In this document: positions 1 through 43,899 of the stretch, piece after piece
Numbering within the stretch: position 1 is the stretch's first letter
Layout: every line of letters begins with the position of its first letter
IMG/VR virus record: IMGVR_UViG_3300037011_000696
Location: 1-43,899 of that record
Direction: 5' to 3' (one strand)
DNA from: a virus
Length of the DNA stretch: 43,899 bases
Notes under the pieces: generated by a model
Seen by the model: the letters and a program-made list of their open reading frames with translations, nothing else
What the model was told of the DNA's origin: nothing
Databases searched by the model: none
Program-made: the position numbers and the translations under genes

Positions 1-181
1 CCCGCGCAACCTCGTCGCTCTGGTGCTGCATGCGTTGCATGCAGGTCTGTCCGCGCAGCGTGCAACGCTCGCTGAGCTGGCCGATCGCCACGCCGTACTG
101 GTGCACCTGCTGGCGGATGAGCGAAAGCTCCGTCTTGGTCTCACCGATCGCGCCGAAGATGTCCTCGAGGGTGATGCTCAC
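1..181 (-). CDS. Membrane/coiled-coil protein of the lysis block, N-terminal part (runs off left end)
   Basis: This is the first 60 codons of a gene that continues past the left end. It starts with GTG at 181, overlapping the TGA of the gene upstream. The encoded protein is the same as the N-terminal part of the complete gene at 43147-43473. Three base differences (113, 125 and 131) are all silent third-position changes. The complete copy has a coiled coil followed by one C-terminal membrane segment, an architecture like XhlA-type phage membrane proteins. The fragment most likely marks the joint of a circular genome rather than a broken gene, but a true second copy cannot be excluded. Confidence 0.75.
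   Translation of the reverse strand, partial: MSITLEDIFGAIGETKTELSLIRQQVHQYGVAIGQLSERCTLRGQTCMQRMQHQSDEVAR
26..44. repeat. Perfect hairpin, 8-bp arms, 3-nt loop
   Basis: The arms CTGCATGC and GCATGCAG flank a GTT loop. The same sequence occurs at 43318-43336 in the second copy of the terminal repeat. It lies inside the coding region of the coiled-coil membrane protein. No function can be assigned. Confidence 0.6.
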
Positions 182-648
182 GGGGTCTCCTGGATTGCCA
201 CGGCCCTGACGGGATCGGTGGCGGACTCAGCACGATCCCCGCTGATTGCCAATGCCACCCGAAGCGGCGCCCCTGGTTTCTTTTGCATCTCCCCCGTTGG
301 TTTTCCGTCCTTATCGAGCACGGGTTCCTGCTCGTAGCACGCCTTGTCGGCTACCACGGGAAGGGCCACCGCAAGTTGTTTGGCGCTGTCGTACACCTCG
401 AGCCCGGCATCCTTAAAGCGCTTGAGCAGCGCCCCGCCGTCGTCGACGATCGGAACAACCTGCACGACGCCTCCGGTTAGTGGGGTGACAAGCGCCACCC
501 TGCCCGGATAGTCGCGCGGATCGAATGGGGAAGCGCAGTCGACGTGCAACTCAGCTCCGTGACCACGGCCCGCATCGGCGACGTAACGGAGTCCCCTGAC
601 GGCGTCGAGGGTGCGGGGGTCACATTTCACGTAGCAATACTGACGCAT
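178..648 (-). CDS. Hypothetical late protein after the tail fibre
   Basis: A 156-residue protein that I do not recognise. The start at 648 is chosen because GAGGATCC lies just upstream; a longer reading frame runs up to 807 but would overlap the fibre gene heavily. The protein looks soluble and mixed alpha/beta, with no signal peptide or membrane segment. It follows the large fibre gene by 7 bp and its TGA overlaps the GTG start of the lysis-block membrane protein, so it belongs to the late operon. At the other end of the window the same place before that GTG start is occupied by different genes (43470-43899), so this gene sits in a variable position. Tail-fibre accessory protein is a guess from position only. 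Confidence 0.75.
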   Translation of the reverse strand: MRQYCYVKCDPRTLDAVRGLRYVADAGRGHGAELHVDCASPFDPRDYPGRVALVTPLTGGVVQVVPIVDDGGALLKRFKDAGLEVYDSAKQLAVALPVVADKACYEQEPVLDKDGKPTGEMQKKPGAPLRVALAISGDRAESATDPVRAVAIQETP

Positions 649-655
649 TGGATCC

Positions 656-2608
656 TCACGTGGAGTATACAAAGCCGCCGGGGCATGGGATCGGCCCAGG
701 CACCGCATACGGAACGATCTGCACGTTTCCCACCAGCGACAACCCGGCCTGAAGAGCCGCCGCGTTGTCGCTGCCGATATCCAGGATGTCCATTGCGGCA
801 AAGTCACACGCCGTGTCGACGCTGCTTTGTACTCCGTCGACCCATGCCACCAGGCGGTTTTTCTCCCACGTGACCACGAGCTCGTGGATCAGATCGTTAC
901 AGAAGTTCGTCGCCAACTCGATGCTCCCTGCACTTCCGCCGGATGCCGCCGAGGTTACAATCAGATGTCCCGACGCAGCCTCGAGTGCGACGGTCAAGAA
1001 GTCGGTCGCGGCTGACCCGGTCAGATACATGGCGAGCAGGTGACGATTCGCCGCTGGGGTGAATACCCTAGACAGGAAACGGCAGAACAACGACCCGGAC
1101 GCGGCCCCAAAATGGGCCGCCCCGGAGTACCGGTGTGGGGTATCCGCAGCGCGCACCGCAGCGCCCAGGATGTCGGACCCAAGTGGGTCGGTTTGATATG
1201 CAATGTTGGGGTTCCAGACGTAGACGTCGACGGTCCCAGCATCGGAGCTCGTGAGGGAGATCCCCGCGTTGCCGCCAGCCGTGACCTTTGCGTTACCGGC
1301 ATGCGTCCCGACATATCCCTTACCCACCCTGACCCAACCAGCACCAATGGTCGCAAGATTAACGTCGGTATACCCGAATGCGGTAGTCGTCTCCCGCACC
1401 TGAAAGTTTCCGCTGGCGGAAATCCGCTTGAGCCAGCATCCATATTCAAACCGCGTGTTTGCGACCTGGCCCCCGAGCTGAGAATACAGGTATTCTGTGC
1501 TGCTCATGCCCAATCCGACCAACTTGGTTGCAGTGTACGTTCCATCCGGTGCGGGCGTGTCCGTCGTGTTGACCGTGCGTGTGACGTTTGCGCTCTTCGT
1601 CCACGCCCCCAAGTTGTTCCCGGCAAGAAGCGTCGTTTCTCCGGGCTCCACCCTGGCGCCCGTGAATGACCTGCCTGTCGAATCCAACCGCTGCACGAAA
1701 CGTGGCGCACCAATCCCCATGTACGTCAAGCTAGGACTGCCGCTGACAACTCGCTCCTGATATACCACGCCAGCGTTCCCACCGGCAGCAAGACCCGTTG
1801 CTGCGGCGATAGAGATCGATGGACGCGTGCCGTACACCATCGCCCGCTGTGACTTGTGTTCGGCGAGAACGTCTGCCGCCCCGGTTGCTCCCGCGCGAAA
1901 CCAATCCGCATGCCAGTAGACACCGACAAAGTGGAGCCGGGTGGACATCGGCGAGGAACCAGCACTGTTTGCGAGCAGCGCCAGCGCAACGGCCGCGTCG
2001 ATGGTGAGCACGCGGGCTGTGCAATCAACCAACGTGCCGGATGCGGCGTCATTGATGAACCATCGCCCGCCCATGGTTGCATCATCGCGGTTGATCGCCA
2101 GATCTGCCGAGACGAATGTCCCGGCCGTGAGCGCCGCACTGGTCACGGTCACGGCTCCGGTGGCATCCTGGATCGTGCAGTAGAGCGCCGGTGTAGCATC
2201 GAACCCTACGACGTATCCGACACCGGTGGTTCGCTTGGCCGCGAGGACCACAGACGCGACGACGTGGGACTTGATCTTGATCCAGATGTCTTGCGTTGTG
2301 ATAGCACCGTCGGTGGTATTTCCCGCGAGATAGTATCCGCCGGCATTGCCCAAGATGCACCCGTCGCTCACTCCGCCCCATACCGATGGTTGCGCGTAGG
2401 TCGGAGCGGTTCCGGCTTGGAGCGCCAGCGCGGTGATGCGTGCAGCTCGTTCCGGGGCACCGCCAGCCGTTGCTGCGCCGAGAAGGAATTCTAGAATCCC
2501 AGTCGGCGCCACTCCGTTGGGTGATGGCGGTGCAACGAGTCTATGGATCCCCGAGTCGATGCCAATACGGACAGCGAGGGACGGGTATGGCGTGTTGCCC
2601 GGTTTCAT
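656..2608 (-). CDS. Tail fibre / receptor-binding protein with concanavalin-like domain
   Basis: A 650-residue protein with a beta-rich composition (many Gly, Ala, Thr, Ser). The N-terminal 300 residues resemble a phage fibre with a lectin-like region. Residues about 320-480 look like a carbohydrate-binding jelly roll (NNLGAWTKSANVTRT, then a WVRVGKGY stretch). The last 170 residues resemble a LamG/concanavalin fold (HELVVTWEKNRLVAWVDGV). The probable role is binding a surface glycan of the host at the tail tip. GGTGAG lies ahead of the ATG at 2608. It follows three small tail-tip genes and the baseplate genes, the usual place for fibres. There is no visible chaperone or autocleavage domain. 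The fold assignments are from pattern, not search. Confidence 0.75.
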   Translation of the reverse strand: MKPGNTPYPSLAVRIGIDSGIHRLVAPPSPNGVAPTGILEFLLGAATAGGAPERAARITALALQAGTAPTYAQPSVWGGVSDGCILGNAGGYYLAGNTTDGAITTQDIWIKIKSHVVASVVLAAKRTTGVGYVVGFDATPALYCTIQDATGAVTVTSAALTAGTFVSADLAINRDDATMGGRWFINDAASGTLVDCTARVLTIDAAVALALLANSAGSSPMSTRLHFVGVYWHADWFRAGATGAADVLAEHKSQRAMVYGTRPSISIAAATGLAAGGNAGVVYQERVVSGSPSLTYMGIGAPRFVQRLDSTGRSFTGARVEPGETTLLAGNNLGAWTKSANVTRTVNTTDTPAPDGTYTATKLVGLGMSSTEYLYSQLGGQVANTRFEYGCWLKRISASGNFQVRETTTAFGYTDVNLATIGAGWVRVGKGYVGTHAGNAKVTAGGNAGISLTSSDAGTVDVYVWNPNIAYQTDPLGSDILGAAVRAADTPHRYSGAAHFGAASGSLFCRFLSRVFTPAANRHLLAMYLTGSAATDFLTVALEAASGHLIVTSAASGGSAGSIELATNFCNDLIHELVVTWEKNRLVAWVDGVQSSVDTACDFAAMDILDIGSDNAAALQAGLSLVGNVQIVPYAVPGPIPCPGGFVYST

Positions 2609-2609
2609 C

Positions 2610-3335
2610 TTAGCTCACCGGAATGATGTACAGGTTTCCCGTGCCGCCGCCAGTGATTGCCGCAAGTTTTAGGTTTGCCAGCGTGACCGGAACGAGAACT
2701 CCGGCCGGCAACGGGGGATCCGTCGCGAGCACCGATGTCGGGCTTGCAGCCTGGACCCACCCGCAGCGGACCTCGGAGAAGAGCAGATACTTTCCCGCGG
2801 CCAATGCCGCCCCGGTTGCTGCACTGACCCCCGAGATGGCGAGCACCGTCGGCGTCCCCGCCGTGGGGTAGTCGATGATCTTCGCATCAATCGACGCCAG
2901 GTGACCTCCTGCCTCTGTTGCCAATCCCGACGTGTTGAGATTGGTCCCGGCGTTGGCAGTCACGGACCCCGCGACTGCCCCCGTGTTGCACGTAGCGATT
3001 TTGGTGTCTAGCGAAGCGAGGTGCCCCCCGGCCTCCGTTGCCAGTCCGGACGTATTGAGATTTGTTCCGGCATTCGCCGTCACGCTCCCGGCCACCGCTC
3101 CCGTATTGCAGGTGGCGATCTTCGTGTCTAGCGAGGCAAGATGACCTCCGGCCTCCCTGGCCCCGAGGGGATCGCAGACCGGCAGACCGTTATCAGTCGA
3201 GGCGATCCCGCTGAGCGCACCGATCTTGGCTCTGGTGTCATCGGTCGCGTTCTTGAGCTCGATCGCTCCGATCTCGACGTCGCCCGTTGTGAGGGTGACG
3301 GAAACTTGGTCTGAGGTTTTGGCGATGTCAGTCAT
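2610..3335 (-). CDS. Tail-tip protein with 40-residue tandem repeats
   Basis: A 241-residue protein rich in Ala, Thr, Gly and Asn. Residues 61-100 and 101-140 are identical 40-residue repeats, and residues 141-152 begin a third (EAGGHLASLD, then TKIATCNTGAVAGSVTANAG). The final 80 residues resemble a small beta domain of the sort that ends fibre proteins. AGGAGAAGATC precedes the ATG at 3335. The stop is 1 bp before the fibre gene start, so the two are probably translated together. Repeated beta or coiled units in this place suggest a trimeric shaft or linker of a tail fibre. The family was not recognised. The repeat copies differ by about 25 bases, all silent. Confidence 0.75.
   Translation of the reverse strand: MTDIAKTSDQVSVTLTTGDVEIGAIELKNATDDTRAKIGALSGIASTDNGLPVCDPLGAREAGGHLASLDTKIATCNTGAVAGSVTANAGTNLNTSGLATEAGGHLASLDTKIATCNTGAVAGSVTANAGTNLNTSGLATEAGGHLASIDAKIIDYPTAGTPTVLAISGVSAATGAALAAGKYLLFSEVRCGWVQAASPTSVLATDPPLPAGVLVPVTLANLKLAAITGGGTGNLYIIPVS
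2880..3155 (-). repeat. Protein-level tandem repeat, 120-bp unit, 2.3 copies
   Basis: Units at 3036-3155 and 2916-3035, with a partial third at 2880-2915. The two complete units encode identical 40-residue segments but differ at about 25 of 120 bases. Every difference is silent, including one serine codon change between TCC and AGC. Confidence 0.85.
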
Positions 3336-3344
3336 GATCTTCTC

Positions 3345-3668
3345 CTAGGCCGAGCGCACGTAGATGGTTGCCGACTGCCCCGCTCCACCACCGGACCTCG
3401 CCCAGTCCACGTCGAGCACCTCGCAACCGGACACGTTCAGCCAGTGCAGCTCTGCGTGGAGGCTCTGGGCGGTCGTCTTCAGGGCGTTGAGCACGGGATG
3501 GGCCACGCAGGTGAGCCCAGAGCGCGCGGCTGTGCGCACGTAGAAGGTCCCGGCAGCGTCCCCGGTGTCCACGTCGATATGGATAACCGCGCTGCCCTGC
3601 ACCTTGACCTGTGACGTAGTGCCAGAGGTCGCAAGACTGAGTGTGATCTTTTCATCGGCAAACAACAT
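3345..3668 (-). CDS. Small hypothetical tail-tip protein
   Basis: A 107-residue protein with alternating hydrophobic and polar residues, as in a beta sandwich (KITLSLATSGTTSQVKVQGSAV). GGAGGCGATC stands before the ATG at 3668, and the gene is 9 bp from its neighbours on both sides. No signal peptide or membrane segment is seen. It lies between the gp48-type baseplate protein and the fibre gene, so a tail-tip or head-fibre-like beta domain is likely. I do not recognise the family and can give no molecular function. Confidence 0.7.
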   Translation of the reverse strand: MLFADEKITLSLATSGTTSQVKVQGSAVIHIDVDTGDAAGTFYVRTAARSGLTCVAHPVLNALKTTAQSLHAELHWLNVSGCEVLDVDWARSGGGAGQSATIYVRSA

Positions 3669-3677
3669 GATCGCCTC

Positions 3678-4220
3678 CTATGGCGTCGGAGTGATGGGTT
3701 CAAAGGTTGCTCGGATGCCGGCGATGCGGTCGGATGACTGTCCCGCAAGTACATCCACGAAGAACGTGCGATCAACCCCAGCCAGCTCGGTTGCCGCTGG
3801 AGTCAAGGCTGCGCTCACCCAGGCCCCATTGCTCGCCGTGGTATAAGTGGCCAACGCGGCTTCCGATGCTGGTGCTGTGGCAGATGCATCAAAGTTTGCC
3901 GAATACCCATACAACCCTATCGTGGGTGCCGCAGCTCCTCCACCGTAGTATTTCACGTGAACGTTCTTGAGCCTGAATCCGCTCTGGCATGGAATTGGAA
4001 ATACGATGTGAGCGGCAGCATTTGCAACCCACCAAAACAGGCTCACATAATCCCAGTATGGATGATGTGAGGCATCATTCTCAGGGATCCCTGTCAAGAG
4101 TGAGATCTTGCGCTCGCGGTGCAGGTCGACGATCCGGTTCTGCCAGTCGTTGAGGTCTGCCGAGGCAACAGGCTGCAATGAGCCGTAGGTTGTCTTGACT
4201 GCATCATAGGGCCAGGCCAT
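3678..4220 (-). CDS. Hypothetical tail fibre-associated protein
   Basis: A 180-residue protein. The N-terminal 40 residues (WPYDAVKTTYGSLQPVASADL) resemble the entry segment of small phage tail proteins in which a DLNDWQNRI helix is followed by a beta domain. The rest is beta-rich with aromatic patches (YWDYVSLFWWV). GGGAGGTAACC lies ahead of the ATG at 4220, directly after the stop of the gp48 chimera. It is probably a fibre adaptor or a small tail-tip protein. This assignment rests on position and composition, not on a recognised family. Confidence 0.7.
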   Translation of the reverse strand: MAWPYDAVKTTYGSLQPVASADLNDWQNRIVDLHRERKISLLTGIPENDASHHPYWDYVSLFWWVANAAAHIVFPIPCQSGFRLKNVHVKYYGGGAAAPTIGLYGYSANFDASATAPASEAALATYTTASNGAWVSAALTPAATELAGVDRTFFVDVLAGQSSDRIAGIRATFEPITPTP

Positions 4221-4222
4221 GG

Positions 4223-7006
4223 TTACCTCCCGAGCATGTCTCTATCTGTGAGTGAGTGGGCGTCGTTGGTCAAGAAGTTGTCGCTTTCGCCCGCGAGAAA
4301 CAAGCAGTGTCCCCACTTCACGCGGTCCAGGATCCGTTGCGCCTCGGCGATGCGACACTCGCCGGTGTAGTCCGGGTGGCGATGGGCGAAGGCGATGAAG
4401 ATGGCCTCTTGCCCCCCGGCTGGCACATGGGCGGCGAGGGGTTCGATCCATTCCACGTTGTTCGCGAGGGTGGCGTAGCGCAGCTCGAGGTCCTTCGCCG
4501 TGAACGACACCGTATTGTATGGCGTGTCGTTGGCCGCGAAGATCCCCACCTTGCGAGGCACGATGGTCGAGCTCTCCGTGTAGAGCAGCGAGCACATGTC
4601 TGTCATGGGATCTGACGCGAAGGCGCCGTATGCGAACGACCAGACGCCCTCGACGCGTCCAGCCCGCAGGGTGCACGGTAGCGCTGGCATGGCAACCGAG
4701 GCGAGCTGGGTCCGCGTCCCTCCAGCCTCGATCTTCCACACGCGCAGAAGCGTCGTGGCGCCTACCCGCCACGGACCAAACAGGTAGCAGTCCGTCTCAT
4801 TCTCGAAAAGGACGAGGCCACCACCCGTCTCAGCGTTGAGCGTGTAGGCCGTCACCTTGGCCGCGAAGAGGAAGTCATCCTTGCGGTCCACGAGCGGGGG
4901 AAGCAAGACCGTTGGCGCGTGCCAGGCAGCCGCCGACCAGTCCCCCTGTGCCGGCGAGGTGAGCGTACAACGTAGCCCGTCCGTGACCACCTCGGAGATC
5001 ACCCCGTTGCCAGCCTGCTGTTCGAGACGGTAGGACACGCTGAGGTCATCGCAGGGATCGGCGAAGGCCAGGAAGGGCTCGAGAAGCTCGGCCAGCATCG
5101 AGCGGATGTTGGCGGGCGTGCAAGCCTGGGCAGCCTTCGCCGCGGCGGTGACGCGCGCCTGTCGTTGCGCCCGCGTCAGCCCCGCGATCGTGTCGATGCC
5201 GAAGAACGCTTCCCAGTCCGGGAGGCAGAGGTCAGCGGTCTGCGGGAACAGCTCCAGGACGAGCTGCTCTACCGAGCCCTGGCCGAAGGCGCAGGCCTCG
5301 GCGTCTGCGCGCACGAAGTCCCAGAAGCATCCATCGTCCACCTTGGTGAATGCCCCGGGCGGATAGAGGTCGAGGAGCATCTCGGCCATCTTGGCGGTCA
5401 TGTCAGCAGAGCTCAGCACGCCACCGCCACCACCACCGCCGCCGCCACCGCCACCACCACCGCCGCCGCCACCGCCAAAGCCTGGGCCAGGAACGCCGCC
5501 GGGAGTGTAGGGCCAGAAGTTCACTTCAAAACTCCATGTGCTTGTTGTACTTTCGCCTAACAGATCTTCCGCCGTTACGGAAACATTGATAGTCGCTTGC
5601 GAGTGATATCCGGGGCCATAGACCACGTAATGGAACCCATTGGTGATCGCGTTACGCGACACAGACCATCCCGAAATTGCAACCTCGGATGAGTAGATGA
5701 CCACACCCTCGATGGTAATCGACACGGTAGTTGGATCTAGATTACCGTCCAGATCTGCAACATCAAAACTCACAGGAACCCCTCCGGATTGCCCTATAGC
5801 CAAGTCCGGAGGGGATTGGTTGGAGATTACTGGAGCAGCATTATTGACCCAGACAATTACCTTGCCCCCTGCCCCAGATCCAACTTGCTCACACCCCGCA
5901 AGCAGTTCTGCAAACGAATGGAAAGCTATACTCCATCCCATTTGAAGCCAGGCAGATGCAATAACCAAATTTGATGGAGCACTCCAAATACTACCGCTCT
6001 TATCAAAGACACCGACGTAGCCAGCATCGTATGGGCCACCATCATGAAACGGTGCACCAATAGCAATCCGACTACCATCGGGCCGGTAGGCAATACTAAA
6101 ACCAAACGAGGTGTTGTCTCCAACAACTCCCACACCTGGCAGTAAACGCTGATCTTGGGCCCACCCCGGAGTATAGGTCCACACCTTCCCATATCTATTC
6201 GGGAGCGGTGAAAAGATAGAACCTATGGCCAGACCGCCATTTGTAAGAGAACAAGCATCCCCAAACCAAGCGTTTATGAGGGGGCCGTCAGGATCTGTAA
6301 ACTTCTGCTCTTGCGCCCAAGCAGCTCCACCACCCGTAAAGGTGTAAGCTGCGCCAGCGAAGGCAATACCGCCTTCTGTCCTATTTGGTGCTCCGGCGCA
6401 GAACCTTCCAGCATACAGTGCTAAACCGATACCGAAATGGTCTCCCGCAACCCCATCGGTTGCAAGCAGCTTGGCCATTTCTGTCCAAGCCACTCCCGTG
6501 CGTTCAAAGACGTAGACTGCGCCCGCGTTTACTCCATTAGCATTGTCGTCACCGGGTGAGCTTACAGCAATCCTATCACCATCCATGGCAACTCTTTGCC
6601 CGAAACTGTCACCAGCCGCAATATCGCTGCTTTGAAGCTCTTGCTGTAGCACCCACACGCCACCAGATAAAATATAGACATACGCAGATCCTGCGATTGC
6701 TCCAATTCCACCATGATTGTGCCTACGAGCACCTGTGACAAACGTCCCTCCGCTGGCAGAGATGTATTCCCCAAAGAAGTCGTTAATTGCTCCGTCAGGA
6801 GCTATTATCTTTTGAACCTCAGACCATACCCCCGTGGCAGGATCCCGATAAAAGACATAGACTGCGCCTGCATCTGCTCCCCATGCATTATGGTCCCTAA
6901 AGGCTCCTATAAGGGCATAGTCACCTGAAACGGCAACAGCGCACCCAAATGCATCGCCATTGGCAGCATCGGAAGCAGCAAGAGTCTGTGAAAGGAGCCA
7001 GCTCAT
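4223..7006 (-). CDS. Chimeric baseplate protein: FG-GAP propeller, Ig-like region, Gly linker, Mu gp48/DUF2313 domain
   Basis: A 927-residue protein; Mu gp48 relatives are usually around 200 residues. Residues 1 to about 410 hold repeated FG-GAP_2-type units (pattern DxFGxxVAxxGDxxxIGAP, then AGAVYVFER), enough for a beta-propeller. Residues 415-505 look like an Ig or cadherin-type sandwich (APVISNQSPPDLAIGQSGG). Residues 511-529 are 19 glycines. From Met536 the gp48-type baseplate domain begins (MAEMLLDLYPPGAF, WEAFFGI). It is interrupted by a second lectin-like stretch and ends with the AQRILDRVKWGH segment. The ATG at 7006 overlaps the TGA of gp47. The 5515-7006 part is visibly richer in A/T than the rest, which suggests recent acquisition. 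A plausible role is receptor binding directly from the baseplate. Met536 (position 5401) could serve as an internal start giving a near-normal gp48, but it has only a weak ribosome site. Confidence 0.85.
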   Translation of the reverse strand: MSWLLSQTLAASDAANGDAFGCAVAVSGDYALIGAFRDHNAWGADAGAVYVFYRDPATGVWSEVQKIIAPDGAINDFFGEYISASGGTFVTGARRHNHGGIGAIAGSAYVYILSGGVWVLQQELQSSDIAAGDSFGQRVAMDGDRIAVSSPGDDNANGVNAGAVYVFERTGVAWTEMAKLLATDGVAGDHFGIGLALYAGRFCAGAPNRTEGGIAFAGAAYTFTGGGAAWAQEQKFTDPDGPLINAWFGDACSLTNGGLAIGSIFSPLPNRYGKVWTYTPGWAQDQRLLPGVGVVGDNTSFGFSIAYRPDGSRIAIGAPFHDGGPYDAGYVGVFDKSGSIWSAPSNLVIASAWLQMGWSIAFHSFAELLAGCEQVGSGAGGKVIVWVNNAAPVISNQSPPDLAIGQSGGVPVSFDVADLDGNLDPTTVSITIEGVVIYSSEVAISGWSVSRNAITNGFHYVVYGPGYHSQATINVSVTAEDLLGESTTSTWSFEVNFWPYTPGGVPGPGFGGGGGGGGGGGGGGGGGGGVLSSADMTAKMAEMLLDLYPPGAFTKVDDGCFWDFVRADAEACAFGQGSVEQLVLELFPQTADLCLPDWEAFFGIDTIAGLTRAQRQARVTAAAKAAQACTPANIRSMLAELLEPFLAFADPCDDLSVSYRLEQQAGNGVISEVVTDGLRCTLTSPAQGDWSAAAWHAPTVLLPPLVDRKDDFLFAAKVTAYTLNAETGGGLVLFENETDCYLFGPWRVGATTLLRVWKIEAGGTRTQLASVAMPALPCTLRAGRVEGVWSFAYGAFASDPMTDMCSLLYTESSTIVPRKVGIFAANDTPYNTVSFTAKDLELRYATLANNVEWIEPLAAHVPAGGQEAIFIAFAHRHPDYTGECRIAEAQRILDRVKWGHCLFLAGESDNFLTNDAHSLTDRDMLGR
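5420..5476 (-). repeat. Glycine-codon microsatellite (19 GGN codons)
   Basis: On the plus strand the tract consists only of GCC and ACC triplets. It contains a 24-bp unit (GCC ACC ACC ACC GCC GCC GCC ACC) exactly twice in tandem, with partial units at both sides. It encodes Gly511-Gly529 of the baseplate chimera and lies at the join between the A/T-richer receptor-like part and the conserved baseplate part. Confidence 0.95.
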
Positions 7007-8436
7007 ACCGGGCGCACCGTCACCTCGCCCGGAACGACGAGGTAGGGACCATAGGTGGTGGGTGTCGGGTCGGTCGGCGTCACATTGGCGCCAGGGGTGA
7101 TCACCGTGGCCTCGTTGCACCCCTCAACGCCGCATGGTGTCCCATCGGAGTGCTTCCGCCAGACGAGCACCGAGGCGAGCTTCGTGATGCGCAGGGTGTC
7201 CTCCCACCATTGGTTGGGGTCAGCGTAGGTCGAGCGAGCGGGCCCGAGAGTGTCCATGTGGTCGAGGATCGCAAGACGAGCACCAGCCGAAAGTGGCCCA
7301 CCCGCCCAGATGGGGTCGGTGGCGATGGGCGTGTGTGTCGGCGTCTCATCGATGACGGTGGAGTGAGCCCCCGAGTTGTAGGACACCACCGTGAAGAGCT
7401 GGCCGGCGGTGTAGATACGCGCGGGAAGCCCGGCGTCGACGGCGGCCATCAGGGTGGCCGGAAGGGCCGTGTTCCAGACGATCGTTAGGGTGCCGAGGGT
7501 CCACGAGCTGATCTGGTGCCCGCCACCCGCAGCCGTCCAGTCCCATTCGTAGCCCTGCGCGGGCGTGAGCTTCACGTCAACGGCCTGGGTGAGAGCCCGC
7601 GCGGCCCACACCTTCGTGTCGCGCGCGGGCGAGGGACGGACCGAGTCGATGAAGTCTTGGGCGGCGAGGACGAACGCGGCGCTGGGGATCCTGTCCGAGC
7701 CACTTCCAGCGGCGAGGATGGCGATGTCGACGATGCCAAGCCCGCGGCGCCCGGTGAGCGCGTAGCTCGAAGGCCCGTAGATGTAGGCGCCCGCCACGCC
7801 GTTGACGGACATGGCCCAGTCCCAGTAGTCCGAGAAGCGCCCTCCGGCGGGGGGGTTGCGGTAGGCGAAGATGACACGCTCGAGCAACTCGGCATCCGTC
7901 TCGCCATCTGAGCCGTCGGTGAGGTCGGCCACGAGGAGGGTGTCGGCCGTGATATTGGCAGGCGGGCTCTCGAGGGTGAGTGTGTCACCCGTGTTCTTGT
8001 TGCCGACGGCGCCCTTGGTGATCGCCTCGATGGACAAGTCAGCTGTTCCGACACCGATCGTGGCGCCCTCGGTGAGCTGAAAGCGGGTGCCATCCGAGTG
8101 CGCCAAAGCCAAGCCAGCCGTCACCGCGGCACCCGCGAGCACACCCGTCACGCGGCAGGCGTTTGTCCCCGAGGCGATGGTGGGCCCGCGCCGTCCGTCA
8201 GTTCCGAGCCTGAGCAGTGCATGCTTCTCGAGGCTGTCCGTGGGCGTGTCCGCGCCCGGCCAAATGTCCCCCTGGACCGCGCGGACGTTCCAGAAAATGC
8301 CGTAGAGCGCCTCGACGAGCGCGTTGAGGCGGGCCCACTCAGGAGATCCCTTCGCGGTGTCTATCTGCGGACGTTCACCCTTCAGGTTGGCGAGTACCTG
8401 AGCGAGTATCTGAGCGCGGGTCGGTACGGTGATCAT
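7003..8436 (-). CDS. Baseplate wedge protein, Mu gp47 / baseplate J family
   Basis: A 477-residue protein. The N-terminus PTRAQILAQVLANL is the usual opening of baseplate J proteins, followed by an SLEKHALLRLG segment. The middle has the family's beta-rich core with TDGSDGETDAELLERV, a strong signature of gpJ/gp47 (the run before FAYRNPPAGG). Length fits a J protein with an extended C-terminus. It forms the baseplate wedge that links the central hub to the fibres. It follows the gp46/GPW gene by 3 bp, and its TGA overlaps the ATG of the gp48 chimera, as in Mu-type tail operons. The last 200 residues are less typical and may carry an added domain. Confidence 0.93.
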   Translation of the reverse strand: MITVPTRAQILAQVLANLKGERPQIDTAKGSPEWARLNALVEALYGIFWNVRAVQGDIWPGADTPTDSLEKHALLRLGTDGRRGPTIASGTNACRVTGVLAGAAVTAGLALAHSDGTRFQLTEGATIGVGTADLSIEAITKGAVGNKNTGDTLTLESPPANITADTLLVADLTDGSDGETDAELLERVIFAYRNPPAGGRFSDYWDWAMSVNGVAGAYIYGPSSYALTGRRGLGIVDIAILAAGSGSDRIPSAAFVLAAQDFIDSVRPSPARDTKVWAARALTQAVDVKLTPAQGYEWDWTAAGGGHQISSWTLGTLTIVWNTALPATLMAAVDAGLPARIYTAGQLFTVVSYNSGAHSTVIDETPTHTPIATDPIWAGGPLSAGARLAILDHMDTLGPARSTYADPNQWWEDTLRITKLASVLVWRKHSDGTPCGVEGCNEATVITPGANVTPTDPTPTTYGPYLVVPGEVTVRPV

Positions 8437-8439
8437 CTG

Positions 8440-8835
8440 TCATCCTCTCAGCGGCGCCAGGATCGCGATGTTCACGAGGTCCTCGCGCGTCACCTTGATG
8501 CTCACGGCGACGGCCAGCCATCCGGTGTCCACGTCGATCCTCACGTCCGTCACATGCACGTCCAAGATCTCCCCTCGGTCCATCAGGAACTGAAGCGCCT
8601 CGCGCGCGTAGTATTCGGCATTCTGCTGTCCCTCCTCGAGGGTCTTGATCTCGCGGAAGCGCGAGCCGTAGGTCGGGTCGGCCCAGTACGCTCCTCGTCG
8701 CGCGCGTAGCGCCAGGAGGCACTTGCTCCTCGGGGTGGTATCGAGACGCAGGCCACCGGCGTCTGTCTCACAGTCGCCCTCATCGTTGACGTAGAGAGTT
8801 TCGCGGGCGACCTGCGTCTCGAAGGCTGTCGTCAT
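8440..8835 (-). CDS. Baseplate protein, Mu gp46 / GPW-gp25 family
   Basis: A 131-residue protein of the gp25-like lysozyme-fold family found in the baseplates of contractile tails. The visible family features are the central PTYGSRFREIK-type stretch and the C-terminal helix-strand REALQFLMDRGEILDVHV. It is a wedge component that helps start sheath assembly. It stands between the gp45 spike and the gp47/J gene with gaps of 1 and 3 bp, exactly as in Mu and P2-like operons. Start ATG at 8835. Confidence 0.92.
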   Translation of the reverse strand: MTTAFETQVARETLYVNDEGDCETDAGGLRLDTTPRSKCLLALRARRGAYWADPTYGSRFREIKTLEEGQQNAEYYAREALQFLMDRGEILDVHVTDVRIDVDTGWLAVAVSIKVTREDLVNIAILAPLRG

Positions 8836-8836
8836 C

Positions 8837-9463
8837 TCACTTCACCTTGCTCGTCGTCGAGAGCCAGCCGGCCGTGTGCGATGTGTCGAGCGTTGTGAAA
8901 GCGTTTGCCAGTAGGGTGATGTAGATCGCCGCGTCTGTCAGAAGCTTGGGGCTCGCGTTCCAGGCCGTCCCTGCCGCGATCATGCTGGCCAGCACAGTGG
9001 TCATGGCCGTGTCAAAGGCAGTCCCCTTGAGCAAGTAGTCCGCGCACGCGGTGGCGTCACCCCCGAGGTTGTTGGTCTTCCCGGTGGCTGGCACTACGTC
9101 CACGGCGCCATCCGCCTTCATGTGCACCTTGCCCTGGGAGCCGGAGGCCTTCGGTCCGTGCAGCGCTACCTCCGAGGCTGCAAGCGATGGGCGATGAGCG
9201 CGGTCCTGGGTGGCAACCAGGATGCCGCCCTCGCCCGAGCCACCCGCGCAGAGCATGAGGCCCTCCCCGCCCACGGGTGGACGCGAGGCGAGGCCGTACT
9301 GCTGCCAGAGCTCGGCGCCATCGAACACGTCATCGCCAGCGCCCGTGGCCTGCGTGAAGTAGTCCGTATCTGGCGCCACGGTGATCAGCACGCGCCGCAC
9401 GACGTTGTCCGCGCGCTGGATCGCCCGCTGTACTTCCTGGCGGATGAGGTCGACGATGCTCAT
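8837..9463 (-). CDS. Baseplate spike protein, Mu gp45 / gpV family
   Basis: A 208-residue protein. Its N-terminus (MSIVDLIRQEVQRAIQRAD) and the following OB-fold region match Mu gp45-type central spike proteins, which sit under the tail hub and pierce the outer membrane. The PPVGGEGLMLCAGGSGEGGI region is typical of the OB domain. A beta-rich segment follows and the C-terminal 70 residues are alanine-rich. The ATG at 9463 overlaps the stop of the gp44 hub gene. There is no obvious metal-binding HxH tip motif, so the apex may differ from that of Mu. Confidence 0.88.
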   Translation of the reverse strand: MSIVDLIRQEVQRAIQRADNVVRRVLITVAPDTDYFTQATGAGDDVFDGAELWQQYGLASRPPVGGEGLMLCAGGSGEGGILVATQDRAHRPSLAASEVALHGPKASGSQGKVHMKADGAVDVVPATGKTNNLGGDATACADYLLKGTAFDTAMTTVLASMIAAGTAWNASPKLLTDAAIYITLLANAFTTLDTSHTAGWLSTTSKVK

Positions 9464-10506
9464 GCTTCCAGCCAGCCTTCCACGTGGAGCTCGAGGTCGG
9501 TCCTCGAGCCGCGCTCGTCACAGATGAACCGCCTCGAGGTGCAGTAGAAGATCCCATCCGCTCCGGCAAACTCGTCGGTCACGCTCATCCGCTGGTCCGG
9601 GGCAAAGAGCTGCTTCGCACCACCCCCCGGTGGGGATCCGTAGAAGCCAGGGACGGTGTACTTGAGCGTGGTGCCATGGAAGGCCCGCGATGCGACCTCG
9701 TCCTGGGCCATCTCCTGCGCCTGCTTGAGGCTCTTGCAGTCGCCGTCAGTGTGGATGAGCGGGCGCGTGACGGGGACGGTGCTGTCGGTGGCGCCTCGTT
9801 CGATCAGGCAGCTCTTGCCGAAGTGCGCCTTCGTGTTCCCCTTCGAGCCCGTCATGTGGATCTCGCTGTAGCGATCGTGGCCCGAGAGCCGCACGCTGCT
9901 CGAGAGCGCGTTGTTGATCGGCGAGCCAGAGTTTGGCCCAAGCTGGTAGATGGCGTGGGTGGGCGTGGTGGTGTAGTCCGGCCGGCCGATCACGCCGACG
10001 CCTGCCGGGTCGAGCCAGACCCATACACGGTCCTGCTTAGCGATCCTGAGGAGCACGTCCATCACGCTCTCTCCAGGCTCCACCTTCACCGCGTTATGGA
10101 TGGGCAGGGCGTCGCCCCCGTTGCCTGCTGTCCAAACAGCTACCCACGTGCGAGCGAGGTCCATGGCGAGAGTGGAAAGGGTGACGTTCTTGAAGGTCTT
10201 CGGGAAGGCGCTACAGTCGACGAGGTAGCCGAACTTGTCCCGGCCGGTGATCTCCACCCGAGGGCCATCCGCGCCCACCGTGTAGTTCAGCTCGTCGATG
10301 AACCCATCGAGTACCACGTTCTCGTCCACGGTCACCTTGACGGCATCGAAGAGGGCCAGCTTCGAGGCCCAGCCACCGTCACGGTTGAAGGCCACCATCG
10401 AGAAGGCATCGGCTGGCGTCAGGATGTCGCTCTCGATCTCGTAGGACAAGAGGTCATCCTCGAGCTCAGTGGTGCCGATGACGAGCTTGACGACGGGCCG
10501 GCTCAT
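9460..10506 (-). CDS. Baseplate hub protein, Mu gp44 / late control D family
   Basis: A 348-residue protein. Residues 1-120 show the gp27-like barrel (VKLVIGTTELEDDLLSYEI, DGFIDELNY, VEITGRDKFGYLVD). Residues near 170 carry PGESVMDVLLRIAKQDRVWV, a well-known hub signature. The hub forms the central ring between tube and spike. The start at 10506 is chosen because it overlaps the gpN stop by ATGA; the reading frame is open further upstream but would run through gpN. Its TGA overlaps the spike gene start. Length fits the Mu gpP/gp44 family. Confidence 0.92.
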   Translation of the reverse strand: MSRPVVKLVIGTTELEDDLLSYEIESDILTPADAFSMVAFNRDGGWASKLALFDAVKVTVDENVVLDGFIDELNYTVGADGPRVEITGRDKFGYLVDCSAFPKTFKNVTLSTLAMDLARTWVAVWTAGNGGDALPIHNAVKVEPGESVMDVLLRIAKQDRVWVWLDPAGVGVIGRPDYTTTPTHAIYQLGPNSGSPINNALSSSVRLSGHDRYSEIHMTGSKGNTKAHFGKSCLIERGATDSTVPVTRPLIHTDGDCKSLKQAQEMAQDEVASRAFHGTTLKYTVPGFYGSPPGGGAKQLFAPDQRMSVTDEFAGADGIFYCTSRRFICDERGSRTDLELHVEGWLEA

Positions 10507-11387
10507 GTCGAAAACGCCTTGAGCACGAAGCCAGCGGGGAGCATCAAGGGGTTGCGGATGCTCCCCGAGTTCAGCTCGCACAGTTCATCCGCCCGACTCG
10601 CGTCGCCGTAGAGCGTGTGCGCCAGAAGACAGGCGGGCATCGACATGCTCATCGTCTGCTGCCGGAGGGGCCACTTGTTTCCCAGCACGCGTTCCCCGAG
10701 CTTCTGGGCGGAATGCCCGAGTCGACGAAGCGCCTTGACGACACCGTAGGAGTTCACGTCGCCGAGCTTCTGCACGGCGGTGATGGCTTTCTTGCACTTT
10801 TTGACGAAGCGGTTGAGACCGTTGACAGCCTTTGTGATGGTAGAGGTGGCGTCCTCGATGAACGCGCGCGCTCCAGCGACTGCATCCGTGACCGTGTCCA
10901 CGGCGTCTCCGATGGCCTCGAGCGCCTCCGAGATCTCGTCCAGCTCGAGCTCCACCTCGATGATGATGGTCTCCATCTCGACCTGGAGCGCGTAGGTCGT
11001 CTGGAGCTTCTCGACGTCACCGCCCGCGCCGTCCTCGAGCACCACGATGTCGACCAGGCACATGTCGCGAGCGGTGTCCTCATGCTCGATGCGGTCGATG
11101 GACAGGCGAGCGGTCCTGGTGCCGAGCAGCGGGTGATTGAAGGGGCCGGACTTACCATCCTTGACGACCTGAAGCAGATCTGACAGGCCCTCGAGGTAGT
11201 CTGGCCCGACGAAGACGGCCGTGATGGTGGTCTCGACGGGCTCACGGCCCATATCCTCAATATCGTCGCCATCCACGTAGGGATAGGTCTGGCGAGCCCA
11301 GCGCCGCTTGCAGTTATCGGAGATGCGCTTCACGTCGAACTTGACGCCTCGGAAACATGCCCGCTGGAGATCGTAGTTCCAGGACAT
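10503..11387 (-). CDS. DNA circularisation / tail protein, Mu gpN family
   Basis: A 294-residue protein. The first 110 residues match the DNA_circ_N-type domain of Mu gpN (ACFRGVKFDVKR, RRWARQTYPYVDGDDIEDMG, then SDLLQVVKDGKSGPFNHPLLG). This protein is a baseplate/tail component in Mu; the name comes from an old link to P22 gp64-like proteins. Residues 140-200 form a probable long helix rich in Glu, Ile and Ala. The ATG at 11387 lies on the stop of the tape measure gene. Its order between tape measure and hub is that of Mu. Confidence 0.9.
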   Translation of the reverse strand: MSWNYDLQRACFRGVKFDVKRISDNCKRRWARQTYPYVDGDDIEDMGREPVETTITAVFVGPDYLEGLSDLLQVVKDGKSGPFNHPLLGTRTARLSIDRIEHEDTARDMCLVDIVVLEDGAGGDVEKLQTTYALQVEMETIIIEVELELDEISEALEAIGDAVDTVTDAVAGARAFIEDATSTITKAVNGLNRFVKKCKKAITAVQKLGDVNSYGVVKALRRLGHSAQKLGERVLGNKWPLRQQTMSMSMPACLLAHTLYGDASRADELCELNSGSIRNPLMLPAGFVLKAFST

Positions 11388-13201
11388 TACCAGCCCGTCC
11401 TTGCTTGCGATGGCCCGCGACGCCGCACCACGGGGGGCTTGTCGAGCCCAGCCGGACCTGTCACATCGACCTTGATCCCCACCTCCACACCTTTGGCAAT
11501 CCGCAAAAGGATCGGAACGAGTTGTGCGGCTTCCTCCTTGCTGTACCCTGCGGACATTGCCTCTTTGGTCAACGTGGCCTCAGTAGTCCCGCCCTTGCCG
11601 CGTCCACCTCGCACATACTGATAGGCGTGGGAAAGAAGCTCCCCCTTCTTGGCCTCGTCTTCGGCGCTTCGTTGCATTGAGCGAGTTTGCTCATCGGCAA
11701 CGACGGCACCCCACCCCTGGGTGGTTCCGGAACCTGGAGTTTTCCTCCACCCTCCCTGAAGTTCCGTTTCGGAAAGAAGTGCCATTCGTCGACGCTTGAC
11801 CTCTTCGGGATGAAGTGCCTCGTACATCCAATTAGAAACCTTGTCACTGAGGCCAAGCCATTGATCGAGGAAGGTTCCAAACGCGAAACCAAGGCCCAGG
11901 GCCTGCACGCCACCCGAGAACGCGGCCAGAGCACCTCCGGCATTCGCGACACTTTGCTTAAACGGTCCGAGTTGCTTTCCGGCGGCAGTCGCAGCGACGG
12001 CCATTGCCCCAATTCCACCCCCTCCTGCCGCTGCCACGCCGGCCCCGCTGGCAATTCCGATTGCTCCACGACCGAGCTTGAGCGCGACGAGCCCCGCGGC
12101 GATCGTCCCCAGATTGTTCCCAGCCCAGTTGATCCCCTTGACGAGCAGGTCCCCGTGGGTTGCGAGCCCGCGCACGGCCTCCGAGAGCTTGTCGATGCCG
12201 ACGTTCTCCATCTCGTTCTTGGCGCGCTCGAGCTGACCTGCCGCGGTGTTCGTCCAGGTCTTGAGGTCCTTCGCGATCTTCCCGATCGGGGCCATCCCCT
12301 CGAGCTCGAGCAGCTCACCGAAGCCGCCCGTCTTCTGGAACATCTGGATGAGCGGGATCAGTGCAGCCTTCGCCGACTTCCGCATGGGAAGGATGGTCGC
12401 CAGCTTAGTCTGGTCCCCCCCCGTCTTCGCGATGAGCTTCATGATGGTTTCGATGGGGTTTGCCGTACCGACGTTCTTGATCCCGAGGGCCGACATTCGT
12501 TTCTGCGCCTTGGGATCGCGAAGCGAGAACATGAGCGCCGACAGCCCGGACATGGCGCCCGCCTGACCGCCGGCGCCACCCTTGGCGACCTGAAGAAAAG
12601 CGCCGAGGGTGCGCACGGCAGCTTCGCCCTGCACGTTGAAGCCGGACAGGCCCGCGAGCAGCGAAGAGAGGCCATCGGACATGGCCGCGAGCTGAAAGCC
12701 GCCCTTTTGCCCCTGCGTCGCGAGGATGTCAAAGACGCGCTCGATCCCTGAGGGGTCGATCTTCATCTTCCTGGCGAGGGCGGTGTAGGCTGAGGCCACT
12801 GTATCGATCTCGGCGCCCGTGGCCTGCGACACGCGCCCGATGGTCTCCATGCTACCGATGGCCAGATCGTAGTTCCCGGTGCTCGCGGCGATCTTGTTCG
12901 CGCCCGCGATGAGCTCGCCGATGCTCTTGCCCGTGGCAGAGGAGGCGGTGAGCGCCTGCGCCCGCAGCTTGGCCACAGCCTCGGGGCCCTTGCCCGCCGC
13001 GATGGCCAAACGTGTCAGCGCTGCATCGATCTTGATGGTGTCCTTGACGATGGCCATGGCCCCGAAGCCCAGACCCAGGCCGGCCCCGAGCTTCAGCATG
13101 CTGCCCTTCAGGCTCCCAGCCTGCTTCTGCAAGCGCGAGAAACTGGCGCCGACTTGCGCGAAGCCGCGCTCAGTCGCTCGGATCTGTACTTCCTGAGCCA
13201 T
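11387..13201 (-). CDS. Tail tape measure protein
   Basis: A 604-residue protein. Residues 1-60 begin with a polar coiled stretch and a Gly-rich hydrophobic segment (LGAGLGLGFGAMAIV). Residues 70-330 carry the TP901-like tape-measure core (ALTASSATGKSIGELIAGA, MKIDPSGIERVFDIL). Residues 375-460 are hydrophobic and Gly/Ala-rich, typical of the membrane-interacting part. By the rule of about 1.5 angstrom per residue, the tail would be near 90 nm. The start is 31 bp inside the preceding chaperone gene. GAGGTGAAGG precedes the ATG. Confidence 0.92.
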   Translation of the reverse strand: MAQEVQIRATERGFAQVGASFSRLQKQAGSLKGSMLKLGAGLGLGFGAMAIVKDTIKIDAALTRLAIAAGKGPEAVAKLRAQALTASSATGKSIGELIAGANKIAASTGNYDLAIGSMETIGRVSQATGAEIDTVASAYTALARKMKIDPSGIERVFDILATQGQKGGFQLAAMSDGLSSLLAGLSGFNVQGEAAVRTLGAFLQVAKGGAGGQAGAMSGLSALMFSLRDPKAQKRMSALGIKNVGTANPIETIMKLIAKTGGDQTKLATILPMRKSAKAALIPLIQMFQKTGGFGELLELEGMAPIGKIAKDLKTWTNTAAGQLERAKNEMENVGIDKLSEAVRGLATHGDLLVKGINWAGNNLGTIAAGLVALKLGRGAIGIASGAGVAAAGGGGIGAMAVAATAAGKQLGPFKQSVANAGGALAAFSGGVQALGLGFAFGTFLDQWLGLSDKVSNWMYEALHPEEVKRRRMALLSETELQGGWRKTPGSGTTQGWGAVVADEQTRSMQRSAEDEAKKGELLSHAYQYVRGGRGKGGTTEATLTKEAMSAGYSKEEAAQLVPILLRIAKGVEVGIKVDVTGPAGLDKPPVVRRRGPSQARTGW

Positions 13202-13601
13202 CCTTCACCTCGACCAGAAAGCCCTTCTTCGTGAGCGTCTCCCTGGTCAGCTCGACGTGCTTGGCCGCGAACCACTCCACCTCGTCGAGGCACAGCTCGG
13301 CGCGCGCCTCATCCGCGTCCTTGAAGAGCCTGTCAGCCGGGAGCTTGCTGCTCGGCTGAAGCAGCATGCGAAAGACCTCCTGGAGGTTCTTCTCGCGCCC
13401 GAATTCTTCCAGGCTCGTGATGGTGTCCATCGGCTGGTCCTGCTTCTTGAAGCGCTCGACGGCCGCGAAGTGAGCCGCTTGCAGGTCAGCGCATCGCAGG
13501 AGGAGCACGTTAACATCGCGCCCGCCCGGCCATGTCACCGAGAAGACCTCGCGCCCACCGGGGCGCACGTCCGCGATCTTCAAACGTCGCTGTTCAGCCA
13601 T
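13170..13601 (-). CDS. Putative tail assembly chaperone, second gene
   Basis: A 143-residue acidic protein with no recognised catalytic motif. It lies between the first chaperone-like gene and the tape measure, the place of the Mu gp42 and lambda G/T-type chaperones. It overlaps the gene before it by 22 bp and the tape measure by 32 bp. The start used is the ATG at 13601. The ribosome site is poor (GACGAAGC), which would fit coupling or a programmed frameshift from the upstream gene, though I see no convincing slippery site. Predicted helices and strands (WPGGRDVNVLLLRCADL) fit a small alpha/beta protein. Confidence 0.75.
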   Translation of the reverse strand: MAEQRRLKIADVRPGGREVFSVTWPGGRDVNVLLLRCADLQAAHFAAVERFKKQDQPMDTITSLEEFGREKNLQEVFRMLLQPSSKLPADRLFKDADEARAELCLDEVEWFAAKHVELTRETLTKKGFLVEVKDGSGSTDPSD

Positions 13602-14128
13602 TGCTTCGTCGGTACCGGGTACCGTCCCTTGCTGTCCGGGGTGTGCCACTCATCGTGAGCCGCGCGCAGGATCCGCCAGTAGGCGAGCTGCCCGAAGGTG
13701 AGCGTGCATAGGGGCTCGCCGTAGTACTCGGCCGGGCCCTCGGTCGCATAGGCCAGCGAGCCATCGAGCATGAGGTCCGCGTCATCGTTCACGCGGCGAC
13801 GCAGCCACTCCTTGAGCCGGGCGATGTCCTCGGGCCCGCTCGCTCGCTGCGCCTGTTCCCACGCAACCGATAGGTCGGTGATCTGTTTCACGTGCAACGC
13901 CCGGATCTGTGCAGCATCGCACCCGCTCGCCCGTGCGAGCACTTGCACCCTGCGCTCGAAGTTGGCGATGTACCGCCCGCCGGGCGCCTTCGCGGCAGAA
14001 CCCATCCGTCTGTCGGCTTCGACTTCTGCCTGTTCGATCTGTGATGGTGAAAGCGGACGAAGCTTCAGCGCCAGGTCGCCGACCTGGACATGCGCGGGCG
14101 CGGGGTACTTGAGGGCGAGTACATCCAT
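13580..14128 (-). CDS. Putative tail assembly chaperone, first gene
   Basis: A 182-residue protein. The ATG at 14128 is chosen because the frame upstream would overlap the tube gene. The LALKLRPLSPSQIEQAEVEA opening, a DIARLKEWLRRRV helix and a C-terminal TFGQLAYWRILRAAHDEWH stretch suggest a helical protein. Position directly after the tail tube is that of Mu gp41 or lambda gpG-like chaperones, which coat the tape measure during tail assembly. I assign the role mainly by position. Confidence 0.75.
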   Translation of the reverse strand: MDVLALKYPAPAHVQVGDLALKLRPLSPSQIEQAEVEADRRMGSAAKAPGGRYIANFERRVQVLARASGCDAAQIRALHVKQITDLSVAWEQAQRASGPEDIARLKEWLRRRVNDDADLMLDGSLAYATEGPAEYYGEPLCTLTFGQLAYWRILRAAHDEWHTPDSKGRYPVPTKQWLNSDV

Positions 14129-14141
14129 CGCACCACGGGAC

Positions 14142-14516
14142 CTACGAGATAACGCGCTGCCAGCACTTGAGGTCCAGGTTGCGCGTCGTCTTGTCACCGT
14201 GAGCGGCAGCGATCCCGGACTTCGCGATCACGCCCTTGCCGAAGGTCCAGTACGTGCCACCCTCGAACTCGACGTTTACCTTGACGTTGGCCTTCTCCTC
14301 CCACAGCGCCTCGAAGTCCACCTCCTCGTCGTCCGTCATGGTGACCTTGCAAGTGACGTTGTAACGCCTGTTGCCGGACTTGGTGCCGATGGGCTCGTTG
14401 TCCTTGGTCATGGCCGTGACGAAGTCCGTATCGTCCTCGGGCTCGATGTCGATCGAGTCACACGCCACGTTGGTTCCGTCGATGTCGAGGTATGCCCTAT
14501 CGATTGGGTTTGCCAT
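14142..14516 (-). CDS. Tail tube protein, Mu gpM type
   Basis: A 124-residue protein, close to the Mu tube protein in length. It has the tube beta-sandwich pattern: NPIDRAYLDIDGTNV, then a loop with DDTDFVTAMTKDNEPIG, then NVTCKVTMTDDEEVDFEALW. Copies stack as hexamer rings inside the sheath to form the DNA channel. AGAGGTGACCC precedes the ATG at 14516. It lies 9 bp after the sheath gene. Confidence 0.88.
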   Translation of the reverse strand: MANPIDRAYLDIDGTNVACDSIDIEPEDDTDFVTAMTKDNEPIGTKSGNRRYNVTCKVTMTDDEEVDFEALWEEKANVKVNVEFEGGTYWTFGKGVIAKSGIAAAHGDKTTRNLDLKCWQRVIS

Positions 14517-14525
14517 GGGTCACCT

Positions 14526-15971
14526 CTAGCCTGTCACGTAGGTTTTCTTGATGGCGATGAAGTGGGCCGTCCTCGAGGGGTAGAACTGGCACCCGAGGTC
14601 GATCCTGTCCGGATCGGTGGCGTTCGCCTCTGCCACGTTGTACCCGGCCGCGATCGCCGTCTTCACGCCTTGCAGGATGTCCAGGTTGTCGAGGTCGAAC
14701 AACGCCCCGTTCATGATCGCCACCGCCTTCGCGGGCGTCACGGTCGAAGGGTTGCCCGCCGGCGAGGCCGTCTTCAACGTCTTGCCCTTGTAGTAGGCAA
14801 ACCGCGCGAGCAACGTCTCGTCTGTGTAGTCGCTCTTCTCCGCGATCATGTGGTCGCGGTAGGCGAGCGGCAGCGTCTGCCGCGTGACCACGGAACGAAC
14901 CACCGTCACCTTTCCGCTCTCTCGCCTGGGCTCGAGTACGACGATCCCTTCCTCGAGCGCCTCCTCGATGTCGCCCGGGGCCGGCCACACCGCGGTGTCA
15001 TAGGCCGGGGTGATCCCGAGCAGCTCTTCGTCATCGAGGGATGGCTTGCAGTCGTACTTCGCCCTAGCCGCGGCGAAGACGGCCGCGAGGATGTAGGGGG
15101 GCTGGTCGCTCCCTTGATGCCAGACGATCTGCACCCGATAGCTGTCCAGGGTGTTGGCCAGCGTCTGACAGGTGGCAGCGGTGCCCACGTGAGCGCCGAT
15201 CACGAAGCCCCACTTCTTCAACGCGGGCTTGCTCTGCGCCTCGATGTGCGTCTTCAGCAGGCCGAGAGCCGTGGCATCCGAGGCATCGATAGCGATGAGA
15301 TGCCAGCGCTCGGGCTCGACCACGGCGAGCTGCACCGAAACATCTCCATCGGTGGCGCCCGAGGCCATGGGTGTGACCGCTACCGCGCTCGTGATGCCGG
15401 GGGTGATCTCCGCCCGCACCTTGACGAGGTTGCCCGAGGTCCCCACGTTGCGAGCCGTGAGGGCGACGCTGCCTGTCGTGTTGACGGCTGTCGTGGGACC
15501 ATTCGGCAGGGCGTTGATGGCGCCCGCGAGCGCGGCCCCGATGGTGGTCGGGGTGTCCGTGGTGGCGATGCCCACCCGCAGGAGCTGCCCGGCGATCCGC
15601 ACCTTCAGCTCGCCCGATCCCGAAGACGTGCCGGTGACCACCACAAGCCCGGTGGCCGCGACCGCCGCGGTCCCCCATTTGTAAGGGGTGCCGTAGATGG
15701 TCGCCGTGGAAGCTTCCTTCAGGGCCGCTTCGCACATCATCGCGAGGGTGCTCCCCTTGCCCCAGTAGGCGATCGCCTTGGCCACCGATGTGACCCGCCT
15801 GATATTGCTAGTCACCACGGTTGTGGGGACGACCTCGCTGCCCGTCGACAGGCTCTGCCCCATGAGCAAGAGACGTTTCTTGCCGCTCGGCAGCGTTTCG
15901 AGCCCGCCTGCCCAGTCGGTCTCGACCTGAACATCGGGGGTGAGCTGCGGGAGGATCTCGGTGAATTCCAT
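14526..15971 (-). CDS. Contractile tail sheath protein, Mu gpL family
   Basis: A 481-residue protein. It begins like Mu-type sheaths (MEFTEILPQLTPDVQVETDW, then PSGKKRLLLMGQ). Residues 80-210 contain an Ala/Thr/Gly-rich inserted domain. The C-terminal half carries the conserved sheath core (YRDHMIAEKSDYTDETLLAR, then DRIDLGCQFYPSRTAHFI). Sheath subunits contract to drive the tube into the host. GGAGTGACCG precedes the ATG. It is followed by the tube gene. This is the strongest evidence that the virion is a myovirus. Confidence 0.93.
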   Translation of the reverse strand: MEFTEILPQLTPDVQVETDWAGGLETLPSGKKRLLLMGQSLSTGSEVVPTTVVTSNIRRVTSVAKAIAYWGKGSTLAMMCEAALKEASTATIYGTPYKWGTAAVAATGLVVVTGTSSGSGELKVRIAGQLLRVGIATTDTPTTIGAALAGAINALPNGPTTAVNTTGSVALTARNVGTSGNLVKVRAEITPGITSAVAVTPMASGATDGDVSVQLAVVEPERWHLIAIDASDATALGLLKTHIEAQSKPALKKWGFVIGAHVGTAATCQTLANTLDSYRVQIVWHQGSDQPPYILAAVFAAARAKYDCKPSLDDEELLGITPAYDTAVWPAPGDIEEALEEGIVVLEPRRESGKVTVVRSVVTRQTLPLAYRDHMIAEKSDYTDETLLARFAYYKGKTLKTASPAGNPSTVTPAKAVAIMNGALFDLDNLDILQGVKTAIAAGYNVAEANATDPDRIDLGCQFYPSRTAHFIAIKKTYVTG

Positions 15972-15974
15972 CGG

Positions 15975-16343
15975 TCACTCCTTGTTCGGCTCGACAGCAT
16001 CCGGCGTGGCGCTGTCGGGATCGAAAAGCTTGTTGGCCTCGGGGATCGCCACGGGCTCCGGCCGTGCGTCAGGGCCGCATACGCGCACGAGGGAACCCGT
16101 GACGAGCTTGCGCATCACCCAGCGGTCGAGCTCCACAAGCTCGGGCTCGCCATCGACGAAGTAGTCCGGGCGGAACTTGGGCCGCGATGGGATGGGCTGG
16201 CCTTGGATGCCCGACATGATCTCGTCTGGCGTCTCGTACTGCCTCGAGCGCCTCGGGCCCGGCTTGCGCAGCATGCCCTTGCCCACGAGCGCGGGGTCGG
16301 TCTGCGGGGGGATGGTCACCCAGATCTTCTCTTTCTCAGCCAC
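15975..16343 (-). CDS. Mu gp38-like protein (DUF2635 type)
   Basis: A 122-residue protein using the GTG at 16343, which has GAGG six bases upstream; an alternative GTG lies at 16355. The region around residues 70-105 (WVMRKLVTGSLVRVCGPDARP) resembles the short DUF2635/gp38 protein that always precedes the sheath gene in Mu-like phages. The extra N-terminal half, rich in Pro and Arg (RKPGPRRSRQYETPDEI), is longer than usual. Function in Mu is not established. It ends 3 bp before the sheath start. Confidence 0.7.
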   Translation of the reverse strand: MAEKEKIWVTIPPQTDPALVGKGMLRKPGPRRSRQYETPDEIMSGIQGQPIPSRPKFRPDYFVDGEPELVELDRWVMRKLVTGSLVRVCGPDARPEPVAIPEANKLFDPDSATPDAVEPNKE

Positions 16344-16351
16344 AAAGCACC

Positions 16352-17026
16352 TCACAGCGTGTTCACCCCGCCATCGACGCCAGGCGGTGGGAAGCTAGAC
16401 TTGGGCGTGACGTTGTCCACGTTGAACAAATGGGCATAGTCCGATGGGCTGTGGACGATCCCGAGCTTCAAGAGTGTGTGCCCGGTCGCATCGTCGTAGA
16501 TGTCGATCTGCCGCTGCATCTGGATGTCAACGGCGCCCATGCAGACATACGTCCCCTTGGGCAGCCCGATCGTCTTGTTCTGCAAGCGACGGACTGGCTT
16601 CACCATCCGGATCCCCGTCTGGCGCGCAGCCCGGCACCCGAAGTAAATCGCCCAGTCCTGCATGTCCTCGATGCCCGGAAACTTCGCAACGGCGTGGTTG
16701 ACCTCGCCGCCCGTCATCCGCTCGACCGCGTCACGGGTAACGCCGACGCAGACCAAGATGCGGAACTGGAGCAACTCGTCGAAGACCTGCTTGCCGGTGT
16801 CGGCCTCCTCGAAGGTCCCCTGCTGGAAGGCAAGAAGGACGCCCGGAAGCCCATCTGTGAGACCACGCTCGATGTCTTCCGCGTCGTCGCTCTCGATGCG
16901 GGCGATAGTCCGCACACAGCCCGAGCCGCCTGGCACGCCGTACCCGCCGTTGTGCATCTTGAGCACGGCGAGGCCGGTCAGGATGGACGCGGCGACGGTG
17001 GCGGGCGTGGTTCCGTAGTGGCTCAT
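16352..17026 (-). CDS. Mu gp37-like protein (DUF1834 type)
   Basis: A 224-residue protein. The start at 17026 overlaps the stop of the preceding morphogenesis gene by ATGA; a longer frame extends to 17152 but is masked by that gene. The GLPGVLLAFQQGTFEEADTG stretch and the LLQFRILVCVGVTRDAVERM strand-helix match the terminator/joining proteins of the DUF1834 group. In Mu-like phages this gene lies between the head-tail completion genes and the sheath, and probably makes the tail terminator. The assignment is by position and general similarity. Confidence 0.75.
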   Translation of the reverse strand: MSHYGTTPATVAASILTGLAVLKMHNGGYGVPGGSGCVRTIARIESDDAEDIERGLTDGLPGVLLAFQQGTFEEADTGKQVFDELLQFRILVCVGVTRDAVERMTGGEVNHAVAKFPGIEDMQDWAIYFGCRAARQTGIRMVKPVRRLQNKTIGLPKGTYVCMGAVDIQMQRQIDIYDDATGHTLLKLGIVHSPSDYAHLFNVDNVTPKSSFPPPGVDGGVNTL

Positions 17027-17472
17027 TTCCAGGCCCTCGCCACGCGCAGCTCGAACTGCTCCACGAGCTGAGCCTTGTCTTCGTCCTGGATCACCAGGAA
17101 GGGTCGGGCCGGTATCCTGGAACGCCCACCACGCCCAGCACGGCCCCCGCATTGGTGGATGGTCGCGTAGGGTGCCTTGGCGCCTATCGTGACGCCACGC
17201 TCGTCTGGGGTGGCAAAGACGCTATCCCTGAGGGCTGACTCACGTACCAGGATGCGCCCGGGAGCGTGCTTGGCTCGCCACGCGGCATACTCGGGGTCCA
17301 GCGGAGCCCACTTGTCCGGCCGGCCACCGGCCGCGAAGTTGCGCTGGACGGACTTCACGAGCATCTTGCCCATGGCGGTCCAGTAGGGGAGCGTGTTCTT
17401 GCACGCGTCCTCCCCGCGCTTGATGGCCGCGTTGAGCTTCGCCGATGACACCACGAGCTGGACGCCTGCCAT
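17023..17472 (-). CDS. Phage virion morphogenesis / tail completion protein (Mu gpG, P2 gpS type)
   Basis: A 149-residue basic protein. The core GKMLVKSVQRNFAAGGRPDKW, then PLDPEYAAWRAKH, then ILVRESALRDSV is the standard signature of the virion morphogenesis family (pattern RNFxxxGRPxxWxPL, ILxxSGxLxxS). C-terminal IPARPFLVIQDED is also typical. It acts in head-tail joining or tail completion. The ATG at 17472 shares bases with the TGA of the preceding DUF1320 gene. Confidence 0.92.
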   Translation of the reverse strand: MAGVQLVVSSAKLNAAIKRGEDACKNTLPYWTAMGKMLVKSVQRNFAAGGRPDKWAPLDPEYAAWRAKHAPGRILVRESALRDSVFATPDERGVTIGAKAPYATIHQCGGRAGRGGRSRIPARPFLVIQDEDKAQLVEQFELRVARAWK

Positions 17473-17906
17473 CAGAAGTCCTCCATGGTGTCGGTCGTGA
17501 AAAGCCTCTCGGCGCCATCTGTCTGAGCGATCTCGGCCGTTGAAACAGCCGGTGGTGGCTCCACCCCGAGGTCGATCTTGCCCGCGTTGATCGCCTCGAG
17601 TTGCTTCAGCGCTTCGCGCCTGAGGTCCCGCACGTCTTCGGGGATCCCCAACTCAGCCAGTCGCCGACGAAACAGGTAGTACACGGCCAGGTCGGTCGAG
17701 AGCTTCTCGACCATGGCGGGAACGGGAGCAGCGATCGGCACCGAGTAGTGCTTGCGGGCGTAGGCATCGATCTCTTGGTCTGCGACGAGGATGGCCGCCG
17801 TCACGCGGGCGACAACGATGGACCCGGCCTTCTCGTCATCGGTGAGCCGCAGGATAGCAGCGGCACCGATCGCGCTCTCGAGCTTGGCTTGGGTCGTGTA
17901 GGCCAC
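17472..17906 (-). CDS. Mu gp36-like protein (DUF1320), head-tail connector
   Basis: A 144-residue protein with GTG start at 17906 and AAGGA upstream. The N-terminal MAYTTQAKLESAIGAAAILRL-type opening is the DUF1320 hallmark, followed by ADQEIDAYARKHYSVP and AVYYLFRRRLAE, which correspond to the HK97 gp6-like connector helices. It most likely forms a ring below the portal. About 60 bp at its start overlaps an arginine-rich frame that I do not accept as a gene. It lies after the capsid gene with a 163-bp gap. Confidence 0.9.
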   Translation of the reverse strand: MAYTTQAKLESAIGAAAILRLTDDEKAGSIVVARVTAAILVADQEIDAYARKHYSVPIAAPVPAMVEKLSTDLAVYYLFRRRLAELGIPEDVRDLRREALKQLEAINAGKIDLGVEPPPAVSTAEIAQTDGAERLFTTDTMEDF

Positions 17907-18069
17907 ATCAGTCCTTCAATCGCTCTCGGCGGGAGCCCCAGGACTCGCACCCGGGAGCCGGGGCGTGATCCCGGCTGGCGCTTGCCTCGCCCACGTCCCG
18001 CCGAAGCAGGACTCGCGGGGCCGGTCAGGGTGACGATTTCGAGGAGAGGCACCCAGCCCCGCGCTTAGG

Positions 18070-18999
18070 TTACGTCGTTCCGTTCGAACCCCAGATGTAC
18101 TGCGGGAAGGCCGGGGCCGCGTTCGCCCACATCTCGATCCCGTACCGGAGCTCACGCCGCATGAACCGCGACTCGTCCTGAGAGCTGTCCATGGCCACGA
18201 ACTCGTCCATCGAAGGCACATGCCGCCAGATGATCGGCTTGAGCGGATCGCCTGGGTCTGCCGCAAGCAGACCCCAGTAGTTCGCTGCGGCCGCGGTGAA
18301 GCCGCGGATCGGCAGCGGCTTGAGGATCTGGTACTGCCGATTGCTCTCGACGGACGTCCCTGTCAAGTCGATGACGTACTGCTTGTTCAGGATGTCCTGA
18401 ACTCGGGCCTCGAGGGTCGGGTGATACCAGAGATGGGTCGGATCGATGAGCAGATCATCCGTGGTGGTCGGATCTGTCTGACTGCGCATCGCAAGGATGG
18501 CCGCGTCGAGGGAAGTCCTGGACAGCGCCGCGGTTCCGAGGTTCGAACCGGTGGCATGCGTGGCGCTGTAGAGATGAAGCCCATCGAAGCAGTCGCCATA
18601 GGTGGCCCCGGTGAACCCATCCTGGACGAGTCCGGCGACTGTCCGCCACTTTTTGTTGAGCAGCTCGACGGTCATCTTCTGGATGACGGTGCGAAGCCCC
18701 CCCTGGCGGTTGAAGCGGATGTCATCCTCGAGCACGCGAAGGCTGCTCTCCCACGGCTTGAGCTTCACGCTGAATTCAGCTGCGGACAGCTCGTTGAGCT
18801 TCCGATCGCCGACCCAGTGGCGGAGCAGGGGGATCCCCATCAGCCAGTTGAAATACACCTGGAACTCCTCCGAGGTGTCCTCCATGCAAAAGTCGCTCGC
18901 GAACGCCGTGGCGGCCGGTGACTTCCCCGTCTGGAGAGTCTCGATGAAGAGCATCTTGAAGCTGACGCTCGCTCTTCGGAGTGCTTCACGATTCAACAT
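18070..18999 (-). CDS. Major capsid protein, Mu gpT family
   Basis: A 309-residue protein, close to Mu gpT. The opening REALRRASVSFKMLFIETL and the later segment GLRTVIQKMTVELLNKKW are typical of Mu-type major head subunits (HK97 fold). The C-terminal MRRELRYGIEMWANAAPAFP is strongly conserved in the family. GGAGGCGGTC precedes the ATG at 18999. It follows the protease-scaffold and decoration-like genes. The 163 bp after its stop (17907-18069) hold no gene that I can support. Confidence 0.93.
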   Translation of the reverse strand: MLNREALRRASVSFKMLFIETLQTGKSPAATAFASDFCMEDTSEEFQVYFNWLMGIPLLRHWVGDRKLNELSAAEFSVKLKPWESSLRVLEDDIRFNRQGGLRTVIQKMTVELLNKKWRTVAGLVQDGFTGATYGDCFDGLHLYSATHATGSNLGTAALSRTSLDAAILAMRSQTDPTTTDDLLIDPTHLWYHPTLEARVQDILNKQYVIDLTGTSVESNRQYQILKPLPIRGFTAAAANYWGLLAADPGDPLKPIIWRHVPSMDEFVAMDSSQDESRFMRRELRYGIEMWANAAPAFPQYIWGSNGTT

Positions 19000-19008
19000 G
19001 ACCGCCTC

Positions 19009-19764
19009 CTAGAGCTCTTCGAGCTCGAGCACGATGACTGGGGTGGCGGCCGCCGCTCCGCTGCGCGCGAACGTGATGCTGATGTCCGTGTCGGCCAGCC
19101 AGGGCGCGACGACGACGGCCTCGTCCTCGGCGTGAACCGCCGCCGCTGTGATGGTCGCGGTCACCGCGGTCGTGCCGTCCGTCATGACGCAGGTGCAGGT
19201 GTCGGAGCCACCGGGGGCGGTGAGAACGTCGAAGTACCAGCGCTTGAGCTGCATCTTGCGCGAGAATTCCATCGCGCTCTGGACGGCCCCGGTCGCGGTC
19301 GCGTTGCCGGTGAAGACGAGGCGATGCTTCTCGACCCGCCGGCGCGTGGCCGTGGTGATGTCCACGAGGGCGACCGTCGCGCTCTCGAAGTCCGCGAGGA
19401 TGCCGGCGTAGACGTTGCCCGGGGTGAGAGTGACCGTCTGGTCATCGACGAACCAGCAGGGCTTGCCGATGTCGGTGATCGCGAGGCCCGTGCAGGCCGC
19501 CTTGAAGACGCCCTGGCTCTCGACGGTAGCGTAGTGATCTGCGGACGCGACACAGACGATCGTCCCCGTCCCGTTGCGGTAGTCGCCCAAACTCACGCCC
19601 ACGAACTTGAGGCCCGCGGTGGTGAACGCCTCGACGAGATAGCCCGTCGCGTTGAGGCAGACGAAGGCGCCCTTGTAGATCGTCTGGCCGGCGAAGAGCG
19701 GGAATTCCTGCGTCTTGCGTTCCCCGCAATATCCGGGATCGCGGTCGGCCGAGAGTGCGGTCAT
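19009..19764 (-). CDS. Putative capsid decoration protein (DUF2190-like start)
   Basis: A 251-residue protein. The ATG at 19764 overlaps the TGA of the protease-scaffold gene. The N-terminal 110 residues resemble the DUF2190 beta-tulip type (FPLFAGQTIYKGAFVCLNAT, FVGVSLGDYRNGTG), a domain seen in capsid-stabilising proteins next to major capsid genes. The C-terminal 110 residues (KMQLKRWYFDVLTAPGGSD and a terminal beta stretch) may be a second, surface-exposed domain. The expected location is the outside of the head. Position between scaffold and capsid supports this. Confidence 0.75.
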   Translation of the reverse strand: MTALSADRDPGYCGERKTQEFPLFAGQTIYKGAFVCLNATGYLVEAFTTAGLKFVGVSLGDYRNGTGTIVCVASADHYATVESQGVFKAACTGLAITDIGKPCWFVDDQTVTLTPGNVYAGILADFESATVALVDITTATRRRVEKHRLVFTGNATATGAVQSAMEFSRKMQLKRWYFDVLTAPGGSDTCTCVMTDGTTAVTATITAAAVHAEDEAVVVAPWLADTDISITFARSGAAAATPVIVLELEEL

Positions 19765-20891
19765 GACATCCTCCTGTAGGTCTCCGCAACTGCCGGAGTG
19801 TGTTTCTTGATGGCCTCGTCGCTGAGACCGAGGTCGCGGCACGCCTTCACCGTGTCATCGTCCAGCTGAAACGATCCTAGCTCGTCGGGTTTGGGTTGCT
19901 TGTGATCGAGGGGGACCACCTTCGGGGTCGCCACCATCCACTCGCGGAAACCGGCCGCGTTGGTCGAGGCGAAGCCGAGCGCCCACGTGTGCTGCGCGGT
20001 CCCCGGGGCGGTCAGCTTGCCCTCGGTGAGCGCCAGAGCAACGAGGTCTTTCGCCTCGCGCTTAACCCGGTCGCTCTCGAGCTCGATCACGCGCGTGCGC
20101 AGGGCGGCGACTTCGACTGGATCGTTCGCCGGGTTTTTCAGCACGGTGATCGCGGTCAGCGCCTTGTCCTTCGGCGTGTCGGCCGAAAGGGAAAGCGCCT
20201 CGAGCAACGAGGCTGCGAGAGCTGCGCCATCGCTACCCTTCGCTGCCATCGCGGCGATCTCGTCCGGTGTCGCTGACTCGCTCAGTCCGAGGATCTTGCA
20301 GAGCTTCGCAAGCTGTTCTTGGGTCATCGTTTCATCCTCCGACAGCAGCATGCCGTCGAGAAAGGCGGGGAGGCTGTTGAGGCGCACCTCGGGCAGCTCC
20401 TCGAGGAAAGGCACGTTCGTGAGTGCAACGCTAGGGATCACCGCGCCAGCGAGAGAGCCTGTCTTGCGATCGCGGCTGTTGTACTGGATCACGGGCGAGA
20501 GGTAGCGATACTCACGCGAGCGAATGTGATCGGCCGCGGTGTTCGTCCAGGCGATACTCGCCCAAAGCTGAGCCTCGCCGCCAACCCCATCGCGCAGCTC
20601 GAGCTTGTTGATCCACCCCGAGGCCGGGGCCTTCCCGCCGAACATTCCGGCCCAAAACGTCTGATGCTCGTAGTCGACCGGGATCTCGGTCTTCGCCGCG
20701 GTGGCGTTGCCCACCATCTGCTTGAACATGGTCCGGTCGAGGATGAAGGCGCCCATTGGGTGCCCTTCCCAGCTTCCCTCGACGGCAATCATGTGCCAGT
20801 TGGTTTGCGGTTGCCCTGGATCTGTCGGTGGTGGCTCAAGGAGGGAAAGAGCGATTCCGTCGAGGATCCGGTGTTTTAGCTTCCGCTGCAC
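19761..20891 (-). CDS. Head protease and scaffold, Mu gpI/gpZ type
   Basis: A 376-residue protein starting with GTG at 20891. Residues 1-170 match the Mu gpI protease (VDYEHQTFWAGM, APASGWINKLEL, YRYLSPVIQYN). The probable catalytic Ser-His region is in IPVDYEHQ and SVALTNVPFL. Residues 189-376 form the helical scaffold part. A strong internal ribosome site (GGAGG) stands 8 bases before Met189 at 20327, so a separate 188-residue scaffold (Mu gpZ equivalent, 19761-20327) is very likely made in frame. The 123 bp between this gene and the portal gene hold no reading frame, and no Mu gpF-type minor head gene is present there. Confidence 0.9.
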   Translation of the reverse strand: MQRKLKHRILDGIALSLLEPPPTDPGQPQTNWHMIAVEGSWEGHPMGAFILDRTMFKQMVGNATAAKTEIPVDYEHQTFWAGMFGGKAPASGWINKLELRDGVGGEAQLWASIAWTNTAADHIRSREYRYLSPVIQYNSRDRKTGSLAGAVIPSVALTNVPFLEELPEVRLNSLPAFLDGMLLSEDETMTQEQLAKLCKILGLSESATPDEIAAMAAKGSDGAALAASLLEALSLSADTPKDKALTAITVLKNPANDPVEVAALRTRVIELESDRVKREAKDLVALALTEGKLTAPGTAQHTWALGFASTNAAGFREWMVATPKVVPLDHKQPKPDELGSFQLDDDTVKACRDLGLSDEAIKKHTPAVAETYRRMS

Positions 20892-21014
20892 TGCATGTCC
20901 ACGTTTGGTGTGCCAGGTTGCTGTCCCCCAAGGTGACGAAGTGGGCCAGCCGGGTCAAGACTTTTTTGGGGGGTGGCGCAGATTGGCAGGGGTGGTCAGT
21001 CGGCGAGCCACCCG

Positions 21015-22433
21015 CTATTCGGGCGGAAGTTCCTCATCTGGAGGGGCTTCCGGATCCCCTTCAGCGGGAGGCGGAGGCATGACGATCGGCGCAGGGGGGC
21101 CGCTGACAAGCTTCTCTCCGTCTTCGGGCATCGGTCGGCCATAGCGCTCATAGAAATACTTTTTGCCAAGGGGCAATCGGATCTTCGTGACCAGCACCTC
21201 GTCGATGGCCGCTTCCTTCTCGAGGTCCACCTGCTCTGCGCTCTGGAAACGCACGTCAGGGATGGGCCAGTCCCACCCGAGGTTGAAGCCGACGATTGGC
21301 GTGAGCAGGTCGCGCCTGATCGTCCGCGCGAGGTTGAGGCAGTCAGCCGCCGTCATGTCGTCTTCGCCCCGCTCGTAGACCTCTCCCAGGCTGCGCGCGC
21401 CTTTCTCGCCCGGATCTGTCGTCATGGGGTTGCCGAGCACGAGCTTGGAGATCTCCGAGTTGCAGTGCTTGATCAGCTCGGGATGGGGAAGCGCACCGGT
21501 GACACCCTTCGCCTCCACGAGCTCGATCGCGCTCTGCTCCGGCATGATGCAAGCCGCGTCGTGGCCGAGCTCCTTGACCGCCTTCCACAGCGCTGCCTTC
21601 TCGGTGTCCGATGCCCCAGGATGGTACTTCCCGACGCGCAGGGGCATCCCGTAGCGCTCGATGAACATGACCCAGTCTTTCCACGAGAAGCGCTTGAACA
21701 GGTAGAACCACGTGAGCCCGCGAAAGAGCGAGGCGCGCGCGATGGGCTGACTCCATTCCTTCTGCACGTGGGCAATCCACTGCCACTGCGCGAGAGGGAT
21801 GCCGTCGATACGGTTCTCCTCGGTGAGGATGCGGATCTCGTCCGCGTTCTGCACGCCCGCGTTGGTCCCGAGAGCGCATTGCCCCTGAGGCCAGCGCTCG
21901 ATGCTCTTGGGAAGCCAGCGCCCCGCATCGAGCTCCCAGGCGATCTGTCCCACGGCAAATGCCTTCCCGATCGCGTCTGTCAGGTCCTTGAGCGCCTCGG
22001 GCCAGTTGTCGATCCCTCCCTGTCCCCACTTCCCGTTAATGACCTCCGAGCACAGGTCAGCCGCCTGTTGCGCGCGCTTCCCATCGGCTGAGTCCTGCTC
22101 CTCGATGGCCGAGGTGATCTGCACCTCGCGTGAGAGCACAGCGCGGCGCCTCTTGCCCCAGACGCTGGCAACGTGGGCGTCCTGCTCCACCAGCTCGAAA
22201 ACCTCGTACTGGGCAGCGACATCGCCTTCGTCGGCCGACTTCATCGCGGTGGCGAGCTTCTCGGGGGTGAGTTGCCGCAAGGTGCGATCGACCGAGTAGT
22301 CATCGCGGATGCCCGAGACGAACTTCCCGAAGTCCGGCTTCGAGCTTCCAGGTTGAACCTGGGGCTCAGAGATGAAGCGCGACAGGGCGCGGATGCCCAC
22401 CTGGGCTGCTCTGGTGATGAGCGATGGTGCCAT
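21015..22433 (-). CDS. Portal protein, Mu gp29 family (DUF935)
   Basis: A 472-residue protein. The ATG at 22433 has GGAGGGG six bases upstream and overlaps the TGA of the large terminase; an ATG at 22448 is possible. Family marks are the LRQLTPEKLATAMKSADEGD segment, VWGKRRRAVLSREVQI, and WVMFIERYGMPLRVGKY, all typical of DUF935 portals. It forms the dodecameric ring for DNA entry. The C-terminal 30 residues are rich in Pro and Glu. Confidence 0.94.
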   Translation of the reverse strand: MAPSLITRAAQVGIRALSRFISEPQVQPGSSKPDFGKFVSGIRDDYSVDRTLRQLTPEKLATAMKSADEGDVAAQYEVFELVEQDAHVASVWGKRRRAVLSREVQITSAIEEQDSADGKRAQQAADLCSEVINGKWGQGGIDNWPEALKDLTDAIGKAFAVGQIAWELDAGRWLPKSIERWPQGQCALGTNAGVQNADEIRILTEENRIDGIPLAQWQWIAHVQKEWSQPIARASLFRGLTWFYLFKRFSWKDWVMFIERYGMPLRVGKYHPGASDTEKAALWKAVKELGHDAACIMPEQSAIELVEAKGVTGALPHPELIKHCNSEISKLVLGNPMTTDPGEKGARSLGEVYERGEDDMTAADCLNLARTIRRDLLTPIVGFNLGWDWPIPDVRFQSAEQVDLEKEAAIDEVLVTKIRLPLGKKYFYERYGRPMPEDGEKLVSGPPAPIVMPPPPAEGDPEAPPDEELPPE

Positions 22434-23770
22434 CAGTATCCCCTCCATGCGTCTGGCGCCTCGCCGCCAGGAAAGTGCGGGCCCTTGGGTGAGCGTGCCT
22501 CACCGCCAAGGGCAGCAAACTGGCGAGCCTGAACCGTCTGGTAGCCGAGCTCCCGGACCTGCACGAGATCGGAAGCGTGAAGCGCGAGGCCGAGAGCCCA
22601 GAACCTGTCGGCGTGTCCGTCCTTCGTCCTGGGCGCCTCGAAGCGGACGTTGCCCGCGGCCGTGTGCGTCTTGCGGACCTGGTGCAGGTCGCGTCTGATG
22701 TCCGCATCGTCCGGGATGCGCATGCGCCCGCGCTCGAACTCGTCCTTGACTCGGGTTGCGATCATGGCCGGCACCTGCCCGCTCATCATGACCGGCTCCA
22801 CGAGGCTTGACCAGCGCTCTTGTGCTTCCTCCGCCAACTGCGCGCCAATTCCGTTCGCATCGATGCACCCGCGACGAACCATGGGCATCAGTGCATCGAT
22901 GGCCTCGCGTTGCTCAGAGAACTTCGTCTGGGCGAGGGCGAGCACCGCGCGCGTCCAGTGGACGTCACCTCGCTGCTCGTTGAGCCACAGCACCGTGAGG
23001 TCTCGCTTGCGCGCCACATCGACTCCGAGCCAGAGCGGGCCGGTCGGGTGAATGCTGCTGTCGAGGGACAGGGACGCGCCCTCGTGGTAGGCCGACTCGA
23101 TGAGGCTGAAGGGCAACCACGCCTTCGCTTCGTCGAGAAACTCGCAGCAGTATTCCTGTTGCCAATCTTCCTCGGTGCCACAACCCGCGCGCAGCTCCTC
23201 GAGGGCAACGGCGAAGCCCTGCGCTACCGCCTCGTAGATGTCAGTCCGGTGGCGAGACCAGCCTTTCCCTGCATCCCAAATTTCGTAGAACTTCCCCTGG
23301 CGACCGTTCGGCGTCGAGAGAACGCGGACCTTGTAGCCACGGGTGACGCAGGGGTAGAGGGCCGTCCAGATCTTCTGCGCGTCCTGGTGGTGGGCGAACT
23401 CGTCGAGCACGATGTTGCCATGCGAGCCGCGCGCGGTGCGTGGGTTGGCGGGCAGGCCGACGATCTTTGACTTGTTGGGGTAGACGATGGACAGCTGCCG
23501 ATAGCGGGTATCCTCGAAGAACCCCTCGGTCAGCTCTGGCGCGAGACCCATCGCCTCGCTGTGAGTGCGTGCCTCCTCGATGGCCTCTTCGGCCTGCCGT
23601 TCAGTCGTCGAGAGGAAGTACCACGACACGCGGCGAGGGATGCAGTCAAGCACGATCCCCAACATGGTGGCCCACGTGTAACCGATCTGGCGGGCCTTCA
23701 ACGCGATCGAGAAGCGAGCGTCATCGTCGATCCAGCGTTGCTGGTACGGGTAGAGGTCAATCGCCGCCAT
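22433..23770 (-). CDS. Large terminase subunit, Mu gp28 type
   Basis: A 445-residue protein. The ATPase part has a modified P-loop (ALKARQIGYTWA near residue 27, with Tyr where Lys often stands), a Walker B (NIVLDEFAHH near 118) and the coupling motif LSTPNG near 150. The nuclease part begins with LGVDVARKRDLTV near residue 250, and DANGIGAQLAEEA supplies a later acidic site. It packages DNA into the head and cuts it. The ATG at 23770 overlaps the end of the small subunit gene; a TTG lies just before it. It is followed by the portal gene. Confidence 0.94.
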   Translation of the reverse strand: MAAIDLYPYQQRWIDDDARFSIALKARQIGYTWATMLGIVLDCIPRRVSWYFLSTTERQAEEAIEEARTHSEAMGLAPELTEGFFEDTRYRQLSIVYPNKSKIVGLPANPRTARGSHGNIVLDEFAHHQDAQKIWTALYPCVTRGYKVRVLSTPNGRQGKFYEIWDAGKGWSRHRTDIYEAVAQGFAVALEELRAGCGTEEDWQQEYCCEFLDEAKAWLPFSLIESAYHEGASLSLDSSIHPTGPLWLGVDVARKRDLTVLWLNEQRGDVHWTRAVLALAQTKFSEQREAIDALMPMVRRGCIDANGIGAQLAEEAQERWSSLVEPVMMSGQVPAMIATRVKDEFERGRMRIPDDADIRRDLHQVRKTHTAAGNVRFEAPRTKDGHADRFWALGLALHASDLVQVRELGYQTVQARQFAALGGEARSPKGPHFPGGEAPDAWRGY

Positions 23771-24230
23771 CAACCTTCGCCTTCGCGTGTCCGTTGCCGC
23801 CGCCCTCGGCCTTCGGGGGTAGACCGTAGACCTCGCGGATCTTGTTTACCGCCTCCTCGGGAGTGGGTTGGTCGGTCTTGTCCTTCGCCGACTCGATGGG
23901 AGCGCGGGCGACACGGCCGTATAGGTCAGGATAGCGGCGCTCGAGAAGCCAGGCCGCTGCCGTCCAGATCCCATCGAGCGCTGCCTTGCGAATGACGGCA
24001 AGGCAGGTTTCGGCCCCCTCACCCTCGGAGTCCTTTATCGCCTGTAGGAATTCCACGAATTTTGCACTTCCTGGCCCACCCTCGCGCCCCCTCGCCATCC
24101 ACACGCAAAACGTCTTCTCGCTCACACCAGCCGCCTGCGCCGCAAGCTTGTAGGTGGCCCCGAGCTTCACCGCCTGGCAGATCCGCTTCGTCACCTCGGG
24201 CGTCAGCTTGGTTGGTCTGCCAGCTGGCAT
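23757..24230 (-). CDS. Small terminase subunit
   Basis: A 157-residue protein. The N-terminal 50 residues form the usual HTH (GRPTKLTPEVTKRICQAV, AAQAAGVSEKTFCVWM) that binds the packaging start. The middle (AVIRKAALDGIWTAAAWLLE, RRYPDLYGR) matches the oligomerisation helices of small terminases. The C-terminus is polar and contains GGGNGHAKAKV. AGGTGAC precedes the ATG at 24230. It is the first gene of the leftward late operon. Confidence 0.9.
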   Translation of the reverse strand: MPAGRPTKLTPEVTKRICQAVKLGATYKLAAQAAGVSEKTFCVWMARGREGGPGSAKFVEFLQAIKDSEGEGAETCLAVIRKAALDGIWTAAAWLLERRYPDLYGRVARAPIESAKDKTDQPTPEEAVNKIREVYGLPPKAEGGGNGHAKAKVDGGD

Positions 24231-24246
24231 GTCACCTCCACGTGGC

Positions 24247-24303
24247 TGTTTTCACTAATGTTTTCACATGCGTCCAATTGTTGCCTGTTTTCGCCATGTT
24301 ACA
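24247..24303. promoter_or_regulatory. Repeat cluster in the divergent control region
   Basis: TGTTTTCAC stands at 24247-24255 and 24259-24267, a 12-bp step. A variant, TGTTTTCGC, begins at 24286, and a perfect inverted copy, GTGAAAACA, lies at 24381-24389 in the first codons of the clamp gene. The box TTTCGCCATGTTACA at 24289-24303 matches boxes at 27711-27779. These are likely repressor or activator sites between the late and early operons. Confidence 0.65.
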
Positions 24304-24314
24304 GGCGTTTATCC

Positions 24315-24342
24315 TTGAAGTCCCCGTAATTGCCGTCATAAT
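24315..24342 (+). promoter_or_regulatory. Predicted sigma70-type promoter for the sliding clamp
   Basis: TTGAAG at 24315-24320 and CATAAT at 24337-24342 with a 16-bp spacer. It lies just right of the repeat cluster and 33 bp before the clamp GTG. Confidence 0.5.
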
Positions 24343-24374
24343 TAGAGTATGACAAACCCCACAAGGAGCGACCA

Positions 24375-25439
24375 GTGTTAGTGAAAACAAGAGACCTCAA
24401 GAGCGCCCTCGGTCCCCTGGTTCAGTTGACCAAGGGGCAAAAAACGCCGACCGAGTCGGCAGTCATGCTGTCGTTTGATGGCTCGACCTTGACGTTGCGT
24501 GCCCATGTTCGAAGCGTTGAGCTTCGGTACGTGCTCAGCGGCGAAGACGAGCATCCGGCGGCGTCCATCTGTGTGAACGCCAAGAATCTCCTGAAGCAGA
24601 TCCGCGCTTGCAAGGCGAGTGTAGTGAACCTCGAGATCGCGGATGGTCTCCAACTCAAGTCTGGGGTCCTGAATTGCACCATGGCCCCTCAGTGCCCGGC
24701 GAGTATAATGCCCAGCCCGATCTGTCACTCCGGCGACGACACCGTCATTATCGACTCCACTCGTGCGACTGACATGGCGTGGGTCGTTCGAGCGATGGGT
24801 TGCGATGAGACCCGCAAGCACATCAATGCCCTGTATCTCGATGCGTCCATGGGCATGATGGTTGCGACCGATGGACACCGCCTCCATGCCGCACCCTGTG
24901 GAACGACCCGAAGCGCGCTCATCCCCGCGCTCGCTGCCTCGCTGTTTCCGAAGCTCTGCGAGCACGGGGCCGCGATGCAGATTGGACCGGACAGCGTTCA
25001 GGTGACCACCACGGACGGCACGTTGCGTTGTCGCAACCTCACAGGGTCGGGGACTGAATTCCCCCCGTGGACAACCCTTCTTTCGCCCCTCGACACGATG
25101 ACCGTCAGAATCGTGCTGAACCGAAACGCAAGCAAGGAGTGGATGACGGCACTGAAGCCCCTTGCCAACGAGGGGGCCATCTTCCGCGTCAACGGCACCG
25201 TGCAGGTCCGATGTGCCTCCGACGCCAGCGACACAATTCTTGAGCTGCCGACAACCGACAAGGTGTGGCGAGACTACGGCGAGTGCGCCACACGTGACGT
25301 GACCATCGGCTTCAACCCGCGTTACATCGCCGACGCCGTGCTTGACGCCTGCTCCGTCCATCTCCCGTCTGACCCCCTCGCTCCTTGCCGCGTCATCTCC
25401 GGTGAGCGACAGGCGCTCGTAATGCCCACGAGACTGTAG
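24375..25439 (+). CDS. dnaN: DNA polymerase III beta subunit (sliding clamp) homologue
   Basis: A 354-residue protein, near the 366 of the E. coli clamp. Family marks are NALYLDASMGMMVATDGHRL near residue 155 and the C-terminal GERQALVMPTRL, which matches the clamp ending VMPMRL. The three-domain length is complete. The GTG at 24375 has AAGGAG six bases upstream; a second GTG is at 24381. The clamp holds polymerases and repair enzymes on DNA. This is an unusual gene for a 43-kb phage that has no polymerase of its own; it could recruit the host polymerase or nuclease/ligase partners to phage DNA. It is the first gene of the rightward set and is followed after 3 bp by the ASCH gene. Confidence 0.9.
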   Translation: MLVKTRDLKSALGPLVQLTKGQKTPTESAVMLSFDGSTLTLRAHVRSVELRYVLSGEDEHPAASICVNAKNLLKQIRACKASVVNLEIADGLQLKSGVLNCTMAPQCPASIMPSPICHSGDDTVIIDSTRATDMAWVVRAMGCDETRKHINALYLDASMGMMVATDGHRLHAAPCGTTRSALIPALAASLFPKLCEHGAAMQIGPDSVQVTTTDGTLRCRNLTGSGTEFPPWTTLLSPLDTMTVRIVLNRNASKEWMTALKPLANEGAIFRVNGTVQVRCASDASDTILELPTTDKVWRDYGECATRDVTIGFNPRYIADAVLDACSVHLPSDPLAPCRVISGERQALVMPTRL

Positions 25440-25442
25440 CCC

Positions 25443-25748
25443 ATGCTCGCCCTCAGCATCCGCCAGCCCCACGCCGAGCTCATCTTGCGAGGGATCAAAC
25501 TCGTCGAATATCGCTCGAGAGCAACCACCATCACCGGCGTGAGGTTCTACGTCTACGCCTGCAAACGCCTGGACCCCTTCATGGGGCTGGACTTCACTCC
25601 CGATGATGTCGAGACAGGTGTTCTCGTCGGCACCGTCGCCATCTCTCACTGTGATGGTGGCTCGTGGCATCTTGTCAAACCGCGTCGCTTGCGGCATCTG
25701 CTGATACCGATCCGTCATCCTCAACCGGTCTGGTTTCGACCATTCTGA
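25443..25748 (+). CDS. ASCH-domain protein
   Basis: A 101-residue protein. It begins LALSIRQPHAELILRGIKLV, has VEYRSRATTITG, GVLVGTVAIS and ends with HPQPVWFRPF, the pattern of small ASCH-fold proteins (PUA-like). Known ASCH members bind RNA or act on modified nucleosides, for example YqfB, which hydrolyses N4-acetylcytidine. The catalytic residues of YqfB cannot be assigned here with certainty. It is probably cotranscribed with the clamp. Its 3' end overlaps the 3' end of the opposite-strand ABC/GNAT gene by 74 bp. Confidence 0.82.
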   Translation: MLALSIRQPHAELILRGIKLVEYRSRATTITGVRFYVYACKRLDPFMGLDFTPDDVETGVLVGTVAISHCDGGSWHLVKPRRLRHLLIPIRHPQPVWFRPF

Positions 25749-26856
25749 TTCCACCCAAAACTCGTCGCGCCTCTTCCGTGTCCCACCATGGATCGCCCAC
25801 GTATTCAAAAACCGCACACGGGCGCTGAAGATACATTCGTTCGATGCCCGTGTCACTTCGTGAACCGAAGCGGCCCGGTCTCTTGCATAGCGCCCATCTG
25901 GGTGAACGATCATGACCTCGAATGAACGCCGGATGGGCCGGGTAGTTGCGAAAGCGAAACCCGGCCGCCTTGTACAATGCACCGAGTGTTTCGTTGAGCA
26001 CGAAGGCGAGACCGATGCCCTGAAAGTCTGGCAGTGTCACCGTTCGGCTCACCACCTTCAGGTTCTTCACCTTGGGATGTGGAAAATGATTCACGCCACT
26101 GAATGTGGCAAGTCTACCATCTGCGAAGAGACCGAAGCATGCTGCGCCACGATGCAACTTAGCGGTCATATAGTGAAACGGAGCGAAGATGGACCATGTT
26201 TCGTAGGGCACTCTGCGAATCTCAACTCCGATGTCTGGTCTGCGTTGAAGAGACCTCCAAGCGAAGGTCTGCTCCGCGGGGCTCAACACCCAGTCAGGTT
26301 GAAGCCACTCGATGATGTCGAAGTGGCATGAGCAAGCGATGAGATGGCGATTGTTGCGACGTACGTACTTCTGGACGGCGTGAGAAGCGATCTTGGCCAC
26401 CTGTCTGTCCACCACTGACGTGAACTCGTCGATGACGATCGGGTCCGATCGCTCGAGGAGTGCGCGGGCGATGCTCACTCTGAACTGTTCACCGTTGGAC
26501 AGAACCCGAAACGGCCTCATCCAGGCCGGGATGGTGTTGAACCCCACCGCCTGGCAGATGTTCGCGATCTCCTCGATGGTGTGAGATGGAGCGAAATCGT
26601 CGATCACACTGGGAGCATCCCACTTGAACGATGCAGCGATCTCCTCTGGCCATTGATAGCGCGCGATGGCGGTCTTACCACTGCCCGAGGGGCCCACGAT
26701 GAGACCGATGTTCCACGGTCGCTCATCGAGTGGCATGTTCACACGCCAGTGCCTCGTTTGCTTCTCCTCAAGGGGGCAATCAAACATCGACGAAACTTGA
26801 CGCACTCGCATCGACGCGGGCGTCTGGATGCCCACTACGAGATCAACGGTTTGCAT
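25675..26856 (-). CDS. ABC-type ATPase fused to GNAT acyltransferase (COG2401-like)
   Basis: A 393-residue protein. The N-terminal half is an ABC ATPase: Walker A GPSGSGKT near residue 55, signature LSNGEQFRVSIARALLE near 118, Walker B IVIDEF near 140 and an H-loop SCHFDIIEW near 176. No membrane segments are present, so it is not a transporter. The C-terminal half is GNAT-like: WSIFAPFHYMTAKLHRGA, then RTVTLPDFQGIGLAFVL with the QGIG acyl-CoA loop, then AHPAFIRGHDRSPRW. The family is known as ABC ATPase fused to acetyltransferase; its substrate is unknown. Phage Mu Mom, a DNA-modifying protein, is also GNAT-like, so modification of nucleic acid is a reasonable guess. It overlaps the ParB gene before it by 22 bp. 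Confidence 0.85.
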   Translation of the reverse strand: MQTVDLVVGIQTPASMRVRQVSSMFDCPLEEKQTRHWRVNMPLDERPWNIGLIVGPSGSGKTAIARYQWPEEIAASFKWDAPSVIDDFAPSHTIEEIANICQAVGFNTIPAWMRPFRVLSNGEQFRVSIARALLERSDPIVIDEFTSVVDRQVAKIASHAVQKYVRRNNRHLIACSCHFDIIEWLQPDWVLSPAEQTFAWRSLQRRPDIGVEIRRVPYETWSIFAPFHYMTAKLHRGAACFGLFADGRLATFSGVNHFPHPKVKNLKVVSRTVTLPDFQGIGLAFVLNETLGALYKAAGFRFRNYPAHPAFIRGHDRSPRWALCKRPGRFGSRSDTGIERMYLQRPCAVFEYVGDPWWDTEEARRVLGGIRMVETRPVEDDGSVSADAASDAV

Positions 26857-27371
26857 TTTCGACCACCGCTCTCGAGTTGCCGGATCAACTCCGCCTGATC
26901 TTGCTCATCATCGCATTCGACGACAACACGATACTCGAGCCCGTCAAGTTGGGGCTCTGCGTCGAGGCTCGGCAAGCCATCCTTCTGTCCGGCCAGGAAC
27001 TGCACCAACTCGGCGTCCTTCGCATGAATGCTCGCGAGCAACTCGTCCAGCCTGCCCTTGTCCGCGATCGCCATGGCGCCGATGGGATCGAGGGTGGCGA
27101 GCACCGTACGCTCCTCCTCCTCGGCCAGGTCCACCACCGTCACGGGCAACGTTGCCTCGCGCGCCGCCATCGCAAGCTCGACGCGCAGATGCCCATCGAT
27201 GAGCCGCTTCGTCCGACGGTTCCAGATGACGCTCTGGACGAGGCCAACCTCGCGCAACGCCCCGGTGAGCGCCGAGGCCTGCGCCTTCGGGTGCTTCCGC
27301 CAGTTCAAGGGATGCGCCGTCAGCTCACCCACCGGCATGTCCTCGTGAGCAACGATACGGTTTTGCCACAT
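26835..27371 (-). CDS. ParB N-terminal-domain protein
   Basis: A 178-residue protein. It has the ParB/sulfiredoxin-like core: VGELTAHPLNWRKHPKAQ, LREVGLVQSVIWNRRTKRL and the DGHLRVELA motif. No HTH follows; the C-terminal third is acidic (VVVECDDEQDQAELIRQL). Such short ParB-domain proteins are common in phages, where some act as nucleases or nucleotide-dependent switches. The upstream lipoprotein ends 4 bp away and the ABC/GNAT gene starts inside its 3' end, so the three form an operon running against the early genes. Confidence 0.85.
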   Translation of the reverse strand: MWQNRIVAHEDMPVGELTAHPLNWRKHPKAQASALTGALREVGLVQSVIWNRRTKRLIDGHLRVELAMAAREATLPVTVVDLAEEEERTVLATLDPIGAMAIADKGRLDELLASIHAKDAELVQFLAGQKDGLPSLDAEPQLDGLEYRVVVECDDEQDQAELIRQLESGGRKCKPLIS

Positions 27372-27375
27372 GCTC

Positions 27376-27621
27376 TCAGGCTAGCGGGCGATCGGTGCGG
27401 GGACAAGACTTATCCACAGATGTGGGCAAAGGTGTGAACAGAACCTGGTAGCGATGCACAACCTCTGTCCCGTGCCACGCGATGCGCTTCTGCGATTGAA
27501 TCGCGCGAACCATCCAAAGCTCTTTGCCGCCGGCGAAACTCAGTAGCACCTTCGGCTCAGGCTCGACGATCGCGGACTGAGCACATCCGAACAGAAACAG
27601 CACCAACGCAAACCATCGCAT
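27376..27621 (-). CDS. Small lipoprotein
   Basis: An 81-residue protein. The N-terminus MRWFALVLFLFGCAQS is a lipoprotein signal with lipobox LFGC and the acylated Cys near residue 13. The mature part is short and polar, with KELWMVRAIQSQKRIAW and a beta-like HRYQVLFTPLP. The start is ATG 27621 with GGAGG upstream; a GTG lies 3 bp before it. It heads the leftward ParB-ABC/GNAT operon. An envelope location suggests a superinfection or host-surface role, as with other phage lipoproteins, but this is inference. Confidence 0.75.
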   Translation of the reverse strand: MRWFALVLFLFGCAQSAIVEPEPKVLLSFAGGKELWMVRAIQSQKRIAWHGTEVVHRYQVLFTPLPTSVDKSCPRTDRPLA

Positions 27622-27710
27622 CACTCACCTCCAGTAAGGTCCTCCTCGAGACACGTGGACCACCACGGCCAGTTGCGCTTCCTCATCGCTCATCCTAGCC
27701 ACCCATTGCA

Positions 27711-27790
27711 TTTCACCACGTTACAAATTAAGCTTGACATACGTTTCACCATGTGCCACTGTTGCTTTCACACGTTACACTTCCGTAACG
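27711..27790. promoter_or_regulatory. Operator cluster between the leftward cassette and the rightward early operon
   Basis: Three related boxes: TTTCACCACGTTACA at 27711-27725, TTTCACCATGTGCCA at 27744-27758, TTTCACACGTTACA at 27766-27779. CGTTAC and GTAACG form a dyad at 27773-27790 around a 6-nt loop. A good -35 hexamer TTGACA stands at 27734-27739, but no clear -10 is at the right distance. The region (27622-27812) separates divergent genes and has no reading frame of its own that I accept. The first box type also occurs at 24289-24303. Confidence 0.65.
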
Positions 27791-27812
27791 CCACGTGACA
27801 GGAATGTACCAT

Positions 27813-28025
27813 ATGAATAAGGACAACGGCAAGACCGAAGAGCGCGGCGAGACCATGTGGCGCGTGGCTCCAGAAATGCGCGACAGGGTTGACGCTTACA
27901 TGCCGATTTTGCAACGAAAACTTGGCATTCGCTACATGAGCCGAGCCCAAGTCATCGAGTATCTGCTCAACAAGGGCTTGGAGGTTGAAGGAGCACCTGG
28001 CCTCACCGCTGTTGACGCGGGGTGA
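27813..28025 (+). CDS. Small putative ribbon-helix-helix DNA-binding protein
   Basis: A 70-residue protein starting at ATG 27813 (AGGA upstream; GTG 27795 and ATG 27804 are alternatives). The middle WRVAPEMRDRVDAYMPIL and RAQVIEYLLNKGLEV have the strand-helix-helix pattern of RHH proteins. It begins 23 bp after the operator cluster, which makes it the obvious candidate for its repressor. The next gene starts 3 bp after its stop. Confidence 0.6.
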   Translation: MNKDNGKTEERGETMWRVAPEMRDRVDAYMPILQRKLGIRYMSRAQVIEYLLNKGLEVEGAPGLTAVDAG

Positions 28026-28028
28026 CAA

Positions 28029-28361
28029 GTGTCGCCAAAGGGTGCGCAGGCGTTGGTCGTGATCGGGAAACTGCTGCGCGAGCGCTCCTGGGTCACCGCT
28101 GCCGAGGTGTGGAAGGCGGGTGGCGGTCGGTCCATCGCGGCAGCCGGTCGGCTGCTCTCGGACCTGATGCGTCAGGGGCTGGTCCAGCTTTGGCGACACT
28201 CGACCGGCCGAGGGGCGGCGACGCGCTATCGACTCACGATCGATGGCCACAACGTGCTCGAGCTCGAGGAGCGCAACGGAACTGCTGGAGCGGATCGGAG
28301 TGGACTGGATCGGACCGGAGCGGATGGGAAGGGAACGGCAGGATCGGAATGGACCGGATAG
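28029..28361 (+). CDS. Winged-helix protein with repeat-encoded tail
   Basis: A 110-residue protein with GTG start at 28029. Residues 5-75 form a probable winged helix (LLRERSWVTAAEVWKAGG, AGRLLSDLMRQGLVQLW, wing GRGAATRYRLT). From about residue 82 the sequence is low-complexity (Gly, Asp, Arg, Thr, Ser) because the frame enters the first GGANN array. The true function is probably transcription control early in infection. The low-complexity tail may be without function. Confidence 0.7.
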   Translation: MSPKGAQALVVIGKLLRERSWVTAAEVWKAGGGRSIAAAGRLLSDLMRQGLVQLWRHSTGRGAATRYRLTIDGHNVLELEERNGTAGADRSGLDRTGADGKGTAGSEWTG

Positions 28362-28475
28362 GGTTGGACGGGAAGGGACTGGAGCGCAGTGGAAGGGAAG
28401 GGAGCGGCTTGGAACGGAACGGCAGGAACGGAGGGGAGCGGATAGGACGGGAGCGGACTGGGCTGGGTCGGAGTG
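28278..28475 (+). repeat. GGANN pentanucleotide array 1
   Basis: About 40 consecutive units of GGA plus two variable bases, with a few frame slips. It begins in the last 28 codons of the winged-helix gene and ends about 120 bp before the ATG at 28598. No gene lies in 28362-28597 other than this array and a 16-codon frame. Confidence 0.92.
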
Positions 28476-28597
28476 AACGAATGGCAGTACTGGGTTGGCG
28501 CGAGGTGGTTAGGCAAACGGCAGGAGTGTGAGCCTCATTGCTCACGGCAACTTTCAAGCGGACAGACTTCGGTCACACGCCCGCGCGGAGAAAGAAC

Positions 28598-29434
28598 ATG
28601 GCAACGAAAAAGAAGGTGGTAGAGACAAAACCACAGGGAGCGTCGAGAGTAGACATCGAGCAACCGGTCACGTTGATGGTCGCGCTCGAGATCTTCGGCA
28701 CCACATCGCTCCTGCAAAACAAGTTCAGCCAGAAGTCCCTGGAGCAGATGCTCCGCAAGCACATGGGGCTGACGGTGCAGAAGGAGGCGAAGGTTCCACG
28801 TGACTGCGTGGAGCAAGCGACGGAGCGCAATGAGGACGGCCGCGTCTGTCTGAAGCCGACCGTGTTCAAGATGGCGATGCTGAGCGCCGCCGGGCTCGTG
28901 AAGGGGCTCAAGAAGACCAACCTTCGGCTTCAGTTCTTCGTGCGCGGTCGCAGTATCCCGATCAGATGCGACCACGACCAGGTGGGGGGCGTGGCGATCT
29001 TCCCTGAGCATGGCATCCCCCAGATGGACATCGTCCGGGTCGGGATGCACATGCCCGACATCCGGTTCCGCCCGCGATTCGACAACTGGTCAGCGAAGCT
29101 CGTTATCGAGTTTTCCGACCAGCTCCCGGTCCAGACGATCGTTGACCTGCTCAACCGGGCAGGTCGAGGCGGAGTGGGTGAGTGGAGACCACAGAAGAAC
29201 GGCGAGTATGGCACCTTCAATGTCGTCCGTCACATCGCAGACCCGGACGAGATCGCCCAGGTAGAGGCGGAATGCCTGACTCCCATCCGGCCACTCGAAA
29301 TCCCACCTTGGGCCATGGACGCGGAGCTGACCCCCGAGATCCTCAAACGGCTGTCCGAGGGTGACCATGACGATGAGCGCCCGGTCGGGCCCGATGTGGA
29401 GATTGAAACCAAGACCATCGACGAGGAGGAGTAA
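28598..29434 (+). CDS. Conserved phage protein of unknown function
   Basis: A 278-residue protein. The ATG at 28598 has GGAG upstream; the frame is open for 20 codons before it. The opening has IFGTTSLLQNKFSQKSLEQM, and the core has LKPTVFKMAMLSAAGLVKGL, FFVRGRSIPI and AGRGGVGEWRPQKNGEYGTF. I recognise this as a widespread phage family (GVGEWRP-type ending) that often lies near recombination and replication genes, but no activity is established that I know of. The C-terminal 50 residues are acidic. It is followed after 3 bp by another conserved phage protein. Confidence 0.75.
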   Translation: MATKKKVVETKPQGASRVDIEQPVTLMVALEIFGTTSLLQNKFSQKSLEQMLRKHMGLTVQKEAKVPRDCVEQATERNEDGRVCLKPTVFKMAMLSAAGLVKGLKKTNLRLQFFVRGRSIPIRCDHDQVGGVAIFPEHGIPQMDIVRVGMHMPDIRFRPRFDNWSAKLVIEFSDQLPVQTIVDLLNRAGRGGVGEWRPQKNGEYGTFNVVRHIADPDEIAQVEAECLTPIRPLEIPPWAMDAELTPEILKRLSEGDHDDERPVGPDVEIETKTIDEEE

Positions 29435-29437
29435 CGC

Positions 29438-29926
29438 GTGAACTACATGACGAAGAAGGATGCATCTCTCGAGCGCCAGAAGAAAACCGAGGTGGTGGAA
29501 GGCGAGCTCGAGAAGCTCATCGTAGAGCATAAGACCATATCGGCCGAGCTAGTTGTTGGTGTCGCGTCTGACGCTGCCCACCCGCTGCACAGGTACTTCG
29601 AGTGGGATGACAGCCTGGCCGCGAGCAAGTACCGGCTCGCTCAAGCGACCTCGATGATCATGGCAACAAAGTTTGTGGTGATCCTCGCGCAGAAGGGCAA
29701 CGACCTCCCCGAGGCCAAGGGTGTCAGGCAGCAGGCCGTGGTCCGCAAACTCCTCCCGGTGGGGGACAAGCAGTTCTCCACGCGGGAGGAGGTGCTCGGG
29801 TCCGAGACCGCGCGAGCGCACATCGTGGACAAGAAACGCGGCGAGCTGCGGTCATGGTGTCGGAGCGTCGTGGACATCGACGAACTTGCACCCGAGCGCA
29901 CTGCGATAGAGACGGTCCTCGGATGA
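29438..29926 (+). CDS. Conserved phage protein with HPLHRYFEWDD motif
   Basis: A 162-residue protein, GTG start at 29438 (ATG 29447 possible); GAGGAGGA lies upstream. The AHPLHRYFEWDDSLAASKYR segment is a motif seen in many phages beside replication or recombination genes. The N-terminal 40 residues are a charged helix (LEKLIVEHKTISAELVV), and the C-terminal part (EVLGSETARAHIVDKKRGEL) is also helical. No catalytic site is visible. It probably works with the gene before it. After its stop lie 196 bp filled by GGANN array 2. Confidence 0.75.
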   Translation: MNYMTKKDASLERQKKTEVVEGELEKLIVEHKTISAELVVGVASDAAHPLHRYFEWDDSLAASKYRLAQATSMIMATKFVVILAQKGNDLPEAKGVRQQAVVRKLLPVGDKQFSTREEVLGSETARAHIVDKKRGELRSWCRSVVDIDELAPERTAIETVLG

Positions 29927-29941
29927 TCCGCACAACCGAAT

Positions 29942-30113
29942 GGAACGGAATGGTGCGGGTTGGCAGCAAGGGACAGGTGAGGACCGGAACGGAGGGGACG
30001 GGAAGGGAATGGCAGGACCGGGCAGGACCGGACAGGATTGGACTGGAACGAATCGGACGGGATCGGAAGGGACGGAACGGTCAGGAAAAAACTGGAAGGG
30101 CTGAATCGGAAAG
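29942..30113 (+). repeat. GGANN pentanucleotide array 2
   Basis: About 34 units (for example ggacc ggaac ggagg ggacg ggaag) with a few slips. It fills the space between the stop at 29926 and the ATG at 30123, ending 9 bp before that start. There is no separate Shine-Dalgarno sequence other than the GGA units. Confidence 0.92.
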
Positions 30114-30122
30114 ACGCGACGC

Positions 30123-30992
30123 ATGAGCGGCTACGCCAAACTTTTTTCGAGCATCATCACCAGCACCATCTGGGAAACGGACTCGGACACGACAAAGGTG
30201 TTCTGCACCATGCTGGCGATGGCCGACGCCAACGGCATCGTTGAGGGCTCTATCCCGGGACTGGCAACCATGGCACGGGTGCCCCTCGAGAAGGCCGAGG
30301 CTGCACTGCGCCTGCTCATGTCACCAGACCCGTACTCACGTAGCAAGGAGTGTGAGGGGCGCCGCATCGATGAGATCGATGGTGGGTGGCGGTTCATCAA
30401 CTACGAAAAATACCGCAACAAGCGCGATTCGGAAGAGAAGCGCGCCCAAGATCGCGACCGTCAGAAGCGTCACAGGATGTCACGCGTGACAAGCGTGACA
30501 GAGCGTGACGAACGTGACAGTCACGCAAAGTCACAAAAAGTCGCCCAGGCAGAGGCAGAGGCAGAGGCAATAAGAAGGGAGGAGGACGCGCGTGATCCTA
30601 GTGCTACGTACCAGGACGAGGTGCGGCAGTTAGAGCGCAACAGAGAACACCACCACCCACCACCACAACGGCATGATGACGGACACGAAAACGTAGTCCC
30701 GTGTCCGGAGTGCGGACACCCCATGCGTCTCATCCGTGGCAAGCTCGGTCCGTTCTACTGCCATCCTCGCGGTGTCGGTATGGGGTGCGAGGCCAAGTTC
30801 AACGCCGAAGACCATCGCCTTGCGGCAGACGCCGCGGCAGAGCGTAAGCGTGCGGCAGACGCCAGCGCCCCCACGCCCGATCGCCCCTGGCGCGCCATTC
30901 GACCGTCACCCCCTGAGTGCCCCAAGTGTGGCGGGCCTATCGTTGACGGCCGCTGTTACGGCCCATGCGGCGAAGCGCGGGGGAAAGCATGA
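30123..30992 (+). CDS. Replication-type HTH protein with two zinc motifs
   Basis: A 289-residue protein. Residues 1-110 resemble the N-terminal winged helix of phage replication organisers (YAKLFSSIITSTIWETDSDT, VEGSIPGLATMARVPLEKAE, GWRFINYEKYR). Residues 110-180 are charged and helical with DEKR repeats. Near residues 196-225 there is a zinc motif (CPECGHPMRLIRGKLGPFYC), and the last 25 residues hold a second (CPKCGGPIVDGRCYGPCGE). It probably binds the phage origin or primes host replisome loading; no helicase loader domain is seen. The start lies just behind GGANN array 2. Its TGA overlaps the next ATG. Confidence 0.8.
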   Translation: MSGYAKLFSSIITSTIWETDSDTTKVFCTMLAMADANGIVEGSIPGLATMARVPLEKAEAALRLLMSPDPYSRSKECEGRRIDEIDGGWRFINYEKYRNKRDSEEKRAQDRDRQKRHRMSRVTSVTERDERDSHAKSQKVAQAEAEAEAIRREEDARDPSATYQDEVRQLERNREHHHPPPQRHDDGHENVVPCPECGHPMRLIRGKLGPFYCHPRGVGMGCEAKFNAEDHRLAADAAAERKRAADASAPTPDRPWRAIRPSPPECPKCGGPIVDGRCYGPCGEARGKA

Positions 30993-31345
30993 TGGACGCG
31001 CGCTGTCAGGAATGCGTGAACGGGTACTTCGTGGGCTGGGAATTTCTGCTTCCAGCGCAGCTCTACCCAGATCCCCACTGTCCGGCAGCAACCCCCTGGT
31101 GCCCGCTCTACGAGGCGATTTTGAAGCGGGTGGGGCAGTCCATCCCCTCGGTTGCGTCCCTGCTGGCTGGCGTCCGCGCCAAGATGAAGGCCGAGCTCGA
31201 GCGGGGTGAGGTTCGCGCTCAGCCCAAGCCCGCGTGGCGTCCCAACGACGAGGAACCTCTTACGTGCCCCATTTGCTACGGCCCCCTCGTTGACGGCCAA
31301 TGCTGGAAACAATGCACCCGGCCAACGGAAAGGATAGCCCCATGA
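30989..31345 (+). CDS. Small zinc-binding protein
   Basis: A 118-residue protein. It starts with a CQEC motif in the first ten residues, has CPAATPWCPLYEA, and ends with a zinc motif CPICYGPLVDGQCWKQC. This ending is a close cousin of the C-terminus of the preceding HTH protein (CP-C-GP-VDG-C pattern). The start overlaps that gene's stop (ATGA). A role in binding nucleic acid or a partner protein is plausible; the family was not recognised. Confidence 0.7.
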   Translation: MMDARCQECVNGYFVGWEFLLPAQLYPDPHCPAATPWCPLYEAILKRVGQSIPSVASLLAGVRAKMKAELERGEVRAQPKPAWRPNDEEPLTCPICYGPLVDGQCWKQCTRPTERIAP

Positions 31346-31632
31346 CAACACCAGAAGCCCGCCCCTTCCTGCGCGACGACCTCGAATATTCGAACTTCTC
31401 GGGCTCCATGATCCGCGTGGACGGCGTCCCCTTCGCGATCGTCAGCTTCGACCGCGAACGCACCATGGGCATCGTGCTCAACGCGGACCACAAGCCCATT
31501 TTGGGCTGGAAGCGCACCGCCGAGGGCGTGCATGTCCTCGGCAAGGACGAAGCCGAGTGGAGCGGGTGGGACCTGCTCTTGACCGTGAGGCTGGCGTTAA
31601 TCGAGCTGCACGCAAACGAGGTGCGGGCATGA
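31342..31632 (+). CDS. Small hypothetical early protein
   Basis: A 96-residue protein from ATG 31342, which overlaps the preceding TGA. Alternating hydrophobic segments (VDGVPFAIVSFDRERTMGIV) suggest a beta barrel or sheet, followed by a C-terminal helix (LLLTVRLALIELHANEV). No signal, membrane segment or known motif is visible. Both junctions are ATGA overlaps, which support translation coupling in the early operon. Confidence 0.65.
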   Translation: MTTPEARPFLRDDLEYSNFSGSMIRVDGVPFAIVSFDRERTMGIVLNADHKPILGWKRTAEGVHVLGKDEAEWSGWDLLLTVRLALIELHANEVRA

Positions 31633-31868
31633 CCTACGAGAAGGCATTTCGCGTTGAGATGACGGTGCGAGTCGTCGGCAACGAAGAGCTCACCGGCACA
31701 GACGCCGAGAGGATGGCCACCGCGATCCGGGACGGCCTTCGCACCGTGGGCATCGGCATCGACGGCATCCGCGTGTTGCCACCCAATCCACCTCGCGTCT
31801 ATGGCGTTTCTCCGCTCGCCCTGGCCCTCGAGGCATGGCACCGCGAGCTGCACGAGGTGAAGCCGTGA
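31629..31868 (+). CDS. Small hypothetical early protein
   Basis: A 79-residue protein with a beta-alpha-beta pattern (AFRVEMTVRVVGNEEL, then AERMATAIRDGL, then IGIDGIRVLPPN). This is a ferredoxin-like layout of the kind seen in small regulators, but no family can be named. The ATG at 31629 overlaps the stop of the gene before, and its TGA overlaps a GTG start that follows. Confidence 0.65.
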   Translation: MTYEKAFRVEMTVRVVGNEELTGTDAERMATAIRDGLRTVGIGIDGIRVLPPNPPRVYGVSPLALALEAWHRELHEVKP

Positions 31869-32011
31869 CGCGCGTCTACGAGATCATCCGCGCCATCTTC
31901 GTGGCCTTCGTGTGCTGCATCTTTCACCGACGGCACTGGGGCGAGGTGCGCGCGAACTTCAACGGCCGGACATTCCGCTGCCGAAGGTGCGGGGAGTGGC
32001 ATTTCCGATGA
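31865..32011 (+). CDS. Very small protein with hydrophobic start and zinc pair
   Basis: A 48-residue protein (GTG 31865 to TGA 32009-32011). Residues 5-19 are hydrophobic (YEIIRAIFVAFVCCIFH). The C-terminal 12 residues hold CRRCGEWH. Both ends overlap neighbouring genes (GTGA, ATGA), which argues that it is translated. It may be a small membrane-associated peptide or a zinc knuckle; no family recognised. Confidence 0.5.
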   Translation: MTRVYEIIRAIFVAFVCCIFHRRHWGEVRANFNGRTFRCRRCGEWHFR

Positions 32012-32589
32012 GATGGATCTCACAGCTCAGCAGCAAGGCGGGCAGACGCGAGGCCGACTTTTACGCAACGCCCCCCTCTGCGCTGGCCCCGCTTCTCGAC
32101 GAATGCCCGCCCCCGATGGGGCTCGTGATCGAGCCTGCCGCTGGTGATGGCGCCATCGTGAAGGTGCTACTCGAGCGCGGGTATCGCGTCGGCGCATTCG
32201 AGTTACGCGAGCAGTGCATGCTGGACCTGGCGCCACTATGCCCGACGGCAATAGGCGACTGGCTACTGATGTCACGCGATCCTGAGTTGCTTCCGGTGGT
32301 GCCTTGGAGCATCGCCACCAACCCACCGTTTTCGATAGCGCGAGAATTCGCCGAAGCCTGCCTCGCCACGCAAGCGCAATACGTGGCGCTGCTACTGCGG
32401 ATCAACGTCGAGGCGAGCAACCCCTGGCGCAAGTTCTGGGAAGCACACCCGTGGACCAACCGAGTCGTGCTCTGGAAGAGACCCAGCTTCACGGGGCACG
32501 GCACTGACGCCTGCAACTATTTCTGGGCGATCTGGCAAAGCCGCACAAAACGGAACGGAGCGGCGGGACCGGACTGGAACGGACGGTAG
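32008..32589 (+). CDS. DNA N6-adenine methyltransferase
   Basis: A 193-residue protein. The AdoMet-binding motif I is VIEPAAGDGAIVKVLLERG near residue 39, and the catalytic motif IV is ATNPPF near residue 108, which marks an N6-adenine enzyme. Later WRKFWEAHPWTNRVVLWKR fits the target-binding side. No restriction enzyme is adjacent, so self-protection or regulation is the likely role. The start overlaps the stop of the small gene before it. The last 10 codons lie inside GGANN array 3, so the C-terminal NGAAGPDWNGR is repeat-derived. Confidence 0.88.
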   Translation: MRWISQLSSKAGRREADFYATPPSALAPLLDECPPPMGLVIEPAAGDGAIVKVLLERGYRVGAFELREQCMLDLAPLCPTAIGDWLLMSRDPELLPVVPWSIATNPPFSIAREFAEACLATQAQYVALLLRINVEASNPWRKFWEAHPWTNRVVLWKRPSFTGHGTDACNYFWAIWQSRTKRNGAAGPDWNGR

Positions 32590-32635
32590 AGGAGAGGACA
32601 GCAATGGAGAGCAACGGACTGGAATAGAACGGAGA
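32552..32635 (+). repeat. GGANN pentanucleotide array 3
   Basis: About 16 units, less regular than arrays 1 and 2. It begins in the last codons of the methyltransferase gene and ends 6 bp before the ATG at 32642. Confidence 0.85.
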
Positions 32636-32641
32636 ACACAC

Positions 32642-33394
32642 ATGAACGACACCATGACAACGCCAACAACCTACGTTCTCGATGACGTCGACGAAGGCCC
32701 CCCACCCCTCGCTCGATCCCTGCCTTGCCCCTTGTCGCAAGACGAGCTCATCGCGCTGGGCGACCAGATCGACTCGTTGATCGGGGAGGCCGAAGACCTC
32801 GAGCTGCAAGCCAAGAGCTCGGCCTCTGACTTCCGGGCGAGGCTGGCCCACGTGGCCGAGCAGATCGCCCGCCTCAGTCGCCAGCGCAAGGGTCGGACGA
32901 TCGACCGCGAGGTGGAGGTGGAGATCGTTACTGACCTCAGTCGGTGCGAAGAGGTGGTGCGACGCCTCGATACTGGCGAGATCGTCACCAAGCGCACCAT
33001 GTCGCGAGCCGAGGTTGCTGAAGCGAGACAAACAACGATCCCAGCCGTCATCAATGGAATGGAACGGCAGGAGCGGACTGGAGCGGATTGCATAGGAGCG
33101 GAAAGGGGAGGCAAGGAGGGGAATGGACCGGAGCGGAAAGGAGAGGAGAGCGACCCCTGGGCCAATGTGCCCAACGAGCTACGCACGGTACTGTGCCTCG
33201 TGGACGGGGAAGCCGAGGACTTGGTGTGCGTGGAGACCAGCACCCTCAGAGCCCTATCGCTGTATTGTAAAGAAAAGGCGATTGGCGCCTCGGACGAGCG
33301 ACGCCACAGGATCGCAACCGAGCTGGCGAAGCGCAAGCGAGTTGCACGCAAGGCACAGGATGAAGTCGGAGACGGTTCGGGGACGGGTGACTGA
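32642..33394 (+). CDS. Two-part hypothetical protein interrupted by a GGANN array
   Basis: A 250-residue reading frame. Residues 30-130 are helical, with a probable coiled coil (DQIDSLIGEAEDLELQAKSS, RLAHVAEQIARLSRQRKG). Residues 139-170 come from GGANN array 4 (MERQERTGADCIGAERGGKE). Residues 172-250 form another domain (LRTVLCLVDGEAEDLVCVET, KRVARKAQDEV). Since the other arrays end before start codons, the second part may once have been a separate gene, for example from the GTG near 33168 in the same frame, and the array now links the two. Whether the product is one protein or two is open. Confidence 0.6.
   Translation: MNDTMTTPTTYVLDDVDEGPPPLARSLPCPLSQDELIALGDQIDSLIGEAEDLELQAKSSASDFRARLAHVAEQIARLSRQRKGRTIDREVEVEIVTDLSRCEEVVRRLDTGEIVTKRTMSRAEVAEARQTTIPAVINGMERQERTGADCIGAERGGKEGNGPERKGEESDPWANVPNELRTVLCLVDGEAEDLVCVETSTLRALSLYCKEKAIGASDERRHRIATELAKRKRVARKAQDEVGDGSGTGD
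33056..33151 (+). repeat. GGANN pentanucleotide array 4 (inside a reading frame)
   Basis: About 18 units, in frame within the gene at 32642-33394. It is the only array wholly inside a longer reading frame. Confidence 0.88.
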
Positions 33395-33496
33395 ATGATC
33401 GAACCACTGCCCAATGATATGACCCTACTGCCCGGGATGCTGATCGTCGGAAGCGCAAGCGGGCGGCAAGGGCGGAGGGGTGACCGACATGGGTGA
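33395..33496 (+). CDS. Possible 33-residue peptide
   Basis: ATG at 33395 lies just after a TGA, and the TGA at 33494-33496 overlaps the start region of the next gene. The sequence begins MIEPLPNDMTLLPGMLIVG, and the second half is Gly/Arg-rich. The spacing fits the tight early operon, but there is no ribosome site and no recognised feature, so this is a weak call. Confidence 0.3.
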   Translation: MIEPLPNDMTLLPGMLIVGSASGRQGRRGDRHG

Positions 33497-33740
33497 AACC
33501 AGAATATTTGTCCTACAACGCGGATGGGTTGTGGTGGGGAAGATCGTCGAGTTGGGTCACCGGGTAAAGCTGTTTCCGGCCAGCAATATCAGACGCTGGG
33601 GAACAACGAGGGGCCTCGGCGAGCTGGCGAATGGCCCTACCGCAAAGACGGTGATTGACCCGTTGCCGTTTGGGGCCCTGTTCAACGAATTGACCGTCGT
33701 GTTGGAGATCCCCTGTGATGCAACCAAATGGACGTTCTGA
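33489..33740 (+). CDS. Small hypothetical early protein
   Basis: An 83-residue protein from ATG 33489, with GGAGG 10 bases upstream; the GTG at 33480 is too close to that site. The pattern (FVLQRGWVVVGKIVEL, then RVKLFPASNIRRWGT) is an SH3- or barrel-like series of strands. The central TRGLGELANGPT and the ending LTVVLEIPCDATKW are seen in a family of small phage proteins of unknown role. It overlaps the repeat-rich gene that follows by 23 bp. Confidence 0.65.
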   Translation: MGETRIFVLQRGWVVVGKIVELGHRVKLFPASNIRRWGTTRGLGELANGPTAKTVIDPLPFGALFNELTVVLEIPCDATKWTF

Positions 33741-34092
33741 ACTGCTGCAGCTCACCGAGTGGGATGATGGCGCCGCGATGGTAGCGGCAGACTGGCTGTG
33801 TGAGCGCGGTCATCATGTGCGGTGGCAGGCGATCAAGTGCCGGATGGCCCCAGTGCCGGACCTCGAAGCGACCGGCAACGGCTACGGCGACGGCGACGGC
33901 GACGGCTACGGCTACGGCGACGGCTACGGCAACGGCGATGGCGATGGCGACGGCTACGGCTACGGCTACGGCAACGGCGATGGCGATGGCGACGGCTACG
34001 GCTACGGCTACGGCAACGGCGATGGCGATGGCGACGGCTACGGCTACGGCCACGGCAACGGCTACGGCTACGGCTACGGCTACGGCCAATGA
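33718..34092 (+). CDS. Gly-Tyr-Asp repeat protein
   Basis: A 124-residue protein (ATG 33718; GTG 33715 possible). Residues 1-50 are an ordinary small domain (SELLQLTEWDDGAAMVAADW, HHVRWQAIKCRMAP). From residue 55 on it consists only of Gly alternating with Asp, Tyr, Asn or rarely His (GDGDGDGYGYGYGNG). Such a tail is flexible, and could bind calcium or form condensates; no function is known. The repeats are a tandem array at the DNA level. Its TGA overlaps the RusA ATG, so it belongs to the replication-recombination operon. Confidence 0.7.
   Translation: MQPNGRSELLQLTEWDDGAAMVAADWLCERGHHVRWQAIKCRMAPVPDLEATGNGYGDGDGDGYGYGDGYGNGDGDGDGYGYGYGNGDGDGDGYGYGYGNGDGDGDGYGYGHGNGYGYGYGYGQ
33928..34053 (+). 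repeat. 42-bp minisatellite, three copies, in frame
   Basis: Units at 33928-33969, 33970-34011 and 34012-34053. The first two are identical; the third has one change (TAC to CAC). Each unit encodes GNGDGDGDGYGYGY. Shorter GGCTAC-type repeats extend on both sides, from about 33880 to 34086. Confidence 0.93.
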
Positions 34093-34511
34093 CCACCGCC
34101 TGGACCACCACCTTCTTCGTCCCCGGGATCCCCCAAGCGAAGGGAAACCACCGCGCGCGCGTCGTCGGGGGCAAGCACGCCCGGCTCTACGACGCCAACC
34201 CCAAGCTGCCCGCATGGGAGAGGGCCGTTCGTTACGCCGCGATGCCCGTGCGTCCACCCTCGCTGCTCACGGGGCCCGTACAGCTCGAGCTTGTCTTCTG
34301 GGTGCCTCGGGGCAAGACCGTGAAGCGCACGTGGCCCACGAGCGCCAGAGGTGGAGACTGCGACAAGCTGGTGCGCGCAGTGGGAGACGCGCTCAAGGGC
34401 GTCGTCTACGGGGATGACTCACAGGTGGTGATCGTCGAGGCGATGAAGCGCTACGAGACCTTGACGCTCGGGCCGGGCTGCACAGTGACAGTGAGCGAGG
34501 TGGACTGGTGA
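34089..34511 (+). CDS. rusA: RusA-like Holliday junction resolvase
   Basis: A 140-residue protein. Family marks are FFVPGIPQAKGNHRARVV at the N-terminus, PVQLELVFWVPR, and the acidic catalytic motif GDCDKLVRAVGDALKG followed by VYGDDSQV, which holds the Asp residues that bind magnesium. It cuts Holliday or branched junctions during recombination and packaging. The ATG at 34089 overlaps the TGA of the repeat gene; the frame upstream reads through the 42-bp repeats as Arg-rich and is not used. It works with the ERF protein and exonuclease downstream. Confidence 0.93.
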   Translation: MTTAWTTTFFVPGIPQAKGNHRARVVGGKHARLYDANPKLPAWERAVRYAAMPVRPPSLLTGPVQLELVFWVPRGKTVKRTWPTSARGGDCDKLVRAVGDALKGVVYGDDSQVVIVEAMKRYETLTLGPGCTVTVSEVDW

Positions 34512-34894
34512 CCCTCCTCTTGCTCCTCCTCGCCAGCCAGCCCGAGCTCGGACGCGCCTCGACGTACCGACCCGGCCCCGGACTCGAGGAGCTTGCCTGC
34601 GGTGGCCGCTACACGCGCAGTCAGGTGCACGTGGCTCACCGACGCTGGCGTCAGCTGGGCTGCGGTCGCCTCGTGCTCGTCTGCGCGGAACAGACCGGCC
34701 GCTGCGCCGTGGCGCCCGTCATGGACTCGGGCCCGTGGGGGATCCGCAAGGGCAAGGCGTGGCGCTTGTGGGTGAGGCCGGGTCTACCGAAGGGCTGGCG
34801 GTGGAGTGCAGTAGCGGACCTGTCGTGGGGGCTATGGCGCAAGTTGGGCCGGCCACGAGGGAGGATAGCGCTATATACGGGGGGAGAAGCATGA
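34508..34894 (+). CDS. RlpA-like double-psi beta-barrel protein, exported
   Basis: A 128-residue protein, GTG start at 34508. The N-terminal LLLLLLASQP is a short signal sequence. The barrel has the RlpA/expansin pattern: ASTYRPGPGLEELACGGRYT, then VHVAHRRWRQLGCG, then VAPVMDSGPWGI in place of the usual VINDRGPF. RlpA barrels act on or bind peptidoglycan. Its placement between RusA and zinc proteins in the early operon, away from the lysis genes at 40.8-43.5 kb, is unusual. It could alter the wall early in infection or exclude other phages; this is inference. Confidence 0.75.
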   Translation: MTLLLLLLASQPELGRASTYRPGPGLEELACGGRYTRSQVHVAHRRWRQLGCGRLVLVCAEQTGRCAVAPVMDSGPWGIRKGKAWRLWVRPGLPKGWRWSAVADLSWGLWRKLGRPRGRIALYTGGEA

Positions 34895-35103
34895 AGTGCA
34901 TATTCTGCGGCGCAACCTTTTGGCGATCCCCTCCGAGGGTGCCAGCATGCCTGGAATGGTCCGAGGTGTGCTGGCACTGCTCGGGGGTTTTGCTCAAGCG
35001 CGCGAGGGGCTGTGATGTACCGCAAGAGCCACGAGCGGGTGTGTCTGTGGTGCGGGAGAAGCTTCCTGGCCGTGACGGAGAGGGCCACGTGCTGCCCCGC
35101 TGA
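34891..35103 (+). CDS. Small zinc-ribbon protein
   Basis: A 70-residue protein starting at ATG 34891 in overlap with the preceding stop. CIFC and, 24 residues later, CWHC form a probable zinc ribbon. The last 30 residues overlap in another frame with the next small zinc protein, so that tail may be incidental. Confidence 0.55.
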   Translation: MKCIFCGATFWRSPPRVPACLEWSEVCWHCSGVLLKRARGCDVPQEPRAGVSVVREKLPGRDGEGHVLPR

Positions 35104-35185
35104 GAAGTGCATCGCCGCGCAGAGGGCAGCTCAGAGGCGCAGACAGCGGGCGAGACGGAAGGGGGAAGGGAGGGTCAGTCGGTGA
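35015..35185 (+). CDS. Small zinc-binding, basic protein
   Basis: A 56-residue protein (ATG 35015). It has CLWCGRSF, then CCPAEKC, and ends in an Arg-rich helix (AAQRRRQRARRKGEGR), a common phage zinc-finger layout (CxxC...C). It overlaps the preceding gene by 89 bp and the RHH gene on the other strand by 11 bp, tail to tail. The strong motif layout makes me prefer this frame where the two compete. Confidence 0.6.
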   Translation: MYRKSHERVCLWCGRSFLAVTERATCCPAEKCIAAQRAAQRRRQRARRKGEGRVSR

Positions 35186-35378
35186 GCCCGAGTTTCGGGA
35201 AAAGGTGGTCTGTGAGCACTTGTCGTACAAGGTCTGACACCGAAACGATGGCTCCGGCACTTGAGCGTCGGAAGGCCTCCTCCGTCAACGCTTGCTTTTC
35301 TTCAATGGTTACAGCCACTTGTATCTGTGCGGGTCTTGGGACTTTCCCCTTTGGTTTCTTGGGCATAGGCGCCTCCAT
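35175..35378 (-). CDS. Ribbon-helix-helix repressor-like protein
   Basis: A 67-residue protein. After a basic start (PKKPKGKVPRP) comes an RHH pattern: strand AQIQVAVTI, helix EKQALTEEAFRRS, and helix VSDLVRQVLTDHLF. It is transcribed against the early genes and diverges from 35463. A perfect palindrome (TTTGTCA-T-TGACAAA, 35422-35436) that covers the -35 of the rightward promoter is the natural operator. It may repress both directions. A minus-strand promoter may be formed by TTGACG (35408-35413) and TAAGAA (35385-35390) with 17 bp between them. Confidence 0.78.
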   Translation of the reverse strand: MEAPMPKKPKGKVPRPAQIQVAVTIEEKQALTEEAFRRSSAGAIVSVSDLVRQVLTDHLFPKLGLTD

Positions 35379-35421
35379 ACTTTCTTCTTACCACACCAAC
35401 GGGCGAACGTCAATGGCGTCT

Positions 35422-35456
35422 TTTGTCATTGACAAATGAACCACGTATGCTAGTAT
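35422..35456 (+). promoter_or_regulatory. Promoter with operator palindrome over the -35
   Basis: TTGACA at 35429-35434 and TAGTAT at 35451-35456, spacer 16 bp, with an extended TGC before the -10. The palindrome TTTGTCATTGACAAA (35422-35436) includes the -35. The ATG at 35463 is about where transcription should start, so the message may be leaderless. Confidence 0.75.
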
Positions 35457-35462
35457 TAAAGT

Positions 35463-35654
35463 ATGGGACGAACAAAGACAGCAACCAACACCGCCTCCAC
35501 CCACTGGGCCCGCCCCGTGACGCTGCTCGACCGCTTCGGGGCCATTCGCGGCCGCTACGCCACCGAGAGACAGGCCCGCGCGGCCGCCAAACGCGCTGGG
35601 ATCGCCCTCGCCCCGAAGCCCCGCCCCGCCACCCTGAACCTGAGGAGCATCTGA
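35463..35654 (+). CDS. Small basic protein, possibly from a leaderless message
   Basis: A 63-residue basic protein. The core TLLDRFGAIRGRYATERQAR and a helix RAAAKRAGIAL suggest a small DNA- or protein-binding fold, but no family is recognised. The ATG is only 7 bp beyond the -10 box, with no room for a Shine-Dalgarno site. Its TGA overlaps the ATG of the next gene. It is the first gene of the second early transcription unit. Confidence 0.65.
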   Translation: MGRTKTATNTASTHWARPVTLLDRFGAIRGRYATERQARAAAKRAGIALAPKPRPATLNLRSI

Positions 35655-35893
35655 TGAAGATGGAGTTCGGTATCCGCTGGACCTACTTTGACCGTAACAG
35701 CCGCACCGTGACGAAGGAGAGGTTCTTCCGCACCGAGCGGGCGCGTGACCGCTTCGCCGACAAGGTGATGGCGGAGGACAACTTCTTCCGGATCGAGGCG
35801 TTCTGCGACTCCGCAAGTCTCGCCCGCTTCAACGCGATCGTGGTGACCGGTGAGCTCACCGCGGGAAACCCGCCTGACGTGGAGGTGCTGTAA
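35654..35893 (+). CDS. Small hypothetical early protein
   Basis: A 79-residue protein, ATG at 35654 with GAGGAG upstream. The pattern of aromatic strands and a helix (FGIRWTYFDRNSRTVTKERF, then ARDRFADKVMAEDNFFRIEA) fits a small beta-alpha domain common in phage early regions. Function is unknown. It is joined to both neighbours by overlapping stop and start codons. Confidence 0.7.
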   Translation: MKMEFGIRWTYFDRNSRTVTKERFFRTERARDRFADKVMAEDNFFRIEAFCDSASLARFNAIVVTGELTAGNPPDVEVL

Positions 35894-36252
35894 TGAGAAC
35901 CGGAGCCCTTCGCAGACCCAGCCCCTGCAAGTCTTGGCCCCGCAATGCCGACCTGCCCCGCGAGTACTGGGAAGAGCGCAGCCGCGAGCTGGATGCCCAG
36001 TACGGGCCAGCCACGGGCGAAGACGATGACCTGCCGTGGGACCCCCCGCCCGCTCCAGGGCCCAAGACCATCGAGGAGAAGGCACGCGAGATGGCGAAGA
36101 TCGGGCGATGGATGAGCGACTTCCTGAAGGCCAACCCGGGGAGCACGGCTGACGAGCTCGCCCACGAGGCCAGCCGCACCTTTCACGTGCCGTGCACCCC
36201 GCAGCTCAAGAGCCAGGCCGCGATATGCATCGACCCCTTTATGGATCTTTGA
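35893..36252 (+). CDS. Small hypothetical early protein
   Basis: A 119-residue protein, ATG 35893 in a TAATG overlap with the gene before. Residues 30-65 are acidic and Pro-rich (EDDDLPWDPPPAPGP). The C-terminal half is helical (TIEEKAREMAKIGRWMSDFL, ADELAHEASRTFHV), perhaps a DNA-binding HTH-like fold. No family recognised. It ends 3 bp before GGANN array 5. Confidence 0.65.
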   Translation: MRTGALRRPSPCKSWPRNADLPREYWEERSRELDAQYGPATGEDDDLPWDPPPAPGPKTIEEKAREMAKIGRWMSDFLKANPGSTADELAHEASRTFHVPCTPQLKSQAAICIDPFMDL

Positions 36253-36254
36253 GT

Positions 36255-36394
36255 GGAACGGATAGGACTGGCGAGGACGGGATAGGAACGGATTGGATTG
36301 GAAGGGACTGGACTGGCTGGAAAGGAATGGAGCGTACAGGGAAGGACGGGAGCGGATTGGAGTGCAGCGAAGCGGAATGGACTGGAAAGGAGAG
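36255..36394 (+). repeat. GGANN pentanucleotide array 5
   Basis: About 27 units (ggaac ggata ggact and so on). It fills the space between the stop at 36252 and the ERF start at 36398. The last units, ggaaa ggaga, lie where a Shine-Dalgarno site would be. Confidence 0.92.
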
Positions 36395-36397
36395 ACG

Positions 36398-37300
36398 ATG
36401 AGCAAAGAAACCGCGATCGAGATCAAACGCTCGGAACCCGCCGCAGCGACCAATGTCGAGTTGCCGGTGGCGCTCGTCCACCTGGCGCTTGAGAAGGGGG
36501 CCGATGCTGCCACCCTCGAGCGCTTGATGGCACTGCATGAGCGCCACGAAACAAACGAGGCGCGCAAGGCGTTCACGCGTGCCATGGCCGCGTTCAAGGC
36601 GGAGTGCCCGGCCGTCCTGCGCAAAGACGCCACCGTGCGCTTCGGAAACACATCGTACCGTCATGCGACCCTCGGTGCCATCATCGACGAGATCACCCCG
36701 TACCTCAGCAAACACGGTCTATCGATCGGCTGGGAACATGCACAGACAAACGGCGAGGTAAAGGTCACCTGTTGGGTGACTCACGTGCTCGGTCATCGGG
36801 AGGGGACGACTCTGTCCGCTCCACCGGATGCGAGTGGGCAGAAGAACAAGATACAGCAGATCGGCTCGAGCGTGAGCTACTTGTCGCGCTACACCGCTCT
36901 TGCCTTGCTCGGCCTGAGCACCGCCGAGATGGACGATGACGGCCAGGCTGCGGGCAAGCGCCCCGAGGAGCCCCCACCTCCTGAGCCTGAGCCTGCCCCG
37001 AGGGGTGAGGCCACGAAGCCCCCCAGCCCCCCGAAGACGAACGGGGGATCGCAGACCAAGGGCTCGCGCGCCAAGGCAGCGGTAGCCGCGTACGCCGCGC
37101 TTGGCGTGCTCCAGGAGGACCTCGAGACGTGGCTGGGTGCGACCACGGGAGCCCCCCCGCTGCCCGTGGAGCAGTGGGCAGACGCGGACCTCGAGGATCT
37201 CACCACGCGCTACAAGGAGCTGAAGAAGCTCGTGGGCCCGGCGAGACAGAAGCGTGTGCGCGAGATCTTCGGGTTGCCCGCAAGCGCCGTGGAGGGATGA
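36398..37300 (+). CDS. erf: ERF-family single-strand annealing protein
   Basis: A 300-residue protein. The ERF core is clear: TNEARKAFTRAMAAFKAECP, the NTSYRHATLGAIIDEITPYL segment, then VTCWVTHVLGHREG and IQQIGSSVSYLSRYTALALL. A Pro-rich linker follows (residues 190-225), then a C-terminal domain that ends with RQKRVREIFGLPAS. ERF proteins anneal complementary single strands and support phage recombination and circularisation. The frame is open upstream through array 5, but the ATG at 36398 with ggaga before it is the natural start. RusA and the exonuclease complete the recombination set. Confidence 0.93.
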   Translation: MSKETAIEIKRSEPAAATNVELPVALVHLALEKGADAATLERLMALHERHETNEARKAFTRAMAAFKAECPAVLRKDATVRFGNTSYRHATLGAIIDEITPYLSKHGLSIGWEHAQTNGEVKVTCWVTHVLGHREGTTLSAPPDASGQKNKIQQIGSSVSYLSRYTALALLGLSTAEMDDDGQAAGKRPEEPPPPEPEPAPRGEATKPPSPPKTNGGSQTKGSRAKAAVAAYAALGVLQEDLETWLGATTGAPPLPVEQWADADLEDLTTRYKELKKLVGPARQKRVREIFGLPASAVEG

Positions 37301-37485
37301 CCATGCTGCGCAAGACGCTACTGCGATCGCGCGGCACGGCCGCGTGGCAACTCGGTGAGGGTGTGGTGTTGCTCGCCCGCGTCCAGGGGAGCTCCCACGT
37401 GCGGTGGTCGGTCACCCTCGCCGACCGAGGGATCACGATCTCGGTGAGCCGGGAACAGGCTCGCCTCCTCCTCGAGGCCCTATGA
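37297..37485 (+). CDS. Small hypothetical protein between ERF and exonuclease
   Basis: A 62-residue basic protein from ATG 37297 (ATG 37303 possible), overlapping the ERF stop. Beta-rich pattern (TAAWQLGEGVVLLARVQGSS, HVRWSVTLADRGITISVSRE) with a short C-terminal helix. Its stop overlaps the exonuclease ATG. Role unknown; the tight coupling suggests a recombination accessory factor. Confidence 0.65.
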   Translation: MTMLRKTLLRSRGTAAWQLGEGVVLLARVQGSSHVRWSVTLADRGITISVSREQARLLLEAL

Positions 37486-38348
37486 GCTACCGCTGCCTCA
37501 CCGTCGACGGCCACTTCCTGGCGAGGAGCCGCTTCGAGGCTGGCTCCCTCGCCGGAGGCTTCCTGAGCACCCTCCTCGAGCTGCAACGCGACTGGCCCCC
37601 CCGCTTGACCTACGTGTGCTGGGACAGCCCCACGGGCTCGAGCCCCCGTCGCGATGCGAGCCCGAGCTACAAAGCGAAGCGCGAGGCTCCGCCGATGTCC
37701 TTCCACCTGGAGGTGGCCGAGCTCCAGCGGGCGCTTCCCCTCTTCAACGTCACCCAGTTCTCGAGCGAGAGCGGCGAGGCTGACGACGTCATCGCCACGA
37801 TCGCCCGCAGCTACCCGGGCCCACACTTGCTGTGGAGCGCGGACAAGGACCTGGTGCAGCTCGTGGGGCCCGGGGTGAGCCTGCTACGCGCGCGCCCGGG
37901 TGGACGCGAGAACACGCAGCTCATCGACGCCACCAACATCCGTCAGGTGGAGGTGCGCATCCAGGGGACACCCTGCTCGGGGCTCGACGCCGCGGGCTGG
38001 CTCGATCTGCAAACGCTGGCAGGTGACTCGTGCGATGGGGTGACGGGTGTGCCGGGGATCGGCCCGGTGAAGGCCATGAAGCTGCTCACGGCCATGCCGG
38101 GGATCGTGCAGGATATCCTCTCGGGGGGCCGGCAGCGCCCATGGGATGAGGGTGAGCTGCGAGAGGACGTGCGGGGGATCGCCAACCACGTGTGGCGCGC
38201 GCGCGCCCAGCTTGCCGAGAGCCGCGCGCTGGTGCAGCTCTACGAGGTGGAGCTGCAGGACGTGGCCGGCGCGGGGGATCCCGAGGGCGCCCAGGCCTGG
38301 CTGCTCGAACGGGGGCTCGAGTGGCTGGCGCGGAGGTGGGCCGCATGA
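37482..38348 (+). CDS. 5'-3' exonuclease, FEN/Pol I N-domain type
   Basis: A 288-residue protein. Early acidic sites are in LTVDGHFLARS and YVCWDSPTGSS; the metal site continues with EADDVIATIA and WSADKDLVQLV. The helix-hairpin-helix is DGVTGVPGIGPVKAMKLL near residue 190. These are the order and spacing of the structure-specific 5' nucleases. It would resect ends to feed ERF annealing or remove RNA primers. Since no polymerase is present, it is a stand-alone exonuclease like T5 D15. The ATG at 37482 overlaps the preceding stop. Confidence 0.9.
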   Translation: MSYRCLTVDGHFLARSRFEAGSLAGGFLSTLLELQRDWPPRLTYVCWDSPTGSSPRRDASPSYKAKREAPPMSFHLEVAELQRALPLFNVTQFSSESGEADDVIATIARSYPGPHLLWSADKDLVQLVGPGVSLLRARPGGRENTQLIDATNIRQVEVRIQGTPCSGLDAAGWLDLQTLAGDSCDGVTGVPGIGPVKAMKLLTAMPGIVQDILSGGRQRPWDEGELREDVRGIANHVWRARAQLAESRALVQLYEVELQDVAGAGDPEGAQAWLLERGLEWLARRWAA

Positions 38349-38521
38349 CCCGCCCCTACCGCCCATCGAACGGCACCATGGGGATGGACTTCGAGGCTCG
38401 CTGGTGCGAGCGCTGCCAACGTGACGCGTTGTGGAACGAGCGCGATGAGGACCCCTGCGAGATGCACAACACTTTTCGGAATCGGAGTCGACCATGTGTG
38501 AAGAAGCATTCGACGAGGTGA
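38345..38521 (+). CDS. Small zinc-binding protein
   Basis: A 58-residue protein from ATG 38345, overlapping the exonuclease stop. TRPYRPSNGTMGMDFEARW is followed by CERCQRDALW and a further DPCEMHNTF, a layout frequent in small phage proteins with a single zinc site. Function unknown. Its 3' end overlaps the next gene by 28 bp. Confidence 0.65.
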   Translation: MTRPYRPSNGTMGMDFEARWCERCQRDALWNERDEDPCEMHNTFRNRSRPCVKKHSTR

Positions 38522-38724
38522 TCATCCCCTGCGAGGACGGCATGGTCCTGCACGTCACGGGTGGCTACGGGCGCGAAGATGTCTGCCTGGGCATCGGCAG
38601 GCCGACTGAGGATGACCGGAAAGCGGGCTGTGCCGGTATGCCTGCGCTGATCGTCCTGCTCGACAGGGAGGCCCGCACGGCGCTCCGCAAGGCCCTGCGG
38701 TCGATGATGCGAGGTGGGCTATGA
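38494..38724 (+). CDS. Small hypothetical early protein
   Basis: A 76-residue protein, ATG 38494. Strands IIPCEDGMVLHVTGGYG and DVCLGIGRP are followed by a helix LLDREARTALRKALRSMM. This alpha/beta pattern has no family that I recognise. The TGA overlaps the ATG of the next zinc protein. Confidence 0.65.
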   Translation: MCEEAFDEVIIPCEDGMVLHVTGGYGREDVCLGIGRPTEDDRKAGCAGMPALIVLLDREARTALRKALRSMMRGGL

Positions 38725-39146
38725 AATGCGAAGCCTGCGGGAAAGAGGGCACGCTCGACATCCGGGCGACGTTGATCCGGTGTTCATTCTGCGATGCCGA
38801 ATGGGGCCGCGTGAACGGCTCCTGGGTCGAGTCGAAGCCGCCCCGGTGCATGGAGTGTGGAGGCGACGGGAGGACCGTCGAAGCCGAGCCGAAGACGTGC
38901 CCATCCTGCGCGGGCACAGGTAGGGAGGGGGGAGGCAAGGGGGGGATCGAGCCATCTTCCCCCCTCCCCCTGGCCGATGTTCCCCCCTCCCCCCATGGGT
39001 CTGTATTTGGAACGGATGCGGTCTGTATACCCCCTGTATCCGCCGAGCCGTACCGTGGGATCGGGCGCACCGGAGACTGCGACTGCGCGGACGACTTCAC
39101 CTGCGCGGAACACAGAGGCGGCCATGTCCTCAGAGATCACAAATAG
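38721..39146 (+). CDS. Multi-zinc protein with DnaJ-like cysteine repeats
   Basis: A 141-residue protein. It starts with CEACGKEG and CSFCDAEW, a zinc ribbon. Residues 42-66 have CMECGGDGRTV and CPSCAGTGREG, the CxxCxGxG repeats of DnaJ zinc domains. The second half is Pro/Ser-rich with CDCADDFTCAEH near the end. No J domain is present. It may be a redox or protein-binding module. A small frame at 39124-39240 overlaps its end. Confidence 0.75.
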   Translation: MKCEACGKEGTLDIRATLIRCSFCDAEWGRVNGSWVESKPPRCMECGGDGRTVEAEPKTCPSCAGTGREGGGKGGIEPSSPLPLADVPPSPHGSVFGTDAVCIPPVSAEPYRGIGRTGDCDCADDFTCAEHRGGHVLRDHK

Positions 39147-39201
39147 GCCCTGTCCGTGCAGCGGGGCAGTTGCGAAGGTATCTACTACCATGGATGAGTC
39201 G

Positions 39202-39233
39202 CTCGGGTGGAAACGATCGGGAATCCACCCGAG
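39202..39233. terminator. Strong hairpin, 10-bp stem, after the early operon
   Basis: CTCGGGTGGA and TCCACCCGAG form a perfect stem around a 12-nt loop. No U-tract follows, so a factor-independent terminator is doubtful, but the place after the last gene of the operon fits an end signal. It also lies about 55 bp from the tmRNA-like sequence and could be an arm-site structure. Confidence 0.5.
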
Positions 39234-39287
39234 AGGGTGAAGGTGGAAAAGGTGGGTCCGAAAAGTAACATGTTTTCAACTGCTTTT

Positions 39288-39325
39288 GTGGAGCTGAGGG
39301 GGATCGAACCCCTGGCCTCCAGAGT
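39288..39325 (-). other. tmRNA (ssrA) 3'-end-like sequence, candidate attP core
   Basis: Read on the minus strand, 39317 to 39288 gives a T-arm (AGGGG TTCGATC CCCCT) followed by CAGCTCCAC, the acceptor end of tmRNA genes (usual ending CAGCTCCACCA). The matching 5' acceptor strand (GGAGCTG) is missing upstream, so no full tRNA or tmRNA is encoded. Phages that integrate into ssrA carry such a piece as attP. No integrase gene is visible in the window. Confidence 0.6.
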
Positions 39326-39396
39326 GCGATTCAGCGTTTCTCGTCGATTATGGCGAGAATAGAAACCCCAAGGCCCCGAACCAACGGCAATCATTC

Positions 39397-39451
39397 GGGA
39401 AACACTGGGGGTCGTTTCCCACTTGACACTCTGCCATACCTCTGCTAGTAT
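39397..39451 (+). promoter_or_regulatory. Hairpin plus strong sigma70-type promoter
   Basis: GGGAAAC (39397-39403) and GTTTCCC (39414-39420) form a 7-bp stem with a 10-nt loop, directly before TTGACA (39423-39428) and TAGTAT (39446-39451), spacer 17 bp. It drives the three genes 39484-40804. The block TGCTAGTATTAAA is identical to that of the promoter near 35450. The gap 39147-39483 otherwise holds the 39202 hairpin and the tmRNA-like piece. Confidence 0.8.
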
Positions 39452-39483
39452 TAAATTAGATATAAAACAGAGGGAGAAACGTC

Positions 39484-40086
39484 ATGAAGATCCGAGAGCC
39501 CGAGTACCTGTACTGCCGCTACCAGGGGCAGACCAGCCCCCAACCCTGCTACGTAGAGCTCGACTGCGAGGACGACACCCTCACGGCCGCCTACAACGGC
39601 GAGATCGGCAACGCCGTCCCCATCACCGTGTGGCACAACCGCTGCCTCCGGTGGCCGATCCCAGCTCTGCGCGAGGGAGCCGCTCTCGAGCTGCTGACCG
39701 AGCTGTTGCCCATCTGCGAGCGGATCGTGGCAGGCTACGAGAGCGTGTGGGACGGTAGCAACCATGTCGGCAAGTACACCGATGCGGCCGAGGATGCCGC
39801 ATCCGAGGCGCACGATCTCTGCCGGGACGCGTTTGATGACACCGACACCCACCTACAAGTTTGGGAGGCTGGGGACTGGCTGGCTGGCCTGGGCACCCGC
39901 GCTCTGCAGGCCGAGCAGCTCGGGATCACGGCCACGATGAGCGATGCGGAGCTGGAGCTCAAGACCAAGAAGCTCGAGGAGGAAGCCGGGGACGATGGCA
40001 TCGACGAAGTCGAGGGGCTCGAGTCCTACCTGTCTGAGCTGCGCGATGTCGCCCGTGAGGATATCTGCGAAGCGGAGGTGGCCTGA
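39484..40086 (+). CDS. Hypothetical acidic early protein
   Basis: A 200-residue acidic protein, ATG 39484 with GAGGGAG upstream. N-terminal strands (EYLYCRYQGQTSPQPCYVEL, NGEIGNAVPITVWHNRCLRW) are followed by helices rich in Glu and Ala (AALELLTELLPICERIVAGY, DAAEDAASEAHDLCRDAF). A domain of this type is seen in phage early regions, but no function is known to me. It is the first gene under the 39423 promoter, followed directly by the RHH-type gene. Confidence 0.7.
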   Translation: MKIREPEYLYCRYQGQTSPQPCYVELDCEDDTLTAAYNGEIGNAVPITVWHNRCLRWPIPALREGAALELLTELLPICERIVAGYESVWDGSNHVGKYTDAAEDAASEAHDLCRDAFDDTDTHLQVWEAGDWLAGLGTRALQAEQLGITATMSDAELELKTKKLEEEAGDDGIDEVEGLESYLSELRDVAREDICEAEVA

Positions 40087-40499
40087 TGCCCGGGACGATC
40101 TCAGTCTATCTTAGCGACCGCGAGGATCGCCTACTCACTGAGCGCACACGCGAGGGTGGTCGAGAGCGCTCTGAGGCCATCCGTCGCATCCTCGGCCGCT
40201 ACGCCGAGATCTGCCAGGCCGACCTGCCGCGCCTGAGTCGCGCAGAATGGTCACTCTGCGCGGACGCCCTCAACGGGTGCTGGGCGCAGGATACCCCAAC
40301 CCACTGGGCCATGGCCTCGATCGAGGACCACGTGAGCCTCAACGGGGCCGACCGCAAGTGGGAGGTGGACTGGCCCGAGCTCCAAACCAAGCTCAAGGGA
40401 TTCAGCCGTGGCGGCTGGGTTGCCCTCGTGGACCTGGTCGAGCGGTTTTGGCTCTCGAGCGGAACAGAGCAGCCTGTTGAGCTGCCGGAAGGAGACTGA
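40086..40499 (+). CDS. RHH-type N-terminus with C-terminal domain
   Basis: A 137-residue protein. Residues 1-40 (ISVYLSDREDRLLTERTREG, then RSEAIRRILGRYAEI) form a ribbon-helix-helix pattern. The rest (RAEWSLCADALNGCWAQDTP, GWVALVDLVERFWLS) is helical and may mediate dimer or partner binding. A regulator of the adjacent promoter is likely. Its start overlaps the stop of the preceding gene. Confidence 0.7.
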   Translation: MPGTISVYLSDREDRLLTERTREGGRERSEAIRRILGRYAEICQADLPRLSRAEWSLCADALNGCWAQDTPTHWAMASIEDHVSLNGADRKWEVDWPELQTKLKGFSRGGWVALVDLVERFWLSSGTEQPVELPEGD

Positions 40500-40501
40500 C
40501 C

Positions 40502-40804
40502 ATGGCACGCGTACGTCTCACGCCGCGATACACGATCCCGTACTGGCTACGCATGGGGACCCCCAGATCGTGCCACGACCATCTGGCCCTGGCACGATAC
40601 GGCATCGACTTGCAAAGCGGCGTGGCGGTGATGCACACGCGCGATCGCTGCGATGGCGAGGAATGCTGGTATCTCTGCGACCTCACCGAGGATGAGCAGA
40701 TCGCACTAGAGGGATACGATGCGGGCGGGGCGACGGACCCGCCGGTGGTTTCGGGCTCCTGGCGGGAGGTGAATGCGCAATACGATCCTCGTGAAGGAGA
40801 CTAG
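40502..40804 (+). CDS. Small hypothetical protein, last early gene
   Basis: A 100-residue protein from ATG 40502. It starts basic (MARVRLTPRYTIPYWLRMGT), has CHDHLALARYGIDL and HTRDRCDGEECWYLCDL, possible metal ligands, and ends acidic. No family recognised. Its TAG shares the palindrome CTAG (40801-40804) with the TAG of the endolysin gene on the other strand, with no terminator between the two. Confidence 0.65.
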   Translation: MARVRLTPRYTIPYWLRMGTPRSCHDHLALARYGIDLQSGVAVMHTRDRCDGEECWYLCDLTEDEQIALEGYDAGGATDPPVVSGSWREVNAQYDPREGD

Positions 40805-41475
40805 CCCGCCGCCGAAGCCCACCCCTGCTTCGCCGTAGCGAATAGGTAGCCCTTCCACCCAGCCAGTTCGGTGATCAACGGTAGCGCAAGCCCCTCGAGA
40901 ATGATCGCCAACGCCGTGAGGGTCTGGGGCCCGAAGAGCCCATCGATCGCCACGGGCCGGTGCCAGATGTGGGCGAGGCTCGCCTGGACGTACTTGACCT
41001 CGGCGCTTTCGGTGGGGTTGAAACCCACGGGCCTGGTGTCATCGCAGTGCCAGTGATCCTTGTGACGATCGTTGTACCACCATCCGAGCGTGATCCCGAA
41101 GTATCGACGGAGCGTGCTCTCGATGGCCAGGTAGCGTCGAGGGAACAGGGGGGCGTCCCTCGCCACCATGCAGCCCTTCGCCCGCCACCAGATGGCGTCG
41201 ATGTCGATGGCCCTTCCCAGGTCATGGGGTGGACCCTTGTCGTCAACGTAGCACCCGGCCTCCGTCAGGACCTCGGCCCGCCCCCATGGGCTGACCTGCC
41301 ACAGCTCCTCGAGGCACGCGGTCAGGGTGCTCAGTGTCTGCCGACGGAGCCGGCATGTCCTCGGGCCCTTCCCCCTGGTGCCGTAGCGAGCCACGGGATC
41401 CCGGGCGTAGTAGAGAGGGACCTCCGTCACCCTCGAGAAGGCGACGAGGTCAGCGGGGATGCCCATTTCCGACAT
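40801..41475 (-). CDS. Endolysin: extensin-like/M15-type zinc peptidase with peptidoglycan-binding domain
   Basis: A 224-residue protein. The catalytic part has GPPHDLGRAIDIDAIWW (zinc His and Asp) near residue 82 and HKDHWHCDDTRPVG (second zinc His) near 135, the layout of the extensin-like C/M15 peptidases that cut peptidoglycan cross-links. Residues 155-195 (AEVKYVQASLAHIW, AIDGLFGPQTLTAL) form a peptidoglycan-binding domain 1. There is no signal peptide, so release needs a holin. The ATG at 41475 is used; a GTG lies 3 bp before it and another ATG at 41466. It is the last gene of the late operon. Confidence 0.87.
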   Translation of the reverse strand: MSEMGIPADLVAFSRVTEVPLYYARDPVARYGTRGKGPRTCRLRRQTLSTLTACLEELWQVSPWGRAEVLTEAGCYVDDKGPPHDLGRAIDIDAIWWRAKGCMVARDAPLFPRRYLAIESTLRRYFGITLGWWYNDRHKDHWHCDDTRPVGFNPTESAEVKYVQASLAHIWHRPVAIDGLFGPQTLTALAIILEGLALPLITELAGWKGYLFATAKQGWASAAG

Positions 41476-41695
41476 CACCGTTCAGCCCGCCATTCTTCCG
41501 CGGGGTCACCAGCTCAAGGTCGCGCAGCCTGACCTCAATCTCGGCGACATCGGCGTTGAGGTTTGCGACCTGGCGCCTGATGTCGAGCAAGTAGGCCTCG
41601 GAGACCACCACGGCGGCGACCTCCTCCTCGCTGGCGCCCATCCCGCGGGCGAGACGGGCGCCCATCGCAAGCATGCTGGCAAGCTCGGCGTTCAT
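41450..41695 (-). CDS. Small coiled-coil protein of the lysis block
   Basis: An 81-residue protein with a helical N-terminus (AELASMLAMGARLARGMGAS) and a coiled coil (LLDIRRQVANLNADVAEIEVR). The C-terminus is Gly- and Asn-rich. There is no membrane segment. It overlaps the endolysin start by 26 bp and the protease gene by 4 bp. A lysis accessory or packaging-related role is possible; family not recognised. Confidence 0.65.
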   Translation of the reverse strand: MNAELASMLAMGARLARGMGASEEEVAAVVVSEAYLLDIRRQVANLNADVAEIEVRLRDLELVTPRKNGGLNGDVGNGHPR

Positions 41696-42414
41696 GCCGC
41701 CACCTGCTGCAAGTATGCCTCGAGGGCGGGAACGTCAATCGTCGGTGGGCCCGTGCGCCACTTGTCGAGGTCATCGACGACGGCGTAGAGCTCCTCGCAA
41801 AAACATTCAAAAAAAGCCCAGGACATCTTCACTCGCTTGCCCCAGGTGACCACGGTCATCCATGCCTTGTCGTATCCCACGATGGTGACCGCGTGCCCCC
41901 CGTCGGGATCGGTAGCACTACGTGAGCCCGGGACGATCACCCACGGGTCGATCCCATCCTCGGTGACCGAGTAGGGCAGCGAGAGCCCGGCTTGAAGCGA
42001 GCCGAAGAGGAAGATGCCCGCTCTTACGTGCTCGCTGTCGCATGGGTCGACGGAGGCGAATGCCGCCGAGTTGTAGCAATTGCCCGCCGCGAGCCAGCCC
42101 GCGCGCCACGCCCTCTGCGAGTCGAGCATGTAGAGCCCGTCCTCGGTGCCCCCGTTTTCCAGGCGCCACTCGCGCAGCACGTCGGTTTCGGTGATCGGGA
42201 TAACAGCCCCCTGCTCTTCCTGCTCGAAGCGCAAGGTCGCATGAGCACGAGCGCTGATGACGCAACACCCGTGCTCGATGTTGCCGAAGGGCGGAGTGGG
42301 GACAGCCAAGTCGTCCACGTACATGGCGGGGATCGGCGGCAGCTCTCGAGCGAGGATGTTCTGGAGCTTCAAGGTGCGCGGGTCGCGCTTCGCAGGGAGA
42401 CGGCCGAACTTCAT
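41692..42414 (-). CDS. Papain-like cysteine protease-type protein
   Basis: A 240-residue protein from ATG 42414, with GGAGG 8 bases upstream. The nucleophile segment is FGNIEHGCCVISARAHATLR near residue 47, the His segment GGHAVTIVGYDKAW near 173, then VVTWGKRVKMSW. Order and spacing follow the C1/C39 papain-like fold (Cys, His, Asn/Trp). No signal peptide is seen. Similar proteins occur near phage lysis and tail genes; their target is not known. It may cut peptide bonds of the host envelope or a virion protein. Confidence 0.75.
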   Translation of the reverse strand: MKFGRLPAKRDPRTLKLQNILARELPPIPAMYVDDLAVPTPPFGNIEHGCCVISARAHATLRFEQEEQGAVIPITETDVLREWRLENGGTEDGLYMLDSQRAWRAGWLAAGNCYNSAAFASVDPCDSEHVRAGIFLFGSLQAGLSLPYSVTEDGIDPWVIVPGSRSATDPDGGHAVTIVGYDKAWMTVVTWGKRVKMSWAFFECFCEELYAVVDDLDKWRTGPPTIDVPALEAYLQQVAA

Positions 42415-42488
42415 GGTGTCACCCTCCATGTAGTCCTGCGCTGCCATCGGGTTTCGGGAGGCCCGTCATCTTCGATCGGAGCGCTCAT
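42411..42488 (-). CDS. Possible 25-residue peptide
   Basis: ATG at 42488 overlaps the TGA of the holin-like gene, and its TGA overlaps the ATG of the protease gene. The sequence is polar and basic toward the end (RWQRRTTWRVTP). The double overlap is the reason to list it; no function can be given. Confidence 0.35.
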   Translation of the reverse strand: MSAPIEDDGPPETRWQRRTTWRVTP

Positions 42489-43144
42489 CGCTTCACCCCG
42501 GGGCGACTCGTCGCCGAGCCACCTCGGAACATGGGGTCCTTGTACTCGACGCAGTGATCGCTGAGGTTGCGCTGGGCCGAGGCAAGGAAGGGCGTGACGA
42601 TGGCCGCTCCGATGGCGAGGGCCGCCGCCGTGAGCCCCACGCCCAGGCGGTAGCGTTGCCCGTCGGGGAACAGGCTGCCGATCCCTCCGGCCCCGCCAGC
42701 CACGGCAAGCCCCGCGGTGAGCCCCACGAGCCAGTCCCGCTTCGCCTGGGCCTTCTTGCAGTCGGTGTCCGCCCACGGTGACACCGTCGTGCCGAGCAGG
42801 TGAGTGCAGCGACGGGGCTCAAGGTTGTGAGCGCATCCACCGACGAGCAGCAAGCACATGAGCGTGAGGCCAGAGATGCGCTGCCGCGCGGTCACCGCCT
42901 CGGGCCTGGGTGGCACGTTTTGCAATGGGAGCTTCAGCCGGCCGAGGGGCCCGGGCAGGCTCGAGCGCGCACCACGCGAGGTGAGAAACGAGAGCGCTTC
43001 GAGAATGACGCCGATCACTGGCACGATGCGAGGATGGCCAACGCCGAAGTGCGCCGTGATCGAGTTGAGCACCGAGACGATGAACAAGATCCCCAGCGAG
43101 AGGTGCTGCCAGTGAGCCGTGCACCACATGATGACTGCTTGCAT
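42485..43144 (-). CDS. Holin-like membrane protein fused to a lipoprotein-like part
   Basis: A 219-residue frame, ATG 43144, GGAGG upstream. Residues 13-31 and 39-54 are membrane segments with a hairpin layout, like a small holin. Residues 92-104 (LTLMCLLLVGGC) look like a lipoprotein signal with lipobox at Cys104. Residues 139-157 and 168-190 are again Gly/Ala-rich membrane-like segments. It may be two genes in one frame: a holin and an outer-membrane spanin-like or entry lipoprotein from the GTG at 42895 or ATG at 42859. No stop separates them. It follows the coiled-coil membrane gene. Confidence 0.7.
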   Translation of the reverse strand: MQAVIMWCTAHWQHLSLGILFIVSVLNSITAHFGVGHPRIVPVIGVILEALSFLTSRGARSSLPGPLGRLKLPLQNVPPRPEAVTARQRISGLTLMCLLLVGGCAHNLEPRRCTHLLGTTVSPWADTDCKKAQAKRDWLVGLTAGLAVAGGAGGIGSLFPDGQRYRLGVGLTAAALAIGAAIVTPFLASAQRNLSDHCVEYKDPMFRGGSATSRPGVKR

Positions 43145-43146
43145 GA

Positions 43147-43473
43147 TCAACCTCCAATCCATGTGGCGAGCTTGTAGAGCACGCCCACGAATGCCGCAAG
43201 AGTTGCCACCCCACCAACTACCTTGAGCACGGTGAGGACTACCGTCTCCTGCTTCACCTGCTCGACGCGGATCACCTGGCTGTTGTCCCTCACCCGCGCA
43301 ACCTCGTCGCTCTGGTGCTGCATGCGTTGCATGCAGGTCTGTCCGCGCAGCGTGCAACGCTCGCTGAGCTGGCCGATCGCCACGCCGTACTGGTGCACCT
43401 GCTGACGGATGAGCGAGAGCTCTGTCTTGGTCTCACCGATCGCGCCGAAGATGTCCTCGAGGGTGATGCTCAC
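43147..43473 (-). CDS. Coiled-coil protein with C-terminal membrane segment (XhlA-like layout)
   Basis: A 108-residue protein, GTG at 43473 within the TGA of the preceding gene. Residues 5-80 are helical with heptad-like spacing (IFGAIGETKTELSLIRQQVH). Residues 81-105 are a membrane segment (VLTVLKVVGGVATLAAFVG). This arrangement matches XhlA-type proteins that assist holins. The gene stands right before the holin-like gene. Its first 60 codons are repeated at the left end of the window. Confidence 0.75.
   Translation of the reverse strand: MSITLEDIFGAIGETKTELSLIRQQVHQYGVAIGQLSERCTLRGQTCMQRMQHQSDEVARVRDNSQVIRVEQVKQETVVLTVLKVVGGVATLAAFVGVLYKLATWIGG
43293..43473. repeat. Terminal direct repeat (181 bp, partner at 1-181)
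   Basis: The 181 bp match positions 1-181 except at three bases (43405, 43417, 43423). The match ends at the GTG start codon of the coiled-coil gene; beyond it the two sequences are unrelated. It indicates a circular or circularly permuted genome with two alleles next to the joint. Confidence 0.95.
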
Positions 43474-43658
43474 TTCTCGAGCCTCTGCCCGTTGGCGTCG
43501 ACCCACACCAGGTGGACGGCATCCAACCGCGCCCCCACCGGGACATCACAGAGTGTCCGTAGTCTCCGCACCTCCGCCTGGAGTTTTGCCTCGAGTTCCT
43601 CTTGCTCGGCGAGGATCGCGTTCAGGTTGGCCGCCTCTTCTCTCGTTGGAGATCTCAT
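43470..43658 (-). CDS. Small coiled-coil hypothetical protein
   Basis: A 62-residue protein, ATG 43658, overlapping the stop of the gene before. The first half is a coiled coil (EEAANLNAILAEQEELEAKL), followed by VPVGARLDAVHLVWVDANGQ, a strand pair. No family recognised. Compared with the other end of the window, this gene occupies the place held by the 156-residue protein at 178-648. Confidence 0.65.
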   Translation of the reverse strand: MRSPTREEAANLNAILAEQEELEAKLQAEVRRLRTLCDVPVGARLDAVHLVWVDANGQRLEK

Positions 43659-43899
43659 GGAAGCTCCGTGATTGGTTCGGCCTCGGTTTTCGTGATCTTC
43701 TGCGCGATCTGCGTCTTCGCCCCAGCCACCACTGCCGTGATAAATGAGGTAGCGTCGATCCCTGGAACCGCGATCGTCCGATATGTCTGCTCCGCCCCCT
43801 CGGTGATGCGATAGATAGCGGTCACCGCACCGGTTTTCACATCCACCGCGGCACTCACCAGATCTGCGGTTTCCACGGTGCCGTCAAATTTGATTCCTA
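43655..43899 (-). CDS. C-terminal part of a hypothetical tail protein (runs off right end)
   Basis: The frame is open to the window end (IKFDGTVETADLVSAAVD at its visible start), so the gene begins beyond 43899 and the GTG at 43876 is only an internal codon. At least 80 residues are visible. The sequence is beta-rich (GAVTAIYRITEGAEQTYRTI) and looks like the end of a small tail-tip or fibre-attached domain. Its upstream neighbour is not known. Confidence 0.65.
   Translation of the reverse strand, partial: GIKFDGTVETADLVSAAVDVKTGAVTAIYRITEGAEQTYRTIAVPGIDATSFITAVVAGAKTQIAQKITKTEAEPITELP

Follow-up and report, generated by a model that had tools for sequence, protein, structure and literature searches.

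A gene cassette in the 43.9-kb virus contig IMGVR_UViG_3300037011_000696, the whole of which is called the window here, is reasonably likely to be a phage DNA-base acylation system, in which an ABC-ATPase fused to a GNAT acyltransferase (ABC-GNAT) would act as the writer, a ParB-like protein as its partner and an ASCH-domain protein as the likely reader. The protein families, folds, catalytic motifs and gene order, together with the statistical association of ABC-GNAT with ParB, ASCH, PanD/CoA-transferase and formyltransferase genes, were observed directly. All four open reading frames of the cassette are present at their noted sites, which confirms the layout described in the initial annotation, namely a leftward group of short ORF, ParB-like and ABC-GNAT genes on the minus strand that meets an ASCH gene on the plus strand tail to tail. 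The features of the locus are as follows:

27376-27624 (ATG at 27621), minus strand: short ORF, possible lipoprotein, from a hydrophobic start and an LFGC box seen by eye
26835-27371, minus strand: ParB-like protein (PHROG 620, E 9e-18)
25675-26856, minus strand: ABC-GNAT, with matches to ABC_tran and PHROG 11143 and a GNAT fold model
25443-25748, plus strand: ASCH-domain protein (PF04266 at 20.8 bits; PHROG 3193)
24375-25439, plus strand: DnaN-like sliding clamp (PHROG 947, E 7e-25)
23757-24230, minus strand: TerS, terminase small subunit (PHROG 4102, E 3e-28)
22433-23773, minus strand: TerL, terminase large subunit (PF03237, 5e-19; PF17289, 7e-16)

In the order of minus-strand transcription, the short ORF is followed by the ParB-like gene, ABC-GNAT, a plus-strand insert, TerS and finally TerL. 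A gap of 4 nt separates the short ORF from the ParB-like gene, the ParB-like and ABC-GNAT ORFs overlap by 22 nt, and the 3' ends of ABC-GNAT and ASCH overlap tail to tail by 74 nt. The insert between ABC-GNAT and TerS consists of the DnaN-like clamp gene and ASCH, with the clamp gene directly upstream of ASCH on the same strand. Neither this clamp gene nor the shared direction of the leftward operon and TerS/TerL was part of the initial annotation, which had proposed expression in the prophage state. Since the operon is co-directional with the terminase genes, it fits late expression instead. In relatives, ABC-GNAT commonly continues straight into the terminase genes. The short ORF, previously put forward as a lipoprotein partner, has no homologue among the loci searched and was therefore discarded as a conserved member of the cassette. 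Elsewhere in the window, positions 31912-32586 (plus strand) match a DNA methyltransferase family (PHROG 799, E 2.5e-35), so that a further DNA modification of the ordinary type may be encoded by the phage. Simple repetitive DNA, with Arg/Gly-rich and Pro/Ser-rich ORFs on opposite strands, occupies about 28230-28520 and 29850-30126.

The ABC half of ABC-GNAT matches ABC_tran (PF00005) with an E of 3e-7 and 31.5 bits against a cut-off of 25, while PHROG 11143, a family of unknown function, spans nearly the whole protein (E 2e-92). All 46 ABC-GNAT sequences compared share Walker A, the signature, Walker B and the switch His without variation, and the Walker and signature motifs are intact in the window. 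In the GNAT half, H228, Y229, R271, P276, G280 and G282 are invariant among 46 relatives and V273 is nearly so, and the acyl-CoA motif (R271, P276, G280, G282) is intact in the window. When the whole ABC-GNAT model was searched with Foldseek, the matches listed were all ABC ATPases; therefore, the GNAT half was modelled alone with AlphaFold2 (pLDDT 92). This model superposed on 1y9k with a Z of 14.2 and an rmsd of 3.4 for 138 residues (VIA-align), and on RimI with a Z of 13.6 and an rmsd of 3.2 for 136 residues. The closest GNAT folds are protein N-acetyltransferases, RimI and Naa50 among them, and small-molecule acetyltransferases, so a protein target is conceivable. The Mom family was not among the Pfam and PHROG matches of the window, in libraries that may not hold a Mom profile. 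Phage records matching the ABC-GNAT protein number 58, two of which are pT24, and tblastn aligned residues 48-318 of the protein with records named pT24 at an E of 2e-52. The locus set collected for comparison comprises 217 ABC-GNAT loci, which form 179 clusters at 90% identity. Within it, ABC and GNAT are mostly separate genes in L035-L057, often 1-2 kb apart, and L157-L217 place ABC-GNAT on many planctomycete genome contigs.

Of the 167 clusters with room (90% identity), 138 have a ParB profile match as the co-directional neighbour immediately upstream of ABC-GNAT, compared with a match anywhere in 1/80 control terminase loci. The ParB-like protein of the window is matched by PHROG 620 and not by Pfam ParB_N (PF02195), even at E<=1. 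It shares 30% identity over 116 aa with the N-terminus of a phage ParB_N-N6_N4_Mtase fusion (pairwise E 1e-12), and two other phages encode homologues of it that are joined to N6_N4 DNA methyltransferases. Its closest relatives, at 48% identity, are annotated as DNA methylase and contain no methyltransferase domain; they were rejected as ParB-methyltransferase fusions, while the two weaker matches are true fusions. These fusions, combined with the upstream position of ParB, were counted in favour of DNA-base acylation. The available text of a 2025 survey of the ParB fold (PMC12704722) likewise describes phage ParB-N6N4-methyltransferase fusions, as well as a GTP-binding bacterial fusion of ParB with an acetyltransferase. 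Across many of the loci with a formyltransferase (L355-L394 and similar), the upstream ParB match is a mere ORF of 50-60 aa, as if ParB were reduced.

The ASCH protein of the window scores just below the PF04266 cut-off of 21.2 bits and matches PHROG 3193 with an E of 1e-13. The ASCH octapeptide GxKxx[ETS]xR is present as GIKLVEYR, in which the Lys and Arg of YqfB are kept and its Thr nucleophile is replaced by Glu22. The catalytic set of the YqfB amidohydrolase is Lys21, Thr24, Arg26 and Glu74, with Thr24 as the nucleophile, according to the accessible part of PMC6972931. The proposal of a writer plus a hydrolase in the initial annotation is thereby divided: the acyl-transfer writer with an ATPase and ParB stands, as does a real link to ASCH, whereas a YqfB-type hydrolase is weakened by the Glu in place of Thr24. 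Because YqfB's catalytic threonine is missing, the role of a reader suits the protein better than that of a hydrolase; judged from its sequence, the ASCH protein of the window most likely reads the acylated base, with removal of the group as the second choice.

With the unseeded Pfam model, 21 of the 50 ABC-GNAT records gave an ASCH match, as did 3 of the 50 terminase controls (nominal Fisher p 3.6e-5). The ABC-GNAT records were taken by hand in roughly id order, which biases them towards the window's clade, and some of them were loci with ASCH seen beforehand; the controls were hand-picked from the best 80 of at least 525. Among the 21 ABC-GNAT records with a match, ASCH lies no more than 0.6 kb from the 3' end of ABC-GNAT in 18, and is convergent in 16 of these. 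Our own ASCH profile, first seeded from genes adjoining ABC-GNAT, detected the domain in 65 of 217 ABC-GNAT loci (54 adjacent, 48 of these convergent) and in 1/80 control loci. Four of the scans kept the best 80 relatives, out of at least 596, 417, 525 (terminase controls) and 97 (formyltransferase). When the 173 clusters with room were compared, leaving out the window's own, ASCH was convergent in 39, on the same strand in 6, near in 4 and absent from beside ABC-GNAT in 124, and is therefore optional. Taken with the ParB frequency and the donor genes described below, these counts reveal a recurring phage neighbourhood, whose absence the initial annotation had named as a refutation. In phage Jace, gp89 (L003 6208-6663), annotated as helix-turn-helix, is ASCH-like when read as a longer ORF. 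In L082 (6303-7812), ABC-GNAT is followed on the same strand by uracil-DNA glycosylase-like (by eye) and ASCH-like (PF04266, E 0.088) sequences.

ASCH could instead be an eraser, i.e., an early hydrolase that deacylates phage DNA as it enters the cell, or salvaged nucleotides. YqfB sets a precedent on N4-acylcytidine (PMC6972931, available text), the opposite strand fits opposite timing, and a true Thr is kept at the nucleophile position in the ASCH proteins of L025, L033 and L090. However, this position is occupied by Glu in the window and in 45 of 56 ASCH representatives, and a profile built from 40 ABC-GNAT-associated ASCH sequences is nearest to human ASC-1 (E 6e-21) and far weaker to YqfB (E 8e-4), which makes an eraser unlikely. 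It is also conceivable, but improbable in our opinion, that ASCH and ABC-GNAT are mere neighbours, either through a slot for the insertion of any moron gene between ABC-GNAT and the terminase genes or through synteny by descent. Indeed, ASCH is concentrated in the clade near the window: it occurs in 26 of the 41 clusters at >=50% identity, counting the window, and in 9 of the 75 at 40-45%. Nevertheless, its sequences fall into two groups (34 and 22 sequences) that occur at one convergent place, and on a FastTree of 151 ABC-GNAT proteins, which has many weak forks, the presence of ASCH changes at least 25 times and its group switches at least 10 times, arguing for repeated recruitment to that place. 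Furthermore, the single control terminase locus with ASCH speaks against mere neighbourhood, as does the arrangement after insertion of a CoA-transferase: in 11 of 27 CoA-transferase clusters, ASCH remains tail to tail with this new last gene of the operon.

In relatives, further partner genes occur downstream of ABC-GNAT. In L094 and in phage Jace, the genes immediately behind it encode a PanD-type aspartate decarboxylase and a class III CoA-transferase of half length, with Pfam E-values of about 1e-30 for PanD (L094, L103, L148, L181) and of 3e-9 to 8e-8 for the CoA-transferase (L094, L148, L181). The PanD partners keep a Gly-Ser pair, a Lys and a Tyr, which we take to be the residues expected for a pyruvoyl enzyme, and Asp135 in the GDTxxG motif is invariant in the CoA-transferase partners. 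In Gordonia and Pseudomonas phages, ABC-GNAT is followed by a formyltransferase (PF00551), as it is by annotation in a Porphyromonas phage; in L412, the two are fused into one ORF of 543 aa. Since each partner-gene profile finds its own subfamily, the reverse scans speak for those subfamilies only: ABC-GNAT was present in 36/39 CoA-transferase loci (24/27 clusters at 90% identity), 22/23 PanD loci (13/14 clusters at 90% identity) and 79/80 formyltransferase loci (best 80 of 97 relatives; 62/63 clusters at 90%). The three CoA-transferase misses and the formyltransferase miss are contigs that end on that side, while the contig of the PanD miss (L353) does not. Neither PF00551 nor PF02515 was detected in the hand-picked terminase control records (0/50 each). 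The best 80 of 97 formyltransferase loci contained no PanD or CoA-transferase, and none of their clusters a convergent ASCH. Two copies of ABC-GNAT flank PanD and CoA-transferase in L321, L322, L324-L326 and L332. In phage AnClar, gp3 (L012 2312-2959), annotated as a tRNA-methyltransferase, matches Formyl_trans_N with an E of 5e-10.

The decarboxylase together with the CoA-transferase suggests beta-alanyl-CoA as the donor, and the formyltransferase an aminoacyl group capped with formyl. The acyl group of these relatives is thus probably aminoacyl, being beta-alanyl with PanD and CoA-transferase, and formyl-capped with the formyltransferase. The window holds no PanD, CoA-transferase or formyltransferase gene, ASCH being its only accessory partner, and the donor of its branch is presumably a host acyl-CoA.

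PanD usually serves pantothenate and CoA synthesis, and in line with this role, PanD and CoA-transferase might raise the CoA supply during infection rather than feed a modification. This seems very doubtful, given the strict partnership of both subfamilies with ABC-GNAT (36/39 and 22/23 loci) and the six loci in which CoA-transferase stands beside ABC-GNAT without PanD. A further alternative, which we consider quite unlikely, is that ABC-GNAT acylates RNA or protein, the target being, for example, aminoacyl-tRNA, as for GNAT toxins, or a host protein. Protein acetyltransferases are among the nearest GNAT structures, and the partner formyltransferase would resemble Met-tRNA formyltransferase, Fmt also being covered by the Formyl_trans_N family. 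In addition, ASCH is often an RNA-linked domain in the portions of the literature available, and Bell et al. 2020 (PMC7641849) suggest, in the accessible text, aminoacyl-tRNA for GNAT-EVE proteins. In contrast, the ParB family is common to DNA methyltransferases and ABC-GNAT heads the run of terminase genes, both of which favour DNA over RNA or protein, and a tRNA target would leave PanD and CoA-transferase with no evident use.

For the preferred reading, DNA-base acylation, the substrate, the timing and the roles of ABC, ParB and ASCH are deduced from context. The GNAT half would take an acyl group from acyl-CoA and move it to a DNA base, whereby the ABC half would use ATP to engage or remodel the DNA and ParB would serve as a DNA- or nucleotide-binding partner. 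Transcribed with the packaging genes, ABC-GNAT would mark virion DNA late, before packaging, and a mark set at this point would shield the virion DNA against restriction when the next host is infected. ASCH, encoded on the opposite strand and expressed, in the window, together with the replication clamp, would recognise the acylated base. In the PanD branch, aspartate would be converted into beta-alanine, the CoA-transferase would yield beta-alanyl-CoA, and GNAT would place the beta-alanyl group on an exocyclic amine of the base. For the formyl branch, the proposed step is a capping of the aminoacyl group at its amine by the formyltransferase; Fmt and PurN formylate the amine of their aminoacyl substrates. 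More tentatively, and as something possible rather than probable, ABC-GNAT cassettes may together form one family of systems by which phages aminoacylate DNA, with a beta-alanyl branch and a formyl-capped branch, in which ASCH reads or removes the mark, probably at cytosine N4.

As the donor genes of related phages suggest the attached group, the chemistry can now be tested: they name candidate acyl groups with exact masses, whereas the available text of PMC7824862 names none. The isolated phage Jace has ParB, ABC-GNAT, PanD, CoA-transferase and ASCH together, so a direct test is possible. If the proposal is true, a class of restriction-evading bases would be added, possibly with a dedicated reader or eraser, and bases that carry beta-alanyl or formyl-aminoacyl groups would be a novelty in the chemistry of DNA.

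Among known enzymes, the tRNA cytidine acetyltransferase TmcA resembles ABC-GNAT in being a P-loop ATPase fused to a GNAT domain that acylates a nucleobase; it differs by a helicase-type ATPase and an RNA target. Mu Mom is not known to use an ABC ATPase. ASCH and EVE domains were reportedly predicted as readers of modified DNA bases in the abstract of Iyer 2013. In the literature searched, no paper was found on COG2401, on N4-acetyl phage DNA, joining ParB, ABC ATPase and Mom, or linking aspartate decarboxylase, CoA-transferase and phage, and beta-alanyl-CoA appeared in none of the phage-acyltransferase matches listed. Mom shares the GNAT superfamily with ABC-GNAT and is described as acting on a DNA base from acyl-CoA (Iyer et al. 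2021, PMC7824862, available text). Compared with YqfB (PMC6972931, accessible part), the ASCH fold and the Lys and Arg of the octapeptide are common, and the window has Glu for the Thr nucleophile. In PIN-GNAT-EVE (Bell et al. 2020, PMC7641849), a GNAT is likewise proposed to acetylate a DNA base and ASCH occurs in the operon; the differences are the fusion to EVE and PIN and the type I restriction and toxin-antitoxin contexts, and neither ABC ATPase nor ParB occurs in the available text of that paper.

The closest precedent is the GNAT coupled with an ABC ATPase in Iyer et al. 2021 (PMC7824862), whose accessible text predicts a "yet uncharacterized" acyl modification of a DNA base, places the system in Tenacibaculum phage pT24 and credits it to the authors' earlier work (Iyer 2013). 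GNAT and ABC ATPase are common to both, and pT24 matches the window protein. As a predicted DNA acylation enzyme, the ABC-GNAT fusion is therefore already known from the available text of PMC7824862, and the module is not of a new kind, as the initial annotation had supposed. In that text, ParB, ASCH, PanD, CoA-transferase and formyltransferase are not mentioned for the system, although Iyer 2013 may have some of them. Likewise, no prior description of the pairing with ASCH or of the donor-gene partners was found in the literature searched, part of which Iyer 2013 may hold. What appears to be new here is the context of ABC-GNAT, namely its ParB, ASCH and donor-gene partners.

What the first reader, a model, noticed from the sequence alone, without database searches (positions are those of the whole stretch)
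28278..36394. Five GGANN pentanucleotide arrays in the early operon
At 28278-28475, 29942-30113, 32552-32635, 33056-33151 and 36255-36394 the plus strand is made of GGA plus two variable bases, repeated in 5-base steps with few slips. All five have the same orientation as transcription, and three end within 10 bp of an ATG. No other part of the window has this pattern. Two units make one helical turn, so GGA would recur on one DNA face. In RNA, GGA repeats can act as stacked Shine-Dalgarno or CsrA/RsmA-type sites (A-N-GGA consensus), as a sponge for such a protein, or as G-quadruplexes. As DNA they could be boundary linkers that help ERF-type recombination swap early modules. I know of no described phage element of this form.
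Basis: partly seen in the sequence, partly recalled or inferred. Interest (0 to 1): 0.9.

Follow-up and report, generated by a model that had tools for sequence, protein, structure and literature searches.

The report
Phage VIPR guide arrays, GGA variant
The odd five-base GGA repeats are guide-RNA genes of a recently described phage weapon (VIPR), in which a small CRISPR-like protein uses the two variable bases of each repeat to find rival phage DNA; one guide here reads out as aimed at rivals' recombination gene, erf.

Summary
The five GGANN arrays are real (11 of 12 phased GGA units in a window; at most 5 in 100 dinucleotide shuffles). They are not Shine-Dalgarno ladders, CsrA sponges or recombination linkers. 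They are guide-RNA (vrRNA) genes of a VIPR system, described in a 2026 preprint. The gene between arrays 1 and 2 (28598-29434) belongs to phrog_4652, the Vipr family: its profile hits the solved SUSP1 Vipr (E=6.5e-39) and its predicted fold is a CRISPR RAMP. Vipr homologs occur in 49 of 57 GGANN-array viral loci against 1 of 112 control loci. The arrays parse into about nine guides of 8-16 units. Published VIPRs and eight GenBank Vipr phages read here use GGY; this phage and the other IMG/VR contigs use GGA, and a Vipr tree shows the third base changed at least twice. Read with the published 1-nt skip rule, guide 5a, 84 bp before erf, spells TYL[DE]RYT[FL][FL][SR]LL. It beats 400 shuffles on nine ERF genes, only at skip 1, and all six exact sites of its first nine units in IMG/VR lie in frame in ERF genes. 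Guides 3 and 4 point, more weakly, to ORF 32642 homologs. Known kind, new variant; RNA expression and activity untested.

The parts
28598..29434 (+). vipr gene: RAMP protein (phrog_4652), 278 aa
   Evidence: phrog_4652 E=1.2e-14; family profile hits SUSP1 Vipr 36pp_D E=6.5e-39 and Csm5 E=7e-4; AF2 model pLDDT 83.6, best PDB matches are CRISPR RAMP complexes, best E=9.6e-6; SUSP2 Vipr is phrog_4652 E=1.4e-96. The window protein alone hits 36pp only at E=0.018
29438..29926 (+). candidate vap (vipr accessory) gene, phrog_15946
   Evidence: phrog_15946 E=3e-14; homologs in 17 of 57 array loci vs 1 of 112 controls; the same family lies next to Vipr in Mycobacterium phage Donkeykong; no Pfam or PDB match
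28287..28336 (+). guide 1a, 10 units: GC TC GT CT TC CC GC TG AG AC
   Evidence: parsed; overlaps the 3' end of ORF 28029-28361; target unknown
28341..28420 (+). guide 1b, 16 units: TC AT CC TA TT CG AG CT GC GT AG AG GC TT AC AC
   Evidence: separated from 1a by GGCA; target unknown
28425..28474 (+). guide 1c, at least 10 units: AC GG GC TA CG GC CT CT TC GT
   Evidence: target unknown
29971..30010 (+). guide 2a, about 8 units (start unclear): CA GA CC AC GG CG AG AT
   Evidence: target unknown
30015..30074 (+). guide 2b, 12 units: CC CA CC CA TT CT AC TC CG TC AG CG
   Evidence: intergenic between vap and the gene at 30123; target unknown
32566..32635 (+). guide 3, 14 units: CC CT AC CG GA GA CA AT GA AC CT AT AC GA
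   Evidence: best match in the whole window under skip 1 is ORF 32642 at 32747, in frame, 19/28 (0 of 500 shuffles reach it in that gene, P=0.22 over the whole window): tentative
33070..33149 (+). guide 4, 16 units: GC CT GC TT TA GC AA GA AA GG AT CC GC AA GA GA; in frame inside ORF 32642-33394
   Evidence: best of about 9000 ORFs at peptide level is its own ORF (53; shuffled maxima at most 46); 23/32 at 33251, P=0.02 over the window
36255..36314 (+). guide 5a, 12 units: AC TA CT GA CG TA AC TT TT AG CT CT; predicted target erf of rival phages
   Evidence: in-frame match at the TYLERYTLL motif of ERF genes; only skip 1; 0 of 400 shuffles as good
36319..36393 (+). guide 5b, 15 units; overlaps the ribosome-binding site of erf; target unknown
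   Evidence: ERF as target not supported (148 vs shuffled mean 148.9)
32642..33394 (+). ORF of unknown function interrupted in frame by guide 4; presumed own allele of the target of guides 3 and 4
   Evidence: no homolog found
36398..37300 (+). own erf (single-strand annealing protein), diverged from the guide 5a target (14/24 NN bases match)
   Evidence: PF04404 E=6e-17, phrog_155 E=2e-38

Best explanation
This is a VIPR (Viral Interference Programmable Repeat) system of a myovirus. The early operon is transcribed through the arrays. Vipr, a RAMP-fold protein, binds the array RNA, probably one subunit per 5-nt repeat holding the GGA. The exposed NN dinucleotides pair with target DNA with one target base skipped between pairs (NNxNNx), which in coding targets is the codon wobble position. 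The RNP then represses the target gene in competing phages or prophages. At least one guide (5a) is aimed at the erf recombinase gene of rivals; own erf differs enough to be spared. Shown here: arrays, the Vipr family link, the RAMP fold prediction, and the skip-1 match to ERF genes. Inferred: transcription and processing, RNP assembly, DNA binding, repression.
For: Family profile hits the solved SUSP1 Vipr; RAMP fold. Vipr homologs in 49 of 57 array loci vs 1 of 112 controls, four more found elsewhere in the same contigs, many within 100 bp of an array. Guide lengths, mostly 9-13 units, fit the published 9-16. L133 and L208: 7 differences in one array, all at NN, none at GGA, with the 3' 1000 bp identical. 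Guide 5a on nine ERF genes: sum 145 vs shuffled 119.2 +/- 2.8, max 130; skips 0, 2, 3 give only 12-15 of 24; best of 118 real guides. All 6 IMG/VR sites of its first nine units are ERF genes in frame, 19-20 of 24. Published mechanism: PMC13142463.
Against: Triplet is GGA, not the published GGY (main text allows 'a related consensus'; its supplement was not readable here). No conserved 3' tail, promoter or terminator found for these arrays, and some overlap coding sequence. Only one of about nine guides has a firm target family, and no natural target with all 24 bases was found. The window Vipr hits the solved Vipr only weakly on its own (E=0.018).
Confidence: 0.9

Rival explanations
1. The arrays are ribosome- or CsrA/RsmA-binding ladders (stacked GGA sites) that regulate translation of the early operon or sponge a host regulator.
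For: GGA core, same strand as transcription, three arrays end within 10 bp of an ATG; guide 5b overlaps the erf ribosome-binding site.
Against: Relatives use GGC or GGT at the same place, which would destroy GGA sites; arrays follow the Vipr gene across viral contigs of 33-66% GC; strict 5-nt period and NN information are unexplained; array 4 lies inside an ORF.
Confidence: 0.04
2. The arrays are DNA-level recombination linkers or selfish simple repeats that spread by slippage.
For: Repeats sit at gene borders and next to erf; blocks recur within some contigs (L121).
Against: NN bases are near random (entropy up to 3.9 of 4 bits), not slipped copies; one-strand orientation; differences between near-identical phages only at NN; decoded ERF target.
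Confidence: 0.02
3. VIPR system, but the GGA clade works differently (RNA targeting or another skip length).
For: GGA instead of GGY; no tail found; most guides have no assigned target.
Against: Guide 5a matches ERF genes only with a 1-nt skip.
Confidence: 0.08

Closest known systems
VIPR system of Escherichia phage SUSP1 (PMC13142463; solved Vipr 36pp); its relative SUSP2 was read here (L218)
   Same: phrog_4652 Vipr RAMP gene, accessory gene directly behind it, arrays of pentanucleotide repeats flanking them, hypervariable NN, coding-sequence targets with the wobble skipped
   Different: SUSP-type uses GGT/GGC, its arrays end in a conserved 3' tail and lie between genes, and its accessory gene is phrog_5926; the window uses GGA, no tail was found, arrays overlap genes, and the accessory gene is phrog_15946
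Vipr locus of Mycobacterium phage Donkeykong (L225)
   Same: Vipr plus phrog_15946 accessory gene, arrays next to them
   Different: all 54 array triplets counted are GGC, none GGA
Class 1 CRISPR-Cas RAMP effectors (Csm3, Cas7 of type VII)
   Same: predicted fold, G-rich loop region, protein filament on a guide RNA
   Different: no CRISPR repeats or cas genes; guide is read noncontiguously with a 5-nt period
TRAP protein with (G/U)AGNN repeats (from memory)
   Same: triplet plus two spacer bases, 5-nt period
   Different: unrelated ring protein regulating trp genes; the spacer bases carry no target information

Membership tests
VIPR | Vipr RAMP homolog encoded in the locus | tested here: met
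   phrog_4652 E=1.2e-14; profile to 36pp E=6.5e-39; RAMP fold
VIPR | arrays of 9-16 pentanucleotide repeats with hypervariable NN near vipr | tested here: met
   eight of nine window blocks have 10-16 units
VIPR | triplet consensus GGY (or 'a related consensus') | tested here: inconclusive
   window is GGA; whether GGA is among the related consensuses of fig. S17 could not be read
VIPR | accessory vap gene | tested here: met
   phrog_15946 directly behind vipr, as in Donkeykong; function unknown
VIPR | NN bases match phage targets with a 1-nt skip, wobble at the skipped base | tested here: met
   guide 5a on ERF genes; other guides weak or unassigned
VIPR | structured 3' tail on the vrRNA (type II) | tested here: inconclusive
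   no shared tail seen by eye between the window arrays and no Rfam match; not folded systematically; tail is described for type II
VIPR | vrRNA expressed and bound by Vipr; dsDNA binding; repression | not testable with these tools
   needs RNA-seq, pull-down and reporter assays
CsrA/RsmA sponge | GGA core conserved among relatives | tested here: not met
   related loci have GGC or GGT
CRISPR-Cas | CRISPR repeats with contiguous spacers and cas genes | tested here: not met
   no such repeats seen in the early region and no cas genes among the window proteins scanned

The most novel reading that the evidence does not exclude
In this phage the guides are placed next to, or inside, the phage's own diverged copy of the gene they attack (5a before erf; 3 before and 4 inside ORF 32642; a like case in L179). 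Each such pair would be a self-immune allele plus a weapon against rival alleles, letting the phage silence a competitor's version of a module while its own keeps working.
Probability: 0.3. Interest if true: 0.82.

Novelty: new variant of a known kind. Interest (0 to 1): 0.63.

Why it matters
VIPR is a months-old class of RNA-guided system proposed as a forerunner of CRISPR. This case shows the code in a GGA form in many viral contigs, with the third triplet base having switched more than once, so the protein determinant of triplet choice can be sought by comparing close Viprs. It independently supports the 1-nt skip rule in a distant clade, names a new kind of target (the erf recombinase), and gives a concrete reading of how a phage may spare its own allele.

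Tried and rejected
Matching 190 guides against the 2 Mb of loci in hand under skips 0-3 had no power. A genome-collection scan for guide 5a gave one hit, outside ERF and out of frame, so chance; stricter viral scans gave none. Scanning 194 guides of other contigs for matches within 2.5 kb showed no general excess at any skip, so 'guide next to its target homolog' is not a general rule. Guide 5b on ERF not supported. Guide 4 also has one 20-base exact site in an IMG/VR ORF (L239, ALAFYANDNG), but about 0.1 such sites are expected by chance on my estimate of the collection size. Other window guides against homologs of window genes: nothing above noise. Single-sequence structure prediction failed (pLDDT 33); the alignment-based one worked. 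ORF 32642 has no homologs in IMG/VR by peptide pattern or in GenBank phages. Decoded peptides against PHROGs and Pfam: only guide 5a gave a hit, Erf-like phrog_2324 at E=0.58; some ambiguous residues were my choice, so this is weak. Short GGAAG-type repeats found by the first scan are low-variety runs and were left out as a different class.

Full report
Observation. The five arrays exist at the stated coordinates, on the + strand only. A phased count reaches 11 of 12 GGA units; 100 dinucleotide shuffles never exceed 5. The window is a 43,899-base IMG/VR virus record, a myovirus by its tail sheath, portal, tape measure and terminase genes, 63% G+C, with no near relative among GenBank phages for the 9.5-kb region searched.

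Not unique. A scan of IMG/VR with a pattern that demands variety in NN gave 81 stretches. A run detector left 57 loci with 125 arrays of high NN variety, in contigs of 33 to 66% G+C, all arrays of a contig on one strand but for one. Many lie just upstream of a start codon or between genes. Several loci are copies of the same phage, so independent cases are fewer than 57.

The associated gene. Iterated profile searches with the window's early proteins, arrays masked, found homologs of the 28598-29434 protein in 49 of 57 array loci and in 1 of 112 control loci; the 29438-29926 protein in 17 against 1; ERF, RusA and methyltransferase were not linked. Four more array contigs carry the gene elsewhere in the record. 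The gene is often within 100 bp of an array. The family profile hits the solved 'SUSP1 Vipr protein' (36pp, E=6.5e-39) and Csm5/Csm4. An alignment-based model (pLDDT 83.6) has CRISPR RAMP complexes as its best PDB matches. All Viprs tested from GenBank phages fall in phrog_4652, the family of the window gene.

What is known. PMC13142463 describes VIPR: Vipr plus vrRNAs of 9-16 repeats, GGY alternating with NN; the NN bases pair with dsDNA, skipping one target base between dinucleotides, often the codon wobble; targets are competing phages; seven types, 'GGY/NN motifs, or a related consensus'. The main text does not mention GGA, and no other paper in the library uses these terms.

The GGA variant. 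SUSP2, LESphi2, Gordonia phages MakoManhole, UmaThurman, ODay and Trine and Mycobacterium phages LittleE and Donkeykong carry GGC or GGT arrays. On a Vipr tree the label needs three changes, at least two forced by well-supported branches; the IMG/VR set was chosen for GGA, so frequencies mean nothing, and one row labelled GGA (L108) has no array in hand. Within the group that shares the phrog_15946 accessory gene, Donkeykong has GGC in 54 of 54 triplets and the window has GGA.

NN evolves, GGA does not. L133 and L208 share 1000 of 1000 bases downstream and 977 of 1000 upstream of one array. The arrays, 12 units each, differ at 7 bases, all in NN. This looks like retargeting.

Decoding the window. 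The arrays parse into nine blocks of 8-16 units, parted by GGCA, GGCT or longer slips. Under the 1-nt skip rule each NN is the first two bases of a codon. Guide 5a gives T Y L [DE] R Y T [FL][FL][SR] L L. In own erf it matches SYLSRYTALALL. In ERF genes of Cyanophage Cy-LDV1, Bradyrhizobium, Vibrio, Xanthomonas, Paracoccus and Thalassomonas phages and IMG/VR contigs, the best site is always this motif, in frame. Summed over nine ERF genes the match is 145 against 119.2 +/- 2.8 for shuffled units (maximum 130 of 400); skips 0, 2 and 3 give no more than 15 of 24 in any gene; no other of 118 real guides does as well. The pattern of its first nine units occurs at six places in IMG/VR, all in ERF genes, in frame, with 19-20 of 24 NN bases. 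Caveat: an exact natural target was not found, and the homologs are not independent.

Guides 3 and 4. Guide 4, inside ORF 32642, has as its best peptide match among about 9000 ORFs that same ORF (ALSLYCKEKAIGASDE; 53 against shuffled maxima of at most 46), and at DNA level its best match in the window (23 of 32, P=0.02). Guide 3, just upstream, has its best window match in the same ORF (19 of 28; P=0.22 over the window, 0 of 500 in the gene). No homolog of this ORF was found, so the reading is tentative.

Own allele beside the guide. In the window, three guides sit next to or in the own version of the gene they appear to attack. In L179 a guide matches 19 of 22 NN bases 115 bp upstream of itself, at the C-terminal end of a reading frame. 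Over 194 guides in other contigs there is no general excess. So this is a hypothesis for some guides, not a rule.

Verdict. A VIPR system of a GGA variant, with the erf gene of rivals as the best-supported target of one guide. Transcription, RNP formation and activity are inferred from the published relatives.

Noticed in passing
window 33880-34090: ORF 33715-34092 ends in a long 6-base-period repeat encoding (GY/GD/GN)n; a low-complexity glycine-rich tail, unrelated to the arrays.
   Followed up: no
L179 minus strand, 9134-9304 (0-based on that strand): The only array on the strand opposite to the others of its contig; its guide matches 19 of 22 NN bases 115 bp upstream of itself, at the end of a reading frame (SPILLKT*).
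   Followed up: partly
L172 array at 897: A guide whose last units spell ACACSAI, like the conserved KKCACSAI motif of Vipr itself: possibly aimed at a rival VIPR system.
   Followed up: partly
L021, L028, L047, L056, L117 and many other loci: A second repeat class: about seven GGAAG/GGAAA units right after short direct repeats such as TCACTGAGGACTCACGGAGGACTCACCCCC, in contigs of widely differing G+C; not linked to Vipr.
   Followed up: no
L121 and L167, arrays of 0.9-1.3 kb: Very long arrays (about 20 blocks in L121), most blocks ending GGAAAGGAACGGCTGTA; the two contigs share flanks and a Vipr of equal score but have different guides.
   Followed up: partly
L164 6641-7125, L133 6783-6957, L221 4140-4520: tRNA-like sequences directly follow or separate guide arrays, possibly as RNA processing sites.
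   Followed up: no
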